This document shows positions 1 to 49,458 of a stretch of 49,458 bases of DNA, piece after piece. Made by a program: the position numbers and the translations under genes. Location of the stretch: contig JAADGE010000055.1 in the NCBI GenBank assembly GCA_013152535.1, positions 64,466-113,923 of the forward strand. Reading direction: 5' to 3'. Below the pieces are notes generated by a model, which saw nothing but the letters and a program-made list of their open reading frames with translations, made no database searches and was not told the DNA's origin. This DNA is from Chlorobiota bacterium (GTDB lineage Bacteria; Bacteroidota; Bacteroidia; Bacteroidales; JAADGE01). How positions within the stretch are numbered: the stretch's first letter is position 1; each line of letters opens with the position of its first letter.

Positions 1-1
1 A

Positions 2-706
2 GTTTTATGGACAGGAAAACGATCCGTAGTTTATGTTCAAGTTCCCGATCGGAAAAATCCGAGTTTTAAAATGCGTGAAGTTGATTTAGGTCCCGAAGCA
101 GGTAATTTTTATATCGTAAATTCCGGACTTAAAGAAGATGAAGTAATAGCTGCCAACGGCGTATTTAAAATTGATGCCGCCGCACAACTTGCAGGAATTC
201 CGAGTATGATGAACCCCGGAGATGAAACTCCTGATGAAGTCATTTATCGTTTAGATACACCGAAAGAGTTTGTTAATCAATTAAATGCAATTTTAAATTC
301 ATACCTTAAAATGAAAGATGATTTTTTTGAGGCAAACAAAGACAAAGTTTCCGAGCAAGCAAAAGAAATTCTTAAAAACTTGAAAAATGTTAAGATGGAA
401 CTTTTAAAAGGTGATGCACACATGTATTGGATGAAACAGGCAAAAGTGATAAAAGAAAAAGCTAAAGTTATTGCCGAAGCCGATAATATTGATACGCAGC
501 GAAGAGCCTTTAAACCGCTTTCCGAAACAATGATTAAAGTTTATAAAAGTTTCGGTCTTGAAAATGAAACGGTTTATATTCAGTTTTGCCCTATGTTCGA
601 CGAAAGCAAAGGCGCTTTTTGGCTCAGCACGCAAAAACAAATTGCAAATCCGTATTACGGCGATTTAATGCCGACTTGCGGAGATACACAAGACAGTATT
701 CAATAA
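2..706 (+). CDS. RND efflux periplasmic adaptor (CusB-like) with C-terminal DUF3347 domain, 5' truncated
   Basis: The gene is open from base 2, so its N-terminus lies left of the window. The first visible residues (VLWTGKRSVVYVQVPD) match the membrane-proximal beta domain of CusB/CzcB-type membrane-fusion proteins, which link an inner-membrane RND pump to the outer-membrane channel. After about residue 95 comes a helical DUF3347 domain with the usual closing motifs QFCPMF, GAFWLS, NPYYGDLM and TCGD. Its Cys and Met residues are candidate copper ligands. In Bacteroidota such adaptors usually follow a cusA gene, which would lie outside the window. The next gene is a metal-binding lipoprotein, which fits copper or silver efflux. 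The family call is firm; the exact metal is inferred. Confidence 0.88.
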   Translation, partial: VLWTGKRSVVYVQVPDRKNPSFKMREVDLGPEAGNFYIVNSGLKEDEVIAANGVFKIDAAAQLAGIPSMMNPGDETPDEVIYRLDTPKEFVNQLNAILNSYLKMKDDFFEANKDKVSEQAKEILKNLKNVKMELLKGDAHMYWMKQAKVIKEKAKVIAEADNIDTQRRAFKPLSETMIKVYKSFGLENETVYIQFCPMFDESKGAFWLSTQKQIANPYYGDLMPTCGDTQDSIQ

Positions 707-961
707 ACGAAATCATTAATTACAGTTTGTCTGTAAAGTCGCAAAGCAACTTAACTAACTTAATGCAATAATATTAAATATCTTATTTCTAACCTGTTAC
801 AAAAGTTGCTGTGCGAATAATACAAAAAAAAACATAAAATTAAATCCGAATTTATTCCGGTGAAAATTAAATGGTGATGCTATGACTTTCAATATCCGGA
901 ATATTTACAGGTTTAAGAAGAATTTTAACAATCAATTATTTACAAATTAAATTTAGAAAAA

Positions 962-1303
962 ATGAAAAAATCAATCTTAATTTTAACAACAGCGATCTTT
1001 TTGATCGGAGGAACAGCAGTTTTATCAAGCTGCGGAGGTGATGATAATACCGAACAACATGAACATACTGACGGTGATATGCACTCAGACAGTGAAATGA
1101 TGAACCATTCAGACAGTAATATGGATATGGATACAAATCATGCAGCTGCGGACAGTGACTCAACAGATGTCGTATATGCTTGTCCGATGCATCATAACAT
1201 TACAGGTAAAAAAGGTGATAAATGTTCAATTTGCGGTATGAAATTAACAAATACCAAAACAGATCCTGCTCATAAAGGACACACACACATGCATAATAAT
1301 TAA
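962..1303 (+). CDS. Heavy-metal-binding-domain lipoprotein, His/Met-rich
   Basis: This 113-residue protein starts with a signal peptide ending in a lipobox (VLSSC, Cys24). It then has a spacer rich in His, Asp and Met (EHTDGDMHSDSEMMNHSD and similar), followed by a heavy-metal-binding domain with YACPMHHNITG and KCSICGMKL. This small Cys/Met/His domain is common in copper-efflux operons. The protein is probably a periplasmic or outer-membrane-anchored metal chaperone or buffer. It follows the truncated CusB-like gene by 255 bases and ends just before a good terminator. It resembles the lipoprotein at 13631, including the signal peptide (MKKSIL, GTAV). Domain assignment is confident; the metal is not known. 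Confidence 0.85.
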   Translation: MKKSILILTTAIFLIGGTAVLSSCGGDDNTEQHEHTDGDMHSDSEMMNHSDSNMDMDTNHAAADSDSTDVVYACPMHHNITGKKGDKCSICGMKLTNTKTDPAHKGHTHMHNN

Positions 1304-1312
1304 CATTTATAA

Positions 1313-1369
1313 ACGAGACTGAAAGAAGTGAAATTTACAAAGCCGTCTTATCAGTCTCGTTTTTTTTTT
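1313..1369 (+). terminator. Rho-independent terminator after the metal-binding lipoprotein
   Basis: A perfect 10-bp stem, ACGAGACTGA (1313-1322) with TCAGTCTCGT (1351-1360), encloses a 28-nt loop and is followed by nine T residues. It closes the copper-adaptor/lipoprotein unit. Confidence 0.85.
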
Positions 1370-1430
1370 AATGCTGAAATTATATAACTCTTTTCGAAAA
1401 TAATATGAAGTAATTCATTGTTTTAAGTTG

Positions 1431-1438
1431 TATATTTG
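1431..1438 (+). promoter_or_regulatory. Bacteroidota-type -7 box (TATATTTG)
   Basis: TATATTTG fits the Bacteroidota -7 consensus TAnnTTTG. It lies about 85 bases before the mini-protein at 1524, in the gap after the terminator, and probably drives the 1524 gene and the PII-like gene behind it. No clear -33 element was seen. Confidence 0.5.
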
Positions 1439-1523
1439 AATAAGAAAACATATTAAAAGTAACATGCTGTTTGTTCTGAGATAATATATTCATAAGATTT
1501 TTATAAATTAAAAAAACAAAAAA

Positions 1524-1700
1524 ATGATACTTAAAACAATAATTTCAGCTATAGTTTTGCTCGCACTCGTTATTCCGGCATTAGGACTAAAACAGTTTTT
1601 TAATAAAGATGCAGAATCAGTCATCCATTCTTGCAATCATGATAAGAATGATTCTGATACAAAAGAATCTTGCTCTTTCTGTCCGACAGAAGAACTATAA
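1524..1700 (+). CDS. Cysteine-containing membrane mini-protein (58 aa)
   Basis: A short ATG-initiated reading frame encodes 58 residues. Residues 1-21 form one hydrophobic helix (MILKTIISAIVLLALVIPAL). The soluble tail holds Cys37 next to a His (SCNHD) and a CxxC pair at 50-53 (CSFC). It lies between a terminator/promoter region and a PII-like gene, inside the metal island. I do not recognise a named family. The layout of one anchor plus a Cys/His tail suggests a small membrane metal-binding or metal-sensing protein, which is inference. Supporting points are the clean start and stop, the coherent hydrophobic segment, and a fitting -7 box upstream. Confidence 0.6.
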   Translation: MILKTIISAIVLLALVIPALGLKQFFNKDAESVIHSCNHDKNDSDTKESCSFCPTEEL

Positions 1701-1756
1701 AATTATTCTGCCCGATTGAATCTGAAAAATATTTTTTATAAAAAAAACAAAACAAA

Positions 1757-2098
1757 ATGAAACTAATTAAAGCATATATTCGACACAGAAAAATAAAAGA
1801 TGTTTATAATGCGCTGACGAATGAAGGATATTGTTGTATGACATTTGTTGAATGCGAAGGTACCGGAATTTATACCGACAGCGAAAAAGAACATATTAGT
1901 GATAAATATGAATTTGCAGAAGCCTATAAAGTAATAAAATTAGAAATCTTAATTTCTGATGAACAAACCGAAAAAATTGTTGAACTTATAAGAAAAAACG
2001 GTCGTACCGGATATCATGGTGACGGAATGATTCTTGTATCTCCGGTTGATGAAGCTTATAAAATAAGGACGGATGAAAAAGGTGTTCAAGTCATTTAA
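1757..2098 (+). CDS. PII-like signalling protein of the metal-efflux-associated group
   Basis: This 113-residue protein has the PII (GlnB/GlnK) fold signature. The N-terminal strand MKLIKAYIRHRKI is followed by a B-loop TGYHGDGMILVSPV and a C-loop KIRTDE, which correspond to the nucleotide-binding TG..GDGKI and RTGE motifs. The T-loop (about residues 34-52) is unlike that of nitrogen PII proteins and lacks the usual uridylylated-tyrosine context. Extra cysteines occur at 26, 27 and 33. A PII subgroup encoded beside heavy-metal efflux pumps has been described, and this one sits in such a setting together with a second copy at 10114. It probably regulates or senses the efflux system rather than nitrogen supply; this is inferred from context. 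Confidence 0.82.
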   Translation: MKLIKAYIRHRKIKDVYNALTNEGYCCMTFVECEGTGIYTDSEKEHISDKYEFAEAYKVIKLEILISDEQTEKIVELIRKNGRTGYHGDGMILVSPVDEAYKIRTDEKGVQVI

Positions 2099-2226
2099 TT
2101 TATTGAATTAACTGCCGGGGAACAATAAAAATTTTGCCGTACCTTAGTATTTTTCAGTCTGAACTCCTGCATTTAAATCTGTTTCATAAAATGTCATGTT
2201 TTACTTAACGACTATATAAAAAAGCA

Positions 2227-2646
2227 TTGCAAGATTTAGAAAATATATTAGAACAAAAAAACATAAAACCGACGGCTATGCGGTTGTTGGTTTTAAAAAA
2301 GATTACCGAAAGCAAGAAAGCAATAAATTTTTACGAATTGGAACAGTCCTTCAGTCAGGTAGAGCGATCGACTTTATACAGAACATTAAAGACATTTGAA
2401 GATAAGCATTTAGTTCATCCGATTAGTGACGGTTCGGGTGCTGTTAAATACGCAATATGTAAAAACAATTGTCGGTGCAAACCGGAAGAATTACATGTAC
2501 ACTTTTTTTGTTATAAATGTGAAAAAACTTTATGCTTACATGATATTGCTATTCCTAATGTTATACTGCCTGATAATATGACAGTTGAAACCGCAACATA
2601 TATTTTGAAAGGTATTTGCGGAGAATGTCAAAAAAAAAGAGGCTAA
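2227..2646 (+). CDS. Fur-family transcriptional regulator, Cys-rich variant (copy 1)
   Basis: This 139-residue protein has a Fur winged-helix N-terminus (KPTAMRLLVLKKI, then STLYRTLKTFEDKHLV). Its C-terminal metal domain has LHVHFFCYKCEKTLC and a final GICGECQ. Four of these cysteines form the usual structural zinc pairs. An additional CxxxCxC (CKNNCRC) replaces the His-rich stretch usual in Fur. The start is TTG at 2227: an in-frame TAA lies at 2206-2208 and no ATG occurs between, and the length then matches its paralogue at 3548. It stops 4 bases before the operator in front of merTP, so it probably controls that promoter. The inducing metal is unknown; a soft metal is a guess from the added thiols. 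Confidence 0.85.
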   Translation: MQDLENILEQKNIKPTAMRLLVLKKITESKKAINFYELEQSFSQVERSTLYRTLKTFEDKHLVHPISDGSGAVKYAICKNNCRCKPEELHVHFFCYKCEKTLCLHDIAIPNVILPDNMTVETATYILKGICGECQKKRG

Positions 2647-2650
2647 TCTT

Positions 2651-2686
2651 TGCGATACTGTCGCATCAATTTCAGTTGTATGTTTG
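2651..2686 (+). promoter_or_regulatory. Operator plus -7 box for merTP
   Basis: The inverted repeat TGCGA-TACTG-TCGCA at 2651-2665 is followed by a 13-nt spacer and a TATGTTTG -7 box at 2679-2686. The same arrangement, with identical spacing, occurs at 3976-4011. The site begins 4 bases after the fur-type gene stops and lies 38 bases before the merTP start, so a Fur-family repressor is the likely ligand. Confidence 0.65.
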
Positions 2687-2689
2687 CAT

Positions 2690-2701
2690 TGCAATATTGC
2701 A
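2690..2701 (+). promoter_or_regulatory. 12-bp perfect palindrome in the merTP leader
   Basis: TGCAATATTGCA is a perfect palindrome just downstream of the -7 box, around the expected transcription start. It shares the TGCAA/TTGCA half-sites with the operator at 3976 and may be a second repressor site. A chance AT-rich palindrome cannot be excluded. Confidence 0.4.
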
Positions 2702-2723
2702 GCAACATCGTAACTGAAATATA

Positions 2724-3329
2724 ATGAAAAAAGATAATAAATTTTTATGGACAGGTGTTTTTACCGCAATCGGAGCTTCTTTATGCTGCATTACACCTGT
2801 TTTAGCTCTTATTTCCGGAGCTTCCGGAATTGCTTCGGCATTTTCATGGTTAGAGCCGTTAAGACCATACTTAATCGGTATCACGGTTTTAGTTCTGGGA
2901 TTTGCCTGGTATCAAAAGCTTAAACCAAAAAAACAAGATGACATTGAATGTGCTTGCGAAGAAGAGGAAAAACCGAATTTTTGGCAATCGAAAAAGTTTT
3001 TGGTAATCGTTACTGTTTTTGCGGCACTTATGACGGCATTTCCTTATTACAGTCAAATATTTTATCCTAAATCCGAAAAAGAAATTGTTGTTGCAGATAA
3101 GTCTGATATTAAAAAAGCAGAATTTGTAATTTCCGGAATGACTTGTGAAAGTTGTAATATTCACGTGAATAATGAAGTTTACAAACTTAACGGTATAATT
3201 AATTCAAATGCCTCTTATGAAAACGGAAATGCTCTTATTGAATTTGATAAAATAAAAACAACAGTTTCAGAAATTAAGAATGTAATTAACTCTGCGGGAT
3301 ATTCCGTAACTAACATTAAAACAAAATAA
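2724..3329 (+). CDS. MerT-MerP fusion mercuric-type transport protein
   Basis: This 201-residue fusion has an N-terminal MerT-like part with three membrane segments, the first carrying the Cys pair (SLCCITP, Cys21-22). A loop has Cys76 and Cys78. From about residue 130 there is a MerP/HMA domain with GMTCESC (Cys141 and Cys144). MerT takes up Hg(II) passed from MerP and normally delivers it to mercuric reductase. No merA or merB is present in the window, so the imported ion and its fate are open; the P1B ATPase and RND pump nearby could re-export it. Expression probably depends on the operator at 2651. Family assignment is strong, substrate less so. Confidence 0.85.
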   Translation: MKKDNKFLWTGVFTAIGASLCCITPVLALISGASGIASAFSWLEPLRPYLIGITVLVLGFAWYQKLKPKKQDDIECACEEEEKPNFWQSKKFLVIVTVFAALMTAFPYYSQIFYPKSEKEIVVADKSDIKKAEFVISGMTCESCNIHVNNEVYKLNGIINSNASYENGNALIEFDKIKTTVSEIKNVINSAGYSVTNIKTK

Positions 3330-3330
3330 C

Positions 3331-3537
3331 ATGGAAATCTTATTATACTCAACAGTTACCTGTCCCGAATGCGGATATCAAAAAAAAGAAGAAATGCCGA
3401 CAGATGCATGTCAGTTTTTTTATGAATGTGAAAATTGCAAAGCGGTATTGAAACCAAAAGCAGGTGATTGTTGTATATATTGTTCATACGGAACAGTTCC
3501 TTGTCCTCCTGTACAAAAAAATACAAAATGTTGTTAA
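3331..3537 (+). CDS. Cys-rich mini-protein with GDCCxxCSYGT motif
   Basis: This 68-residue cytosolic protein begins one base after merTP stops, so the two are almost certainly co-transcribed. It holds 10 cysteines: CPECGY, CENC, GDCCIYCSYGTVPCPP and a terminal KCC. The GDCCxxCSYG core recurs in small proteins beside MerT-type genes, though no function is assigned that I know of. The thiol density points to binding of a soft metal, perhaps taking over ions from MerT in the absence of a reductase. That role is inference. The reading frame and operon position are clear. Confidence 0.75.
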   Translation: MEILLYSTVTCPECGYQKKEEMPTDACQFFYECENCKAVLKPKAGDCCIYCSYGTVPCPPVQKNTKCC

Positions 3538-3542
3538 ATTTG
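3535..3542 (+). promoter_or_regulatory. -7 box (TAAATTTG) directly before the second fur gene
   Basis: TAAATTTG ends exactly 5 nt before the ATG at 3548, overlapping the stop codon of the Cys-rich mini-protein gene. Transcription from here would begin at or very near the start codon, giving a leaderless mRNA. No clear -33 element or inverted repeat was found upstream. Confidence 0.45.
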
Positions 3543-3547
3543 CATTT

Positions 3548-3958
3548 ATGGATAAAGACACCGACAAAAAACTTAAATCAAGAAACATCAAACCGACAGC
3601 CATGCGTGAGCTGGTTCTCAAAGTTTTAACAGAACAAAAAACCGCAATCAGTTTACCGGAACTGGAAGACAAATTTGTATATGCCGATAAATCAACTTTA
3701 TACAGAACTCTCAAAACATTTGAAGATAAAAAGCTGATACACAGTATTGATGACGGTTCAGGAGCCATACGATATGCCGTTTGTCAGGATACCTGTGAAT
3801 GTAATCCCGATGATTTGCATGTTCATTTTTATTGCACTTCCTGCAAACAAACTTTTTGTCTTAACGAAATTTCAGTTCCCGAAATAAATCTTCCTTCCGG
3901 TTTTTCTCTTAAAAGTGTTAATATGGTGGTAAAAGGGATATGTATAAATTGCAGATAA
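3548..3958 (+). CDS. Fur-family transcriptional regulator, Cys-rich variant (copy 2)
   Basis: This 136-residue protein is clearly a paralogue of the regulator at 2227. They share NIKPTAMR, STLYRTLKTFEDK, DGSGA, LHVHF and KGIC..C. It has the same cysteine insertion (CQDTCEC) before LHVHFYCTSCKQTFC. The ATG at 3548 was chosen because it aligns with copy 1; an upstream in-frame ATG at 3464 would add 28 residues that lie within the preceding gene. The gene ends 17 bases before the operator at 3976, so it probably controls the RND-pump operon. Two near-duplicate regulators, each followed at once by a related operator, suggest cross-talk or divided duties. Confidence 0.85.
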   Translation: MDKDTDKKLKSRNIKPTAMRELVLKVLTEQKTAISLPELEDKFVYADKSTLYRTLKTFEDKKLIHSIDDGSGAIRYAVCQDTCECNPDDLHVHFYCTSCKQTFCLNEISVPEINLPSGFSLKSVNMVVKGICINCR

Positions 3959-3975
3959 TGAGCAGATTAAAACTT

Positions 3976-4011
3976 TGCAACTCGGTTGCACCTGTTTTGT
4001 TTGTATATTTG
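3976..4011 (+). promoter_or_regulatory. Operator plus -7 box for the RND-pump operon
   Basis: The inverted repeat TGCAA-CTCGG-TTGCA (3976-3990) is followed by 13 nt and a TATATTTG -7 box (4004-4011). The half-site geometry and spacing match the site at 2651. The ATG of the first operon gene lies 5 nt beyond the box, so the transcript is probably leaderless. Confidence 0.65.
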
Positions 4012-4016
4012 CATCA

Positions 4017-4391
4017 ATGTATAACAAATTTAAACATATTAAATTTATTCTTACCTTTCTAATCGGATTAACGCTTATTTCTCATGCCGTTATTTCGCAC
4101 GATCATCATACTTCTTTTTCTTACGAAGAACATACTAATAAAGCTCATAATCAGGCAGATATGCCCTTGCATTGTTATGTCTTTACTGATATAATTGCGG
4201 ATAATTCTGTTATTTCCGATAATTTTTCATTTACTGTCAAACTTTATATTTCCCGATATACAGAAATAAATAATTTAAAAAACTCACAGAAAAACGATTT
4301 TGAAACATTATTTTATTCTGACAATAAAATAGTCAAGCACTCTTTTTTTAAAAAAAATATTCCTGCCCGCGGTTCTCCGTTTTTTGCATAA
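4017..4391 (+). CDS. Unrecognised secreted or membrane protein with HDHH motif, first gene of the RND operon
   Basis: The ATG at 4017 gives 124 residues. An upstream in-frame TTG at 3975 would place operator and promoter inside the gene, so it was rejected. The N-terminus is a signal peptide or anchor (residues 5-24, KFKHIKFILTFLIGLTLISH) followed by a His cluster, HAVISHDHH. The remainder is polar with one Cys in PLHCYVF. Family unknown to me. Small His-rich exported proteins often head metal-efflux operons in Bacteroidota, and this one is directly controlled by the metal operator and followed 109 bases later by the RND pump. A periplasmic metal-binding or sensing role is an inference. Confidence 0.6.
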   Translation: MYNKFKHIKFILTFLIGLTLISHAVISHDHHTSFSYEEHTNKAHNQADMPLHCYVFTDIIADNSVISDNFSFTVKLYISRYTEINNLKNSQKNDFETLFYSDNKIVKHSFFKKNIPARGSPFFA

Positions 4392-4500
4392 CAACACTTT
4401 TTCGATAATATTTTTATTTCTTGAAAAAAGAATATTCCTGAATTTTATACACCCGGAATATAAAAAAATTAAACTTTTAACTTTATAACCATTAATTAAA

Positions 4501-7500
4501 ATGATTAATAAAATAATATCTTTTTCAATAAAGAACAAAGCCCTTGTTTGGCTGATGACAATCGGTCTTATAATAGGCGGAATATACTCAGCAACAAAAG
4601 TGCCGCTTGATGCCGTTCCGGACATTACAAACAATCAGGTATTGGTAATTACGACAGCTCCAAATCTCGGAACCGAAGATATTGAGCAATTCGTAACTTA
4701 CCAAGTGGAACTTGCTATGGCAAACTTGCCCGATGTTACTGAAATTCGCAGTGTTTCACGTTTTGGACTTTCAGTTGTTACTATCGTTTTTAAAGATGAA
4801 GCCGGTACATATTTGCCGCGTCAATTAGTTGCTGAGGCTCTTTCGGAAGTGAAAGAAAAAATACCCGAAGGTTTCGGAAAACCGTTTATGGCTCCCATAA
4901 GTACCGGATTGGGAGAAATTTATCAATACACTTTGGAAGTTGCTCCCGGATTTGAAGATAAATATGATGATATGGAACTTCGCACCATTCAAGAATGGAT
5001 TGTAAAGCGACAAATGGCGATGTTGCCCGGTGTCGTTGAGGTAAATTCTTTCGGCGGAAGAGATAAACAATACGAAGTTTCTGTTAATCCGGACAAATTG
5101 CGAAGTATGAACCTTACAATTTCAGATATTTTTGAAGCTCTCGAAAAAAACAACCAAAATACCGGAGGCGGATATATTGAAAAAAATCATCAGGCAAATT
5201 TTATCAGAGGCGAAGGTTTGATGAGGTCTTCGGATGACATTAAAAATACTTTGGTAAAAAATATTAACAATCAGCCTATTTTTATTCGTGATGTTGCGAA
5301 AGTTAAATTCGGAAGTTTTTTACGCTACGGTGCTTTTACAAAAAACGGAAAAGGTGAAGCCGTAGGCGGTATTGTAATGATGCTTAAAGGTGAGAATTCT
5401 AACGATGTTATAAAAAATGTAAAAGAACGTATTGCTTTAATTCAGAAATCATTACCGGAAGGAATTACCATAAAACCCTTCCTCGACAGAAGCAAACTTA
5501 TAAAGAGTACAACATCTACGGTTGCCGAAAATTTAAGTTTAGGAGCCTTGATTGTAATTTTTATTTTGGTCATTTTTCTCGGAAATCTCAGGGGCGGATT
5601 AATTGTTGCTTCAACCATTCCTTTGGCTTTGCTTTTCGCATTTATTATGATGAAAATTTTCGGTGTTTGGGCGAACCTTATGAGTTTAGGAGCTCTTGAT
5701 TTCGGAATTTTAATCGACGGTGCAGTCATTATTATTGAAAGTATGATTTATTATCTGCATCGAAAGAACTATATCGGAACTAAAATCACACAACAAAAAC
5801 GTGATGAATTAGCATATAAATCCGGAAGCAAAATGATGAATTCTGCATTTTTCGGACAGTTAATTATTTTAATAGTTTTTATACCGGTTTTGGCTCTTCA
5901 AGGCATTGAAGGTAAGATGTTTATTCCTATGGCAATGACATTCGGGTTTGCCGTTATAGGTGTAGCTTTGCTCTCTCTTACATATATCCCGATGATGGCA
6001 GCTACATTTCTCAATCCGCCGAAAACAGATAAAAAAACTTGGGGCGACAGAGCAATAGCTAAAATTGAAAAAATATATATACCAGTTGCTGATTGGTCTT
6101 TAAGAAAAGGAAAGTTTATAATAGTCGGTGCGATAATATTATTGATTTTCGGAGGATTCTTATTCTCGCGAATGGGTGCAGAATTTATGCCGAAATTAGA
6201 CGAAGGAGATTTTGCTTTTCAGGCAATTTTAAAACCCGGGACATCTCTTACGGAAGTTACGAAAACTTCAACGCGTCTTGAACAAATTGTCCTGGAAAAT
6301 TTTCCTGACGAGGTGGAATCAATACAAAGCAGAATAGGCGTTGCCGATTTACCAATGGATCCTATGCCGATAGATATTGCCGATATTTTTGTTATTCTGA
6401 AACCGCAAAAAGAGTGGAAAAAGGTAAAATCAAAAAAAGAATTAGTTGAAAAGGTAAAAGAAAAAGTAAGCATTCTGCCGGGTATCAATTTTGAATTTAC
6501 CCAACCCATTGAAATGCGTTTTAATGAACTTCTTACCGGTATTCGTGAAGATGTTGCAATTAAACTTTATGGTGATGACTTGAATGTTTTGGCTGATAAA
6601 GCAGAGGAAATTGCAGGATTAATTTCCGGAATTAACGGTGTTGCAGGCGTAAAAGCCGAAGCAACAAGAGGGTTACCGCAAATAACTGTTAAATACAATC
6701 GTAATGAATTAGCAAAATACAACTTAAATATAAGTGAATTAAATACAATAATTGAAACTGCTTTCAGCGGAAGTACTGCGGGAAAAATATATGAGGGTGA
6801 ACGAATGTTTGACTTGGTGGTACGATTAGATGAACAGCACAGAACAAGCATTGATGATATTCGCGATTTATTTGTTAATCTGCCCGGAGGAAATCAAATT
6901 CCCTTGAAAACAGTTGCAGAGGTCAGTTATCAGCCCGGACCGATGCAAATCAGTCGTGATAATACTAACCGAAGAACTTATATAGGAATTAATGTTGAAG
7001 GCAGAGATATAAAATCGCTTGTAAACGAAATTCAACAAACACTAGATAAAAAACTGGATCTCCCGACAGGATATTACATTCGTTACGGCGGTGCTTTTGA
7101 AAACCTTGAAAGAGCGACAAACCGCTTGTCAATGGTTGTGCCTCTTGCTCTTGCCTTAATTTTTATATTGGTATTTTTTGCCGTTAAATCGTTCAAGCAA
7201 ACTATGATGATTTATATTGCAATTCCGTTTGCAGCTGTTGGCGGTATTTTTTCATTGTACCTAAGGGGAATGCCTTTAAGTATTTCTGCCGGCGTAGGTT
7301 TTATTGTTTTGTTCGGTGTCGCGGTATTAAACGGTTTGGTCTTAATCAGCGGATTTAATGAAATGAAATCGGAAGGAAAATTCAGCCTGTCGGAAATTAT
7401 TAAAAAAGGTTCCGTAAGGCGTATCCGACCGATTTTGCTTACGGCATCAACCGATATTCTCGGATTTTTGCCTATGGCTGTGTCAGCATCGGCAGGTGCA

Positions 7501-8832
7501 GAAGTTCAGCGTCCTCTGGCTACGGTTGTTATCGGCGGTATGTTAACATCAACTTTGCTGACATTAATTGTTTTACCTATTTTATATAAATGGGTTGAAG
7601 AAGGTAAAAAAATAAAACTCCCTAAAATAAAACCTGCTGTAATTATGGTTGTTTTAATGTTTGCCGGAATAAGTTTTTCGGGAAATACAAATGCTCAAAA
7701 CATTGTTACACTGAAATATGCAATTGAAAGGGCAAAAGAACACTATCCTTCTCTTAAAGCTGCTGAATTGGAAATTGATAAACAAAAAGCACTTAAAAAA
7801 ACTATTTACGATTTCGGAAATACAACAATTTATACGGGAAAAGAAGAATTCGGAAACAGTGCTGTCGGCATTCAAAATCAAATCGGCATTACACAATCAG
7901 GCATTGACATTTTCGGCATTACATCGAAAAATAAATTGATAAAAGCAAAAATTAATAAAGCCGAAAAAGCCGAAAAGCTTGCAAAATTTTCATTGGAAAA
8001 ACAAGTTAATTTTGCTTGGTATGATGCTGTTTATTTTAAGAATAAATTGAAATTATTCCGGCAATTAGACAGTTTATATACAGATTTTATGAATGCTGCC
8101 GAATTGAGATATAAAACAGGGCAAAGTTCTAAAATTGAATATTTATCGGCTTCGGCAAAATTTAAAGAACTCCGAATTAAAATTCAAACGGCAGAAAGCA
8201 ATTATAAAACATCATTACAAAAACTGAATAAATATTTAATGTTTGAAGATGAATTTGAGATTGCGGAAGAAAGTTTTGAAAAGGATTTATTTAATTCTTC
8301 ACAAGCAGAAGACAGTATTAATTTGAAACCTGTTTTTGAATATTTCTCATCTTCCGTTGTTCTTGCAAAATCGGAATGGAAAAAAGAAAAATCAGGATAT
8401 TTGCCGAAAATGAATCTGGGATATTTGAAACAATCCGTTGACGGTGTTTCCGGATTTTCCGGATGGGAAGCCGGAATTTCAATACCTTTAATATTCATTT
8501 CAAAATCAGGAACCGTAAAAGCATCCGAACTTAATTATAAAATTGCCGAACAAAATTTTAAGCAAAAAAGTTTGGAACTGAATACTAAATACTCTGCTTT
8601 GATAAACAGATATAAAGTATTGAAAAAACTTATTGAATATTATAAAATCGAAGCAATTCCTTTGGCGGAAGAACAAATTAAGGCTTCCGGTATTGCCTAT
8701 AAATCAGGCAGTATTGACTATCTTCAATTTATTCAAAGCATTGAAACTGCGGTAAACACAAAGCAAGAGTTTTTATTGCGACAAGCAGAATATTTCAAAT
8801 TATCGGCAATGTTAAAATATCCGACAGAATAA
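4501..8832 (+). CDS. CusA/CzcA-type heavy-metal RND pump fused to a TolC/CusC-like outer-membrane factor
   Basis: This is a 1443-residue protein. Residues 1-1035 form a complete HME-type RND pump, a proton-driven exporter of metal ions with 12 membrane segments. The fourth carries LGALDFGILIDGAVIIIE; Asp400, Asp406 and Glu413 match the proton-relay residues of CzcA. After the last pump helix comes a Lys-rich stretch (KKIKLPKIKP), a hydrophobic segment (1046-1059) and NTNA-QN at 1062-1067, which resembles a complete signal peptide with signal-peptidase site after Ala1065. Residues 1066-1443 are an outer-membrane efflux factor of the TolC type with long helical repeats. CusA-CusC fusions occur in Bacteroidota; internal cleavage is my inference. 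The adaptor follows 43 bases later. Confidence 0.92.
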   Translation: MINKIISFSIKNKALVWLMTIGLIIGGIYSATKVPLDAVPDITNNQVLVITTAPNLGTEDIEQFVTYQVELAMANLPDVTEIRSVSRFGLSVVTIVFKDEAGTYLPRQLVAEALSEVKEKIPEGFGKPFMAPISTGLGEIYQYTLEVAPGFEDKYDDMELRTIQEWIVKRQMAMLPGVVEVNSFGGRDKQYEVSVNPDKLRSMNLTISDIFEALEKNNQNTGGGYIEKNHQANFIRGEGLMRSSDDIKNTLVKNINNQPIFIRDVAKVKFGSFLRYGAFTKNGKGEAVGGIVMMLKGENSNDVIKNVKERIALIQKSLPEGITIKPFLDRSKLIKSTTSTVAENLSLGALIVIFILVIFLGNLRGGLIVASTIPLALLFAFIMMKIFGVWANLMSLGALDFGILIDGAVIIIESMIYYLHRKNYIGTKITQQKRDELAYKSGSKMMNSAFFGQLIILIVFIPVLALQGIEGKMFIPMAMTFGFAVIGVALLSLTYIPMMAATFLNPPKTDKKTWGDRAIAKIEKIYIPVADWSLRKGKFIIVGAIILLIFGGFLFSRMGAEFMPKLDEGDFAFQAILKPGTSLTEVTKTSTRLEQIVLENFPDEVESIQSRIGVADLPMDPMPIDIADIFVILKPQKEWKKVKSKKELVEKVKEKVSILPGINFEFTQPIEMRFNELLTGIREDVAIKLYGDDLNVLADKAEEIAGLISGINGVAGVKAEATRGLPQITVKYNRNELAKYNLNISELNTIIETAFSGSTAGKIYEGERMFDLVVRLDEQHRTSIDDIRDLFVNLPGGNQIPLKTVAEVSYQPGPMQISRDNTNRRTYIGINVEGRDIKSLVNEIQQTLDKKLDLPTGYYIRYGGAFENLERATNRLSMVVPLALALIFILVFFAVKSFKQTMMIYIAIPFAAVGGIFSLYLRGMPLSISAGVGFIVLFGVAVLNGLVLISGFNEMKSEGKFSLSEIIKKGSVRRIRPILLTASTDILGFLPMAVSASAGAEVQRPLATVVIGGMLTSTLLTLIVLPILYKWVEEGKKIKLPKIKPAVIMVVLMFAGISFSGNTNAQNIVTLKYAIERAKEHYPSLKAAELEIDKQKALKKTIYDFGNTTIYTGKEEFGNSAVGIQNQIGITQSGIDIFGITSKNKLIKAKINKAEKAEKLAKFSLEKQVNFAWYDAVYFKNKLKLFRQLDSLYTDFMNAAELRYKTGQSSKIEYLSASAKFKELRIKIQTAESNYKTSLQKLNKYLMFEDEFEIAEESFEKDLFNSSQAEDSINLKPVFEYFSSSVVLAKSEWKKEKSGYLPKMNLGYLKQSVDGVSGFSGWEAGISIPLIFISKSGTVKASELNYKIAEQNFKQKSLELNTKYSALINRYKVLKKLIEYYKIEAIPLAEEQIKASGIAYKSGSIDYLQFIQSIETAVNTKQEFLLRQAEYFKLSAMLKYPTE

Positions 8833-8875
8833 AACAATCAAAACAAATAAAATAATTGCAAAAAACATATAGAAA

Positions 8876-10102
8876 ATGAAAACAAAAATAATAATAATTA
8901 TAACGGTATTTATTTCAGTATTCACTTTAATGTCTTGTAATTCAGGTAATAATAAAGATACTGAAAAAACGGAAGAACATGAAGAACACGGACAGGAAGG
9001 CATTGTTTTTCTGAATGAGAAACAACAAGAAGCATTGGATTTAAAACTCGGAAGTTTTGAAATGAGAAACCTCACAACAGTTGTTAAAACCAACGGACAA
9101 TTGGCTGTATCGCCTTCCGATATTGCCGAGGTTACGGCAGTAGTCGGCGGAAACGTAAAACACATTAAAGTTTTTGAAGGCGATAAAGTAAGAAGAAGAC
9201 AAGTTTTGGCAGTTCTGGAACATCCTGATTATATAACATTACAGGAAGATTTTGCTGAAAAAGCAAATAACTTAAAATTTGCCGAACAAGAATATTTACG
9301 ACAAAAAGAATTGTTTGAAAACAATGTAGGTGCAGGAAAGGATTTTCAAAAAGCAAAGTCCGAATACAGTACTGCAAAAGCAAAATACGAAGGGCTGAAA
9401 GCACGATTGCGTTTGTTAAACATTTCTCCCGAAAAGGTTTTAGAGGGTAAAATAGTAAGCACTATAAATATTGTGTCGCCGATAAACGGTTTTGTAAATG
9501 AAATCAATATTAAAAAAGGAACCTATGTTGATGCATCATCAAAACTTTTTGAAGTAACAAACAATAATGCAATTCATGCCGATTTTGTTATTTACGAAAA
9601 AGATGTTCATCTTTTAAAAAACGGACAGATTGTACACTTTACTGTTTCAAACAAGCCGGAAAATGAATATACTGCAACGGTTTTTGCAATAGGAAAAGAG
9701 TTTAACTCAGATATCAGAGCCGTTAATATTCATACAAAAATTAACGAAGATGTGTCGGGAATGATACCCGGAATGTATATATCGGGGCATTTGCATACCG
9801 ACAAACGAATGACAAAAACACTTCCGAATGATGCAATAGTTTCCGAAGGTACAAAGTCATATATTTTCATTTTGGATGAAACCGTAAAGCCGGAACATCA
9901 CGAACACGGAGAGGATGATGAGGAAGATAAAGAAACGGAAAATATTAAAGCATTTAAGCAGGTTGAAGTAATAACCGGACAAACTGATGACGGATATACC
10001 GAAGTAAAATTGATTAAAGAATTACCCGAAAATGTTAAAATTGTTCTGAATGCAGCGTATTATTTATTGGCAGATATGAAAAAAGATGAAAATGAACATT
10101 AA
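8876..10102 (+). CDS. RND efflux periplasmic adaptor lipoprotein (CusB/CzcB family)
   Basis: This 408-residue adaptor has a signal peptide and lipobox (LMSC, Cys21), then an acidic His-rich linker (EEHEEHGQEG). The biotinyl-lipoyl-like domain is split by a helical hairpin (about residues 95-185), followed by beta-barrel and membrane-proximal domains. A second His/acidic patch (PEHHEHGEDDEED) lies near residues 340-353 and may bind metal. It would bridge the inner-membrane pump and outer-membrane channel encoded as a fusion just upstream. It is followed 11 bases later by a PII-like gene. Unlike the adaptor at the left edge it lacks DUF3347, suggesting a different metal preference such as Zn, Co or Cd. 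Confidence 0.9.
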   Translation: MKTKIIIIITVFISVFTLMSCNSGNNKDTEKTEEHEEHGQEGIVFLNEKQQEALDLKLGSFEMRNLTTVVKTNGQLAVSPSDIAEVTAVVGGNVKHIKVFEGDKVRRRQVLAVLEHPDYITLQEDFAEKANNLKFAEQEYLRQKELFENNVGAGKDFQKAKSEYSTAKAKYEGLKARLRLLNISPEKVLEGKIVSTINIVSPINGFVNEINIKKGTYVDASSKLFEVTNNNAIHADFVIYEKDVHLLKNGQIVHFTVSNKPENEYTATVFAIGKEFNSDIRAVNIHTKINEDVSGMIPGMYISGHLHTDKRMTKTLPNDAIVSEGTKSYIFILDETVKPEHHEHGEDDEEDKETENIKAFKQVEVITGQTDDGYTEVKLIKELPENVKIVLNAAYYLLADMKKDENEH

Positions 10103-10113
10103 AATCAACAGTT

Positions 10114-10446
10114 ATGAAAGAAATTAAAGCATTTATCAGACCCGAAAAGGTTAATAATATAATTGAACAGTTAAAAGCTGAAGGCTATGAAAACATTACA
10201 ATTTCAGAAGCAGAAGGAACAGGAAAATTCCAATCCGAAAATGCCTTCGTATCTCAAAAATTCTCAATTACCGACAGCAAAATTGCAAAACTTGAATTAG
10301 TAGCAAAAGATAAAAATGTCGATAAAATTATTGAAATAATTTCAAAATACGGAAAAACAATAAATCCGGGAGACGGATTAATATATGTTGCCTGTGTTGA
10401 TAAAGCATATCGCGTAAAAACAGGAGAAGAAAACGGTTATAAATAA
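10114..10446 (+). CDS. PII-like signalling protein of the metal-efflux-associated group (second copy)
   Basis: This 110-residue protein has the PII fold: MKEIKAFIRPEKV at the start, a TINPGDGLIYVACV B-loop and YRVKTGEE C-loop. The T-loop (about residues 34-50, EGTGKFQSENAFVSQKF) lacks the uridylylated tyrosine of nitrogen PII proteins. It is quite divergent from the copy at 1757, so the pair is not a recent duplication. Its position between the RND adaptor (11 bases upstream) and the P1B ATPase (78 bases downstream) places it firmly in the metal-export operon. Direct binding to one of these transporters is a reasonable guess, since PII proteins generally act by binding targets. Confidence 0.83.
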   Translation: MKEIKAFIRPEKVNNIIEQLKAEGYENITISEAEGTGKFQSENAFVSQKFSITDSKIAKLELVAKDKNVDKIIEIISKYGKTINPGDGLIYVACVDKAYRVKTGEENGYK

Positions 10447-10524
10447 CAATATTATCTGAAAAATGCTTACGGTTTAAAATACCGCAACGCATTTTCGGAA
10501 ATTGCTGACATTAAATCAGAGAAA

Positions 10525-12609
10525 ATGAAAAAATATAAATTAAAAAACCTGGATTGTGCATCTTGTGCCGCAAAAATTGAAGACGGACTTTTAAAACTCG
10601 AAGACGTTAAATTTGTAAATGTAAATTTTGCAACTGGTTCAATTACTTTGGATACTGAGAATATTGAAAAAGTAAGGCGTAAAATAAAGGATTTAGAACC
10701 GGATGTTGAAATGATTGAAGAGGGTTCTGAAAAAGATAAAGTCAAACAAAGTATTTTTTCGGAAAACAGAAATACTATATTAACTGCAAGTATCGGTATT
10801 CTCTTGATAATCCCCGGTATAATTTATCAGGATTTATTACATAATACACCGTATCACTTTGCTGAATATTTACTTTTTGTAACAGCATATCTTATTGTAG
10901 GTTGGAAAGTTATTGTATTGGCAGGAAAAAATATCATTAAAGGACAAGTTTTTAACGAACATTTTTTGATGACCGTCGCCACAATCGGCGCATTTGCAAT
11001 CGACGAAATGCCCGAAGCGGTTGCAGTAATGCTGTTCTATATCATTGGTGAATTGTTTCAGGATATTGCCGTTAATCGTTCTCGAAGATCTGTAAAAGCA
11101 CTTTTGGAAATAAAATCGGATTACGCAAATTTGAAAGTCGGTGATGAACTTAAAGAAGTTTCTCCGGAAGAAATAAAACCGGGAGATATAATCGTTGTAA
11201 AACCCGGAGAAAAAGTTCCTTTGGACGGTATCGTTACGGAAGGCAGTTCATTTGTCGATACTTCCGCATTAACAGGCGAAAGTGTTCCTCGAAAAATTAA
11301 AAAATCCGAAGAAATTTTAGCCGGAATGATTAACCAATCCGGATTGCTGACTATTGAGGTTACAAAACCGGCAGGAGAATCTTCTGTTTCAAAAATATTG
11401 GAAATGGTTGAGAATGCCGCTTCCAAAAAAGCTAAAACGGAAAAATTTATAACAACTTTTGCAAAATATTACACTCCTTTTGTAGTTTTCGGTGCATTGT
11501 TGATTGCCGTTTTGCCCCCTCTTTTTATAAGCGGAGCAACTTTTGATGAGTGGATTTACAGAGCATTGGTTGTATTGGTAATCTCATGTCCCTGTGCACT
11601 TGTTATCAGCATTCCTTTGGGATATTTCGGCGGTATCGGCGGTGCTTCAAAAAGAGGTATATTAGTGAAAGGTTCGAATTTTTTAGATGCACTTACACAA
11701 ATTAAAACAGTAGTTTTCGACAAAACAGGTACTCTGACAAAAGGCGAATTTAAAATATCGGAAATAGTTCCGGCAAATAATTTCAGTAAAGAAACAATTC
11801 TCGAATATGCAGCCTATGCAGAATACAATTCAAACCATCCTATAGCCAAATCCGTTCTTGAAGCATATACTTCCGAAATTGATAATACAAAAATCAGTGA
11901 AGTTGATGAAATTTCAGGACACGGAATAAAAGCAATTATTAACGGAAAAGAAATATTGGCAGGCAACGACAAACTTCTTCATAAAGAAAATATTAAACAT
12001 GATAAATGTGATGTGGGCGGAACAGTTGTTCACATTGTAATCGATAAAAAATATGCCGGTTATATTGTTATTTCAGATACTTTAAAAGAAGATGCCGCAG
12101 ATGCAATAAAGCTGCTTCATAACAAAGGAATAAAAACGGTTATGCTTACCGGCGATAATAAATATGCTGCAGAAAACTATGCAGAAAAACTCGGTATTAA
12201 AGAGTATTATTACGAATTGCTGCCTGAAGGAAAAGTTGAACATATAGAGAAATTGTTAAATAATAACGGTAAAGTTGCTTTTGTCGGAGACGGCATAAAC
12301 GATGCACCTGTGTTAGCACGTGCAGATGTGGGCATTGCAATGGGAGCACTCGGCTCCGATGCGGCAATTGAAACCGCCGATGTTGTTCTGATGACCGATT
12401 CTCCGGCAAAAATTATTGAAGCCGTTGATGTTGCAAAAAAAACAAGACGAATTGTTTGGCAAAATATAATATTTGCTCTCGGTGTGAAAGGCGTATTTAT
12501 TGTTCTCGGTATTTTCGGCATTGCTTCTATGTGGGAAGCCGTTTTCGGCGATATGGGCGTGGCATTAATTGCAATTTTGAATGCAACGCGTATAATGAAT
12601 AACAGATAA
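10525..12609 (+). CDS. Heavy-metal P1B-type ATPase, Zn/Cd/Pb (ZntA-like) type
   Basis: This 694-residue ATP-driven exporter has an N-terminal HMA domain with DCASC (Cys11 and Cys14), then eight expected membrane helices. The CPC motif of the sixth helix is at 355-357, the phosphorylation site DKTGT has Asp399, the HP motif is in NSNHPIAKS, and the hinge is GDGINDAP. The last two helices have the Lys of ALGVKG and Asp676 (GDMGVALIAILNATRI), which are ligand positions in the ZntA-type Zn/Cd/Pb group and differ from copper ATPases. It would move metal from cytosol to periplasm, from where the RND pump could expel it. It is in the same apparent operon. Confidence 0.93.
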   Translation: MKKYKLKNLDCASCAAKIEDGLLKLEDVKFVNVNFATGSITLDTENIEKVRRKIKDLEPDVEMIEEGSEKDKVKQSIFSENRNTILTASIGILLIIPGIIYQDLLHNTPYHFAEYLLFVTAYLIVGWKVIVLAGKNIIKGQVFNEHFLMTVATIGAFAIDEMPEAVAVMLFYIIGELFQDIAVNRSRRSVKALLEIKSDYANLKVGDELKEVSPEEIKPGDIIVVKPGEKVPLDGIVTEGSSFVDTSALTGESVPRKIKKSEEILAGMINQSGLLTIEVTKPAGESSVSKILEMVENAASKKAKTEKFITTFAKYYTPFVVFGALLIAVLPPLFISGATFDEWIYRALVVLVISCPCALVISIPLGYFGGIGGASKRGILVKGSNFLDALTQIKTVVFDKTGTLTKGEFKISEIVPANNFSKETILEYAAYAEYNSNHPIAKSVLEAYTSEIDNTKISEVDEISGHGIKAIINGKEILAGNDKLLHKENIKHDKCDVGGTVVHIVIDKKYAGYIVISDTLKEDAADAIKLLHNKGIKTVMLTGDNKYAAENYAEKLGIKEYYYELLPEGKVEHIEKLLNNNGKVAFVGDGINDAPVLARADVGIAMGALGSDAAIETADVVLMTDSPAKIIEAVDVAKKTRRIVWQNIIFALGVKGVFIVLGIFGIASMWEAVFGDMGVALIAILNATRIMNNR

Positions 12610-12627
12610 AATATAAAAATTAAATTT

Positions 12628-13017
12628 ATGAAATATTATTTTGAACAAACAGTAAACTATTCTTTTGAAGATGCAGTAGAAAAGATAAAAGAAGAACTCA
12701 AAACAGAAAGTTTCGGTATAGTTGCCGAAATTGATATGCAAAAAACGTTAAAAGAAAAAATAGGAGTCGATTTTAAGAAATATATAATATTGGAAGCTTG
12801 TAATCCGGCTTTTGCATATGTTTCTTTGCAGGCAGAAGATAATATCGGTATTATGTTGCCCTGCAATATTGTAGTTCGGGAAAATGATAAAAATCAAGTA
12901 ATTACGGCAGTTGTAAACCCTGTTTTTGTTATGCGGGAAGTTGAAAATCCCGAAATTGATAATATTGCAAAAGAAATACAAGTGAAATTAAAGAAAGTTT
13001 TAAATAATCTTAAGTAA
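12628..13017 (+). CDS. DUF302 domain protein
   Basis: This 129-residue cytosolic protein shows the DUF302 pattern: an N-terminal strand and helix (YSFEDAVEKIKEEL), GFGIVAEIDM-like strand, LKEKIGVDFKKYIILEACNPAFAYVSL and IGIMLPCNIVV. The conserved ACNP and LPC cysteines (55 and 76 by position) are present. Function is unknown in general, but such proteins often accompany metal and sulfur genes. It starts 18 bases after the P1B ATPase and is followed 6 bases later by the next gene, so it belongs to the operon. The two conserved cysteines could bind a metal. Confidence 0.82.
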   Translation: MKYYFEQTVNYSFEDAVEKIKEELKTESFGIVAEIDMQKTLKEKIGVDFKKYIILEACNPAFAYVSLQAEDNIGIMLPCNIVVRENDKNQVITAVVNPVFVMREVENPEIDNIAKEIQVKLKKVLNNLK

Positions 13018-13023
13018 GAAAAA

Positions 13024-13488
13024 ATGAAGCAAATATCCTTTATTGCAGCAGCAGTATTTATAAGTATTACACTTAGTGCACAAGAAAGCAAAAGTTTTAA
13101 AATAATAACCGGAGTAAGAGTAAATCCGCTGTTAATTTACGATTTAAAAGGTAATGTAAATGAAAAAGTTCTTCTGCACGGAGAACTTGGAGCTTTATTT
13201 AATAAAAAGATTTACACTTCGGTAGGTTACACTGCTGCAATGAATGCAATTTACAATTTTAACGAATATTGGTTTTTAGGCTTTGATAAAAAATTACCCG
13301 TATCATGGGTGCTTGCCGAAGAGTATAATTTCAATAATAAAATGATTTTTATTCAAACCGGACCGAATATTAAATTAAGTAATACGGGAAATGTATTTGT
13401 ATTTTTGTTTACGCCTGTAAATCAGTTTAATCTTGGCTTAAAGGTAGGAGTGTTTATTCCGTTGAATTTTGTTATTAAGAATAAATAA
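13024..13488 (+). CDS. Predicted secreted or outer-membrane beta-barrel protein, unrecognised
   Basis: This 154-residue protein has a signal peptide ending in LSAQ (cleavage near residue 19). Its body alternates short hydrophobic and polar strands with aromatic ends (GVRVNPLLIYDLKG, LGLKVGVFIPLNFVI), typical of a small outer-membrane beta-barrel. No family was recognised. It starts 6 bases after the DUF302 gene, making it the last gene of the operon begun at 4017. An outer-membrane role in metal export or stress response is only a contextual guess. Confidence 0.6.
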   Translation: MKQISFIAAAVFISITLSAQESKSFKIITGVRVNPLLIYDLKGNVNEKVLLHGELGALFNKKIYTSVGYTAAMNAIYNFNEYWFLGFDKKLPVSWVLAEEYNFNNKMIFIQTGPNIKLSNTGNVFVFLFTPVNQFNLGLKVGVFIPLNFVIKNK

Positions 13489-13597
13489 GATAAAGTCAAC
13501 TGTTTTTTTCATTAAAATTGTTGTGGTTTATTGATTTAAAACATAATTTTATAAAATTATCTCAAAATTATATAACAGGTTGAGGCAAATTCATTCA

Positions 13598-13605
13598 TAT
13601 ATTTG
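13598..13605 (+). promoter_or_regulatory. -7 box (TATATTTG) before the second metal-binding lipoprotein
   Basis: TATATTTG lies 25 bases before the ATG at 13631, at the expected position for a short leader. A TTG at 13580-13582 is only 15 bases upstream, closer than the usual 19-21, so the -33 element is uncertain. Confidence 0.5.
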
Positions 13606-13630
13606 TGTTAAATTATATAAATATTAAGAA

Positions 13631-13888
13631 ATGAAAAAATCAATTTTAATGTTCGGAGCAGCAATGCTTTTGATTGCCGGAACTGCTGTTTTTACAAGTT
13701 GTAATGACGATACAAAATCATCCGATAAAACCGAAATAAAAACTTCGGAAGTGAAAACAGATAAGTATGCTTGCCCGATGCATTGCGAAGGGGATAAAAC
13801 GTATGATGAACCCGGAAAATGCCCTACATGCGGTATGGATTTAAAGAAAGTTGAAGAAAATTCAACAAATCAGGAACACAGTCAATAA
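13631..13888 (+). CDS. Heavy-metal-binding-domain lipoprotein (second copy)
   Basis: This 85-residue lipoprotein has the lipobox VFTSC (Cys24), a short charged linker, then YACPMHCEGDKTYDEPGKCPTCGMDL, read here in two parts: the CPMH ligand group and the KCPTCGM group. This is the heavy-metal-binding domain found in copper and multi-metal efflux systems. It parallels the protein at 962, sharing MKKSIL and GTAV in the signal peptide, but lacks the His/Met-rich spacer. It has its own promoter and probably acts as a periplasmic metal buffer for the preceding pump operon. Confidence 0.84.
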   Translation: MKKSILMFGAAMLLIAGTAVFTSCNDDTKSSDKTEIKTSEVKTDKYACPMHCEGDKTYDEPGKCPTCGMDLKKVEENSTNQEHSQ

Positions 13889-13974
13889 CAATTATTCTTT
13901 GTTAACAATTAAATAAGCTAAAAATAGTTTAAGATATTTTTGTCGTAAAACATATTTTTATGAAAACTATTTCA

Positions 13975-13982
13975 TATCTTTG
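13975..13982 (+). promoter_or_regulatory. -7 box (TATCTTTG), likely promoter of the b561-like gene
   Basis: TATCTTTG fits TAnnTTTG and is the best candidate in the 241-base gap before 14130. It would give a leader of about 140 bases. No convincing -33 element or hairpin was seen. Confidence 0.35.
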
Positions 13983-14129
13983 AGAAAAATAAACACTTAA
14001 AACATTTGGATTGAAGATAAAAAACCCGCAGAAATGATTGTTCCTCACACATAATTTTCAAAAAAGGAAAATAAAAATACATAATACCGATATTACATTG
14101 AAATCGTTAAAATTTATAAATTTAAACAC

Positions 14130-14786
14130 ATGAAGAAACGCACAACTAATTTTATTTCTATCCTGATTGTTTTAATTTTTTTTAATTTAAAAGCAAAGGC
14201 ACAAACAAACGATACAATAGTAAATAACCAAGATGATATAGATTTATTAAGTGATTTATCGGATAAATCTGAAATTAAATTACTGCCTGATAAATTTTTA
14301 TTTACACAGAAAATTCTGTGGGGGAAAAAAGGCTTGATGCGAAATTTTAAAGCGTTTAAACTTACTCCCGAAAACAGAACAAAAGAGCTGAAAATACGGG
14401 CTTATTTTTTTAAAGCTCACCAAACACTCGGGATGCTCACTTCTGCTGCTATGATTGCACAAGGAATAATAGGAACTCAACTTTATAACGGAAAATCTCA
14501 ACTGAAAGATTTGCATGAAGGCGTTGCAACCGGTGTTAATATTCTTTATTTTACCACCGCTTCATTGGCTTTGTTTGCTCCGCCCAAAATTGTTCCGGAA
14601 CACAAAGGCTACAGCAGCATTAAAATACACAGAGCATTGGCGATATTGCATTTTTCGAGTATGATTGCAACAAATGTTTTGTCATTTTACATTGAAGATA
14701 ATCCCGATTTAAGACCTTGGCACAGAGCCGCAGCATTTACAGCTTTCGGTTCTTTTTTAGCCGCCGAAATTATTATTAAATTTTAA
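14130..14786 (+). CDS. Predicted cytochrome b561-like four-helix membrane protein
   Basis: This 218-residue protein has a signal peptide (cleavage near KAKAQ, residue 25), a roughly 65-residue soluble stretch, then four membrane helices. Each helix region carries a conserved-looking histidine: FKAHQTLGML, LKDLHEGVA, KIHRALAILHF and PWHRAAAF. This spacing resembles the paired haem-binding histidines of b561-type di-haem cytochromes. It is followed 11 bases later by a YceI protein, the same pairing as yceJ-yceI in E. coli, which supports a redox or quinone-linked role at the membrane. Haem binding is inferred, not proven. Confidence 0.6.
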   Translation: MKKRTTNFISILIVLIFFNLKAKAQTNDTIVNNQDDIDLLSDLSDKSEIKLLPDKFLFTQKILWGKKGLMRNFKAFKLTPENRTKELKIRAYFFKAHQTLGMLTSAAMIAQGIIGTQLYNGKSQLKDLHEGVATGVNILYFTTASLALFAPPKIVPEHKGYSSIKIHRALAILHFSSMIATNVLSFYIEDNPDLRPWHRAAAFTAFGSFLAAEIIIKF

Positions 14787-14797
14787 AAATAAAAACA

Positions 14798-15346
14798 ATG
14801 ACTAAAATATATAAAAATAGTATCCTGTTGTTTTTCATATTTTCGATTTCAACATTATCAGCTCAAAATGCAATAAAAAAATTTGCTGATAAAACGGTTT
14901 CGGAAGTAACTTATGAAATGAGCCATCCTTTGCACGATTGGGAAGGGATAAATAAAAATGTCAGAGCAGTTATTAAAAAGAATTCGGAAACGGGTAAAAT
15001 AGAAAAAGTTGCAGTTTCTTTAAATATTATTGACTTTAACAGCGGGAATTCTAACAGAGATTCTCATACTGTTGAAATTCTGGACGGAATTAAATATCCT
15101 GCAGTAACATTTGTCAGTAATAATATTAAGAAATCAGATCAAAATACTATTGTATCCGGAGTTTTAACCTTTCATAATGTTAAAAAACAAATTAAATTTC
15201 CGATTTTGAAGAAAGAAAAAAAAGGCAAAGAATTTTACAGTGGCAAATTTGATATTGATATGACCAAATTTAATATTAAAAGACCGACATTAATGAATAT
15301 CCCGACTGATAAAACTATCAAAATTAGTTTTTTTATTGTATTTTAG
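14798..15346 (+). CDS. YceI family periplasmic lipid-binding-type protein
   Basis: This 182-residue protein has a signal peptide (cleavage near LSAQ, residue 23). The YceI-type lipocalin-like barrel follows: VTYEMSHPLHDWEG, SLNIIDFNSGNSNRD, ILDGIKYPAVTFVS, and VSGVLTFHNVKKQIKFP. YceI proteins bind polyprenyl or isoprenoid quinone-like lipids in the periplasm. It follows the b561-like gene by 11 bases, a common pairing, so the two probably exchange or protect a quinone. The region from its stop to the next gene (convergent) holds no clear terminator. Confidence 0.85.
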   Translation: MTKIYKNSILLFFIFSISTLSAQNAIKKFADKTVSEVTYEMSHPLHDWEGINKNVRAVIKKNSETGKIEKVAVSLNIIDFNSGNSNRDSHTVEILDGIKYPAVTFVSNNIKKSDQNTIVSGVLTFHNVKKQIKFPILKKEKKGKEFYSGKFDIDMTKFNIKRPTLMNIPTDKTIKISFFIVF

Positions 15347-15400
15347 TATTATTTACAGTAGTCATACACAACCACCTATAAACAATAAGGCACTTTAATG

Positions 15401-16414
15401 TCAGTTTTTAAAACTCGACTTAAAATGTTTCATGAAATTATTAAAATTCTCAGTTTTATAAAAATTTCCGGCATAATATTTCATAAGCGGTTCAAAATTT
15501 TCAGGTGTCATATATTTCTGAACTTTGATTAAAACTTTTTCATTTTCGTCTAATATTATAAATGCAGGGAATGTCATTTTTCCGTCTAATGCAGCAATAG
15601 GCAGCTGATGATATTTATACGCTTTGTTTTCGTTAATATATGTTTGTCCCATAATTTTTAATGTGTCTTGTGAAAAAACATCAATATTTACAGGATAATA
15701 ATTTTTATTTAAATAATTTGCAATTTGCTGCTGATTAAAGGTTTGTGTTCTTATTAACGAGCAACTTATTTTATTGTAATTATAAAAATTCAACAAAATT
15801 TTCCGCGGTTCTTTTTTATTTAACTTTAATGCCTCGTCCAAAGTTTTCCAGTGTATCTTTAGGTGTGTGATAATTTGTTTTTGTCCGGGCGGATAGCCTT
15901 TTTTATGATATTTATACCAATCTGCAAAAGGAACGGATAAATCAATATCTTCTGCGTAATAAATCAATATTCTGAAAATCTCGTCTCTGTTTTTGTACCC
16001 GAAAAAAGATTGACCTTTAGCACGCCTGCTGAAAAGAACCAATGCAGGAAAACTGTCGGCGGTTCCGGCAAGTTTATATACTAAATCATGTATCTTTCCG
16101 TATTTTCCGGTATTTTTATAATATTTTCCGTCAAAAAATTTCAAACTGTCTTTAGTTTCGACATTAATTTTTACCGGATAAAACAATATATTAATATAAT
16201 TTGCAACTTCAGGATTTGAGAATGTTGTTTTTTCCTGAATACGACACGAATCACAATCATCTTTATAAAAATAAAACAGAATAGGTTTTTGCTTTTTCAG
16301 AAACTGCTCACCGGCTTGTTTTATTGTAATCCATTTTACGGAATCTTCTGTATTCTGAGATTTCAAAATACCGCTTAAAATTAAAAGTATCAGTAAAATA
16401 TATGCTTTTCTCAT
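15401..16414 (-). CDS. Secreted tandem thioredoxin-fold (DUF255-like) protein
   Basis: This 337-residue protein has a signal peptide (residues 1-19, ILKSQ) and two related thioredoxin-fold domains. The first (about 28-160) has the active site CDSC (Cys54 and Cys57) in KPILFYFYKDDCDSCR. The second (about 189-330) repeats the pattern in ILLNFYNYNKISCSLIR, but only Cys218 remains, matching Cys57; the partner position is Lys215. Both domains then have a TFxNxxxANYxN..YPV pattern. It is probably a periplasmic thiol-disulfide or chaperone-type protein whose second domain has lost redox activity. It is transcribed divergently from gapA. Substrate unknown. Confidence 0.72.
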   Translation of the reverse strand: MRKAYILLILLILSGILKSQNTEDSVKWITIKQAGEQFLKKQKPILFYFYKDDCDSCRIQEKTTFSNPEVANYINILFYPVKINVETKDSLKFFDGKYYKNTGKYGKIHDLVYKLAGTADSFPALVLFSRRAKGQSFFGYKNRDEIFRILIYYAEDIDLSVPFADWYKYHKKGYPPGQKQIITHLKIHWKTLDEALKLNKKEPRKILLNFYNYNKISCSLIRTQTFNQQQIANYLNKNYYPVNIDVFSQDTLKIMGQTYINENKAYKYHQLPIAALDGKMTFPAFIILDENEKVLIKVQKYMTPENFEPLMKYYAGNFYKTENFNNFMKHFKSSFKN

Positions 16415-16463
16415 TTTGATTGGAAATTAACTAATTTTAGTGTTTTATAAAACGATAAAATAC

Positions 16464-16494
16464 TTGAACTATTTGAATTAATGTGTTAAATTTG
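16464..16494 (+). promoter_or_regulatory. Promoter of gapA: TTG-N20-TAAATTTG
   Basis: The TTG at 16464-16466 and TAAATTTG at 16487-16494 are separated by 20 nt, matching the Bacteroidota -33/-7 consensus. The gapA start lies 46 bases beyond the -7 box. This is one of the clearest promoters in the window. Confidence 0.7.
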
Positions 16495-16540
16495 CACAAA
16501 ATTTATTCAGGCATACAAAATTAATTTAAAAATTTATAAA

Positions 16541-17545
16541 ATGGCAAAAATAAAAGTAGCAATTAACGGCTTCGGAAGAATAGGACGAAATGTTTTTAAA
16601 ATTATACTTGAAAAAACGGATTACGAAATAGTAGGAATTAATGATTTAACAAGTAATAAGGTATTAGCACATTTGTTAAAATACGATTCTACACAGGGAA
16701 AATTTAACGGAACGGTTAAATATGATAAAGAAGGTTTAATCGTTAACGGAAATAAAACTTATGTTTACGAAGAACGTAATCCTGCAAATATTCCTTGGAA
16801 AGAAACTCCGGACGTTGTTATTGAATCTACAGGTGTTTTCAGAACTCGTGAAGGCGAAAGAGGCGGATACGGCGACCATTTAAAAAACGGTGCTAAAAAA
16901 GTTATCTTAACTGTTCCTGCTAAAGATCAAATTGATAATATGATTGTTCTCGGAGTAAACGAAGATCATTTGAAAAATACAGATACTTGTGTTTCAAATG
17001 CTTCTTGCACAACAAACTGTCTTGCTCCCATTGCAAAAGTTTTACATGATAATTTCGGAATTGTAAGCGGTTTAATGAATACTATTCATTCTTATACTAA
17101 CGATCAAGTTATTCTCGACGGACCTCACAGCGACTTGAGAAGAGCTCGTTCTGCTGCTGTCTCTATGATTCCTACAACAACAGGTGCAGCAATTGCCGTA
17201 GGTAAAGTTATTCCGGCTTTAAACGGAAAATTAAACGGAATGGCAACGCGTGTTCCCACACCAACCGGTTCAATAGTTGATTTAGTTGCTGTTTTGGAAA
17301 GAGAAGTAACCGTAGAAGAAGTAAAAGCAGCTATGAAAAAAGCAGCCGAAGGAGAAATGAAAGGAATTTTACAATATTGTGAAGACCCCGTTGTATCTGT
17401 TGATATAATCCATAACTCACACTCATCAATTTTTGATTCTGAATCTGTAATGGTTATAGGAAATATGGTAAAAGTATTGTCATGGTACGATAACGAGTGG
17501 GGTTATTCATCAAGAGTTGTTGATTTAATCGGAAAATTATTTTAA
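16541..17545 (+). CDS. gapA: Type I glyceraldehyde-3-phosphate dehydrogenase
   Basis: This 334-residue glycolytic enzyme oxidises glyceraldehyde-3-phosphate to 1,3-bisphosphoglycerate with NAD. It has the Rossmann motif INGFGRIGR at residue 8, Asp35 in VGINDLT (usual for NAD rather than NADP), the catalytic Cys156 in SNASCTTNC, and a conserved C-terminus WYDNEWGYS. Length is full for the family. It has its own strong promoter and terminator. Together with pgk at 25201 it supplies the ATP-yielding part of glycolysis. Confidence 0.97.
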   Translation: MAKIKVAINGFGRIGRNVFKIILEKTDYEIVGINDLTSNKVLAHLLKYDSTQGKFNGTVKYDKEGLIVNGNKTYVYEERNPANIPWKETPDVVIESTGVFRTREGERGGYGDHLKNGAKKVILTVPAKDQIDNMIVLGVNEDHLKNTDTCVSNASCTTNCLAPIAKVLHDNFGIVSGLMNTIHSYTNDQVILDGPHSDLRRARSAAVSMIPTTTGAAIAVGKVIPALNGKLNGMATRVPTPTGSIVDLVAVLEREVTVEEVKAAMKKAAEGEMKGILQYCEDPVVSVDIIHNSHSSIFDSESVMVIGNMVKVLSWYDNEWGYSSRVVDLIGKLF

Positions 17546-17565
17546 AATAAAACGACCAGTTTAAC

Positions 17566-17605
17566 AAAAAGGCTGTTTCGATTTTATTATCGTAACGGCT
17601 TTTTT
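17566..17605 (+). terminator. Rho-independent terminator after gapA
   Basis: The arms at 17566-17581 and 17590-17605 form a long stem with two G-T wobble pairs and one mismatch, with an 8-nt loop and a T-rich 3' arm. It separates gapA from gcvT, which starts 14 bases later. Confidence 0.7.
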
Positions 17606-17618
17606 AAATCTTATAAAT

Positions 17619-18707
17619 ATGAAAACAACGGAATTCACACAAAAACACATAGAATTCGGAGCCAAAATGGTTGAATTTGCCGGATTTAATATGCCGGTAG
17701 AATATTTCGGTATTAATGATGAACATATCAACGTAAGAAAAAATGTCGGTGTATTTGACGTCTCTCATATGGGCGAAATTTGGGTTAAAGGTCCGAAAGC
17801 ATACGATTTTGTTCAAAAAGTTACTTCTAATGATATTTCGGTTTTGAAACCGGGCGATGCACAATATTCTTGTTTTCCGAATGATAAAAACGGAATTGTT
17901 GATGATTTGATTGTTTATTTTTATGAACCTGATAAATATATGCTTGTTGTAAATGCTTCTAATATTGAAAAAGACCTGAGTTGGCTTGTTTCTCAAAATA
18001 CCGAAGGTGCTGAATTGGAAAATGCTTCTGACAGTATTTCACAACTTGCCGTTCAAGGACCGAATGCCGAAAAAGTCTTACAAAAATTAACCGATATAAA
18101 CCTTTCCGAAATTGGTTTTTATACTTTTAAAACAGGCGAATTTGCAGGTGTAAAAGATGTCATTATTTCAGCAACAGGATATACCGGTGCAGGCGGTTTT
18201 GAGTTGTATATGTATAATGATAATGCTTTGAAAATTTGGAATGCAGTTTTTGAAGCAGGCAAAGAATTTGATATAAAACCCGCCGGACTTGCCGCACGCG
18301 ATACTTTGCGTCTTGAAATGGGATATTGCCTCTACGGAAACGATATTGACGAAACAACATCGCCTATTGAAGCAGGTCTCGGGTGGATTACAAAATTCAA
18401 TGATAAGAATAACTTTATCAACAAAGAAAATCTTTTAAAACAAAAAGAAGAGGGTGTATGTAAAAGGTTAAGAGGATTTGAATTAAAAGACAGAGGTATT
18501 CCGCGACACGGTTATGAAATTACTGATGCCGCCGGAAATGTTATCGGTGAAGTTACTTCCGGAACAATGTCGCCAATGCTGAAAAAGGGGATAGGAATGG
18601 GATATATTAACAAAGGACATTGGGCTTTCGGAAACGAAATATTTATAAAAGTAAGAAATAAACTTTTAAAAGCTGAAATCGTAAAATTACCTTTTTATAA
18701 AGGATAA
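17619..18707 (+). CDS. gcvT: Aminomethyltransferase, glycine cleavage system T protein
   Basis: This 362-residue protein transfers the methylene group of the H-protein-bound aminomethyl unit to tetrahydrofolate, releasing ammonia. The family pattern is complete: [20 protein letters not shown] at the start, [44 protein letters not shown] and [19 protein letters not shown]. Length is normal. The other glycine cleavage genes are not nearby. It lies only 14 bases after the gapA terminator and ends at a bidirectional terminator; its own promoter was not obvious. Confidence 0.96.
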
Positions 18708-18712
18708 AAAAC

Positions 18713-18746
18713 AAAAAGGGTTTCACTTATAACGAAATCCTTTTTT
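18713..18746. terminator. Bidirectional terminator between gcvT and the convergent methyltransferase gene
   Basis: AAAAAGGGTTTC (18713-18724) pairs with GAAATCCTTTTT (18734-18745), with one G-T wobble and a 9-nt loop. The A-rich and T-rich ends allow termination in both directions. Confidence 0.75.
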
Positions 18747-18750
18747 ATTC

Positions 18751-19263
18751 CTATTTTTTAACACTTTCAAATAATTTCTTGATACAAGAAAATTTGAAAC
18801 AAAACGCCGGAACTTTATTTTTATAATTTCTGTAATTATCGCCGAATTTCCGAATAGCCTCAGGTTCTTCAATTGTAAAAATCATAATCAGCATTAAAAT
18901 AATTTCTAAAGGGGCAATTATCACTATAAAAGAAATAATTCCGGTAAGAAATGCAAACGATAAAGGAAAAAGCATTAAGCCCAAGTGCATCGGGTGTCGC
19001 ATATAAGCATATATTCCGTCTTTTACTAAAACGTTGGTATCTAGTTTTTTAACATTACCCTTTCTGCCGTATTTTGCAAGAGTTCGTCCTGTATTTTTGC
19101 TTATTTTCATTACAATAAATATCAAAACTGCTCCGATAATAAATAATATAATATGCAGTATCAGATTGTTATGTATTCCCGGAAAAAAAACACTGTCTGA
19201 ATAAATTCCGCCGAATATTCCCCCGAAAATAAAAATAAACCAAATTGCTAACCTTAAATACAT
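18751..19263 (-). CDS. Isoprenylcysteine carboxylmethyltransferase-family membrane protein
   Basis: This 170-residue integral membrane protein has about four hydrophobic segments. It ends with the family's signature: DGIYAYMRHPMHLGLM, then EEPEAIRKFGDNYRNYKNKVP. These residues form the SAM-binding pocket in ICMT and PEMT-like methyltransferases. Bacterial members methylate diverse small or lipid substrates and the substrate here is unknown. It starts 9 bases after the stop of the upstream membrane gene (19273-19725), so they form a two-gene operon. Confidence 0.82.
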   Translation of the reverse strand: MYLRLAIWFIFIFGGIFGGIYSDSVFFPGIHNNLILHIILFIIGAVLIFIVMKISKNTGRTLAKYGRKGNVKKLDTNVLVKDGIYAYMRHPMHLGLMLFPLSFAFLTGIISFIVIIAPLEIILMLIMIFTIEEPEAIRKFGDNYRNYKNKVPAFCFKFSCIKKLFESVKK

Positions 19264-19272
19264 ATTAAAGAA

Positions 19273-19725
19273 TTATTTATTTTTTAATTTATCAAGAATT
19301 TTTATTAAATCAGATTCTTGATTATCAGTAAGTAATACAATGCTTTGAGGCGGATATTTAAATTTACCTTTGGGCGTTTTTATTGTAAGTTGCAAGGTTT
19401 TTCTGTAACCGGCCAAGTGTTTTTTTATCTCATAATCGAAAAAATACGGCTTCGGAATTTCAAATGCTCGATATTTTCTCAAAAAAGGATGTGCTGTATA
19501 ATATCTTATAATTATTTTGTTCCCTTGATCTTCCAAATAAAAATAATTTGATTTTCGGAACAATAAGAACAAATAAATGAAAACAATAATACCGACTGCA
19601 ATCATATAACCGTATCCGGCTTGTCGTTCAAAGTAATAATAGATTGACAGGGAAAATATCAACGCTAACATTAACATATAATAAATCTTTAATTTTGCTG
19701 TTCTAAAGCGATTATCAACTTTCAT
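19273..19725 (-). CDS. Conserved-looking membrane protein of unknown function
   Basis: This 150-residue protein has two membrane helices near the N-terminus (about 14-31 and 38-56), followed by a soluble domain with strands such as NKIIIRYYTAHPFLRKYRAFEIP and KTLQLTIKTPKGKFKYPPQSI, and a C-terminal helix. This resembles PH-like soluble domains behind two helices, but I cannot assign a family. It is the first gene of an operon with the ICMT-like methyltransferase. Confidence 0.6.
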   Translation of the reverse strand: MKVDNRFRTAKLKIYYMLMLALIFSLSIYYYFERQAGYGYMIAVGIIVFIYLFLLFRKSNYFYLEDQGNKIIIRYYTAHPFLRKYRAFEIPKPYFFDYEIKKHLAGYRKTLQLTIKTPKGKFKYPPQSIVLLTDNQESDLIKILDKLKNK

Positions 19726-19811
19726 TTTTTACGTTTATGGTTAAAATCAATTCATTTATAAAATGCAGAACACTGTTGGTATAAACATTTTTTATTTCTT
19801 TCTATAATTTT

Positions 19812-19819
19812 TATATTTG
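19812..19819 (+). promoter_or_regulatory. -7 box (TATATTTG) of the S46 peptidase gene
   Basis: TATATTTG lies 66 bases before the ATG at 19886 in the divergent gap. A matching -33 element was not clear. Confidence 0.5.
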
Positions 19820-19885
19820 TAAAATTAAGTTTTTTTAAATTAAATCACAATTTTTAATTTTAATAACAATTCTCAAATCTACATT

Positions 19886-22069
19886 ATGATTAAAAAATTT
19901 TTAGCAGTATTCATGGTATTTACTTTAATACTGAATACAACAACCGTAAAAGCCGGCGGCGTTGATGAAGGTATGTGGCTTCCTTTACTCGTTCAAAAGC
20001 TGAACATCAAAAAAATGCAGGCAATGGGCTTAAAGCTTTCTGCCGAAGACATCTACAGCGTTAACAAAGGCAGCTTAAAAGATGCCGTAATTGCTCTTGA
20101 CCACGGATCATGTTCCGGAGAACTTGTATCTCCCGACGGTCTTTTTCTTACAAATCATCACTGCGGATATGGTGAAATTCAAGCACACAGTTCCGTAGAA
20201 CATGATTATCTTACTGACGGATTTTGGGCAATGACACGTGCCGAGGAGTTGCCGAATCCGGGAAAAACGGTTTCATTTTTAATCAGTATTACCGATGTTA
20301 CCGGTAAAATTAACAAAGTTGTCAGTGATACTATGAGCGAAAAAGAACGCGACCTTGCTATTCGGAAGTTGTCAAAAGAGCTTCAAGATGAGGCAATAAA
20401 AAATTCAGGGAAAGATTGGTATGAAGCAAAAGTTCAGCCTTTTTTTGCAGGAAACAGTTTTTATTTGTTTATATATGAAACATTTAAAGATATTCGTTTA
20501 GTCGGTGCTCCGCCTTCTTCAATCGGAAAATACGGTGCAGATACCGATAACTGGATGTGGCCTCGTCACACCGGAGATTTTTCTATGTTCAGAATTTATT
20601 GTGCTCCTGACGGAAAACCTGCTGAATATTCAGAAGATAATGTTCCGTACCACCCTAAAAAATTCTTCCCTGTTTCTTTAAAAGGAGAAAAAAAAGGTGA
20701 TTTTGCCATGGTAATGGGTTATCCCGGAAGTACATCTCGTTATATGACTTCTTGGGGCGTTGAAAATGAAATGAATGTTACCAATGATATAAGAATTAAA
20801 CTCAGAGGTCTTAAACAGGGTATTATGAAAAAAGCAATGGATGCAAGTGATAAAGTTCGCATTCAATATGCTTCAAAGTATTCACGTTCAACAAATTATT
20901 ACAAATATTCTATCGGGCAAAACATGGGTTTAAAAGCATTAAACGTTATTGCTGAAAAACAAGCGGAAGAAGCTGATATGACAAATTGGATTAATAAGAA
21001 GAAAAGCAGAAGAGAAAAATACGGAGAAGCATTACCGTTGATTAAAAAATCAATCACAGCTCTGAAAGAGTCTAATATTGCTTTTAATTATTGGATAGAG
21101 GGCTTTTGGCTCGGTCCCGAGATTATTAAAACTTCACTGCGCGGATTCTATAGTATTCAAAGAGCAGGAGATAAGGAAGATGCCTTAAAAGAAATTAAAG
21201 ATAACCAAAAAAAGTTCTTTAAAAATTTCTATCAGCCCATCGACAAAAAGATATTTATTTCTATGTGCGAAACATTTAACAAAGATATTCCGGAAAAATA
21301 TCATCCTTCATTTTTTGAAGATGTGAAAAAAGATTACGGAGGAAGTTTTTCAAAATTTGCCGATTACCTCTATGCAAATTCCGTTTTTATTAATGAAGCA
21401 AAATTTAATAAAATGATGGAAAAGCCTGATATGAAGGTTTTGAGTGAAGATCCCGGTGTGAAGGTTGCCAATTCGGTTTATTCATTATATATGTCAATTA
21501 AAAAAGAAACTGCTGATTTAAATGCTGATTTACAAAAAGGAAGACGTTTATATTTGGCGGCATTGCTTGAAAAAGAAAGTAATGTGGCTCATTATCCGGA
21601 TGCTAATTCAACTATGCGTTTAACATACGGAACCGTAGGTGATTATTCTCCTAAAGATGCCGTAATTTATAAATATTATACAACTTTAAAAGGGTATATG
21701 GCGAAAGAACATGTCGGTGCACCTAAAACTGATGAATTTTACGTTCCCCAAAAATTAAAAGATTTATATAAAAGTAAAGATTACGGACATTACGGTACAA
21801 TAAATGCAAAAGGCGAAAAAGAAATGCGTGTTTGCTTTACCACAAATAATGATATTACCGGAGGGAATTCCGGAAGTCCGGTTATTAACGGTAACGGTGA
21901 ATTAATAGGTATTGCATTTGACGGAAACTGGGAAGCAATGAGCGGAGATATTGCTTATGCACCTGATTTGCAAAAATGTATTAATGTTGATATTCGTTTT
22001 GTTCTGTTTATTATAGATAAATATGCAGGAGCAAAACGATTAATTAAAGAAATGACTATTGTAAAATAA
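19886..22069 (+). CDS. S46 family dipeptidyl-peptidase, DPP7-type
   Basis: This 727-residue exported serine peptidase has a signal peptide (about residues 1-23). The catalytic His lies in LTNHHCGYGE (91-92), the acidic residue region is DNWMWPRHTGDFSMFR, and the nucleophile is Ser662 in GGNSGSPV. S46 enzymes remove N-terminal dipeptides from peptides in the periplasm. The residue 18 positions after the Ser, which sets P1 preference, is Gly680 (FDGNWE). Gly at this place is found in DPP7 (hydrophobic P1), whereas DPP11 has Arg (Asp/Glu P1). It suggests growth on peptides, in keeping with gdhA nearby. It has its own promoter and terminator. Confidence 0.93.
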   Translation: MIKKFLAVFMVFTLILNTTTVKAGGVDEGMWLPLLVQKLNIKKMQAMGLKLSAEDIYSVNKGSLKDAVIALDHGSCSGELVSPDGLFLTNHHCGYGEIQAHSSVEHDYLTDGFWAMTRAEELPNPGKTVSFLISITDVTGKINKVVSDTMSEKERDLAIRKLSKELQDEAIKNSGKDWYEAKVQPFFAGNSFYLFIYETFKDIRLVGAPPSSIGKYGADTDNWMWPRHTGDFSMFRIYCAPDGKPAEYSEDNVPYHPKKFFPVSLKGEKKGDFAMVMGYPGSTSRYMTSWGVENEMNVTNDIRIKLRGLKQGIMKKAMDASDKVRIQYASKYSRSTNYYKYSIGQNMGLKALNVIAEKQAEEADMTNWINKKKSRREKYGEALPLIKKSITALKESNIAFNYWIEGFWLGPEIIKTSLRGFYSIQRAGDKEDALKEIKDNQKKFFKNFYQPIDKKIFISMCETFNKDIPEKYHPSFFEDVKKDYGGSFSKFADYLYANSVFINEAKFNKMMEKPDMKVLSEDPGVKVANSVYSLYMSIKKETADLNADLQKGRRLYLAALLEKESNVAHYPDANSTMRLTYGTVGDYSPKDAVIYKYYTTLKGYMAKEHVGAPKTDEFYVPQKLKDLYKSKDYGHYGTINAKGEKEMRVCFTTNNDITGGNSGSPVINGNGELIGIAFDGNWEAMSGDIAYAPDLQKCINVDIRFVLFIIDKYAGAKRLIKEMTIVK

Positions 22070-22090
22070 TCGGTTCTTGTTAAATTATTA

Positions 22091-22121
22091 ACCGGCTGCC
22101 CTAAAAAGCAGTCGGTTTTTT
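22091..22121 (+). terminator. Rho-independent terminator after the S46 peptidase
   Basis: ACCGGCTGC (22091-22099) pairs with GCAGTCGGT (22108-22116) with one G-T wobble, and is followed by a T-run to 22121. Confidence 0.85.
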
Positions 22122-22392
22122 ATACGGACAAATTTTGTAACATCATTAGTAATCTGTATTCGATATTAGATTTATTTCTAAAACAAAGTTTTTGAAATTT
22201 GAGTTAAAGTGATAATATGCAGTAGTCTGATACACAATCTGTTAATCTTTAGGACATTTGTATATTTACAGGTTTCAGTATTTTTAGAGCAGGCTTACGG
22301 TACCGGTTATCTTTAACTTGAATACCGATACTAAAATTTGGCAAGGTTTTTATACTTTAATAATACATCTGAAAACTACAACAATATTTCTG
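22122..22392. other. Intergenic region without recognisable genes
   Basis: With the preceding terminator this makes a 323-base stretch without a gene. It is AT-rich. No reading frame, repeat or RNA-like structure was found. No confident promoter for the gene at 22393 was seen either; near matches such as TATATTTA occur around 22261. Confidence 0.5.
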
Positions 22393-22839
22393 ATGAACAA
22401 GTTAATATTTTTTCTCTTATTATTTTTTCAGGTAATTATAAAACCGGAATACATTCAGGCACAATGTACTGAATTTGTTACAACTAAAGGTTTTAATGTA
22501 TTAGATACCGTAAAATATATTCCTGAAGGCAGATTTGATGCTTTAATTTTAAGTCAAGGCGATTATCTTAAAGTATATAAATCATTTTTTCGAGGAAAGA
22601 CTTATAAAATTGCGGTTGTTGCCGATAATAATTTACCGACAATAAATTTTCAGGTAAAAACAATGGAGGGAGAAATTATTTATGACAACTCGAATACCCC
22701 TAATTCCGAAACTTGGGAATACACATCGAATAAAAATCAAAATTTAATAATAAAAGTAGAACTGCCTCCTGCCGAAGGTGTTAAACCTAAATCCGGATGT
22801 GTTGCCGTTCTTTTAGGTTATAAATTACCTGACAAATAA
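22393..22839 (+). CDS. Small secreted protein, unrecognised
   Basis: The ATG at 22393 gives 148 residues starting directly with a signal peptide (MNKLIFFLLLFFQVIIKP, cleavage near IQAQ at residue 24). An in-frame TTG at 22318 would put 25 non-signal residues in front, so it was rejected. The mature part looks like a beta-sandwich: YLKVYKSFFRGKTYKIAVVADN, INFQVKTMEGEIIYDN, QNLIIKVELPP and SGCVAVLLGYK. Two cysteines (about 26 and 138) may form a disulfide. No family was recognised. It stands alone between two terminators. Confidence 0.62.
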   Translation: MNKLIFFLLLFFQVIIKPEYIQAQCTEFVTTKGFNVLDTVKYIPEGRFDALILSQGDYLKVYKSFFRGKTYKIAVVADNNLPTINFQVKTMEGEIIYDNSNTPNSETWEYTSNKNQNLIIKVELPPAEGVKPKSGCVAVLLGYKLPDK

Positions 22840-22841
22840 AA

Positions 22842-22864
22842 GAACCTGCACAAAAGGCAGGTTC
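22842..22864. terminator. Bidirectional terminator between the secreted-protein gene and gdhA
   Basis: A perfect 8-bp stem, GAACCTGC with GCAGGTTC, and a 7-nt loop sit between convergent genes. The minus strand continues into a T-rich tract, so it serves gdhA well. Confidence 0.75.
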
Positions 22865-22889
22865 CTTATTTATGTAATTAATTAAAATA

Positions 22890-24230
22890 TTAAACTAATC
22901 CCTGAGCAAGCATAGCATCAGCAACTTTAACAAATCCGGCAATATTTGCTCCTTTCACATAATCAACCCAACCGTCATTATCTGTTCCGTATTTTACACA
23001 AGCATCATGAATTTCTTTCATAATTAAATGCAATTTTTTATCTACTTCTTCCGAAGACCAGCTGTAACGCATAGAATTTTGACTCATTTCAAGACCCGAT
23101 ACGGCAACACCGCCTGCATTTGAAGCTTTTCCCGGAGAGAATAAAATTTTTGCTTTATGGAAAATTTCAACAGCTTCAGGGGTGCAAGGCATATTAGCAC
23201 CTTCTCCTACACATATTACACCGTTATCAATTAATTTTTGAGCATCTTCTCCGTTTAATTCGTTTTGTGTGGCACAAGGAAGTGCAATGTCAATTTTTTG
23301 TTCCCACGGTCTTTTACCCGGGAAAAATTTAACACCGAATTCATCAGCATAAGGAGCGACTACGTCATTATTAGAAGCACGAAGCTCCAACATATATTCA
23401 ATTTTTTCACCTGAAATTCCGTCAGGATCATAAATATATCCGTCAGGTCCTGAAATGGTAACAACTTTTGCACCAAGCTCAGTTGCTTTTGTTGCTGCTC
23501 CCCAAGCCACATTTCCGAAACCGGATACAGCTACTGTTTTTCCTTTAAAACTTTCACTTTTTGTTGCTAACATATTTTGAGAGAAATACACATTCCCGAA
23601 ACCGGTAGCTTGCGGACGCATTAAACTGCCGCCCCATTCTCTCCCTTTTCCGGTAAGAACACCGGTAAATTCATTTCTCAGGCGTTTATATTGACCGAAT
23701 AAATAGCCGATTTCTCTTCCGCCTACACCGATATCACCGGCAGGAACATCTGTATCGGGTCCTATGTGTCTGAATAATTCTGACATAAAACTTTGACAGA
23801 AACGCATAATTTCATTATCTGATTTGCCTTTCGGATTAAAATCAGAACCGCCTTTTCCGCCGCCCATCGGCAGAGTCGTCAAACTGTTTTTTAAAATTTG
23901 TTCAAATCCTAAAAATTTCAAAATACTTAAATTCACACTCGGGTGAAATCTTAAACCGCCTTTATACGGTCCTATAGCACTGTTAAAATTGATTCGATAG
24001 CCTCTGTTTATTTGAAACTCTCCTTTATCATCTTGCCAAGGAACTCGAAACATAACTGTTCGTTCCGGTTCAACCATACGTTCCAAAATTTTTGCTTCTT
24101 CGTATTTCGGATTATCTTCAATAAAAGGGATAATAACTTCAGCAACTTCTTTTACCGCCTGATGAAATTCTTTTTCACCCGGGTTACGGGCAATAACACC
24201 CTCCATAAATTTATTTATTTTTTCAGTCAT
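22890..24230 (-). CDS. gdhA: Glutamate dehydrogenase, NADP-type hexameric
   Basis: This 446-residue protein has the full pattern of the hexameric bacterial enzyme that interconverts glutamate and 2-oxoglutarate plus ammonia. It shows PERTVMFRVPWQDDKGEF, GPYKGGLRFHPSVNLS, the catalytic Lys in LPMGGGKGGSDF, PAGDIGVGGREIGYLFG and the Rossmann segment VAVSGFGNVAWGAA. Length is typical. NADP preference is assumed from family resemblance and was not tested residue by residue. It has its own promoter (24259-24266). Confidence 0.96.
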   Translation of the reverse strand: MTEKINKFMEGVIARNPGEKEFHQAVKEVAEVIIPFIEDNPKYEEAKILERMVEPERTVMFRVPWQDDKGEFQINRGYRINFNSAIGPYKGGLRFHPSVNLSILKFLGFEQILKNSLTTLPMGGGKGGSDFNPKGKSDNEIMRFCQSFMSELFRHIGPDTDVPAGDIGVGGREIGYLFGQYKRLRNEFTGVLTGKGREWGGSLMRPQATGFGNVYFSQNMLATKSESFKGKTVAVSGFGNVAWGAATKATELGAKVVTISGPDGYIYDPDGISGEKIEYMLELRASNNDVVAPYADEFGVKFFPGKRPWEQKIDIALPCATQNELNGEDAQKLIDNGVICVGEGANMPCTPEAVEIFHKAKILFSPGKASNAGGVAVSGLEMSQNSMRYSWSSEEVDKKLHLIMKEIHDACVKYGTDNDGWVDYVKGANIAGFVKVADAMLAQGLV

Positions 24231-24258
24231 TACAATTTTTTTAAAAAATTAGATGCAG

Positions 24259-24266
24259 CAAAATTA
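24259..24266 (-). promoter_or_regulatory. -7 box (TAATTTTG) of gdhA
   Basis: On the minus strand TAATTTTG fits TAnnTTTG and lies 28 bases before the gdhA start codon. The -33 region is T-rich without a clear TTTG. Confidence 0.5.
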
Positions 24267-24478
24267 TGTATTTTTATTTATTTTAAACATAAAAAAACGA
24301 AAGGAAATTATGTTTGTTAATAACCTGAATGTAAGTATATTAGATGTATTTTGAAGATGTTAAATAACAGCACTTGACAAATATCACATTTTTTAATGCC
24401 CAAATTGAAATTATTTGTTGTTTCCGGATTAAAAAACTTCCGGTAAAAAGATTTGCAGATTAAAAAATGTTTTTCACT

Positions 24479-24509
24479 TTTGCACGCTTTTTAAAAAGAA
24501 GTATATTTG
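24479..24509 (+). promoter_or_regulatory. Promoter TTTG-N19-TATATTTG of the MarC-family gene
   Basis: The -33 element TTTG (24479-24482) and -7 box TATATTTG (24502-24509) are 19 nt apart, a full consensus match. The start codon follows 22 bases later. Confidence 0.7.
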
Positions 24510-24531
24510 AAATTATTTAAAAAATAATGTT

Positions 24532-25143
24532 ATGGAATTTAATATTGTTGACATTTTATCCGTATTTATGGTACTGTTTGCCGTAATTGATATTTTTGGT
24601 TCTATCCCTTTAATAATTGATATGAAATCTAAAGGAAATAAAATTGAGGCAGGTAAAGCAACAATTGTTTCTTTTGTTATTCTTACCCTATTTCTTTTTG
24701 TCGGAGAAGCCTTACTGAGAGTTTTCGGTGTGGATATTTCATCATTTGCTATTGCCGGCTCGTTCATTATTTTCTTTTTGGCTTTAGAAATGGTCTTGGG
24801 TATTGAATTGTTTAAAGGCGACACTCCCGAAGGAGCTACAATTGTACCCTTGGCATTTCCGATAATTGCCGGAGCCGGTTCAATTACAACTTTACTGTCA
24901 TTAAGAGCCGAATATTCTTATTTGAATATTATGATTGCCTTGTTCCTGAATATGGTTGTTGTATTTATTGTTTTAAGAACAACAAAATATATCGAAAAAG
25001 TATTGGGAACATCCGGAATAACAATTTTGCGAAAAATTTTCGGTATTATATTGTTATCTATTGCCATTAAACTTTTTATGTCAAATATTGCAAATTCAAT
25101 TGCAACTCATTTTCCCGAATTATTAGAAAAGTTAGGAAAATAA
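24532..25143 (+). CDS. MarC family integral membrane protein
   Basis: This 203-residue protein has six hydrophobic segments. It carries MarC-family landmarks: FAVIDIFGSIPLIIDM in the first helix region, AIAGSFIIFFLALEMVLG in the middle and VPLAFPIIAGAGSITTLL in the fourth. The family is widespread and its transport substrate is not established. It has a strong promoter of its own and stands 57 bases before pgk; co-transcription with pgk is possible because no terminator or clear pgk promoter is seen between them. Confidence 0.88.
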   Translation: MEFNIVDILSVFMVLFAVIDIFGSIPLIIDMKSKGNKIEAGKATIVSFVILTLFLFVGEALLRVFGVDISSFAIAGSFIIFFLALEMVLGIELFKGDTPEGATIVPLAFPIIAGAGSITTLLSLRAEYSYLNIMIALFLNMVVVFIVLRTTKYIEKVLGTSGITILRKIFGIILLSIAIKLFMSNIANSIATHFPELLEKLGK

Positions 25144-25200
25144 TTGAATTAGTATTTTATTTGTATTATAATTATTATCGGTTCAAAAAACTTAAAATTT

Positions 25201-26385
25201 ATGCAAAATATTGAAAATTATAATTTTACGGATAAAAAAGCCATTGTAAGAGTGGATTTTAACGTTCCTTTGAACGACAAATTTGAAGTAACGGATAATA
25301 CAAGAATATCAGCGGCATTACCTACGATAAAAAAAATTGCTTCTGAGGGAGCCGTTATTTTAATGTCGCATCTCGGCAGACCTAAAGGCAAAGAAGAAAA
25401 ATTTTCTTTAAAACATGTTGTTCCGGAACTTTCAAAACTTCTCGGTAAAAATGTTCAATTTGTTGATGATTGCATTGGTGAAAAAGTAAAACTAAAAGTT
25501 GCAAACCTAAAAAACGGTGATGTTTTGTTACTTGAAAACTTACGCTTTTACCCGGAAGAAAAAAACGGCGATACCGGTTTTGCGAAGCAATTATCTGAAC
25601 TTGCCGATGTATATGTAAACGATGCTTTCGGAACCGCTCACAGAGCCCATGCTTCCACAACGGTTATTGCTCAGTTTTTTCCCGATGATAAAATGTTCGG
25701 CTTTTTGATTAAAAGTGAATTAAACAGTTTGCAAAAAGTATTGAACAATAACGAAAAACCCTTTACGGCAATTCTCGGAGGTGCAAAAGTTTCTTCAAAA
25801 ATTATTGTTATTGAAAAGATGCTTGAAAAAGTTAACAACTTAATTATTGCCGGCGGTATGACTTACACCTTTATAAAAGCACAAGGCGGGAAAATAGGTT
25901 CTTCGTTGGTCGAAGATGAATATCTTGATATGGCAAAAGAATTAATCAACAAAGCCGAAACAAAAGGTGTAAACATAATTTTACCGGTTGACAGCGTTAA
26001 TGCCGATAAATTTGCCGAAGATGCAAACATTGAAATCACTCCCGTTAATGAAATAAAAGACGGTTGGATGGGTTTGGATATCGGCAGCAAAACAATTGAA
26101 TTATTTTCGGGAATTATAAAAAATTCAAAAACCATACTTTGGAACGGACCTGCCGGTGTGTTTGAAATGGATAAGTTTGCAAACGGCACAATTAAAATTG
26201 CCGAAGCTCTTGCCGATGCAACTGCAAAAGGTGCTTATACTCTTATCGGCGGCGGCGATTCGGTAGCTGCAATAAAAAAATATCATCTCGAAGATAAAGT
26301 CAGTTATGTTTCAACCGGCGGCGGTGCTATGTTAGAATTTCTCGAAGGTAAAGATTTACCCGGAATTTCGGCAATGAAAAAATAA
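25201..26385 (+). CDS. pgk: Phosphoglycerate kinase
   Basis: This 394-residue glycolytic kinase transfers phosphate from 1,3-bisphosphoglycerate to ADP. It has the N-terminal RVDFNVPLN, substrate-binding [23 protein letters not shown] and [12 protein letters not shown]. The C-terminal nucleotide domain has [18 protein letters not shown] and [12 protein letters not shown]. Length is full. It ends at a hairpin shared with the convergent S4 gene. Confidence 0.97.
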
Positions 26386-26394
26386 ATAAAAAAC

Positions 26395-26410
26395 GCTCCT
26401 GAAAAGGAGC
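26395..26410. terminator. Bidirectional terminator between pgk and the S4-domain gene
   Basis: GCTCCT-GAAA-AGGAGC forms a 6-bp stem with a GNRA-type loop on the plus strand. The minus strand continues with a strong T-run, and the plus strand with a weaker one. Confidence 0.75.
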
Positions 26411-26414
26411 AATT

Positions 26415-26792
26415 TTATTCAAAGAAGTTTTGTAAATCTCGACGATCTTTTTTGGTCGGACGACCGGTACCGCGTTCTCGATTTAATGCAACATTTTTAT
26501 TGATTACATCCAAAATATCAAGATATTCCCAGGGAGTTATTTCTTCAATATAATTTTCGACTAATTTGGCTCCTACACGATTGTGCAATATTTGTTTCAC
26601 TTTATAAATACGAAAAACAGGCGGGTGTTTAATTTTAATTTCATCACCGAACTGAACGGGGCGTGAAGGTTTTAAAAAAGAATCTTCGATTGAAACAAGT
26701 TTTTTTTTGCAGGCTTCGGCAGCTTTATTTCGAGTTTTATATAAACGAACCGACCAAAGGAATTTATCTGCACGCTCAGTAGGATTTGTCAT
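26415..26792 (-). CDS. S4-domain RNA-binding protein (Hsp15-like)
   Basis: This 125-residue protein opens with an S4 domain: ERADKFLWSVRLYKTRNKAAEACKK..V, then PSRPVQFGDEIKI. A basic tail follows (RERGTGRPTKKDRRDLQNF). This matches Hsp15/YrfH-type proteins, which bind the 50S subunit with a stalled peptidyl-tRNA. Its start overlaps the end of pth by 17 bases. Pth releases peptidyl-tRNA, so the coupling makes functional sense for rescue of stalled ribosomes. Confidence 0.85.
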   Translation of the reverse strand: MTNPTERADKFLWSVRLYKTRNKAAEACKKKLVSIEDSFLKPSRPVQFGDEIKIKHPPVFRIYKVKQILHNRVGAKLVENYIEEITPWEYLDILDVINKNVALNRERGTGRPTKKDRRDLQNFFE

Positions 26793-27444
26793 TTTCAGCA
26801 GATAATTTTTTTAATTCGGCATCAAAATCATATTTATTATTAAAATAATTCATGGTTCTTTCGATACCTATCGTTCCGAAATTTTTTACGGCACCAATTA
26901 TTTTTTTGATTCTTTCGGGAAGTAGTTTTTTTTCATCATCATTCCAATTATTCAACACATAGTCAACTTGTGTTCCTTTATGAAAAGTATCGCCGATACC
27001 GAAACGTAAACGGTTAAAATTCTGATTCCCGAGAACGGCAATAATATCTTTTAATCCGTTATGTCCGCCGTCTCCGCCGTTTTTTTTCAGTCGAATTGTT
27101 CCGAAAGGAAGTGCCAAGTCATCAACAATAATAAGCATATTTGCTGTATCTGTTTTTTCTTTTTTCATCCAATAGTCAACAGCTTTACCGCTTAAGTTCA
27201 TAAAAGTCATCGGTTTTACCAAAACAAAAATGCGACCTTTAAATTTTACTTTGGCAACATCGGCATAACGCTTATGCTCAAAAACAGCATCGGACGCTTC
27301 TGCAAAAGCGTCCAATACTTTAAATCCTGTATTATGTCTTGTGTCGGTATATTTTTCACCGGGATTTCCCAGTCCGACAATAAGATATTTCATCTTATTT
27401 TCTTCACTGTCCTTTTGTGTCTCTTTTTTCTTGAAAAACCACAT
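26776..27444 (-). CDS. pth: Peptidyl-tRNA hydrolase
   Basis: This protein cleaves peptidyl-tRNA released from ribosomes. The catalytic core begins MKYLIVGLGNPGEKY and has RHNTGFKVLD with the catalytic His, VKPMTFMNLSG, VDDLALPFG and GGHNGLKDI. From the first ATG it has 222 residues, including a 17-residue charged extension (MWFFKKKETQKDSEENK). The ATG at 27393, which would give 205 residues, is the usual family start and an equally valid choice. It lies 15 bases after rplY and overlaps the S4 gene, in the common prs-rplY-pth order. Confidence 0.95.
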   Translation of the reverse strand: MWFFKKKETQKDSEENKMKYLIVGLGNPGEKYTDTRHNTGFKVLDAFAEASDAVFEHKRYADVAKVKFKGRIFVLVKPMTFMNLSGKAVDYWMKKEKTDTANMLIIVDDLALPFGTIRLKKNGGDGGHNGLKDIIAVLGNQNFNRLRFGIGDTFHKGTQVDYVLNNWNDDEKKLLPERIKKIIGAVKNFGTIGIERTMNYFNNKYDFDAELKKLSAENDKSY

Positions 27445-27459
27445 CAGGAATTAATATAT

Positions 27460-28110
27460 TTATTCTTTACTTGTTTCTTCTGCGGCTGTTTCTTCTGCAC
27501 TTTCACCTTCTTCACCTTCTATTCCTTCTTCACCTTCTTCTAATTCATCAAGAGCTTTAGCCAAACGTGTAACATTAACAGAAACAACAACTGATTGAGG
27601 ATCTAAGAATTCAAGATTTTCATGTTGTTCGTTTAAGTCATCTATTCTTACTGCTTCACCGATACCTATATCTGTAATATCAATATCAATAGTGTCAGGC
27701 ATATTCTCAGCTGTTGCTCTTACTAATAATTTTCTTCTGTTAATTTGTAAAACACCGCCTGCCTGAATACCTGCCGATAATCCTGAAGTTGTAACGGGAA
27801 CAGGAATTTTAAATGCTTTTGATGTGTCAATTCTGTAAAAATCAATATGTTGTATTGCATCAGTTACAGGATGAAAATCAATAGTTTTCAAAATAGCCTG
27901 AGATTTTTTTCCGTCAATATCTAAATTTACAATATAAGAATTAGGTGTGTAAACCAGTTTTCTGAAATCATTTCTGTGAGCATGAAAATGCACATTTTCT
28001 TTGTTTTGTCCGTATAAAACACAAGGAACGTGTTCTTGTCTTCTTAATTGTTTAGTTGCTTTTTTCCCGATTTCTTTTCTTATTTCGGCTTTAATTTCTA
28101 TTGATTTCAT
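27460..28110 (-). CDS. rplY: 50S ribosomal protein L25, long (Ctc/TL5) form
   Basis: This 216-residue long form has an N-terminal 5S rRNA-binding domain (RKEIGKKATKQLRRQEHVPCVLYG, read in two parts) and a beta-rich TL5-like C-terminal domain (VPVTTSGLSAGIQAGGVLQI). It ends in an acidic tail of Glu, Gly and Ala. It binds 5S rRNA in the large subunit. A consensus promoter lies about 106 bases upstream with a small hairpin between. It is followed 15 bases later by pth. Confidence 0.95.
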   Translation of the reverse strand: MKSIEIKAEIRKEIGKKATKQLRRQEHVPCVLYGQNKENVHFHAHRNDFRKLVYTPNSYIVNLDIDGKKSQAILKTIDFHPVTDAIQHIDFYRIDTSKAFKIPVPVTTSGLSAGIQAGGVLQINRRKLLVRATAENMPDTIDIDITDIGIGEAVRIDDLNEQHENLEFLDPQSVVVSVNVTRLAKALDELEEGEEGIEGEEGESAEETAAEETSKE

Positions 28111-28147
28111 TTTTTTTAATTTTGTGCTACTCCGGTATAAGAAAAAA

Positions 28148-28160
28148 CTTCACAGTGAAG
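28148..28160 (-). promoter_or_regulatory. Small inverted repeat in the rplY leader
   Basis: CTTCAC-A-GTGAAG is a perfect inverted repeat within the leader between promoter and rplY start. It may be a protein-binding site rather than a hairpin, since the loop would be one base. No function is known. Confidence 0.3.
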
Positions 28161-28215
28161 ATAAAGCTCTTAACCTCCATCACACGATTTAAAATATGCT
28201 TTTTTAATTGAGCGG

Positions 28216-28245
28216 CAAAAGTATAAAAAAAATAAGAGAAACAAA
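28216..28245 (-). promoter_or_regulatory. Promoter TTTG-N18-TACTTTTG of rplY
   Basis: On the minus strand a -33 TTTG (28242-28245) and a -7 TACTTTTG (28216-28223) are 18 nt apart. It should drive rplY, pth and the S4 gene. Confidence 0.6.
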
Positions 28246-28264
28246 CTTTTTTAAATTGTTTATT

Positions 28265-29194
28265 TTACAGAAAACTTGAACTGATGGATTGATAATGATA
28301 AACTTTATCAATTACTTTTGCGAAAACATCTGCAACGGAAAGAACCTTAATTTTAGAAGATGCCTTTTTTAAAGGAATGGTATCCGATACAATTAACTCT
28401 TCTAATTTAGAATTTTCAATAAGTTCATATGATTTTCCGGACAAAACCGGATGTGTTATTATTGCACGAACACTTAAAGCACCGTTTTCAAGAAGTACCT
28501 CTGCTGCTTTTACAATTGTACCTGCAGTGTCAATAATATCATCCAAAATAATAACATTTTTTCCTTTAACGTCTCCGATAATTCGCATTTCACTTACAAC
28601 GTTTGCTTTTTCTCTGGATTTATATCCGATAACCATTGGTGCTCCGAGAAATTTTGCATATGCATTTGCACGCTTAGTTCCGCCGGTGTCCGGTGATGCG
28701 ATGGCGATGTTTTTTAAATTGAGATTTTTTAAATACGGAATAAAAACAGCTGATGCAAATAAATGATCAACAGGAACATTAAAAAATCCCTGAATTTGGT
28801 CGGCATGCAAATCCATTGTTATAACACGGTCTGCTCCTGCTGCCGTTAAAATATCGGCAACTAATTTTGCTCCTATTGCCACTCTCGGTCTGTCTTTTCT
28901 GTCCTGACGGGCAAAACCGAAATACGGAATAACGGCAACAACTTTATATGCCGAAGCTCGCTTTGCAGCATCAATCATTAAAAGAAGTTCGAATAAATTA
29001 TCGGTCGGCTGAAAAGTTGATTGAATAATAAAAACAAAATTACCTCGAACTGTTTCTGCATATCCCGGCTGATATTCACCGTCACTGAATTTTGTAATAA
29101 ACGATTTGCCGAGTTCGGCACCGTAACTTTTTGTAATTTTTTCAGCAAGATATTTTGATGCTTGTCCGGAAAAGATTTTTATATCTGAATGCAT
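28265..29194 (-). CDS. prs: Ribose-phosphate pyrophosphokinase
   Basis: This 309-residue enzyme makes PRPP from ribose-5-phosphate and ATP for nucleotide, His and Trp synthesis. It shows IKIFSGQASKYLAEKI at the start, FFVF-type IQSTFQPTDNLFELLL, PYFGFARQDRK, the catalytic His region DLHADQIQGFF and the PRPP loop VIILDDIIDTAGT. Length is normal. Its -7 box is at 29234-29241. Confidence 0.96.
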   Translation of the reverse strand: MHSDIKIFSGQASKYLAEKITKSYGAELGKSFITKFSDGEYQPGYAETVRGNFVFIIQSTFQPTDNLFELLLMIDAAKRASAYKVVAVIPYFGFARQDRKDRPRVAIGAKLVADILTAAGADRVITMDLHADQIQGFFNVPVDHLFASAVFIPYLKNLNLKNIAIASPDTGGTKRANAYAKFLGAPMVIGYKSREKANVVSEMRIIGDVKGKNVIILDDIIDTAGTIVKAAEVLLENGALSVRAIITHPVLSGKSYELIENSKLEELIVSDTIPLKKASSKIKVLSVADVFAKVIDKVYHYQSISSSFL

Positions 29195-29233
29195 GACGAT
29201 GAAATATAAAATACGGGTTTAATCTGACAGATG

Positions 29234-29241
29234 CAAAATTA
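29234..29241 (-). promoter_or_regulatory. -7 box (TAATTTTG) of prs
   Basis: TAATTTTG on the minus strand lies 39 bases before the prs start. The rest of the 163-base gap to rnhA shows nothing else. Confidence 0.5.
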
Positions 29242-29357
29242 TAAATTTTTCTTAATATTCGGTCTGTTTTATTTCTTGTTTATAATAATTGTGGTAATGT
29301 ATTAATTTAACTGAATAAAAAATATAAGCATCTGCAGAATATAAGACATCATTTATT

Positions 29358-29831
29358 TCAAAAAAGAGTTTTGTTTTTTTGTGCATTTTCATATCCTTCA
29401 TCAATAAGCAAATTTCTTTTTTTTGAAGCTTCTACAGCAAGAAAATCACATCGTTCATTTTCCGGAATGTCGGCATGCCCTTTAATCCATATTAATTTGA
29501 CTTGATGTTTTCGGTAAATTTTTAAAAACCGTTTCCATAAATCCGGATTTTTCTTATTTTTAAATCCTTTTTTTTCCCAAGTAAAAACCCAAGCTTTTTC
29601 AACTGCATCCACAACATAAGAGGAATCAGAATATACAGAAACCTCACTGCCTTCATTTTTCAGTGTTTCCAACCCTGCAATAACCGCTAAAAGCTCCATT
29701 CGATTATTTGTAGTTAAGCGATATCCTTCCGATAGTTCTTTTCTGTATTTTCCGGCAAGCATAACCGTACCGTAACCGCCGGGTCCGGGATTTCCTCTCG
29801 AAGACCCGTCTGTATAAATAATAATTTTCAT
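29358..29831 (-). CDS. rnhA: Ribonuclease HI
   Basis: This 157-residue enzyme degrades the RNA strand of RNA-DNA hybrids. Its acidic catalytic residues lie in YTDGSSRGNPGPGG (Asp8), NNRMELLAVIAGLE (Glu), VYSDSSYVVDAV (Asp) and the loop GHADIPENERCD. Length matches E. coli RNase HI. A -7 box ends exactly 5 nt before the ATG, so a leaderless transcript is likely. It is divergent from nqrA. Confidence 0.95.
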   Translation of the reverse strand: MKIIIYTDGSSRGNPGPGGYGTVMLAGKYRKELSEGYRLTTNNRMELLAVIAGLETLKNEGSEVSVYSDSSYVVDAVEKAWVFTWEKKGFKNKKNPDLWKRFLKIYRKHQVKLIWIKGHADIPENERCDFLAVEASKKRNLLIDEGYENAQKNKTLF

Positions 29832-29836
29832 TATTA

Positions 29837-29844
29837 CAAAATTA
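29837..29844 (-). promoter_or_regulatory. -7 box (TAATTTTG) 5 nt before the rnhA start
   Basis: The box ends 5 nt before the start codon, so transcription should begin at or beside the ATG. The same spacing is seen before the genes at 3548, 4017 and 39846 (minus). Confidence 0.5.
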
Positions 29845-29898
29845 TAACTTTTTACTGAATAATTATTTAATAAAATTTTTATGTGTATAAATATATTT

Positions 29899-29906
29899 TA
29901 ATTTTG
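29899..29906 (+). promoter_or_regulatory. -7 box (TAATTTTG) of the nqr operon
   Basis: TAATTTTG lies 28 bases before the nqrA start in the divergent rnhA-nqrA gap. No strong -33 element was seen. Confidence 0.45.
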
Positions 29907-29934
29907 TGATGTATTTCACAATTTACTGTATATT

Positions 29935-31290
29935 ATGTCAAATATCATTAAGATTAAAAAGGGGTTAGATATAAAATTAGTCGGTACTCCGGATAAAAAA
30001 CTTAAAGAAATTACACCATCCGGAACTTTCGGTATTAAACCAAATGATTTTCCGGGTATTACACCAAAAGTCGTTTCAAAAGTCGGAACAGAAGTAAAAG
30101 CCGGAACAACTTTATTTTATGATAAATATAATCCGAAAGTTGTTTTTACTTCTCCGGTAAGCGGGAAAGTGTCAGCAATTAACAGAGGAGACCGAAGAAG
30201 AATACTTGAGTTTGTTATTGATCCTGACGGAAAAAACGAGTCCGAAACATTTAGAGACGATAAACCCGAGAATTTAAGCAGAGAAGAAATTAAAGAAAAT
30301 ATATTAAAAAGCGGTTGTTGGCCATTAATACGCCAACGACCGTTTAATATTATACCGAATCAGGAAGTAAGCCCGAGAGATATTTTTATTACTGCATTTA
30401 ACTCAGCTCCCCTTACTTCAGATATTAATTTTATAGTAAAAGATGATTTTCAGACTTTTCAAACAGGGATTGATATTTTAACAAAATTAACCGACGGAAA
30501 GGTTTATCTCGGAATTAAAGCCGGAGAAATTTCTAATCCTTTTGCAAATACGGCAAATGTTGAAAAGTATGAATTTGCGGGACCGCATCCTGCCGGTAAT
30601 GTCGGCATACAAATAAATAAAATTAAACCGGTTAATAAAGGAGATGTTGTTTGGACATTAAATGCTGCAGATGTTATTATTATAGGTCGTTTATTTGAAA
30701 CAGGAACATACAATCCTATGCGGATTATTGCACTTACCGGTTCCGAAATCGAGCATCCTCAATACTACAAAACATTACTCGGCACTAAAATATCGGCACT
30801 TACAAAAAATCAAATAAAAAATAACACTGTTCATAAACGGTTTATCTCCGGAGATGTGCTTACCGGAGAAAAAGTTACGGAAAATGATTATATCGGTTTT
30901 TACGATACAACCGTAACGGTTATTCCCGAAGGTGATAAACCCGAATTTTTAGGATGGGCAAAACCCGGATTTAATAAATTCAGTTTCACACGAACATTTT
31001 TCAGTTGGCTTAATCCTAATAAAGAACGTGTTTTAGATGCCAATCTTCATGGCGGAGAAAGACCCTTTATTGTTACAGGTGAACTCGATAAAGTTTTTCC
31101 GATGGATATTTATCCCTTGCAGCTTCTTAAAGCAATTATAATTAAGGATTTAGACTTAATGGAAGAGCTTGGTATTTATGAAGTTGCCGAAGAAGATTTT
31201 GCTTTATGCGAGGTTGTTAATACATCAAAAATTGAAATACAAAAAATAGTCCGTGAAGGTTTTGATTTTGCAATTAAAGAACTCGGATAA
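29935..31290 (+). CDS. nqrA: Na+-translocating NADH:quinone oxidoreductase subunit A
   Basis: This 451-residue peripheral subunit of the sodium-pumping respiratory complex NQR begins with IKIKKGLDIKLVGTPDKKL and holds the typical GPHPAGNVGIQI, VWTLNAADVIIIGRLF and LHGGERPFIVTGELDKVFPMDIYP segments. It is the first of six nqr genes in order A-F with gaps of about 28-51 bases. The complex oxidises NADH, reduces quinone and exports Na+. Confidence 0.97.
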   Translation: MSNIIKIKKGLDIKLVGTPDKKLKEITPSGTFGIKPNDFPGITPKVVSKVGTEVKAGTTLFYDKYNPKVVFTSPVSGKVSAINRGDRRRILEFVIDPDGKNESETFRDDKPENLSREEIKENILKSGCWPLIRQRPFNIIPNQEVSPRDIFITAFNSAPLTSDINFIVKDDFQTFQTGIDILTKLTDGKVYLGIKAGEISNPFANTANVEKYEFAGPHPAGNVGIQINKIKPVNKGDVVWTLNAADVIIIGRLFETGTYNPMRIIALTGSEIEHPQYYKTLLGTKISALTKNQIKNNTVHKRFISGDVLTGEKVTENDYIGFYDTTVTVIPEGDKPEFLGWAKPGFNKFSFTRTFFSWLNPNKERVLDANLHGGERPFIVTGELDKVFPMDIYPLQLLKAIIIKDLDLMEELGIYEVAEEDFALCEVVNTSKIEIQKIVREGFDFAIKELG

Positions 31291-31341
31291 AATAATTACT
31301 GTAACACATATTTCAAAAGAAATTTTACATATAAATATAAT

Positions 31342-32556
31342 ATGAAAGGTTTAGAAAAATACTTTGAAAAAATAAAACCTAACTTTGAAAAAGACGGGAA
31401 GTACGAAAAATGGGGTTCCGTTTTTGAAAGTTTTGAAACATTTCTGTTTGTTTCTGCAAAAACAGCACCCAAAAGAGGAGCTCATATCCGCGATGCGATT
31501 GACACCAAACGATTAATGAGTATTGTAGTAATGGCACTTGTGCCGTCTCTTCTTTTCGGGATGTGGAATGTCGGATACCAACATTTTTTATCAATCGGAA
31601 CGGATGCAGGATTTTGGCAGGACTTTGTTCACGGATTTATAAAAGTTATGCCTATTGTTTTGGTGTCATACATTGCAGGTCTCGGCACTGAATTTGTTTT
31701 TGTTTATATTAAGAAAAAAGAAATTGAAGAAGGTTTTTTAGTTTCCGGTTTGCTTATACCTCTCATTGTTCCTGTGGATATTCCTTTGTGGATGGTCGCT
31801 GTTGCTACCGTTCTTGCTGTTATTTTCGGCAAAGAAGTTTTTGGCGGAACAGGGATGAATGTTTTTAATCCGGCTTTACTTGCCAGAGCATTCTTGTTTT
31901 TCGGATATGCAAAAAAAATGTCAGGCGATAAAGTTTGGATTGCCGGTCTCGAAAAAGGACAACATATTATCGACGGATTTTCCGGTGCAACACCGCTCGG
32001 TCAGTTTGCATCTGCCACGAAAGAACAGGTTGCAAACGGCGGATTTAAAATATTTGACGGGCTGCACAGCAACATCATCTCGTTTTATGATCTTTTTATG
32101 GGATGGATACCGGGTTCAATCGGAGAAACATCAACACTTATGATTTTAATAGGTGCTGCCATTTTACTCTTTACCGGTGTGGCAAGTTGGAAAATTATGT
32201 TGTCCGGATTTCTGGGTGCTTCGGCATTAGGACTTCTGTTAAATCTACTTCCCGACGGCTTAAATCCGTATTTTGAACTTCCGTTTTATTATCATTTAGT
32301 TTCAGGCGGCTTGGCTTTTGGCTTGGTATTTATGGCTACTGATCCGGTAACATCTGCACAAACCGAAAAAGGAAAATGGATATATGGTTTTTTAATTGGT
32401 GTTTTAATAATCATTATTCGTGTATTTAATCCTGGTTATCCTGAAGGAACAATGCTGGCAATATTATTAATGAATGCTTTTGCACCGCTGATTGACTATT
32501 ATATTATTCGGGCAAATATTAAAAAACGTTTGAAACGTATAAAAGTAAAAGCATAA
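31342..32556 (+). CDS. nqrB: Na+-NQR subunit B, covalent FMN membrane subunit
   Basis: This 404-residue membrane subunit has about ten helices. The covalent FMN attachment motif SGATPLGQF is present with Thr217, and typical segments are FGKEVFGGTGMNVFNPALLARAFLFFGY (in parts) and FMATDPVTSAQTEKGKW. It forms much of the Na+ path with D and E. The flavin transferase ApbE needed to attach FMN is not encoded in the window. Confidence 0.97.
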   Translation: MKGLEKYFEKIKPNFEKDGKYEKWGSVFESFETFLFVSAKTAPKRGAHIRDAIDTKRLMSIVVMALVPSLLFGMWNVGYQHFLSIGTDAGFWQDFVHGFIKVMPIVLVSYIAGLGTEFVFVYIKKKEIEEGFLVSGLLIPLIVPVDIPLWMVAVATVLAVIFGKEVFGGTGMNVFNPALLARAFLFFGYAKKMSGDKVWIAGLEKGQHIIDGFSGATPLGQFASATKEQVANGGFKIFDGLHSNIISFYDLFMGWIPGSIGETSTLMILIGAAILLFTGVASWKIMLSGFLGASALGLLLNLLPDGLNPYFELPFYYHLVSGGLAFGLVFMATDPVTSAQTEKGKWIYGFLIGVLIIIIRVFNPGYPEGTMLAILLMNAFAPLIDYYIIRANIKKRLKRIKVKA

Positions 32557-32586
32557 TGTTTTTTATTAAATTATAAATACAAACAA

Positions 32587-33312
32587 ATGAAACTTAATAC
32601 AAACAGCAATTTATACACCTTTATATATGCTTCGGTTTTAGTTATCGTTGTTGCGGCTGCTTTGGCATTTACAGCAGTAAAGTTAAAACCGATGCAAGAT
32701 AAAAATATAAGAGTTGAAAAAATGCAGAATATTTTAAAATCTATTAATGTTCATGCTAATTTTGATAATGCCGAAGACTTATATAAAAGTCATATTACAA
32801 ATGTTTTTGCCGTTAATTCTAAAGGTGAAAAATTAACTGATGTTAAAGCTTTTGATATTAATTTAAGATTTCAAATTCAAAAAAAGATTGACAAAAGAAT
32901 TCTTCCCGTATATGAAGCTCTTGCTGATGACGGTTCAAAAAAAATCATTATCCCTTTAAGAGGTAAAGGTTTATGGGGACCGATTTGGGGCTATTTTGCT
33001 TTGAATGATGATTACAATACGATATATGGTGCTGTTTTTGACGATAAAGGAGAAACTCCCGGTTTAGGTGCAGAAATTGCAACGACTTGGTTTCAAAAAC
33101 AATTTGTAGGAAAAACGCTCTTTGACGGTAAAAAATTTGTTTCGATAACACTATATAAAGGCGGTAAAGGTTCTGCAGAAAAAGCCGGAGACACAGAACA
33201 CGGTGTTGATGCAATTTCCGGAGGAACCATTACCAGCAAAGGATTAGAAAAAATGGTGAAAGCTGATTGGCTTTTTGCCTATAAAAACTTTTTAGCCAAG
33301 AATAAAAAATAA
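32587..33312 (+). CDS. nqrC: Na+-NQR subunit C, covalent FMN periplasmic subunit
   Basis: This 241-residue subunit has one N-terminal membrane anchor (about residues 11-31) and a periplasmic FMN domain with GLWGPIWGYFAL, GETPGLGAEI and the flavinylation motif DAISGGTITSKG. The acceptor is Thr214. The more usual sequence is SGAT, here SGGT. The gene lies 30 bases after nqrB and 33 before nqrD. Confidence 0.96.
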   Translation: MKLNTNSNLYTFIYASVLVIVVAAALAFTAVKLKPMQDKNIRVEKMQNILKSINVHANFDNAEDLYKSHITNVFAVNSKGEKLTDVKAFDINLRFQIQKKIDKRILPVYEALADDGSKKIIIPLRGKGLWGPIWGYFALNDDYNTIYGAVFDDKGETPGLGAEIATTWFQKQFVGKTLFDGKKFVSITLYKGGKGSAEKAGDTEHGVDAISGGTITSKGLEKMVKADWLFAYKNFLAKNKK

Positions 33313-33345
33313 ATATCAGTAAATTAAAAATTAACTAACGATAAA

Positions 33346-33963
33346 ATGGGAAAAAATTTAAAATTAGTTACCGACCCTTTAAACCTCAATAATCCGATTA
33401 CTGTTCAGATCTTGGGAATTTGCTCCGCACTTGCGGTTACGGTAAAATTAATGCCGGCAGTTGTTATGGCTATGTCTGTAACGGTTGTTTTGGCTTTTTC
33501 AAATGTGATTATTTCATTACTCAGAAATACAATTCCTTCTCGTATCAGAATTATTGTTCAATTAGTAGTTATTGCTGCATTAGTTATTATTGTCGATCAA
33601 ATATTAAAAGCCTATGTTTTCGATATCAGCAAACAACTTTCAGTATTTGTCGGTTTAATTATTACCAATTGTATCCTTATGGGACGATTGGAAGCTTTTG
33701 CTCTCGGCAATAAACCGTTTCCTTCTTTTTTGGACGGAATAGGAAACGGTGCTGGTTATGCAATAATACTAATTCTTGTTTCGGCAATCAGAGAATTTTT
33801 CGGTTCGGGCTCACTTGCCGGATTTAAAATTATTCCGCAAAGTTTTTATGATTTCGGTTATTCCGATAACGGACTTATTATTCTGCCGCCTATGGCATTA
33901 ATTATTGTAGGTGTTATCATTTGGATTCAAAGAAGCAGAACAAGAGAACTGATAGAAGATTAA
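33346..33963 (+). CDS. nqrD: Na+-NQR subunit D
   Basis: This 205-residue membrane subunit, homologous to NqrE and RnfA/E, shows DPLNLNNPITVQILGICSALAV, VFVGLIITNCILMGRLEAFA with the conserved Cys that helps hold a [2Fe-2S] cluster, and FGSGSLAGFKI. Six helices are expected. The start is at 33346 with the normal operon spacing. Confidence 0.96.
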   Translation: MGKNLKLVTDPLNLNNPITVQILGICSALAVTVKLMPAVVMAMSVTVVLAFSNVIISLLRNTIPSRIRIIVQLVVIAALVIIVDQILKAYVFDISKQLSVFVGLIITNCILMGRLEAFALGNKPFPSFLDGIGNGAGYAIILILVSAIREFFGSGSLAGFKIIPQSFYDFGYSDNGLIILPPMALIIVGVIIWIQRSRTRELIED

Positions 33964-33997
33964 GAAGTGAAATTTACTCATTAAGAAAATTAAAAAA

Positions 33998-34618
33998 ATG
34001 GAAGAATACATAAATATCTTCGTTAAATCAATTTTTATTGACAATATGATTTTTGCCTATTTTTTAGGCATGTGCTCATATCTTGCTGTTTCAAAAACTG
34101 TTAATACGGCCACCGGATTGGGAATTGCTGTAATTTTTGTCTTGGGTATTACCGTTCCCGTTAACTGGCTTTTAGAAAATTACATTTTAAAAAAAGGTGC
34201 TTTGTCTTGGTTGCTCGGTTCTGAAGCAAATACTATAGATTTAGAGTTTTTAAGTTTCATTATGTTTATTGCTGTCATTGCTTCAATGGTTCAGTTGGTT
34301 GAAATGGTTGTAGAAAAATTTGCCCCTGCATTATACACAACACTCGGAATTTTTCTTCCCTTAATTGCCGTGAATTGTGCTATTCTCGGAGGTGCTTTAT
34401 TTATGCAGGAAAGAGAATATTCGTCAATCGGTCAGGCAACCGTTTTCGGACTTGGTTCCGGTATAGGATGGTTTCTTGCTATTGTCGGTATAGCGGCAAT
34501 AAGAGAAAGAATACGATATTCAAATATCCCGGCTCCGCTCAGAGGCATTGGTATTACATTTATTGCAACAGGGCTTATGGGAATTGCTTTTATGACCTTT
34601 ATGGGAATTAAATTATAA
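33998..34618 (+). CDS. nqrE: Na+-NQR subunit E
   Basis: This 206-residue membrane subunit is a pseudo-symmetric partner of NqrD. It shows FVKSIFIDNMIFAYFLGMCSYLAVSK, LGIFLPLIAVNCAILGGALF with the second cluster Cys, and LRGIGITFIATGLMGIAFM at the end. Six helices are expected. It starts 34 bases after nqrD. Confidence 0.96.
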   Translation: MEEYINIFVKSIFIDNMIFAYFLGMCSYLAVSKTVNTATGLGIAVIFVLGITVPVNWLLENYILKKGALSWLLGSEANTIDLEFLSFIMFIAVIASMVQLVEMVVEKFAPALYTTLGIFLPLIAVNCAILGGALFMQEREYSSIGQATVFGLGSGIGWFLAIVGIAAIRERIRYSNIPAPLRGIGITFIATGLMGIAFMTFMGIKL

Positions 34619-34647
34619 AACTACAGTTTAACAATAATATTTAGAAT

Positions 34648-35919
34648 ATGTTTATATTAGACGTTCAGCATTCCGTTTCGGAAATTATTACAATAAGTGT
34701 TCTTGCATTTTTGCTGATAATACTTCTTTTAGTTGTAATATTATTAATTGCCAAAGCAAAGCTTTTGCCTTCAGGAGAAGTTATCATCAATATTAATGAT
34801 GATGAAGAACATCAATTAACAGTATCTCCCGGGAACACCCTGCTTTCGACTTTGCAAAACAATAAAATTCTTTTACCCTCAGCTTGCGGAGGAGGCGGTA
34901 CTTGCGGTATGTGCGAATGCGAAGTTTTGGACGGAGCCGGAGAAATTTTACCGACAGAAAAACCTTTTTTTACTCGGAAAGAGATAAAGGAACATAAACG
35001 ACTGGCATGTCAGGTAAAAGTAAAAGAAGATATGGTTATTCATATTCCTCAGGAAATTATGGGAATTAAAAAATGGGAATGTGAAGTTATTTCAAATAAT
35101 AATGTTGCTACTTTTATTAAAGAATTTGTTGTCAGACTACCCCAAGGCGAAACACTTGATTTTCGTTCCGGCGGATACATTCAGATTGATGTTCCTAAAA
35201 TTACCGTTGATTTTAAAAATTTTGATATTGAAGAAGAATATCACGAGGATTGGGATAATTTTAAAATGTGGGATTTGCAAATGAAAAACACCGAAGAAAC
35301 ATATCGAGCTTATTCTATGGCAAATCATCCTGCCGAAGGTAATATTGTAATGCTGAACATACGGATTGCCACACCGCCTTTCGACAGAGCGAAAGGAGCT
35401 TTTATGAACGTAAATCCGGGAATTTGTTCTTCTTATATTTTTTCCATAAAACCCGGTGATAAAGTTACCATTTCCGGACCTTACGGTGAATTTTTTATTA
35501 AAGATACCGACAATGAAATGATGTTTATCGGCGGCGGTGCAGGAATGGCTCCTATGCGTTCACATATTTTTGACCAGTTTAAAACAAAAAAAACTAAGCG
35601 TAAGGCGACTTTTTGGTATGGTGCACGTTCATTAAGAGAAGTTTTTTACGAAGATGATTTTAATGAAATTGCAGATGAAAATGATAATTTTGAATGGCAT
35701 CTGGCTCTTTCAGAACCCTTGAAAAGTGACAAATGGAAAGGACCTACAGGTTTTATCCATCAGGTAATTTACGATATGTATTTAAAAAATCATGACGAAC
35801 CGGAAGATATCGAATATTATCTTTGCGGACCGCCTATGATGAATTCTGCTGTTGAAAAAATGTTGTATGATCTTGGTGTTCCGAGTGAAAATATTATGTT
35901 TGACGATTTCGGCGGATAA
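34648..35919 (+). CDS. nqrF: Na+-NQR subunit F, NADH-oxidising FAD/[2Fe-2S] subunit
   Basis: This 423-residue subunit takes electrons from NADH. It has an N-terminal membrane helix (about 14-36), a [2Fe-2S] domain with Cys80, Cys86, Cys89 ([13 protein letters not shown]) and Cys121 (RLACQ), an FAD domain with [12 protein letters not shown], and an NAD domain with [12 protein letters not shown] and [10 protein letters not shown]. Its C-terminal FDDFGG is typical. It ends the operon; the following 198-base gap has only weak hairpins. Confidence 0.97.
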
Positions 35920-36009
35920 TTTTAGTTGAAAACTAAAACGTAATTCTTTAAAAACAGAGTTTTTTTATTGACTTCGCACATTTTTTCATATTAGTACTGA
36001 CGGAAATAT

Positions 36010-36025
36010 GCCTTGCGGCTTTTTG
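36010..36025 (+). terminator. Weak candidate terminator after the nqr operon
   Basis: GCC-TTGC-GGC followed by TTTTTG is a 3-bp stem with a T-run, about 90 bases after nqrF. It is short and may be chance. The rest of the 35920-36117 gap shows no gene. Confidence 0.2.
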
Positions 36026-36117
36026 TTTGTTACTTAATGTGGCGATATGGAAAGAACTAATCAACATTAAAACAAAAAAGTCTTTTTCAAAACTACTAAA
36101 TTTTTATTACAAAAGAA

Positions 36118-37269
36118 TTATTTATTCAAGACAATCCTGAATGTTGTTTCTTTTCCGAGTTCGGAAGATTTTACGAATATTTTTCCGGAATGGTAAGATT
36201 CAATAATGCGTTTTACCAAAGATAAGCCCAGACCCCAGCCTCTTTTTTTTGTTGTGTATCCGGGTTTAAAAACTGTTTTAAATTGTGCTTTCGGTATCCC
36301 TTTTCCGAAATCGTGAATATCAATAAAAACTCGGTCTTTTTTATCTTCGACACTGATTATAATTTGTCCTCTGCCCTGCATAGTATCAACGGCATTTTTA
36401 CACATATTTTCAATTACCCATTCAAAAAGAGATTCATTTAAAGGAATAAGCAGTTCGCCGGATTTATCAAAGTTTAATATATATTTTACATTTTTGGATG
36501 TTCTTGCCTGCAAATAAGAAACCGAATTTACAATAATTTTATACAAGTTCATTTTCATTAAAACAGGTGTTGATCCAATGCCTGAAAAACGCTCGGTTAT
36601 GATTTCCAATCGTTTTACGTCTTTCTGAACTTCATTAATTAAATTTGCGTCCTCATTTTTTAATTTTAATAATTCAATCCATGCAACCAAAGAAGAAATC
36701 GGTGTTCCCAATTGATGTGCGGTTTCTTTTGAAAGTCCGGCCCATAATTGATTTTCTTCGGCTTTTCGCGAACTGCTGAATGCCAAATAAGAAATTAAAA
36801 TAAAAAACATTACTGTAACCACCTGAATGTAAGGGTAGTACATTAAGGCTGTCAGCAAAACTGAATCTTCATAATAAACATAGTTTTTTTGACCTTTTGC
36901 ATATTCTATTACAATCGGTTTATGTTGATTTTTCATTTTTTGAAGTTCTTTTTTCAAAAAAATTGTATCGTTTACTCTTTTAGGATTTAAATTTCGAGTA
37001 CCGATAATATTTCCGTTGCCGTCAACCAGCATTACCGGAATGGTTTTATTTTCACCGAGAATATTATATAAAGTCGGGCTGACTTGTTCATTGATATCTA
37101 TTCCTGTTAATTCACGAGTTGCTTCCGCCCAAATTTCTATTTTGTTTCGTTCCTGAACCGAAATTTTCTTTACCAGATTTCCGGTATATAAAACAATTCC
37201 TACTCCCAACAAAATTGCGAGCAAGAAAAGCCCTGTTTTTAATTTTTGTTTTCGGGAATAAACATTCAT
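36118..37269 (-). CDS. Membrane sensor histidine kinase
   Basis: This 383-residue kinase has two membrane helices (about 12-30 and 147-165) flanking a roughly 115-residue periplasmic sensor domain with GNGNIIGTRNL. The dimerisation domain has His185 in KETAHQLGTPISSL. The ATPase domain has NMCKNAVDTM (N box), DFGKGIPKAQF (G1) and GWGLGLSLVKRI (G2). No response regulator is adjacent, so its partner is elsewhere. The signal is unknown. The gene behind it on the same strand is an outer-membrane protein ending 65 bases upstream. Confidence 0.9.
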   Translation of the reverse strand: MNVYSRKQKLKTGLFLLAILLGVGIVLYTGNLVKKISVQERNKIEIWAEATRELTGIDINEQVSPTLYNILGENKTIPVMLVDGNGNIIGTRNLNPKRVNDTIFLKKELQKMKNQHKPIVIEYAKGQKNYVYYEDSVLLTALMYYPYIQVVTVMFFILISYLAFSSSRKAEENQLWAGLSKETAHQLGTPISSLVAWIELLKLKNEDANLINEVQKDVKRLEIITERFSGIGSTPVLMKMNLYKIIVNSVSYLQARTSKNVKYILNFDKSGELLIPLNESLFEWVIENMCKNAVDTMQGRGQIIISVEDKKDRVFIDIHDFGKGIPKAQFKTVFKPGYTTKKRGWGLGLSLVKRIIESYHSGKIFVKSSELGKETTFRIVLNK

Positions 37270-37334
37270 ATCTGCAGATTTATTTTCAAACGTTAAACAG
37301 GCTGATATATTTCAGATATCGGAATAAATACAGA

Positions 37335-38888
37335 CTAAAAATCATAATAAAAATTACTTAAAGAAGTTCTTAGTCCGACCATAATGAAATTTTCATCGCT
37401 ATTATCTGTTGTACGGATGTCTGCACCTGCGTATATCTGCAAATCGGTTCTTCTGTTTAGTATATATGAAATCGTTATTGTTTTATGTGAAATAATTTCT
37501 TGGTCGGGCATCATAAGATAAGTAAAGTTATCAAGCATATAAACATCAGAGAAGGTTCCGTGTTTATTCAACGTAATTTTATTGAAGCTGACATTCAATA
37601 AAAAATTCTTATATGTAATATTTGACGTAAGAAATATTTCGGCAAAATCCGCACCGAAAGGAGTTGCCAATTCCTGATTGTAATGTGTCCAAGTTTGATA
37701 TTTCAAATATGCATGCGAATATGTTCTCGGAGATGCCACATTATATTCTGCCTGAAAATACCATTGCAAATTTTTCATTTTTGAATGCAAAACATCAAAA
37801 ATTTTCATACCGACCTGATATGCGTATTTTTTTTGTTTCGGGTCGTCAATTGCATACTGCCCGTATGCCTGAATAAAATCAGTTAGTTTAATTTTAATAT
37901 TGATTCCGGCAAGAGCATTATTTTCTCCGGCAAAACCGTTGACAACTGTTCGAACACCTGTTACCGGAATAAAATAATCTGCAGGAAATCTATTGTAATA
38001 TTCGGAAGTATCTGTTGTTCTGTATATTAAGCCTTCAAAAAGACCGAGTTCTATTCTGTTTTTATAATTATACGATAAATAATTAAAGGCACCGTGTTTT
38101 TTAAAATGATAACTGTAATAAACGTTTTCAAAATCACTGAACTGGGTAAACATACTCACATATTTAAAATTTTTATATGAAAAACTGAACTTTGCAAACG
38201 GATAATTCATTGCATTATCCGATAAAAATAAAGAACGATGCCCTTCGCCGATAAAATTTTTGGCCTGTCCTGCCTGAATATTCAACCAATTGAAAGGTGT
38301 ATATGATAAATACCCTGAAGCCGAAGAAAAATCATATATACTTTTATCAGTATTGCTCTTCTTTAAAGCACCTTGTCCCGGCACAATCAAACGATTCCAA
38401 GCCCAGTCATAAATATATGATCTGAATTTTGCCTGATTTTCTCTGAAACTTGAATAATAGCTTAAATTTTTGCCGATATTTCCTTTAATTTCAATACCTC
38501 TCGTGTTTATGAAATAAGAGTTGGAATCAGTTTTACCGTATTGAAGATAAAACAAAGGATTTATCGACAGGGTAAAATCTTTTTCTCTTACGGAAACAAA
38601 ATCTTCAAAAAACAATTTTCTGAATAACCAAGTTTTGTTATGTTTTGCAAAAAAGAGTTTTTCCTTATCAGTATTGTAAATTACCGAATCTACATCAAAA
38701 ACAGCTTGAATCTCTGATTTTAACAAAGGTTTAAATCCCGTATTTACAGGAATATCTATTTTATTTATATTGAAACTGACAGCATTTCGGTATAGTTCTC
38801 CCAATGGTAAATATTGTTGTTGCGAAAAAATATTTGTAAAAACAAAAACTGACAATAAAACAAAAATATATTTCTTTAAAAAGTGCAT
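37335..38888 (-). CDS. Outer-membrane beta-barrel protein (RemB/Wzi-like, uncertain)
   Basis: The ATG at 38888 gives 517 residues starting directly with a signal peptide (MHFLKKYIFVLLSVFVFTN, cleavage near FSQQ). An upstream in-frame ATG would add 18 residues and overlap rsgA, so it was rejected. The body is full of aromatic-rich alternating strands: LSYTPFNWLNIQAGQAKNF, GEGHRSLFLSDNAMNYPFAK and similar, and it ends in FYYDF, with a terminal Phe typical of outer-membrane barrels. It resembles large Bacteroidota barrels annotated as RemB (gliding) or Wzi-like capsule proteins, but I cannot choose. It starts 22 bases after rsgA stops. Confidence 0.65.
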   Translation of the reverse strand: MHFLKKYIFVLLSVFVFTNIFSQQQYLPLGELYRNAVSFNINKIDIPVNTGFKPLLKSEIQAVFDVDSVIYNTDKEKLFFAKHNKTWLFRKLFFEDFVSVREKDFTLSINPLFYLQYGKTDSNSYFINTRGIEIKGNIGKNLSYYSSFRENQAKFRSYIYDWAWNRLIVPGQGALKKSNTDKSIYDFSSASGYLSYTPFNWLNIQAGQAKNFIGEGHRSLFLSDNAMNYPFAKFSFSYKNFKYVSMFTQFSDFENVYYSYHFKKHGAFNYLSYNYKNRIELGLFEGLIYRTTDTSEYYNRFPADYFIPVTGVRTVVNGFAGENNALAGINIKIKLTDFIQAYGQYAIDDPKQKKYAYQVGMKIFDVLHSKMKNLQWYFQAEYNVASPRTYSHAYLKYQTWTHYNQELATPFGADFAEIFLTSNITYKNFLLNVSFNKITLNKHGTFSDVYMLDNFTYLMMPDQEIISHKTITISYILNRRTDLQIYAGADIRTTDNSDENFIMVGLRTSLSNFYYDF

Positions 38889-38910
38889 TAATAAAACTGT
38901 TTTATAAAAT

Positions 38911-39846
38911 TTATAAGTACTTATCCTGTCTGTATTTATCATCTTCTTCAGCTAAAATGTTAATGTAATTGTTATAACGTTCGGCACTGATATCTTCTTT
39001 GTCAGCAGCTTCTTTTACTGCACATTCAGGTTCGTGGGTGTGAGTACAATTATTAAATTTACAATTTACGGAAAGTTTTTTTATTTCAGGAAAAAAATCA
39101 CCTAAGTTTTCTTTAATTTCATCATTTAGACCGAAACCTTTGATGCCCGGAGTATCAATAATATACCCGCCGGATACCGGAAACATTTCAGCAAATGTTG
39201 TTGTATGTTTTCCCTGTTCATGATAATCGGAAATTTCTTTTGTTTTAAGGTTTAATTTCGGTTCGAGCAAATTTACAAAACTTGATTTTCCTGTTCCGGA
39301 ATTGCCTGATATTACGATTATCTTTCTTTTAATTATTTTTCTTACAGCATCAATTCCAAAATTTTCTTTTATTGAAATTTTAAAACATTTATACCCTATT
39401 TTTTCATATATTTTAATGTATGAATTAAGTTTTTGTGTTAAATCTACATCATACAAATCAATCTTATTGAATAACAAAACAGGCTCAATATTATTTTTTT
39501 CGCAAGCAACAAGCCAGCGATCAATAAACATCAAATAGGTTACCGGTTTAATTAATGTAATCATCAAAAAAGCATAGTCAATATTAGCAGCAATAATATG
39601 CGATTGCTTGGAAAGATTTGTTGATTTTCGGAGTAAAAAGTTTTTTCGTTCATAAATGGCAGTAATTACACCGATACTTTTATCTTTCTGAAGTTTAAAC
39701 TCAACATAATCACCAACCGCAACAGGATTTGTTAATCTGAATTCTTTTTTTCTGAATTTTCCTCGGATTTTACAATTAATAATTTTTTTATCCTGTTTAA
39801 CAAGATAATGACTTCCGGTCGATTTTATTACAATTCCCTGATTCAT
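38911..39846 (-). CDS. rsgA: Ribosome small-subunit-dependent GTPase A
   Basis: This 311-residue protein (start at 39846, MNQGIVIKSTGSHYLV) is a circularly permuted GTPase that matures the 30S subunit. It has an OB-fold domain first, then NKIDLYD (G4), GNSGTGKSSFVNLL (G1), TTTFAE (G2) and DTPGIKGFG (G3), and a zinc-binding end with CKFNNCTHTHEPEC. A longer reading frame adds 45 residues but runs over the promoter, so it was rejected. A -7 box ends 5 nt before this ATG, suggesting a leaderless mRNA and supporting the choice. Confidence 0.94.
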   Translation of the reverse strand: MNQGIVIKSTGSHYLVKQDKKIINCKIRGKFRKKEFRLTNPVAVGDYVEFKLQKDKSIGVITAIYERKNFLLRKSTNLSKQSHIIAANIDYAFLMITLIKPVTYLMFIDRWLVACEKNNIEPVLLFNKIDLYDVDLTQKLNSYIKIYEKIGYKCFKISIKENFGIDAVRKIIKRKIIVISGNSGTGKSSFVNLLEPKLNLKTKEISDYHEQGKHTTTFAEMFPVSGGYIIDTPGIKGFGLNDEIKENLGDFFPEIKKLSVNCKFNNCTHTHEPECAVKEAADKEDISAERYNNYINILAEEDDKYRQDKYL

Positions 39847-39851
39847 TACTA

Positions 39852-39859
39852 CAAAAATA
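39852..39859 (-). promoter_or_regulatory. -7 box (TATTTTTG) 5 nt before the rsgA start
   Basis: The minus-strand TATTTTTG ends exactly 5 nt before the rsgA ATG. It is back to back with the plus-strand box at 39882. Confidence 0.45.
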
Positions 39860-39881
39860 AAATTCTTTATGTAAAGTTTTA

Positions 39882-39889
39882 TATTTTTG
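39882..39889 (+). promoter_or_regulatory. -7 box (TATTTTTG) of the YjbQ-family gene
   Basis: TATTTTTG ends 8 nt before the ATG at 39898, so at most a very short leader is expected. No clear -33 element was seen. Confidence 0.4.
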
Positions 39890-39897
39890 AAGAAAAA

Positions 39898-40296
39898 ATG
39901 CAAAAACTTATTCAATTGAAGACAGATAAACGTTGTGAACTTGTTGACATTACGGAACAGGTGAAAGCAATTGTTAATCAATCAAATATAGAAGAAGGCA
40001 TCGTAAATGTATATGTCAGTGGTGCAACCGCAGGTATTATGATACAAGAAAATTGGGACGATTCGGTTCAGGAAGATGTGCTGACACTTTTAAAACAATT
40101 AATACCGCAAGGTATTTGGCTGCACGACCGGCAAGACGGTAACGGTGATTCGCACTTGAAAGCCGGAATTACGGGACCGAGTGAATGCATTCCGATTATT
40201 GACGGGAAACTCGGACTTTCAACGTGGCAAAATATCTTTTTATGCGAATTTGACGGACCTCGCAATCAAAGACAAATTGTTGTTACCGTAAAATAA
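39898..40296 (+). CDS. YjbQ/UPF0047 family protein
   Basis: From the ATG at 39898 the protein has 132 residues. It shows the family pattern: ELVDITEQV near the start, GIVNVYVSGATAGIMIQEN, GDSHLKAGITGPSECIPI, LGLSTWQNIFLCEFDGPRNQRQIVVTV at the end (read in parts). Members have been linked to a weak thiamine-phosphate synthase activity, but the true role is unsettled. A longer frame from 39808 lacks family resemblance and covers the promoter, so it was rejected. It is divergent from rsgA. Confidence 0.9.
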   Translation: MQKLIQLKTDKRCELVDITEQVKAIVNQSNIEEGIVNVYVSGATAGIMIQENWDDSVQEDVLTLLKQLIPQGIWLHDRQDGNGDSHLKAGITGPSECIPIIDGKLGLSTWQNIFLCEFDGPRNQRQIVVTVK

Positions 40297-40317
40297 TGTG
40301 CGACATGTATATTTTAC
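40288..40317. terminator. Hairpin between the convergent YjbQ-family gene and pcm
   Basis: GTAAAATA (40288-40295) pairs with TATTTTAC (40310-40317), with ATGT-GCG-ACAT extending the stem inside after a small bulge. It overlaps the stop codon of the plus-strand gene. There is no long T-run, so it is only a candidate. Confidence 0.35.
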
Positions 40318-40327
40318 AAATTTGCAA

Positions 40328-40969
40328 CTATTCCTTACCTTTTAACATTGGTACAAAAACAAACTTACCGTGATTTTCGGTTTTGTATTCATTTTCGGAA
40401 ATTTTAATAATCTTCAACATATCTTGTGAATGGTGCGATCCTGCCGGTACAACCATTATTCCCCCGATTTTAAGTTGTTTAAGCAAACCTTCGGGAACAG
40501 CAACAGCCCCGGCAGTAATTAGGATTTTATCAAACGGGGCGTAAGTCGGTAATCCTTTATACCCGTCACCGTAATAAGAATACGGATAATAACCGAGTTT
40601 TTTTAATAAAATTTGAGAAGATTTAAACAAAACTTGTTGACGTTCAATTGTAAAAAGTTTAATACCTAATTCAAGTAAAACTGCAGCCTGATATCCGGAA
40701 CCGGTTCCTACCTCCAAAATTTTATCTCCTTTTTTCGGTTCTAACAATGACGTTTGAAAAGCTACGGTATATGGCTGAGAAATGGTTTGATCCGCAGCAA
40801 TGGGAAATGCATTATCTTGATAAGCTCGCTCTTCAAATCCTTTTGCCATAAAAAAATGTCGAGGCACATTCATCATTGCAGACAAAACGTTTTCATTATC
40901 TATCCCTTTATTTTTCAGAGAATTAATTAATATTCTTCGTAAACCTTTATGTCTGTATGAATCTGTCAT
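40328..40969 (-). CDS. pcm: Protein-L-isoaspartate O-methyltransferase
   Basis: This 213-residue repair enzyme methylates isoaspartyl residues in damaged proteins using SAM. It has AFPIAADQTISQPYTVAF near residue 55, the SAM motif ILEVGTGSGYQAAVL, GDGYKGLP and FDKILITAGA. Length is standard. It is convergent with the YjbQ-family gene and divergent from the sugar transferase gene. Confidence 0.95.
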   Translation of the reverse strand: MTDSYRHKGLRRILINSLKNKGIDNENVLSAMMNVPRHFFMAKGFEERAYQDNAFPIAADQTISQPYTVAFQTSLLEPKKGDKILEVGTGSGYQAAVLLELGIKLFTIERQQVLFKSSQILLKKLGYYPYSYYGDGYKGLPTYAPFDKILITAGAVAVPEGLLKQLKIGGIMVVPAGSHHSQDMLKIIKISENEYKTENHGKFVFVPMLKGKE

Positions 40970-41115
40970 TAATGTTTGATATTTTCAGCGAAAATAAAAA
41001 CATTCCCGCTTTTTTAAAATTATATCTTTTAAAATTCGTTTTTTTACAATCAAAACTATTATTTTACGTTTTATTTTATCAGCTGAGCTACAACACAGTT
41101 TTCAAATTTATTTTA

Positions 41116-42531
41116 ATGAATAAAAAAACTCAAAAATTAAAATATATTCTTTTCGATTATATCAGTGCATCTTTTGCTTGGTTTCTGTTTTATTTATTCA
41201 GAAAATATTACATTGAATCTTTAAATTACGGCTATTCTGTAGATGTTGAGTTTAATATTAATTTTTTTGCGGGACTTTTCGGTTTACCGATTTTTTGGAT
41301 TATGCTTTATTCAATTTCGGGTTATTATCGCATTCTTTTCCGAAAATCAAGATTAATAGAGCTCGGACAAACATTTATTACAATAATAATCGGAGTCGTT
41401 ATTATCTTTTTTATCCTGATTTTAGATGATATTGTATTTTCGTATAAAAATTATTATTTATCTGTTTCTGTTTTATTCGGTTTGCAATTTTTTCTTACAT
41501 ATATTCCCAGATTAATCATAACAAGTGTTACACAAAATAAAATACGGTCGGGAAAAATCGGGTTTAACACTCTTTTAATAGGAAGTAACGGGAAAGCATT
41601 GAATTTATACAGACAATTAACTTCAGGACAAGATAAATACGGATATAAATTTGTAGGATTTATAAATATTTACAATAAAAAAGATCTTACGTTAAGTCGG
41701 TATTTAACACATCTCGGGAGTTATAATAATTTAATTGATACCCTAAAAAAATATCAAATTGAAGAAGTTGTAATTGCTATAGAATCATCCGAGCACCAAG
41801 AAATTGAGAAAATCCTGTATAAACTTCAAAAAACTGATGTTATTACAAAAGTAATTCCTTCTCTTTTTGATGTTTTGACAGGAAAAGTCAGGATGTCAGG
41901 TTTTTTAGGAACACCTTTAATTATTATTTCTCATACTTTAATGCCGGCTTGGCAGGTAAGTTTAAAGCGCATATTTGATATTTTCATTTCAGTTACGACA
42001 ATAATTATTTTGTCTCCTGTATTTTTATTTGCTGCAATTGCAGTAAAAGCAGAATCTGACGGTCCTGTTTTTTTCAGACAAAAGCGTATCGGATTACACG
42101 AAAAGCCTTTTACTATTATTAAATTTCGTTCAATGTATATTGATGCCGAAAAAAACGGTCCGCAACTCTCTTCCGAAAATGATAACAGAATTACAAAAGT
42201 CGGACGTTTTATGAGGAAAACTCGTTTAGATGAAATTCCTCAATTTTATAATGTTTTAATCGGAGAAATGTCTTTAGTAGGTCCTCGACCGGAAAGGCAA
42301 TATTACATAGATAAAATTATTGAAGAAGCACCTCATTACAGTAACTTACTTAAAGTTAAACCCGGTATTACCTCCTGGGGACAAGTAAAATTCGGATATG
42401 CAGAAAATCTTGAACAAATGATTGAACGTTTAAATTATGATATTTTTTATATTGAGAACATGTCATTATACCTGGATTTTAAAATAATGATACACACAAT
42501 ATTAGTAATTTTAAGAAGAGACGGAAAATAA
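41116..42531 (+). CDS. Undecaprenyl-phosphate sugar phosphotransferase (WcaJ/WbaP-type)
   Basis: The ATG at 41116 gives 471 residues, the usual length of exopolysaccharide-initiating transferases. A longer frame from 40957 would overlap the start of pcm. Four N-terminal membrane helices are followed by a Rossmann-like nucleotide-binding domain (about 150-280), a fifth helix region (FDIFISVTTIIILSPVFLF), and the catalytic domain with DGPVFFRQKRIGLHEKPF, IIKFRSM, KVGRFMRKTRLDEIPQF and MSLVGPRPE. It would attach a sugar-1-phosphate to the lipid carrier, the first step of capsule or exopolysaccharide synthesis. No other polysaccharide genes adjoin it. Confidence 0.92.
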   Translation: MNKKTQKLKYILFDYISASFAWFLFYLFRKYYIESLNYGYSVDVEFNINFFAGLFGLPIFWIMLYSISGYYRILFRKSRLIELGQTFITIIIGVVIIFFILILDDIVFSYKNYYLSVSVLFGLQFFLTYIPRLIITSVTQNKIRSGKIGFNTLLIGSNGKALNLYRQLTSGQDKYGYKFVGFINIYNKKDLTLSRYLTHLGSYNNLIDTLKKYQIEEVVIAIESSEHQEIEKILYKLQKTDVITKVIPSLFDVLTGKVRMSGFLGTPLIIISHTLMPAWQVSLKRIFDIFISVTTIIILSPVFLFAAIAVKAESDGPVFFRQKRIGLHEKPFTIIKFRSMYIDAEKNGPQLSSENDNRITKVGRFMRKTRLDEIPQFYNVLIGEMSLVGPRPERQYYIDKIIEEAPHYSNLLKVKPGITSWGQVKFGYAENLEQMIERLNYDIFYIENMSLYLDFKIMIHTILVILRRDGK

Positions 42532-42579
42532 TATTTCAGGTTTTTTTATCTTTATTTAACATTACTGTTTTTTTATTTT

Positions 42580-42645
42580 TTAACAGCCGCCTTCTTCTTC
42601 CTTTTTAGCTTTCTTTCTTATAACAGGTGCCGGAGTATTATCTTC
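42580..42645 (-). other. Shared GGC tail, copy A
   Basis: This stretch encodes DNTPAPVIRKKAKKEEEGGC and the stop. Comparable tails are encoded at about 43729-43794 and 44400-44468. Codons differ at several third positions among the three copies, so the peptide is similar while the DNA has drifted. Confidence 0.8.
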
Positions 42646-43701
42646 TTCAATATTATCTGAAGTTGAACCGGCAGTTTTTAAACTCGGAAGTTCGCCCTGT
42701 ACCATAGGATAATTTTTTATCATACTTCTATTAAAAGCATGGCCTATTTTCATACTTGTCAATTTTGAGTGCATAAATGAGTTCGCACCGTAGGTCAAAG
42801 CATATGCATCGTAACCGAGAACTTGCAAATAAGCAGCTGCAAAACTTGCATGCTGGCCGGTATAACAATAAATAACAATTTTTTTATCTTTCGGCAGTGT
42901 TAGTAAATCGGCATTAAGAACCAAACTTTGTTTGGGAGTATATTGAACGGCACCCGGTAAATGACCTTTTTTATAATTATATTCGGGCCAATAATTTATG
43001 ATATAATAATCGGAAGGGTTTTTCATTACCTTATCAATTCCGATTTCAAATTTCAATGTTTTTAATACCGTATCGGCTCGTGCTTCCAAGATATCATATC
43101 CGAGAGTTTTACCTGTTTTAATTTCGGGTAAACTTGTTTTCGGAAGTTTCGGGTTATCTTTTTTCTCCAATATTGAAGCATATTTGTCGGAAATTCGTTT
43201 AAGCCATTTTCCTTTTGCTGTGTTAACATCCCAAGAACTCATACCCCATTTCATAGAATAAACGTTTGAATATCCGAGCATTTGTAACATCATTGCAGAG
43301 AAGCTTGCTCTGTGTCCGGCATAGCAAACCATTACAATTTTATCGTATGTTCCTGCTGCAACATTTTTTTTCATATATGAAATTAAATCAGCCGGATTCA
43401 CATTAACTGCTCCGTTGATATGTCCGTTAACATAGTCATTATGTCGGCGAACATCAATTACCAGATATTTTTTTAAATTTGCTCGAACATTCTCTGCCGA
43501 AATTAGTGTAGGAATGCGTTTATTATTGATAAAATTTCCGGATTGTTCCAGAAATGTTATCAATTTTTCGTTTTCTTTAATTTTTCTCGGAGATTCCTTA
43601 ACAATTTTTTTATTTGTCGGGTTGTCGAATGAGCAAGAATTAAAACCGAATAAAATCGTTAACAATAATATTGATGAAATAAGATATTTTAAGATTTTCA
43701 T
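42580..43701 (-). CDS. Tandem-rhodanese lipoprotein with C-terminal GGC tail
   Basis: This 373-residue protein has a lipoprotein-type signal peptide (Cys23 in FNSC) and two rhodanese domains. The first (about 65-165) has the active loop CYAGHR with Cys126. The second (about 215-315) has CYTGQH with Cys279. Rhodaneses carry sulfane sulfur as a cysteine persulfide. The C-terminus is NTPAPVIRKKAKKEEEGGC with Cys373 as the last residue, a tail shared with the next two genes upstream. It is the last gene of the operon, 27 bases or so after its neighbour. It probably accepts or hands on sulfur at the periplasmic side; this is inferred from family and context. Confidence 0.88.
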   Translation of the reverse strand: MKILKYLISSILLLTILFGFNSCSFDNPTNKKIVKESPRKIKENEKLITFLEQSGNFINNKRIPTLISAENVRANLKKYLVIDVRRHNDYVNGHINGAVNVNPADLISYMKKNVAAGTYDKIVMVCYAGHRASFSAMMLQMLGYSNVYSMKWGMSSWDVNTAKGKWLKRISDKYASILEKKDNPKLPKTSLPEIKTGKTLGYDILEARADTVLKTLKFEIGIDKVMKNPSDYYIINYWPEYNYKKGHLPGAVQYTPKQSLVLNADLLTLPKDKKIVIYCYTGQHASFAAAYLQVLGYDAYALTYGANSFMHSKLTSMKIGHAFNRSMIKNYPMVQGELPSLKTAGSTSDNIEEDNTPAPVIRKKAKKEEEGGC

Positions 43702-43728
43702 TTCTGTAATTTTTAATATTGAACTATT

Positions 43729-44379
43729 TTAGCATCCGCCTTCTTCTTCTTTTTTCGCTTTCTTTTTTATAACCGGTGCCGGTGTATTCGAATCGGAAGA
43801 AGATGAAACTGAAGAATTCCCGCCGGTACTGTTTATTACAGCTTTAAAATCATATTTCGGTTTTTCGGCAGAATAATCACCGAGCATCGGAGAATATTTA
43901 TTAATGATATTTTGTGTTACATAATCATAGCCGCCGCCCAAAATATAATTATTTTTATACCCCAGTTGAGTTAAAATCATCCACGGACCGCATGCTCCGC
44001 ATTGATCGGAATAATACAACACATTTATTTTTTTATCTTGATTTACAATTTTCGCATATTCTTTATTCAGTATTTTTGACAGCGGAATATTAATTGCTCC
44101 GGGTAAATGACTAACTTGATAATCATGTGCCGATCGTAAGTCGATAAATCGATATAATGAATCGTGATTATAATAAATATCAAAAAATTTGTCATATTTA
44201 ATGATATAGTCATGTTTTAATGTTTTATTAAGCATTTCTTCGGTACTCAGGCGATAAACATGTTTTGGTTTTTCCATGCTTATTAAACCGAAAATGACTA
44301 TCGCAATAAATACAATACCGATAACGGGTAACTTTTTTGATATTTTTTTGCTTTCTAAACTAAAATTTTGATTATCCAT
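43729..44379 (-). CDS. Membrane-anchored rhodanese-fold protein with displaced cysteines and GGC tail
   Basis: The ATG at 44379 gives 216 residues; an upstream in-frame TTG at 44406 overlaps the preceding gene and is less likely. One membrane helix (about 17-34) anchors a periplasmic rhodanese-fold domain with FIDLRSAHDYQVSHLPGAINIPL and YILGGG. At the catalytic place the sequence is VLYYSDQCGACGPW: Tyr123 replaces the usual Cys, and Cys127 and Cys130 follow as a CxxC. The tail NTPAPVIKKKAKKEEEGGC ends in Cys216. Classic sulfurtransferase activity is doubtful; a thiol-redox or persulfide-passing role through CGAC and the tail is inferred. Confidence 0.85.
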   Translation of the reverse strand: MDNQNFSLESKKISKKLPVIGIVFIAIVIFGLISMEKPKHVYRLSTEEMLNKTLKHDYIIKYDKFFDIYYNHDSLYRFIDLRSAHDYQVSHLPGAINIPLSKILNKEYAKIVNQDKKINVLYYSDQCGACGPWMILTQLGYKNNYILGGGYDYVTQNIINKYSPMLGDYSAEKPKYDFKAVINSTGGNSSVSSSSDSNTPAPVIKKKAKKEEEGGC

Positions 44380-44399
44380 AATTTTTGAAATTAAGAAAT

Positions 44400-45053
44400 T
44401 TAACAACCGCCTTCTTCTTCTTTTTTGCCGCTTTTCTTTTTTATAATCGGAGCGGGAGCACTATTTTCTGCCGAGGCTGACGAAATTGTTCCGCCTCCGA
44501 AAAACATACTTGCTGCACGCCTGAAATTATACAACTCAAATTCTTTCTGCGAAGCTGTTTGAAGCGGCTTTTTCGGGCGAATTTCAGTTTCAATCCATTT
44601 ATTAAGTCCGCCTTTCATTACATAATTATTTTTATAATTCATTCGGCGAAGCAAAACCCAAGCCTGATTTGCATATACCGTTCCGTTCGAATAAAAAATA
44701 TTAGTTGCAATGTCTTGATTCAGAATATCTTCATATACATAATTTCCGTTTTTATCTTTATTCAGTATGCTGTCCAAGGGAATATTAACGGCTCCTTTTA
44801 AATGATATTTATTGTATTCGTCGGCACTTCTGACATCTATTAGTGTGGTATAAGCATCACCGTACATCATTTTTTGAGCAACTTCATCTGTTGTTACATA
44901 TCGAGTATCATCATTGATTGCTTGTAAAAGTTGTTCGGGTTTTAATTCTTTTGATGCGTGTTTTTCGGGTAGTAAAACCAAAAGCAATGCTAATCCGATA
45001 AAAACAACAGCCATAAAAATATAGCGTTTTTTTATAATACGTGTATCACTCAT
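44400..45053 (-). CDS. Membrane-anchored rhodanese-fold protein lacking catalytic Cys, with GGC tail
   Basis: This 217-residue protein has one N-terminal membrane helix (about 11-29) and a rhodanese-fold domain with TLIDVRSADEYNKYHLKGAV and YVMKGGLNKWI. The loop that normally starts with the catalytic Cys reads NIFYSNGTVYANQAW, with Ser122 at the catalytic place. The only cysteine in the whole protein is the last residue, Cys217, in PAPIIKKKSGKKEEEGGC. The retention of this single cysteine suggests that the tail, not the rhodanese pocket, is the working part. It lies 17 bases after the YeeE half-gene and 20 bases before its paralogue. Confidence 0.85.
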   Translation of the reverse strand: MSDTRIIKKRYIFMAVVFIGLALLLVLLPEKHASKELKPEQLLQAINDDTRYVTTDEVAQKMMYGDAYTTLIDVRSADEYNKYHLKGAVNIPLDSILNKDKNGNYVYEDILNQDIATNIFYSNGTVYANQAWVLLRRMNYKNNYVMKGGLNKWIETEIRPKKPLQTASQKEFELYNFRRAASMFFGGGTISSASAENSAPAPIIKKKSGKKEEEGGC

Positions 45054-45070
45054 AATTTATGAATTTGTAA

Positions 45071-45658
45071 TTAATATTTTTTTGACTTTTGAGAAACTTT
45101 TTGTTGAATATATGCCGTAGCGGCAAATGCAAAAATTGCAAATGCAACAAAAATCAGTAAAAATACTTCTCTGTTCATTCCAAGTGATTCATATATTTTA
45201 ACAGGTCCTTGATTTCCTGATTTATAAAACTTTTCATATAACGGATAAAAAGCATCAAAAATCACCACCCCGATTACAAAACCACCGAGAAATAACATTG
45301 CATCAATTTTTCCGATAGCTGAAGCACAGGCACTTGTACCCGGACAAAAACCGCCGATTACAAAACCAAAGCCCATAATTGCACCTCCCAATATTGCCGA
45401 GCCGGTATAAAAACGGTTTATCCATATTGCCGATAAATCAATCCATCCGAAATATTCAAAAAATAATAAGCCTATTGCTGCCGTAATTGCTGCTGTAAAA
45501 AAGACTTGCAGCACAACAAAATCATAACCGTAAAATACTCCGGCAAGTTTTCGCGAAGATGAAAATCCGGCACTTTCGAGTATATATCCGAAAGCTATTC
45601 CAATAACAAGAGCAATAACAAAACTCCATTCGTCGGATGCGTTAAATAATGGTCCCAT
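45071..45658 (-). CDS. YeeE/YedE-type sulfur transporter, second half
   Basis: This 195-residue membrane protein has about five helices and the YeeE signature GFVIGGFCPGTSACASAIGKID with the conserved Cys. YeeE/YedE proteins carry thiosulfate or related sulfur species through a line of cysteines. Classic members are single chains of about 350 residues with two similar halves; here this half and the gene at 45689 each carry one signature. They are separated by 30 bases. Together they probably form one pore importing sulfur substrate or product. Substrate is inferred from family and operon. Confidence 0.88.
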   Translation of the reverse strand: MGPLFNASDEWSFVIALVIGIAFGYILESAGFSSSRKLAGVFYGYDFVVLQVFFTAAITAAIGLLFFEYFGWIDLSAIWINRFYTGSAILGGAIMGFGFVIGGFCPGTSACASAIGKIDAMLFLGGFVIGVVIFDAFYPLYEKFYKSGNQGPVKIYESLGMNREVFLLIFVAFAIFAFAATAYIQQKVSQKSKKY

Positions 45659-45688
45659 ATCTTTAAATTTTTTCTTTTTCTAAATTAA

Positions 45689-46225
45689 TTAAATCCATAG
45701 TTTTCTGAAAAACCAAGCAATTACATAACCGGTTCCGAAAATCATTCCTACAACAACAAAACCGGATGTTGCCAATACTGCCATACCGTCCAATCCGGCA
45801 CCGCTCGTACAACCTCTGCCGAAAGCCGATCCGATTCCGAATAACGCTCCTCCGATAATTGCAGCGACAGCTCTTTTGCGAGATGTTATTTTCGGCGAAT
45901 GTTCTAATTTTAATTTCAATCGACGATTTAGTGCACCGGAAAGAAATCCTCCTACAAAAACTCCGATTATCATATAAACCAAACGGTTTTTTAAAGGATC
46001 TTTTCCGTCTTTTACATAATGATAAAAAGCAGAATTTTCACTCTCTACATGAGCAGGAATAATGATTTGTTCAACTTTTGCCACACCTCTTTTAAAAGCA
46101 CCGCTGGCACCCAAGCCTTCTCTGGTAAAGAAAAATGATAATATAATTGTAATTCCGAGAAGAACACCTGCCAAATAGGGATTCATATATTTTTTAGGTG
46201 GTTTTTGAATTTTAACTTCTTCCAT
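45689..46225 (-). CDS. YeeE/YedE-type sulfur transporter, first half
   Basis: The ATG at 46225 gives 178 residues (MEEVKIQKPPKKYMNPY). A longer frame from 46276 would overlap the NrfD gene by 32 bases, so it was rejected. It has about four helices, a periplasmic loop (about 55-80), and the signature GSAFGRGCTSGAGLDGMAVLATSGF with the conserved Cys. It complements the gene at 45071, which carries the FCPGT signature. It follows the NrfD gene by 19 bases. Confidence 0.88.
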   Translation of the reverse strand: MEEVKIQKPPKKYMNPYLAGVLLGITIILSFFFTREGLGASGAFKRGVAKVEQIIIPAHVESENSAFYHYVKDGKDPLKNRLVYMIIGVFVGGFLSGALNRRLKLKLEHSPKITSRKRAVAAIIGGALFGIGSAFGRGCTSGAGLDGMAVLATSGFVVVGMIFGTGYVIAWFFRKLWI

Positions 46226-46244
46226 TTTAATGTATTTTATCTTA

Positions 46245-47255
46245 TTAATATAAATATCTGATAACTTGTCCCGCATCCACCATAATGAAGCGGAACATCA
46301 TACCTCCCCAGAGTATCAGAAGACCCGGAACGATAACCGGAATTTTAAATTTTAATAATTCTAATGCTTCAAGTATTGCAGGAATAATTAAACCGAGAAT
46401 AACAACATTAATCCAGAATGTTACAGTATAAGCTCCGCCTAAGAAATAATGTGCAGCTTCAACTTTAACTTCCGAACTTGCTAAAAAGCCCATAAACATA
46501 TGTGTTATGAAAAACAACTCTATTATAATTAAAAGTAAATCGATTTTACTGTATGCTAATTTTTCGATATGATTTTTTGTCATAATCATAAGCATTGCAG
46601 CTCCGGTGGATAAACCCGATGTTAAAAATAACGGACCGAGAATTGCTGTGTTCCACAGTGGTCGAGCATTAAATGCCGAAAGCAAAATACCGGTATAAAC
46701 ACCTAATATAACGGAAAGTACAACCATAACCCAAGCCCAAGCTTTACGTTTATCCTGAGCATATTTTTCAAATTTTTGCAACCAATTAAATTTCCAGTCC
46801 CAAGAGTTATTATCTTTTTCCTTAATTATCATCTTTAGCAACTTTCTCATAAACCCAATTTTACACCCGAATTTCGGAAAAGCTTCTTTTAAATAACTTC
46901 CTATCCAAACTACTGAAACAACAGATGTTAAAAGAAGTACCCAGGCACCCCAAGACATAGGAGAGTCAAGTCGAATTGTTGTGTATAATTGCCAGAAATA
47001 TGCCGGATGTTTTAAATCTAAAACTAAAGCAAGTAATCCGATTACAATTGCACCGAGTGCTACAATCGGACCGTATTTTACGGTTGTTTGATATTTGTTT
47101 TCTTTTCCTGCGATAATAAAATAGGCAGCAAAAAACAATAAACCTGCAGCTAATCCGCCGAGAAACAGATATAAGGGAATTTGCCAATGCCAGGCATTTA
47201 AGTACGGATCAATCAAGGGATTCATTCTTCCGCTTGTAATAAGTTCTTCTCTCAT
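46245..47255 (-). CDS. NrfD/PsrC-type quinone-linked membrane subunit
   Basis: This 336-residue membrane protein has about eight or nine helices. It opens with WHWQIPLYLFLGGLAAGLLFFAAY, the typical NrfD/PsrC start, and has DLKHPAYFWQLYTTIRLDSPMSWGAWVLLL near residue 85 (read in parts). It binds menaquinone and passes electrons to or from the ferredoxin-like subunit encoded 69 bases upstream. With the molybdenum subunit it forms a PsrABC/PhsABC-type complex. Confidence 0.92.
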   Translation of the reverse strand: MREELITSGRMNPLIDPYLNAWHWQIPLYLFLGGLAAGLLFFAAYFIIAGKENKYQTTVKYGPIVALGAIVIGLLALVLDLKHPAYFWQLYTTIRLDSPMSWGAWVLLLTSVVSVVWIGSYLKEAFPKFGCKIGFMRKLLKMIIKEKDNNSWDWKFNWLQKFEKYAQDKRKAWAWVMVVLSVILGVYTGILLSAFNARPLWNTAILGPLFLTSGLSTGAAMLMIMTKNHIEKLAYSKIDLLLIIIELFFITHMFMGFLASSEVKVEAAHYFLGGAYTVTFWINVVILGLIIPAILEALELLKFKIPVIVPGLLILWGGMMFRFIMVDAGQVIRYLY

Positions 47256-47324
47256 TTTATTAAGTATAAAGTTTTTATTTCTTTAATTATCAGTTGATTA
47301 TATTTTAACCAATATATATTTAAC

Positions 47325-47858
47325 TTAAATTAAATAGAAAATTTGAGGTTTTGTTCCTGCTTCCGGTGCTAAAACTTTTGTTTTTCGAGTTGCAATTTTT
47401 TTTGCGACTTCACTATTGGGGTCATCTAAATCACCAAAGTACATACAATGTGTAGGACATACCGCCACACAAGCAGGATCTTGTCCGTTTTTTATTCTGT
47501 GATCGCAGAAAGTACATTTATCAACATAGCCGTCCGGATGGAAATAACGAGCATCGTAGGGGCACGATTCAATACAAGCACCGCAACCGATACATTCTTC
47601 ATGCGTAACTTTAACAATGCCGCCTTCAATGACATGGCTGGCACCGGTGGGACAAGTTCTGACACAAGGTGTATTATCACAATGATTGCATCTTTCCGAA
47701 CGTATCTCAAGTGCTAATTCAGGATAAGTTCCTTCAACTGTTTCGGAAATCCAGTCTCTGGAATATCCGTGAGGAACATTATTTTCCGTTTGACATGCAA
47801 CTACACAGTCGCTGCACCCGACACATTTTTTAGTGTCTATAGCCATTCCGTATCTCAT
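47325..47858 (-). CDS. Four-cluster ferredoxin-like electron transfer subunit (PsrB/PhsB-type)
   Basis: This 177-residue subunit should hold four [4Fe-4S] clusters. The motifs are CVGCSDCVVACQ, CNHCDNTPCVRTCPTGA, CIGCGACIESCPYDAR and CTFCDHRIKNGQDPACVAVCP. No signal peptide is seen, as usual for subunits that travel with a Tat-exported partner. It passes electrons between NrfD/PsrC and the molybdopterin subunit encoded 38 bases upstream. Confidence 0.94.
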   Translation of the reverse strand: MRYGMAIDTKKCVGCSDCVVACQTENNVPHGYSRDWISETVEGTYPELALEIRSERCNHCDNTPCVRTCPTGASHVIEGGIVKVTHEECIGCGACIESCPYDARYFHPDGYVDKCTFCDHRIKNGQDPACVAVCPTHCMYFGDLDDPNSEVAKKIATRKTKVLAPEAGTKPQIFYLI

Positions 47859-47896
47859 AGCTTTTTATTTATAGTTTTCCTTTAAGGATAATTATA

Positions 47897-49458
47897 TTAA
47901 ACTGTTTGTTTCTTGTCAGGTTCTTCCAAAAGAAAGGTTACAAAATTTCCTCTCATTCCGGTACCTCCTGAAATTTTGTCATTCATTACATTTGTAATCA
48001 TCTCGGTATCGGACATTCCTTTTCCGTTCGATCTTTTTAAACCCATTTTTTTATTATTATGCCCGAATCCGTGAACAACATAAACGGCATCCGAACGAAT
48101 TCTTTCAGTTATTCGCACTTTAACCGGAAATGTAGAAACTACACCGTCTTGATTTTTAAGCCAGATTTTTTTTCCTTTTTTTAAGTCCCATTCTTTAGCA
48201 ACTTTCGGATTTACCCAAACACTGTTCTCATCCATCAAATCAAATAAATAAGGATTATTTACAGTTTTACCGAATGTATGCATCGGAGCTCTTCCGTATA
48301 TAAAACGATAATAACCCGGAGCAGCCTGCGGATGTTTGGTATAAACAGGCATTGGGTCATAACCTTCTTCAGCCAAAGCAGTAGAATACAATTCTATTTT
48401 TCCGGTATTTGTATTAAATTCAAGGTCTTCATTGTCGCGATAATATAAATCATCATAAGTTCTGTCAAAGGTTTTGACACCTATTTTTTTCATTTCTTCG
48501 AGTGACGAACCGATTTTTTTGAGTTGCCAATCAAGTTCTTCTTCAATATTTTCGAACTTAAAAAACTCGTGTAATCCTAAACGTTCTCCAAGTTGTTTTG
48601 CTATCCACCAGCCCGGTTTTGTGTCATACAGAGGTTTTGTTGCCGGAGCTCTTAAGGCTATTGAAGGTTTTCTGTGTTTTAAAACTCTAAGCATATCATA
48701 CCGTTCAAGATATGTTGCTTCGGGTAACACAACATCAGCCCATCCGGTAATTTCCATCGGCATAGTATCAATTACGGCAATAAATTCAAGATGATTAATT
48801 GCTTCCAATGTGTTACTTATATCCGGTAAAGATGAAATTAAATTTGTTCCGTAAACAAGCCATGCTTTAAAATTGCATGTATCGTCTTCGTTAATCATTT
48901 TATTAGGGATTGTTGCCTCACAAACTCCGGAAGAAATCACTTCATTTACTAATTTATAACTTCCGGGAAAAGCATCTCTCCAAGTTCTTTTAGGTTTGGG
49001 ATAAGGCGGATGCGGGAATTTTGGTATTTTGAATTTTTCGGCTATATAAAAACCTCCTCTTTTTCCGTAAGAACCGAGTAGAGCATTCAATATGGCAATT
49101 GCACGACTTCTTTGAGTGTCGTCACCGTACCAAGTAACATGTCTTCCGGGATGTACAATAACCGACGGAGAAGCATGCCCCATTTCATAAGCGGCATCTC
49201 TTATATCATTCGGGTTTAACCCTGTTTCGGTTGCTGCCCATTCAGGAGTAAATGTTTTAACGTGATTTTTTAATTGCTCAAAACCGTAAGTGTATTTTTC
49301 AACATATTTTTTATCGTATAATTTATCATAAATAATAACATGTATCCAAGCTAAAAGAAGAGCTAAGTCTGTTGCCGGTTTTATCGGCAACCAAATTTTA
49401 GATTTACTTGCAGCCGTAGAAAATCTGGGATCGACCGTAATAATTGTTGCTCCGTTTT
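47897..49458 (-). CDS. Molybdopterin oxidoreductase, PsrA/PhsA/TtrA-type catalytic subunit, 5' truncated
   Basis: The reading frame stays open to the right edge, so the N-terminus, any Tat signal and the first [4Fe-4S] motif are not visible. The visible 519 codons begin GATIITVDPRFSTAASKSKI, the usual region after the cofactor-binding loops of the DMSO-reductase family. Further motifs are HPGRHVTWYGDD, GSYGKRGGFY, YGTNLISSLPD, ADVVLPEATYLERYD and the C-terminal molybdopterin-binding domain with GRAPMHTFGKTVNN. The operon context points to a polysulfide, thiosulfate or tetrathionate reductase, or the reverse reaction. The substrate cannot be fixed without the N-terminal half. Confidence 0.9.
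   Translation of the reverse strand, partial: NGATIITVDPRFSTAASKSKIWLPIKPATDLALLLAWIHVIIYDKLYDKKYVEKYTYGFEQLKNHVKTFTPEWAATETGLNPNDIRDAAYEMGHASPSVIVHPGRHVTWYGDDTQRSRAIAILNALLGSYGKRGGFYIAEKFKIPKFPHPPYPKPKRTWRDAFPGSYKLVNEVISSGVCEATIPNKMINEDDTCNFKAWLVYGTNLISSLPDISNTLEAINHLEFIAVIDTMPMEITGWADVVLPEATYLERYDMLRVLKHRKPSIALRAPATKPLYDTKPGWWIAKQLGERLGLHEFFKFENIEEELDWQLKKIGSSLEEMKKIGVKTFDRTYDDLYYRDNEDLEFNTNTGKIELYSTALAEEGYDPMPVYTKHPQAAPGYYRFIYGRAPMHTFGKTVNNPYLFDLMDENSVWVNPKVAKEWDLKKGKKIWLKNQDGVVSTFPVKVRITERIRSDAVYVVHGFGHNNKKMGLKRSNGKGMSDTEMITNVMNDKISGGTGMRGNFVTFLLEEPDKKQTV

Follow-up and report, generated by a model that had tools for sequence, protein, structure and literature searches.

Conserved terminal cysteines on rhodanese-fold proteins encoded beside split YeeE-type transporters in Bacteroidota: candidate sulfur-carrier arms

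The stretch of Chlorobiota bacterium DNA analysed here (the window, 49,458 nucleotides) contains three successive genes for rhodanese-fold proteins whose last residues are nearly the same and end in Cys. The question raised by this locus is what a shared terminal thiol does on three such proteins, which are encoded next to a transporter and a putative sulfur reductase. The genes and tails of the operon are as follows.

42580..43701 (-): P1, 373 aa; lipoprotein-like tandem rhodanese with two catalytic Cys loops and a tail Cys
42580..42633 (-): P1 tail, read as PAPVIRKKAKKEEEGGC-stop
43729..44379 (-): P2, 216 aa from ATG; membrane-anchored, rhodanese-like, with a tail Cys
43729..43782 (-): P2 tail, read as PAPVIKKKAKKEEEGGC-stop
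44400..45053 (-): P3, 217 aa; N-terminal membrane helix, rhodanese fold, flexible arm and terminal Cys217
44400..44453 (-): P3 tail, read as APIIKKKSGKKEEEGGC-stop
45071..45658 (-): YeeE-B, N-terminal half of a YeeE/YedE transporter (Sulf_transp; PF04143, 56.1 bits, cut-off 27), with the GGFCPGT Cys
45689..46276 (-): YeeE-A, C-terminal half of a YeeE/YedE transporter (PF04143, 78.1 bits, cut-off 27), with the GRGCTSG Cys
46245..47255 (-): NrfD/PsrC-type membrane subunit (PF03916, 174 bits)
47325..47858 (-): 4Fe-4S electron-transfer subunit (PF13247, 81.7 bits)
47897..49390 (-): molybdopterin oxidoreductase of the PhsA/PsrA kind (PF00384, PF01568), its 5' part lost at the contig end

All three rhodanese-fold proteins match PF00581 above its cut-off of 22.2 bits (P1 111.5, P2 47.8 and P3 59.8 bits), and P1 contains two such domains. 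The P2 start is TTG in the open reading frame list, which gives 225 aa; the ATG gives 216 aa. The final 17 residues are PAPVIRKKAKKEEEGGC in P1, PAPVIKKKAKKEEEGGC in P2 and APIIKKKSGKKEEEGGC in P3, with the common ending PAPxIxKKx(x)KKEEEGGC and Cys last. The earlier note's description of three rhodanese-fold genes with near-identical, Cys-final tails is thus borne out, and the synonymous codon differences that it reported are present (GGC GGC TGT / GGC GGA TGC / GGC GGT TGT). Its single formula for the tail captures the shared ending but is slightly idealised, because the third tail has one extra residue between the Lys blocks. EEE adjoins GGC in all three window tails, that is, acidic arms occur.

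The tail pattern GARGGNGGNTGYTAR (E-G-G-C-stop) has exactly three matches in the organism's own genome (3.3 Mb), all at P1 to P3, and the reversed-pattern control has none. The remaining two rhodanese-domain proteins found in this genome (C54, 471 aa; C56, 247 aa) are without such a tail. When one residue is allowed after the Cys, there is one further match (C13:8827) versus 15 in the reversed control. In 149 genomes of the order there are 59 matches, a raw number that does not exceed the count for the reversed pattern (about 80, hand count); the informative part of this search is which matches end real reading frames. Frames longer than 45 aa are ended by 26 matches, and the other 33 end frames of 0–43 aa. 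The carrier proposal was held to fail if the tail occurred on many unrelated proteins, and none was found: all 26 are these rhodaneses. In one scan of viral contigs, 48 pattern matches include no relatives. Among plasmids, one record, from Gemmatirosa (Gemmatimonadota), contains a relative.

Of the 295 genomes of the order, 120 contain homologues at E 1e-6, a few of which may be rhodaneses of another kind where the match is weak; the module is therefore common. The sample consists of 74 loci taken from the order and, at the level of the phylum, of loci from 51 of 93 genomes, and it favours strong matches. Because the first count, of 180 loci, had this preference, 28 more loci, whose matches were weaker, partial or not yet examined, were added, plus 19 unexamined pattern matches. 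Tail losses and broken frames surfaced in these added loci.

P3, the protein encoded after YeeE, has the most constant tail. A Gly-Cys end with at most one residue beyond it is found in 138 of 138 distinct sequences, and the tail Cys is kept in 86/86 clusters at 70% identity and 39/39 at 50%. In 21 of 152 P3 (duplicates included) the Cys is penultimate. The 13 added P3, which are weaker or partial matches, comprise ten with Gly-Cys, one with Gln-Cys (L337) and two with broken frames, in both of which the tail is encoded in another frame. Loss of the terminal Cys in orthologues was the other result expected to refute a carrier; with the added 13, this Cys is kept in 149 of 151, and the two misses are the broken frames. 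The tail Cys is the sole fixed Cys column of P3, and in 99 of 138 P3, including the window copy (Cys217), it is the sole Cys of the open reading frame.

Across the 138 P3 the catalytic position is Ser in 129, Ala in four, Gly in three and Cys in two. An active rhodanese carries a catalytic Cys in its loop; in the window P3 the aligned residue is Ser122, opposite the catalytic Cys of the solved rhodaneses 3d1p and 6mxv. The tail thiol is usually the only one in P3 because the rhodanese active-site Cys has been lost; this loss, the most telling feature, is absent from the earlier note. The AlphaFold2 model of P3 has a mean pLDDT of 85.6, with low values in the arm (188–217), and its Foldseek matches are rhodaneses. 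The 20 residues before the tail Cys have a mean net charge of +4.4 and are positive in 92% of the 138 P3. Across the phylum and on the Gemmatimonadota plasmid, the Cys persists with the arm changing.

P1 and P2 are less strict. The P1 loops in the window are CYAGHRAS and CYTGQHAS, and their catalytic Cys is aligned in 35/39 and 37/39 homologues, so that P1 has the catalytic Cys of a predicted active rhodanese sulfurtransferase. The N-terminal Cys of P1 is aligned in 38/39 (24/39 by a stricter lipobox pattern) and the tail Cys in 27/39. The GGC tail is present in 26 of 40 P1 and in five of nine from the extra loci (31/49), and P2 ends in GC in 61 of 64, plus seven of ten from the extra loci (68/74). 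The P2 loop in the window has CGAC, which is unconserved across the P2 family; Cys is at the catalytic position in 7/64 P2, where the loop alignment is uncertain.

The neighbours of P3 are consistent. At loci with enough contig to judge, YeeE-B adjoins P3 in 125 of 130, NrfD accompanies it in 111 of 119 and a Mo subunit does so in 99 of 106; the co-occurrence of the tails with NrfD/PsrC and YeeE is as the earlier note expected. A twin-Arg motif is present in 102 of 109 Mo subunits. The window ends with the contig, which cuts the Mo subunit gene, and the best NCBIfam model for this cut copy is PhsA at 312.9 bits versus a cut-off of 694. Within YeeE, the GRGC Cys of YeeE-A (149/149 homologues) and the GGFCPGT Cys of YeeE-B (126/127) are the only other near-invariant thiols. 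Each window YeeE protein is half a transporter, and the best score to the NCBIfam TsuA equivalog is 35.2 bits, below the cut-off of 400. Pfam and NCBIfam scans of eight operon proteins yield no YeeD/TusA-type partner; a weak match to TsoB, a rhodanese/DsbD-like family, involves its rhodanese part (40.8 bits, cut-off 805).

At some loci YeeE-B and the rhodanese are a single protein. The tail is retained in 40 of 42 such fusions; in the other two (L318 and L322) it is truly lost, and a tailed P2 adjoins each. An octaheme cytochrome is in view at 40 of the 42 fusion loci, in place of PsrABC. The module thus has two kinds of companion, the Mo/Fe-S/NrfD complex and the octaheme cytochrome with cytochrome b561. 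The one octaheme protein scanned (L213) belongs to the octaheme tetrathionate reductase family TIGR04315 (590 bits, cut-off 375), and eight CxxCH motifs are present in 35 of 35 octaheme homologues (phmmer). The window, whose contig ends, has no octaheme cytochrome. In one genome that is 99% complete (G588) tails are present but YeeE was not detected, which shows that the tails do not require YeeE as a partner. The original assignment of the tails to a PsrABC/YeeE system therefore holds for the expected neighbours, but it is too narrow for the octaheme loci and for G588.

Within one operon the tails resemble each other. P3 and P2 tails of the same locus are 61.4% identical, versus 27.7% when shuffled (sd 1.7, maximum 35.6%; 10,000 shuffles, 54 loci), and the paralogue bodies are 31% identical. 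Same-locus P3 and P2 tails are also more alike than the P3 tails of nearest genomes (45.8%). These sequence comparisons indicate that the tails evolve in concert within an operon. Recent gene conversion is unsupported as the source of matched tails, since codon agreement at identical tail residues (307/553, 0.555) is near that expected from codon usage (0.522). Tail composition, as judged from the same sequences, follows the reductase partner: octaheme-type tails have 1.82 hydrophobic residues before Gly-Gly versus 0.48 in other tails, a comparison that ignores kinship and in which every P3 from a locus other than the octaheme ones counts as "Mo-type", irrespective of its own Mo genes.

Because the catalytic Cys is lost, the tip Cys is kept, and sulfur reductases and a transporter are adjacent, the tails are probably periplasmic swinging arms that carry sulfur between the sulfur reductases and YeeE. 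The conserved tail Cys, the loss of the catalytic Cys, the linkage and fusion to YeeE and the two alternative reductase partners are read from the sequences themselves. The proposal of a sulfur-carrier arm thus withstands both of the observations that were to refute it, but it is supported in part only, as P1 is often tailless, two of 42 fusions are tailless, and the partners extend beyond PsrABC and YeeE.

The tail Cys could instead form stable disulfides that tie the rhodaneses together or fasten them to YeeE or the reductase. Operons with two to four tailed proteins and matched tails would suit such a tether or assembly arm, as would a strict Cys position on a variable arm. However, many loci have a single tailed protein, P3 is without another invariant exposed Cys, and a tether adds little because the proteins are already membrane-anchored or fused to YeeE; this function is unlikely. 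It is also improbable that the Cys is a thiol-disulfide redox arm that moves electrons, for example by reducing disulfides or persulfides of YeeE or the reductase. A mobile thiol could serve in this way, and the weak TsoB similarity points in the same direction, but the lone Cys of 99 P3 has no resolving partner, and no thioredoxin-type gene is noted among the family matches of the window operon.

Known sorting tags are short end motifs common to paralogues, and a C-terminal sorting, cleavage or lipidation signal would share this feature with the tails. Such a signal is very unlikely here: none of the 26 in-frame matches is an unrelated protein, 21 of the 152 P3 have a residue after the Cys, and N-terminal anchors are on all. 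The sorting reading is not favoured after the E-G-G-C-stop searches of the organism's own genome and the 149 genomes of the order. Tails that are functionless, and alike through shared ancestry or recent gene conversion only, are hardly credible. Same-operon tails are nearly identical, as this would predict, but their codon agreement is about what codon usage predicts, the Cys persists across the phylum and on the Gemmatimonadota plasmid while the arm changes, and the conservation of P3 contradicts it unless the sample is badly biased.

As sulfur-carrying arms, the tails may work as follows. Membrane attachment of P3, and less strictly of P2 and P1, would come from an N-terminal helix, from a lipid anchor in the case of P1, or from fusion to YeeE. 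The inactive rhodanese fold of P3 would be a docking body, from which a flexible arm with many Lys, Gly, Ala and Pro residues extends to Gly-Gly-Cys. The terminal thiol would load sulfane sulfur, as a persulfide, polysulfide or thiosulfonate; the donor would be an inorganic sulfur compound or P1, whose rhodanese domains are intact. The loaded arm might then visit the local reductase (Mo/Fe-S/NrfD here, an octaheme cytochrome elsewhere), the mouth of the YeeE pair, or both, and the near-invariant YeeE cysteines would be the next stations. The periplasmic location, the sulfur cargo, and the order and direction of transfer are what we infer.

The arms are like SoxY and DsrC in principle and are members of neither. 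According to PMC6067878, the GGCGG end of SoxY binds sulfur, and the title of a reference therein words the SoxY peptide as a swinging arm; the likeness lies in a Gly-Gly-Cys at a mobile terminus within a periplasmic sulfur system. The fold, however, is unrelated, and the tail Cys is last or next to last (GGC or GGCx) with no GG after it. DsrC, according to PMC3397948, has a flexible C-terminus with a penultimate sulfur-binding Cys, a likeness that extends to TusE; their fold is unrelated and their pathway cytoplasmic. The window proteins have no Pfam or NCBIfam match to SoxY/SoxZ or to the DsrC domain. LbpA lipoate-binding proteins have a conserved Cys near the C-terminus, often Gly-flanked, which the authors liken to SoxY (PMC6067878), but theirs is an unrelated lipoyl domain.

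The fold of P3 is that of Sud (sulfide dehydrogenase, 1qxn), which the P3 profile matches at E 3.6e-6 and 1e-4, and of other single-domain rhodaneses. Sud is a periplasmic sulfur donor to polysulfide reductase and works via its rhodanese Cys, which is absent in P3. A YeeE-type transporter with a Cys-bearing sulfur partner is also described for YeeE/TsuA-YeeD and SoxT: C17 of StYeeD binds sulfur species (PMC11073785) and transfer of sulfur from SoxYZ to SoxT is proposed (PMC11582611). YeeD is cytoplasmic and TusA-type, whereas here a rhodanese, predicted to lie on the periplasmic side, is the partner, and two separate genes encode the halves of YeeE, unlike YeeE/TsuA.

No description of terminal-Cys rhodanese arms or YeeE::rhodanese fusions was found in the open-access titles and abstract openings searched. 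On a tentative view, Bacteroidota and at least one member of the Gemmatimonadota may have independently evolved an inactivated-rhodanese swinging arm, its sequence tuned to the local reductase, that ferries protein-bound sulfane sulfur between YeeE and this reductase, be it a Mo/Fe-S/NrfD complex or a cytochrome of the octaheme tetrathionate reductase family. For these octaheme cytochromes the physiological substrate would then be arm-bound sulfur and not a free small molecule. The Sox and Dsr sulfur pathways both centre on one device, a thiol at a mobile end. If the arms function as proposed, they would be a third solution, on an unrelated and inactivated enzyme fold, and the device would have evolved again. 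YeeE-type transporters would gain a defined protein partner outside the cytoplasm. Octaheme cytochromes of the tetrathionate reductase family, whose natural role is uncertain, would gain a conserved sulfur-handling partner.

Three rhodanese-fold proteins are encoded in succession at the downstream end of one operon.

42580-43701, minus strand, P1: 373 amino acids, two rhodanese domains
43729-44379, minus strand, P2: 216 amino acids, rhodanese domain
44400-45053, minus strand, P3: 217 amino acids, rhodanese domain

The last 17 residues are nearly identical in the three proteins and Cys is the final residue, which bears out the shared ends that the earlier note had claimed for them. The string E-G-G-C-stop occurs exactly three times in the 3.3-Mb genome, always at P1, P2 or P3 (reversed control, 0), and such a tail is absent from the two other rhodanese-domain proteins of this genome. 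In transcription order, the operon encodes a molybdopterin (Mo) subunit truncated by the contig end, a 4Fe-4S subunit, NrfD, YeeE-A and YeeE-B (the C-terminal and N-terminal halves of a split YeeE/YedE transporter, PF04143), P3, P2 and P1.

Matches to P3 are present in 120 of 295 Bacteroidales genomes (E 1e-6) and 93 of 345 Bacteroidota genomes (E 1e-10). A scan of named genomes confirmed 226 relatives, of which 80 were kept; the relatives carry Bacteroidota-type labels, with five exceptions labelled Chlorobi or Chlorobiota. The first locus set (n=180; 60 Bacteroidales, 80 named and 40 Bacteroidota) contains strong matches for the most part, and proteins with identical last 150 residues were dropped as duplicates. 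The second set (n=28) contains partial, weaker or previously unexamined matches. Both sets together cover 51 of the 93 Bacteroidota genomes, and the remaining ones are mostly near the E-value limit. On a plasmid of Gemmatirosa kalamazoonensis (L246 3700-6573), a double rhodanese is encoded together with the two YeeE halves and a P3-like protein whose loop reads YSEG and whose end reads RRRGC.

In the first set, all 138 P3 proteins end in Gly-Cys (122 GGC, 16 xGC), as do 86 of 86 after clustering at 70% identity and 39 of 39 at 50%. The tail is present in 61 of 64 P2 (one ends in GSCG and two lack Cys), 26 of 40 P1 (13 lack it and one ends in VCD) and 28 of 28 YeeE-B::rhodanese fusions. In the added loci, 10 of 13 P3 end in Gly-Cys, one ends in Gln-Cys (L337) and two have broken frames with the tail letters in another frame (L314, L335). 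Here the tail is found in 7 of 10 P2, 5 of 9 P1 and 12 of 14 fusions; fusions L318 and L322 are true tail losses, each with a tailed P2 next to it. Across both sets, 148 of 151 P3 end in Gly-Cys and 149 in Cys, so the terminal Cys on which the proposed carrier arm depended is conserved in orthologues; 68 of 74 P2, 31 of 49 P1 and 40 of 42 fusions carry the tail. A 57-bit match (L339), below the 60-bit threshold, ends in Gly-Cys too.

Within the first 60 loci, the YeeE-A, NrfD, Fe-S and Mo proteins all lack the tail; so do eight weak rhodanese matches. A control of 1,501 further ORFs (150 amino acids or longer, with spurious ones and copies from duplicated contigs counted in) yields a single ORF that ends in Gly-Cys with 0-2 further residues. 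As a fixed pattern, E-G-G-C-stop has 59 matches in 38 of 149 Bacteroidales genomes. The raw count is not enriched because the reversed pattern gives about 80. When traced, 33 matches end frames of 0-43 amino acids and 26 end frames of more than 45, and all 26 of the latter are these rhodaneses. Tails on unrelated proteins, raised earlier as an objection to a carrier arm, are not seen among frames of this length in the 149 genomes. A short rhodanese-like protein with an SSGGCGD end lies about 6 kb from a tailed operon (L090 16896-17405). Short, tailless P2-like proteins lie beside P3 ending in GGCG or GGCE in three YeeE loci (L313 4102-4620, L316 1952-2467, L317 3155-3622), with no reductase gene within the 4-8 kb looked at.

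The catalytic Cys position of P3 is occupied by Ser in 129 of 138 sequences (Ala 4, Gly 3, Cys 2), and in profile alignments this Ser falls on the catalytic Cys of the solved rhodaneses 3d1p and 6mxv. The P3 alignment has one column fixed as Cys, that of the tail, and 99 of 138 ORFs contain no other Cys. In the AlphaFold model, a helix (4-27) is followed by confident rhodanese elements (39-184), and confidence is low for the arm, which starts at 188; Foldseek with this model returned rhodaneses. P3 has kept the rhodanese fold, lost the enzyme thiol and retained the tail thiol. The Mo subunit homologues contain a twin-arginine motif (102/109), the P1 homologues an aligned N-terminal Cys (38/39; 24/39 by a stricter lipobox pattern), and 96% of 138 P3 and 100% of 64 P2 an N-terminal hydrophobic stretch. 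Together, these export and anchor signals point to a probable periplasmic site for the arms.

Among loci with enough contig to tell, YeeE-B immediately precedes P3 in 125 of 130, NrfD is encoded in 111 of 119 and a Mo subunit in 99 of 106. In three of the five exceptions YeeE-B lies 449-663 bases upstream of P3, and two loci (L105, L210) lack it. The conserved Cys motifs are GRGC in 149 of 149 YeeE-A and GGFCPGT in 126 of 127 YeeE-B. Locus L210, from the 99%-complete genome G588, encodes the Mo, Fe-S and NrfD subunits as well as EEGGC-tailed P3 and P2, and PF04143 has no match in this genome. The co-occurrence with NrfD and YeeE anticipated in the earlier note is seen in most loci, but G588 counts against an exclusive link between tail and YeeE. 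At L105 (8001-10510), P3-P2-P1 follow 8 kb that contain GldG, LptC and an endonuclease gene and no YeeE or Mo genes. At L047 (5200-9269), Mo, Fe-S, NrfD and YeeE-B are each split in two ORFs, by either assembly error or decay, and a tailed P3 is intact.

In 40 of 42 fusion loci, an octaheme cytochrome of the tetrathionate-reductase family, an assignment based on one scanned protein (L213; TIGR04315, 590 bits, cut-off 375), and a cytochrome b561 are encoded directly upstream of the YeeE/rhodanese module (e.g., L213 9895-12134; L089 4318-6565). Of the fusions, 27 of 28 (first set) and 13 of 14 (added loci) have a multihaem cytochrome and cytochrome b561 upstream. No multihaem cytochrome is in view at fusion L226, which lies inside a Mo operon, or at L322, for which the upstream sequence covered was short. 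Eight CxxCH motifs are present in 35 of 35 homologues of the L213 cytochrome. Both systems are present in L096, L097 and L102, which are closely related to the window; there the octaheme gene is divergent and before the Mo gene. At two loci (L051 7602-8684, L071 2287-3336), the octaheme gene is accompanied by a second P1 with an acidic tail, YVEEGEV..GGC, whereas the tails encoded by the Mo operon there are rich in Lys.

In comparisons that ignore phylogeny, P3 and P2 encoded at one locus share 61.4% identity over the 12 tail residues that precede Gly-Gly (54 loci with both tails), against 27.7% in shuffled loci (sd 1.7; maximum 35.6% in 10,000 shuffles). At 14-26 residues upstream, identity shows a smaller excess (21.9% vs 11.4%), and farther upstream it is near background (10.3% vs 8.6%). 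The number of residues after Cys is the same in P3 and P2 in 52 of 54 loci, and P3-P1 tails are 59.2% identical (33.3% shuffled; 19 loci). A P3 tail resembles its own P2 tail more than the P3 tail of the nearest genome (61.4% vs 45.8%, p 5e-4); for the bodies, nearest-genome P3-P3 identity is 64% and own P3-P2 identity 31%. Codons agree at 307 of 553 identical tail residues (0.555; expected 0.522), so mainly the peptide is held. Again ignoring phylogeny, the 28 octaheme-type tails have on average 1.82 hydrophobic residues at -7 to -3, compared with 0.48 for the 137 other P3 tails (p 1.5e-11). This trend is the same in Bacteroidales (1.75 vs 0.51) and other classes (1.85 vs 0.32), and Lys/Arg counts are opposite (3.21 vs 4.59). 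By these measures, the tails of one operon evolve in concert and vary with the partner.

The simplest account of the tails is a periplasmic sulfur-carrier arm, for which we infer cargo, direction and location. SoxY and DsrC are mechanistic precedents for such an arm and not relatives. A YeeE-like transporter has been proposed to receive sulfur from SoxYZ (PMC11582611), and measurements show sulfur species bound to the Cys of a YeeE partner (PMC11073785). An inactive rhodanese body would bear a flexible arm tipped by a terminal thiol. This thiol would be the common currency among paralogues of one operon, the arm would be fitted to the local reductase, and YeeE may be a further station for sulfur.
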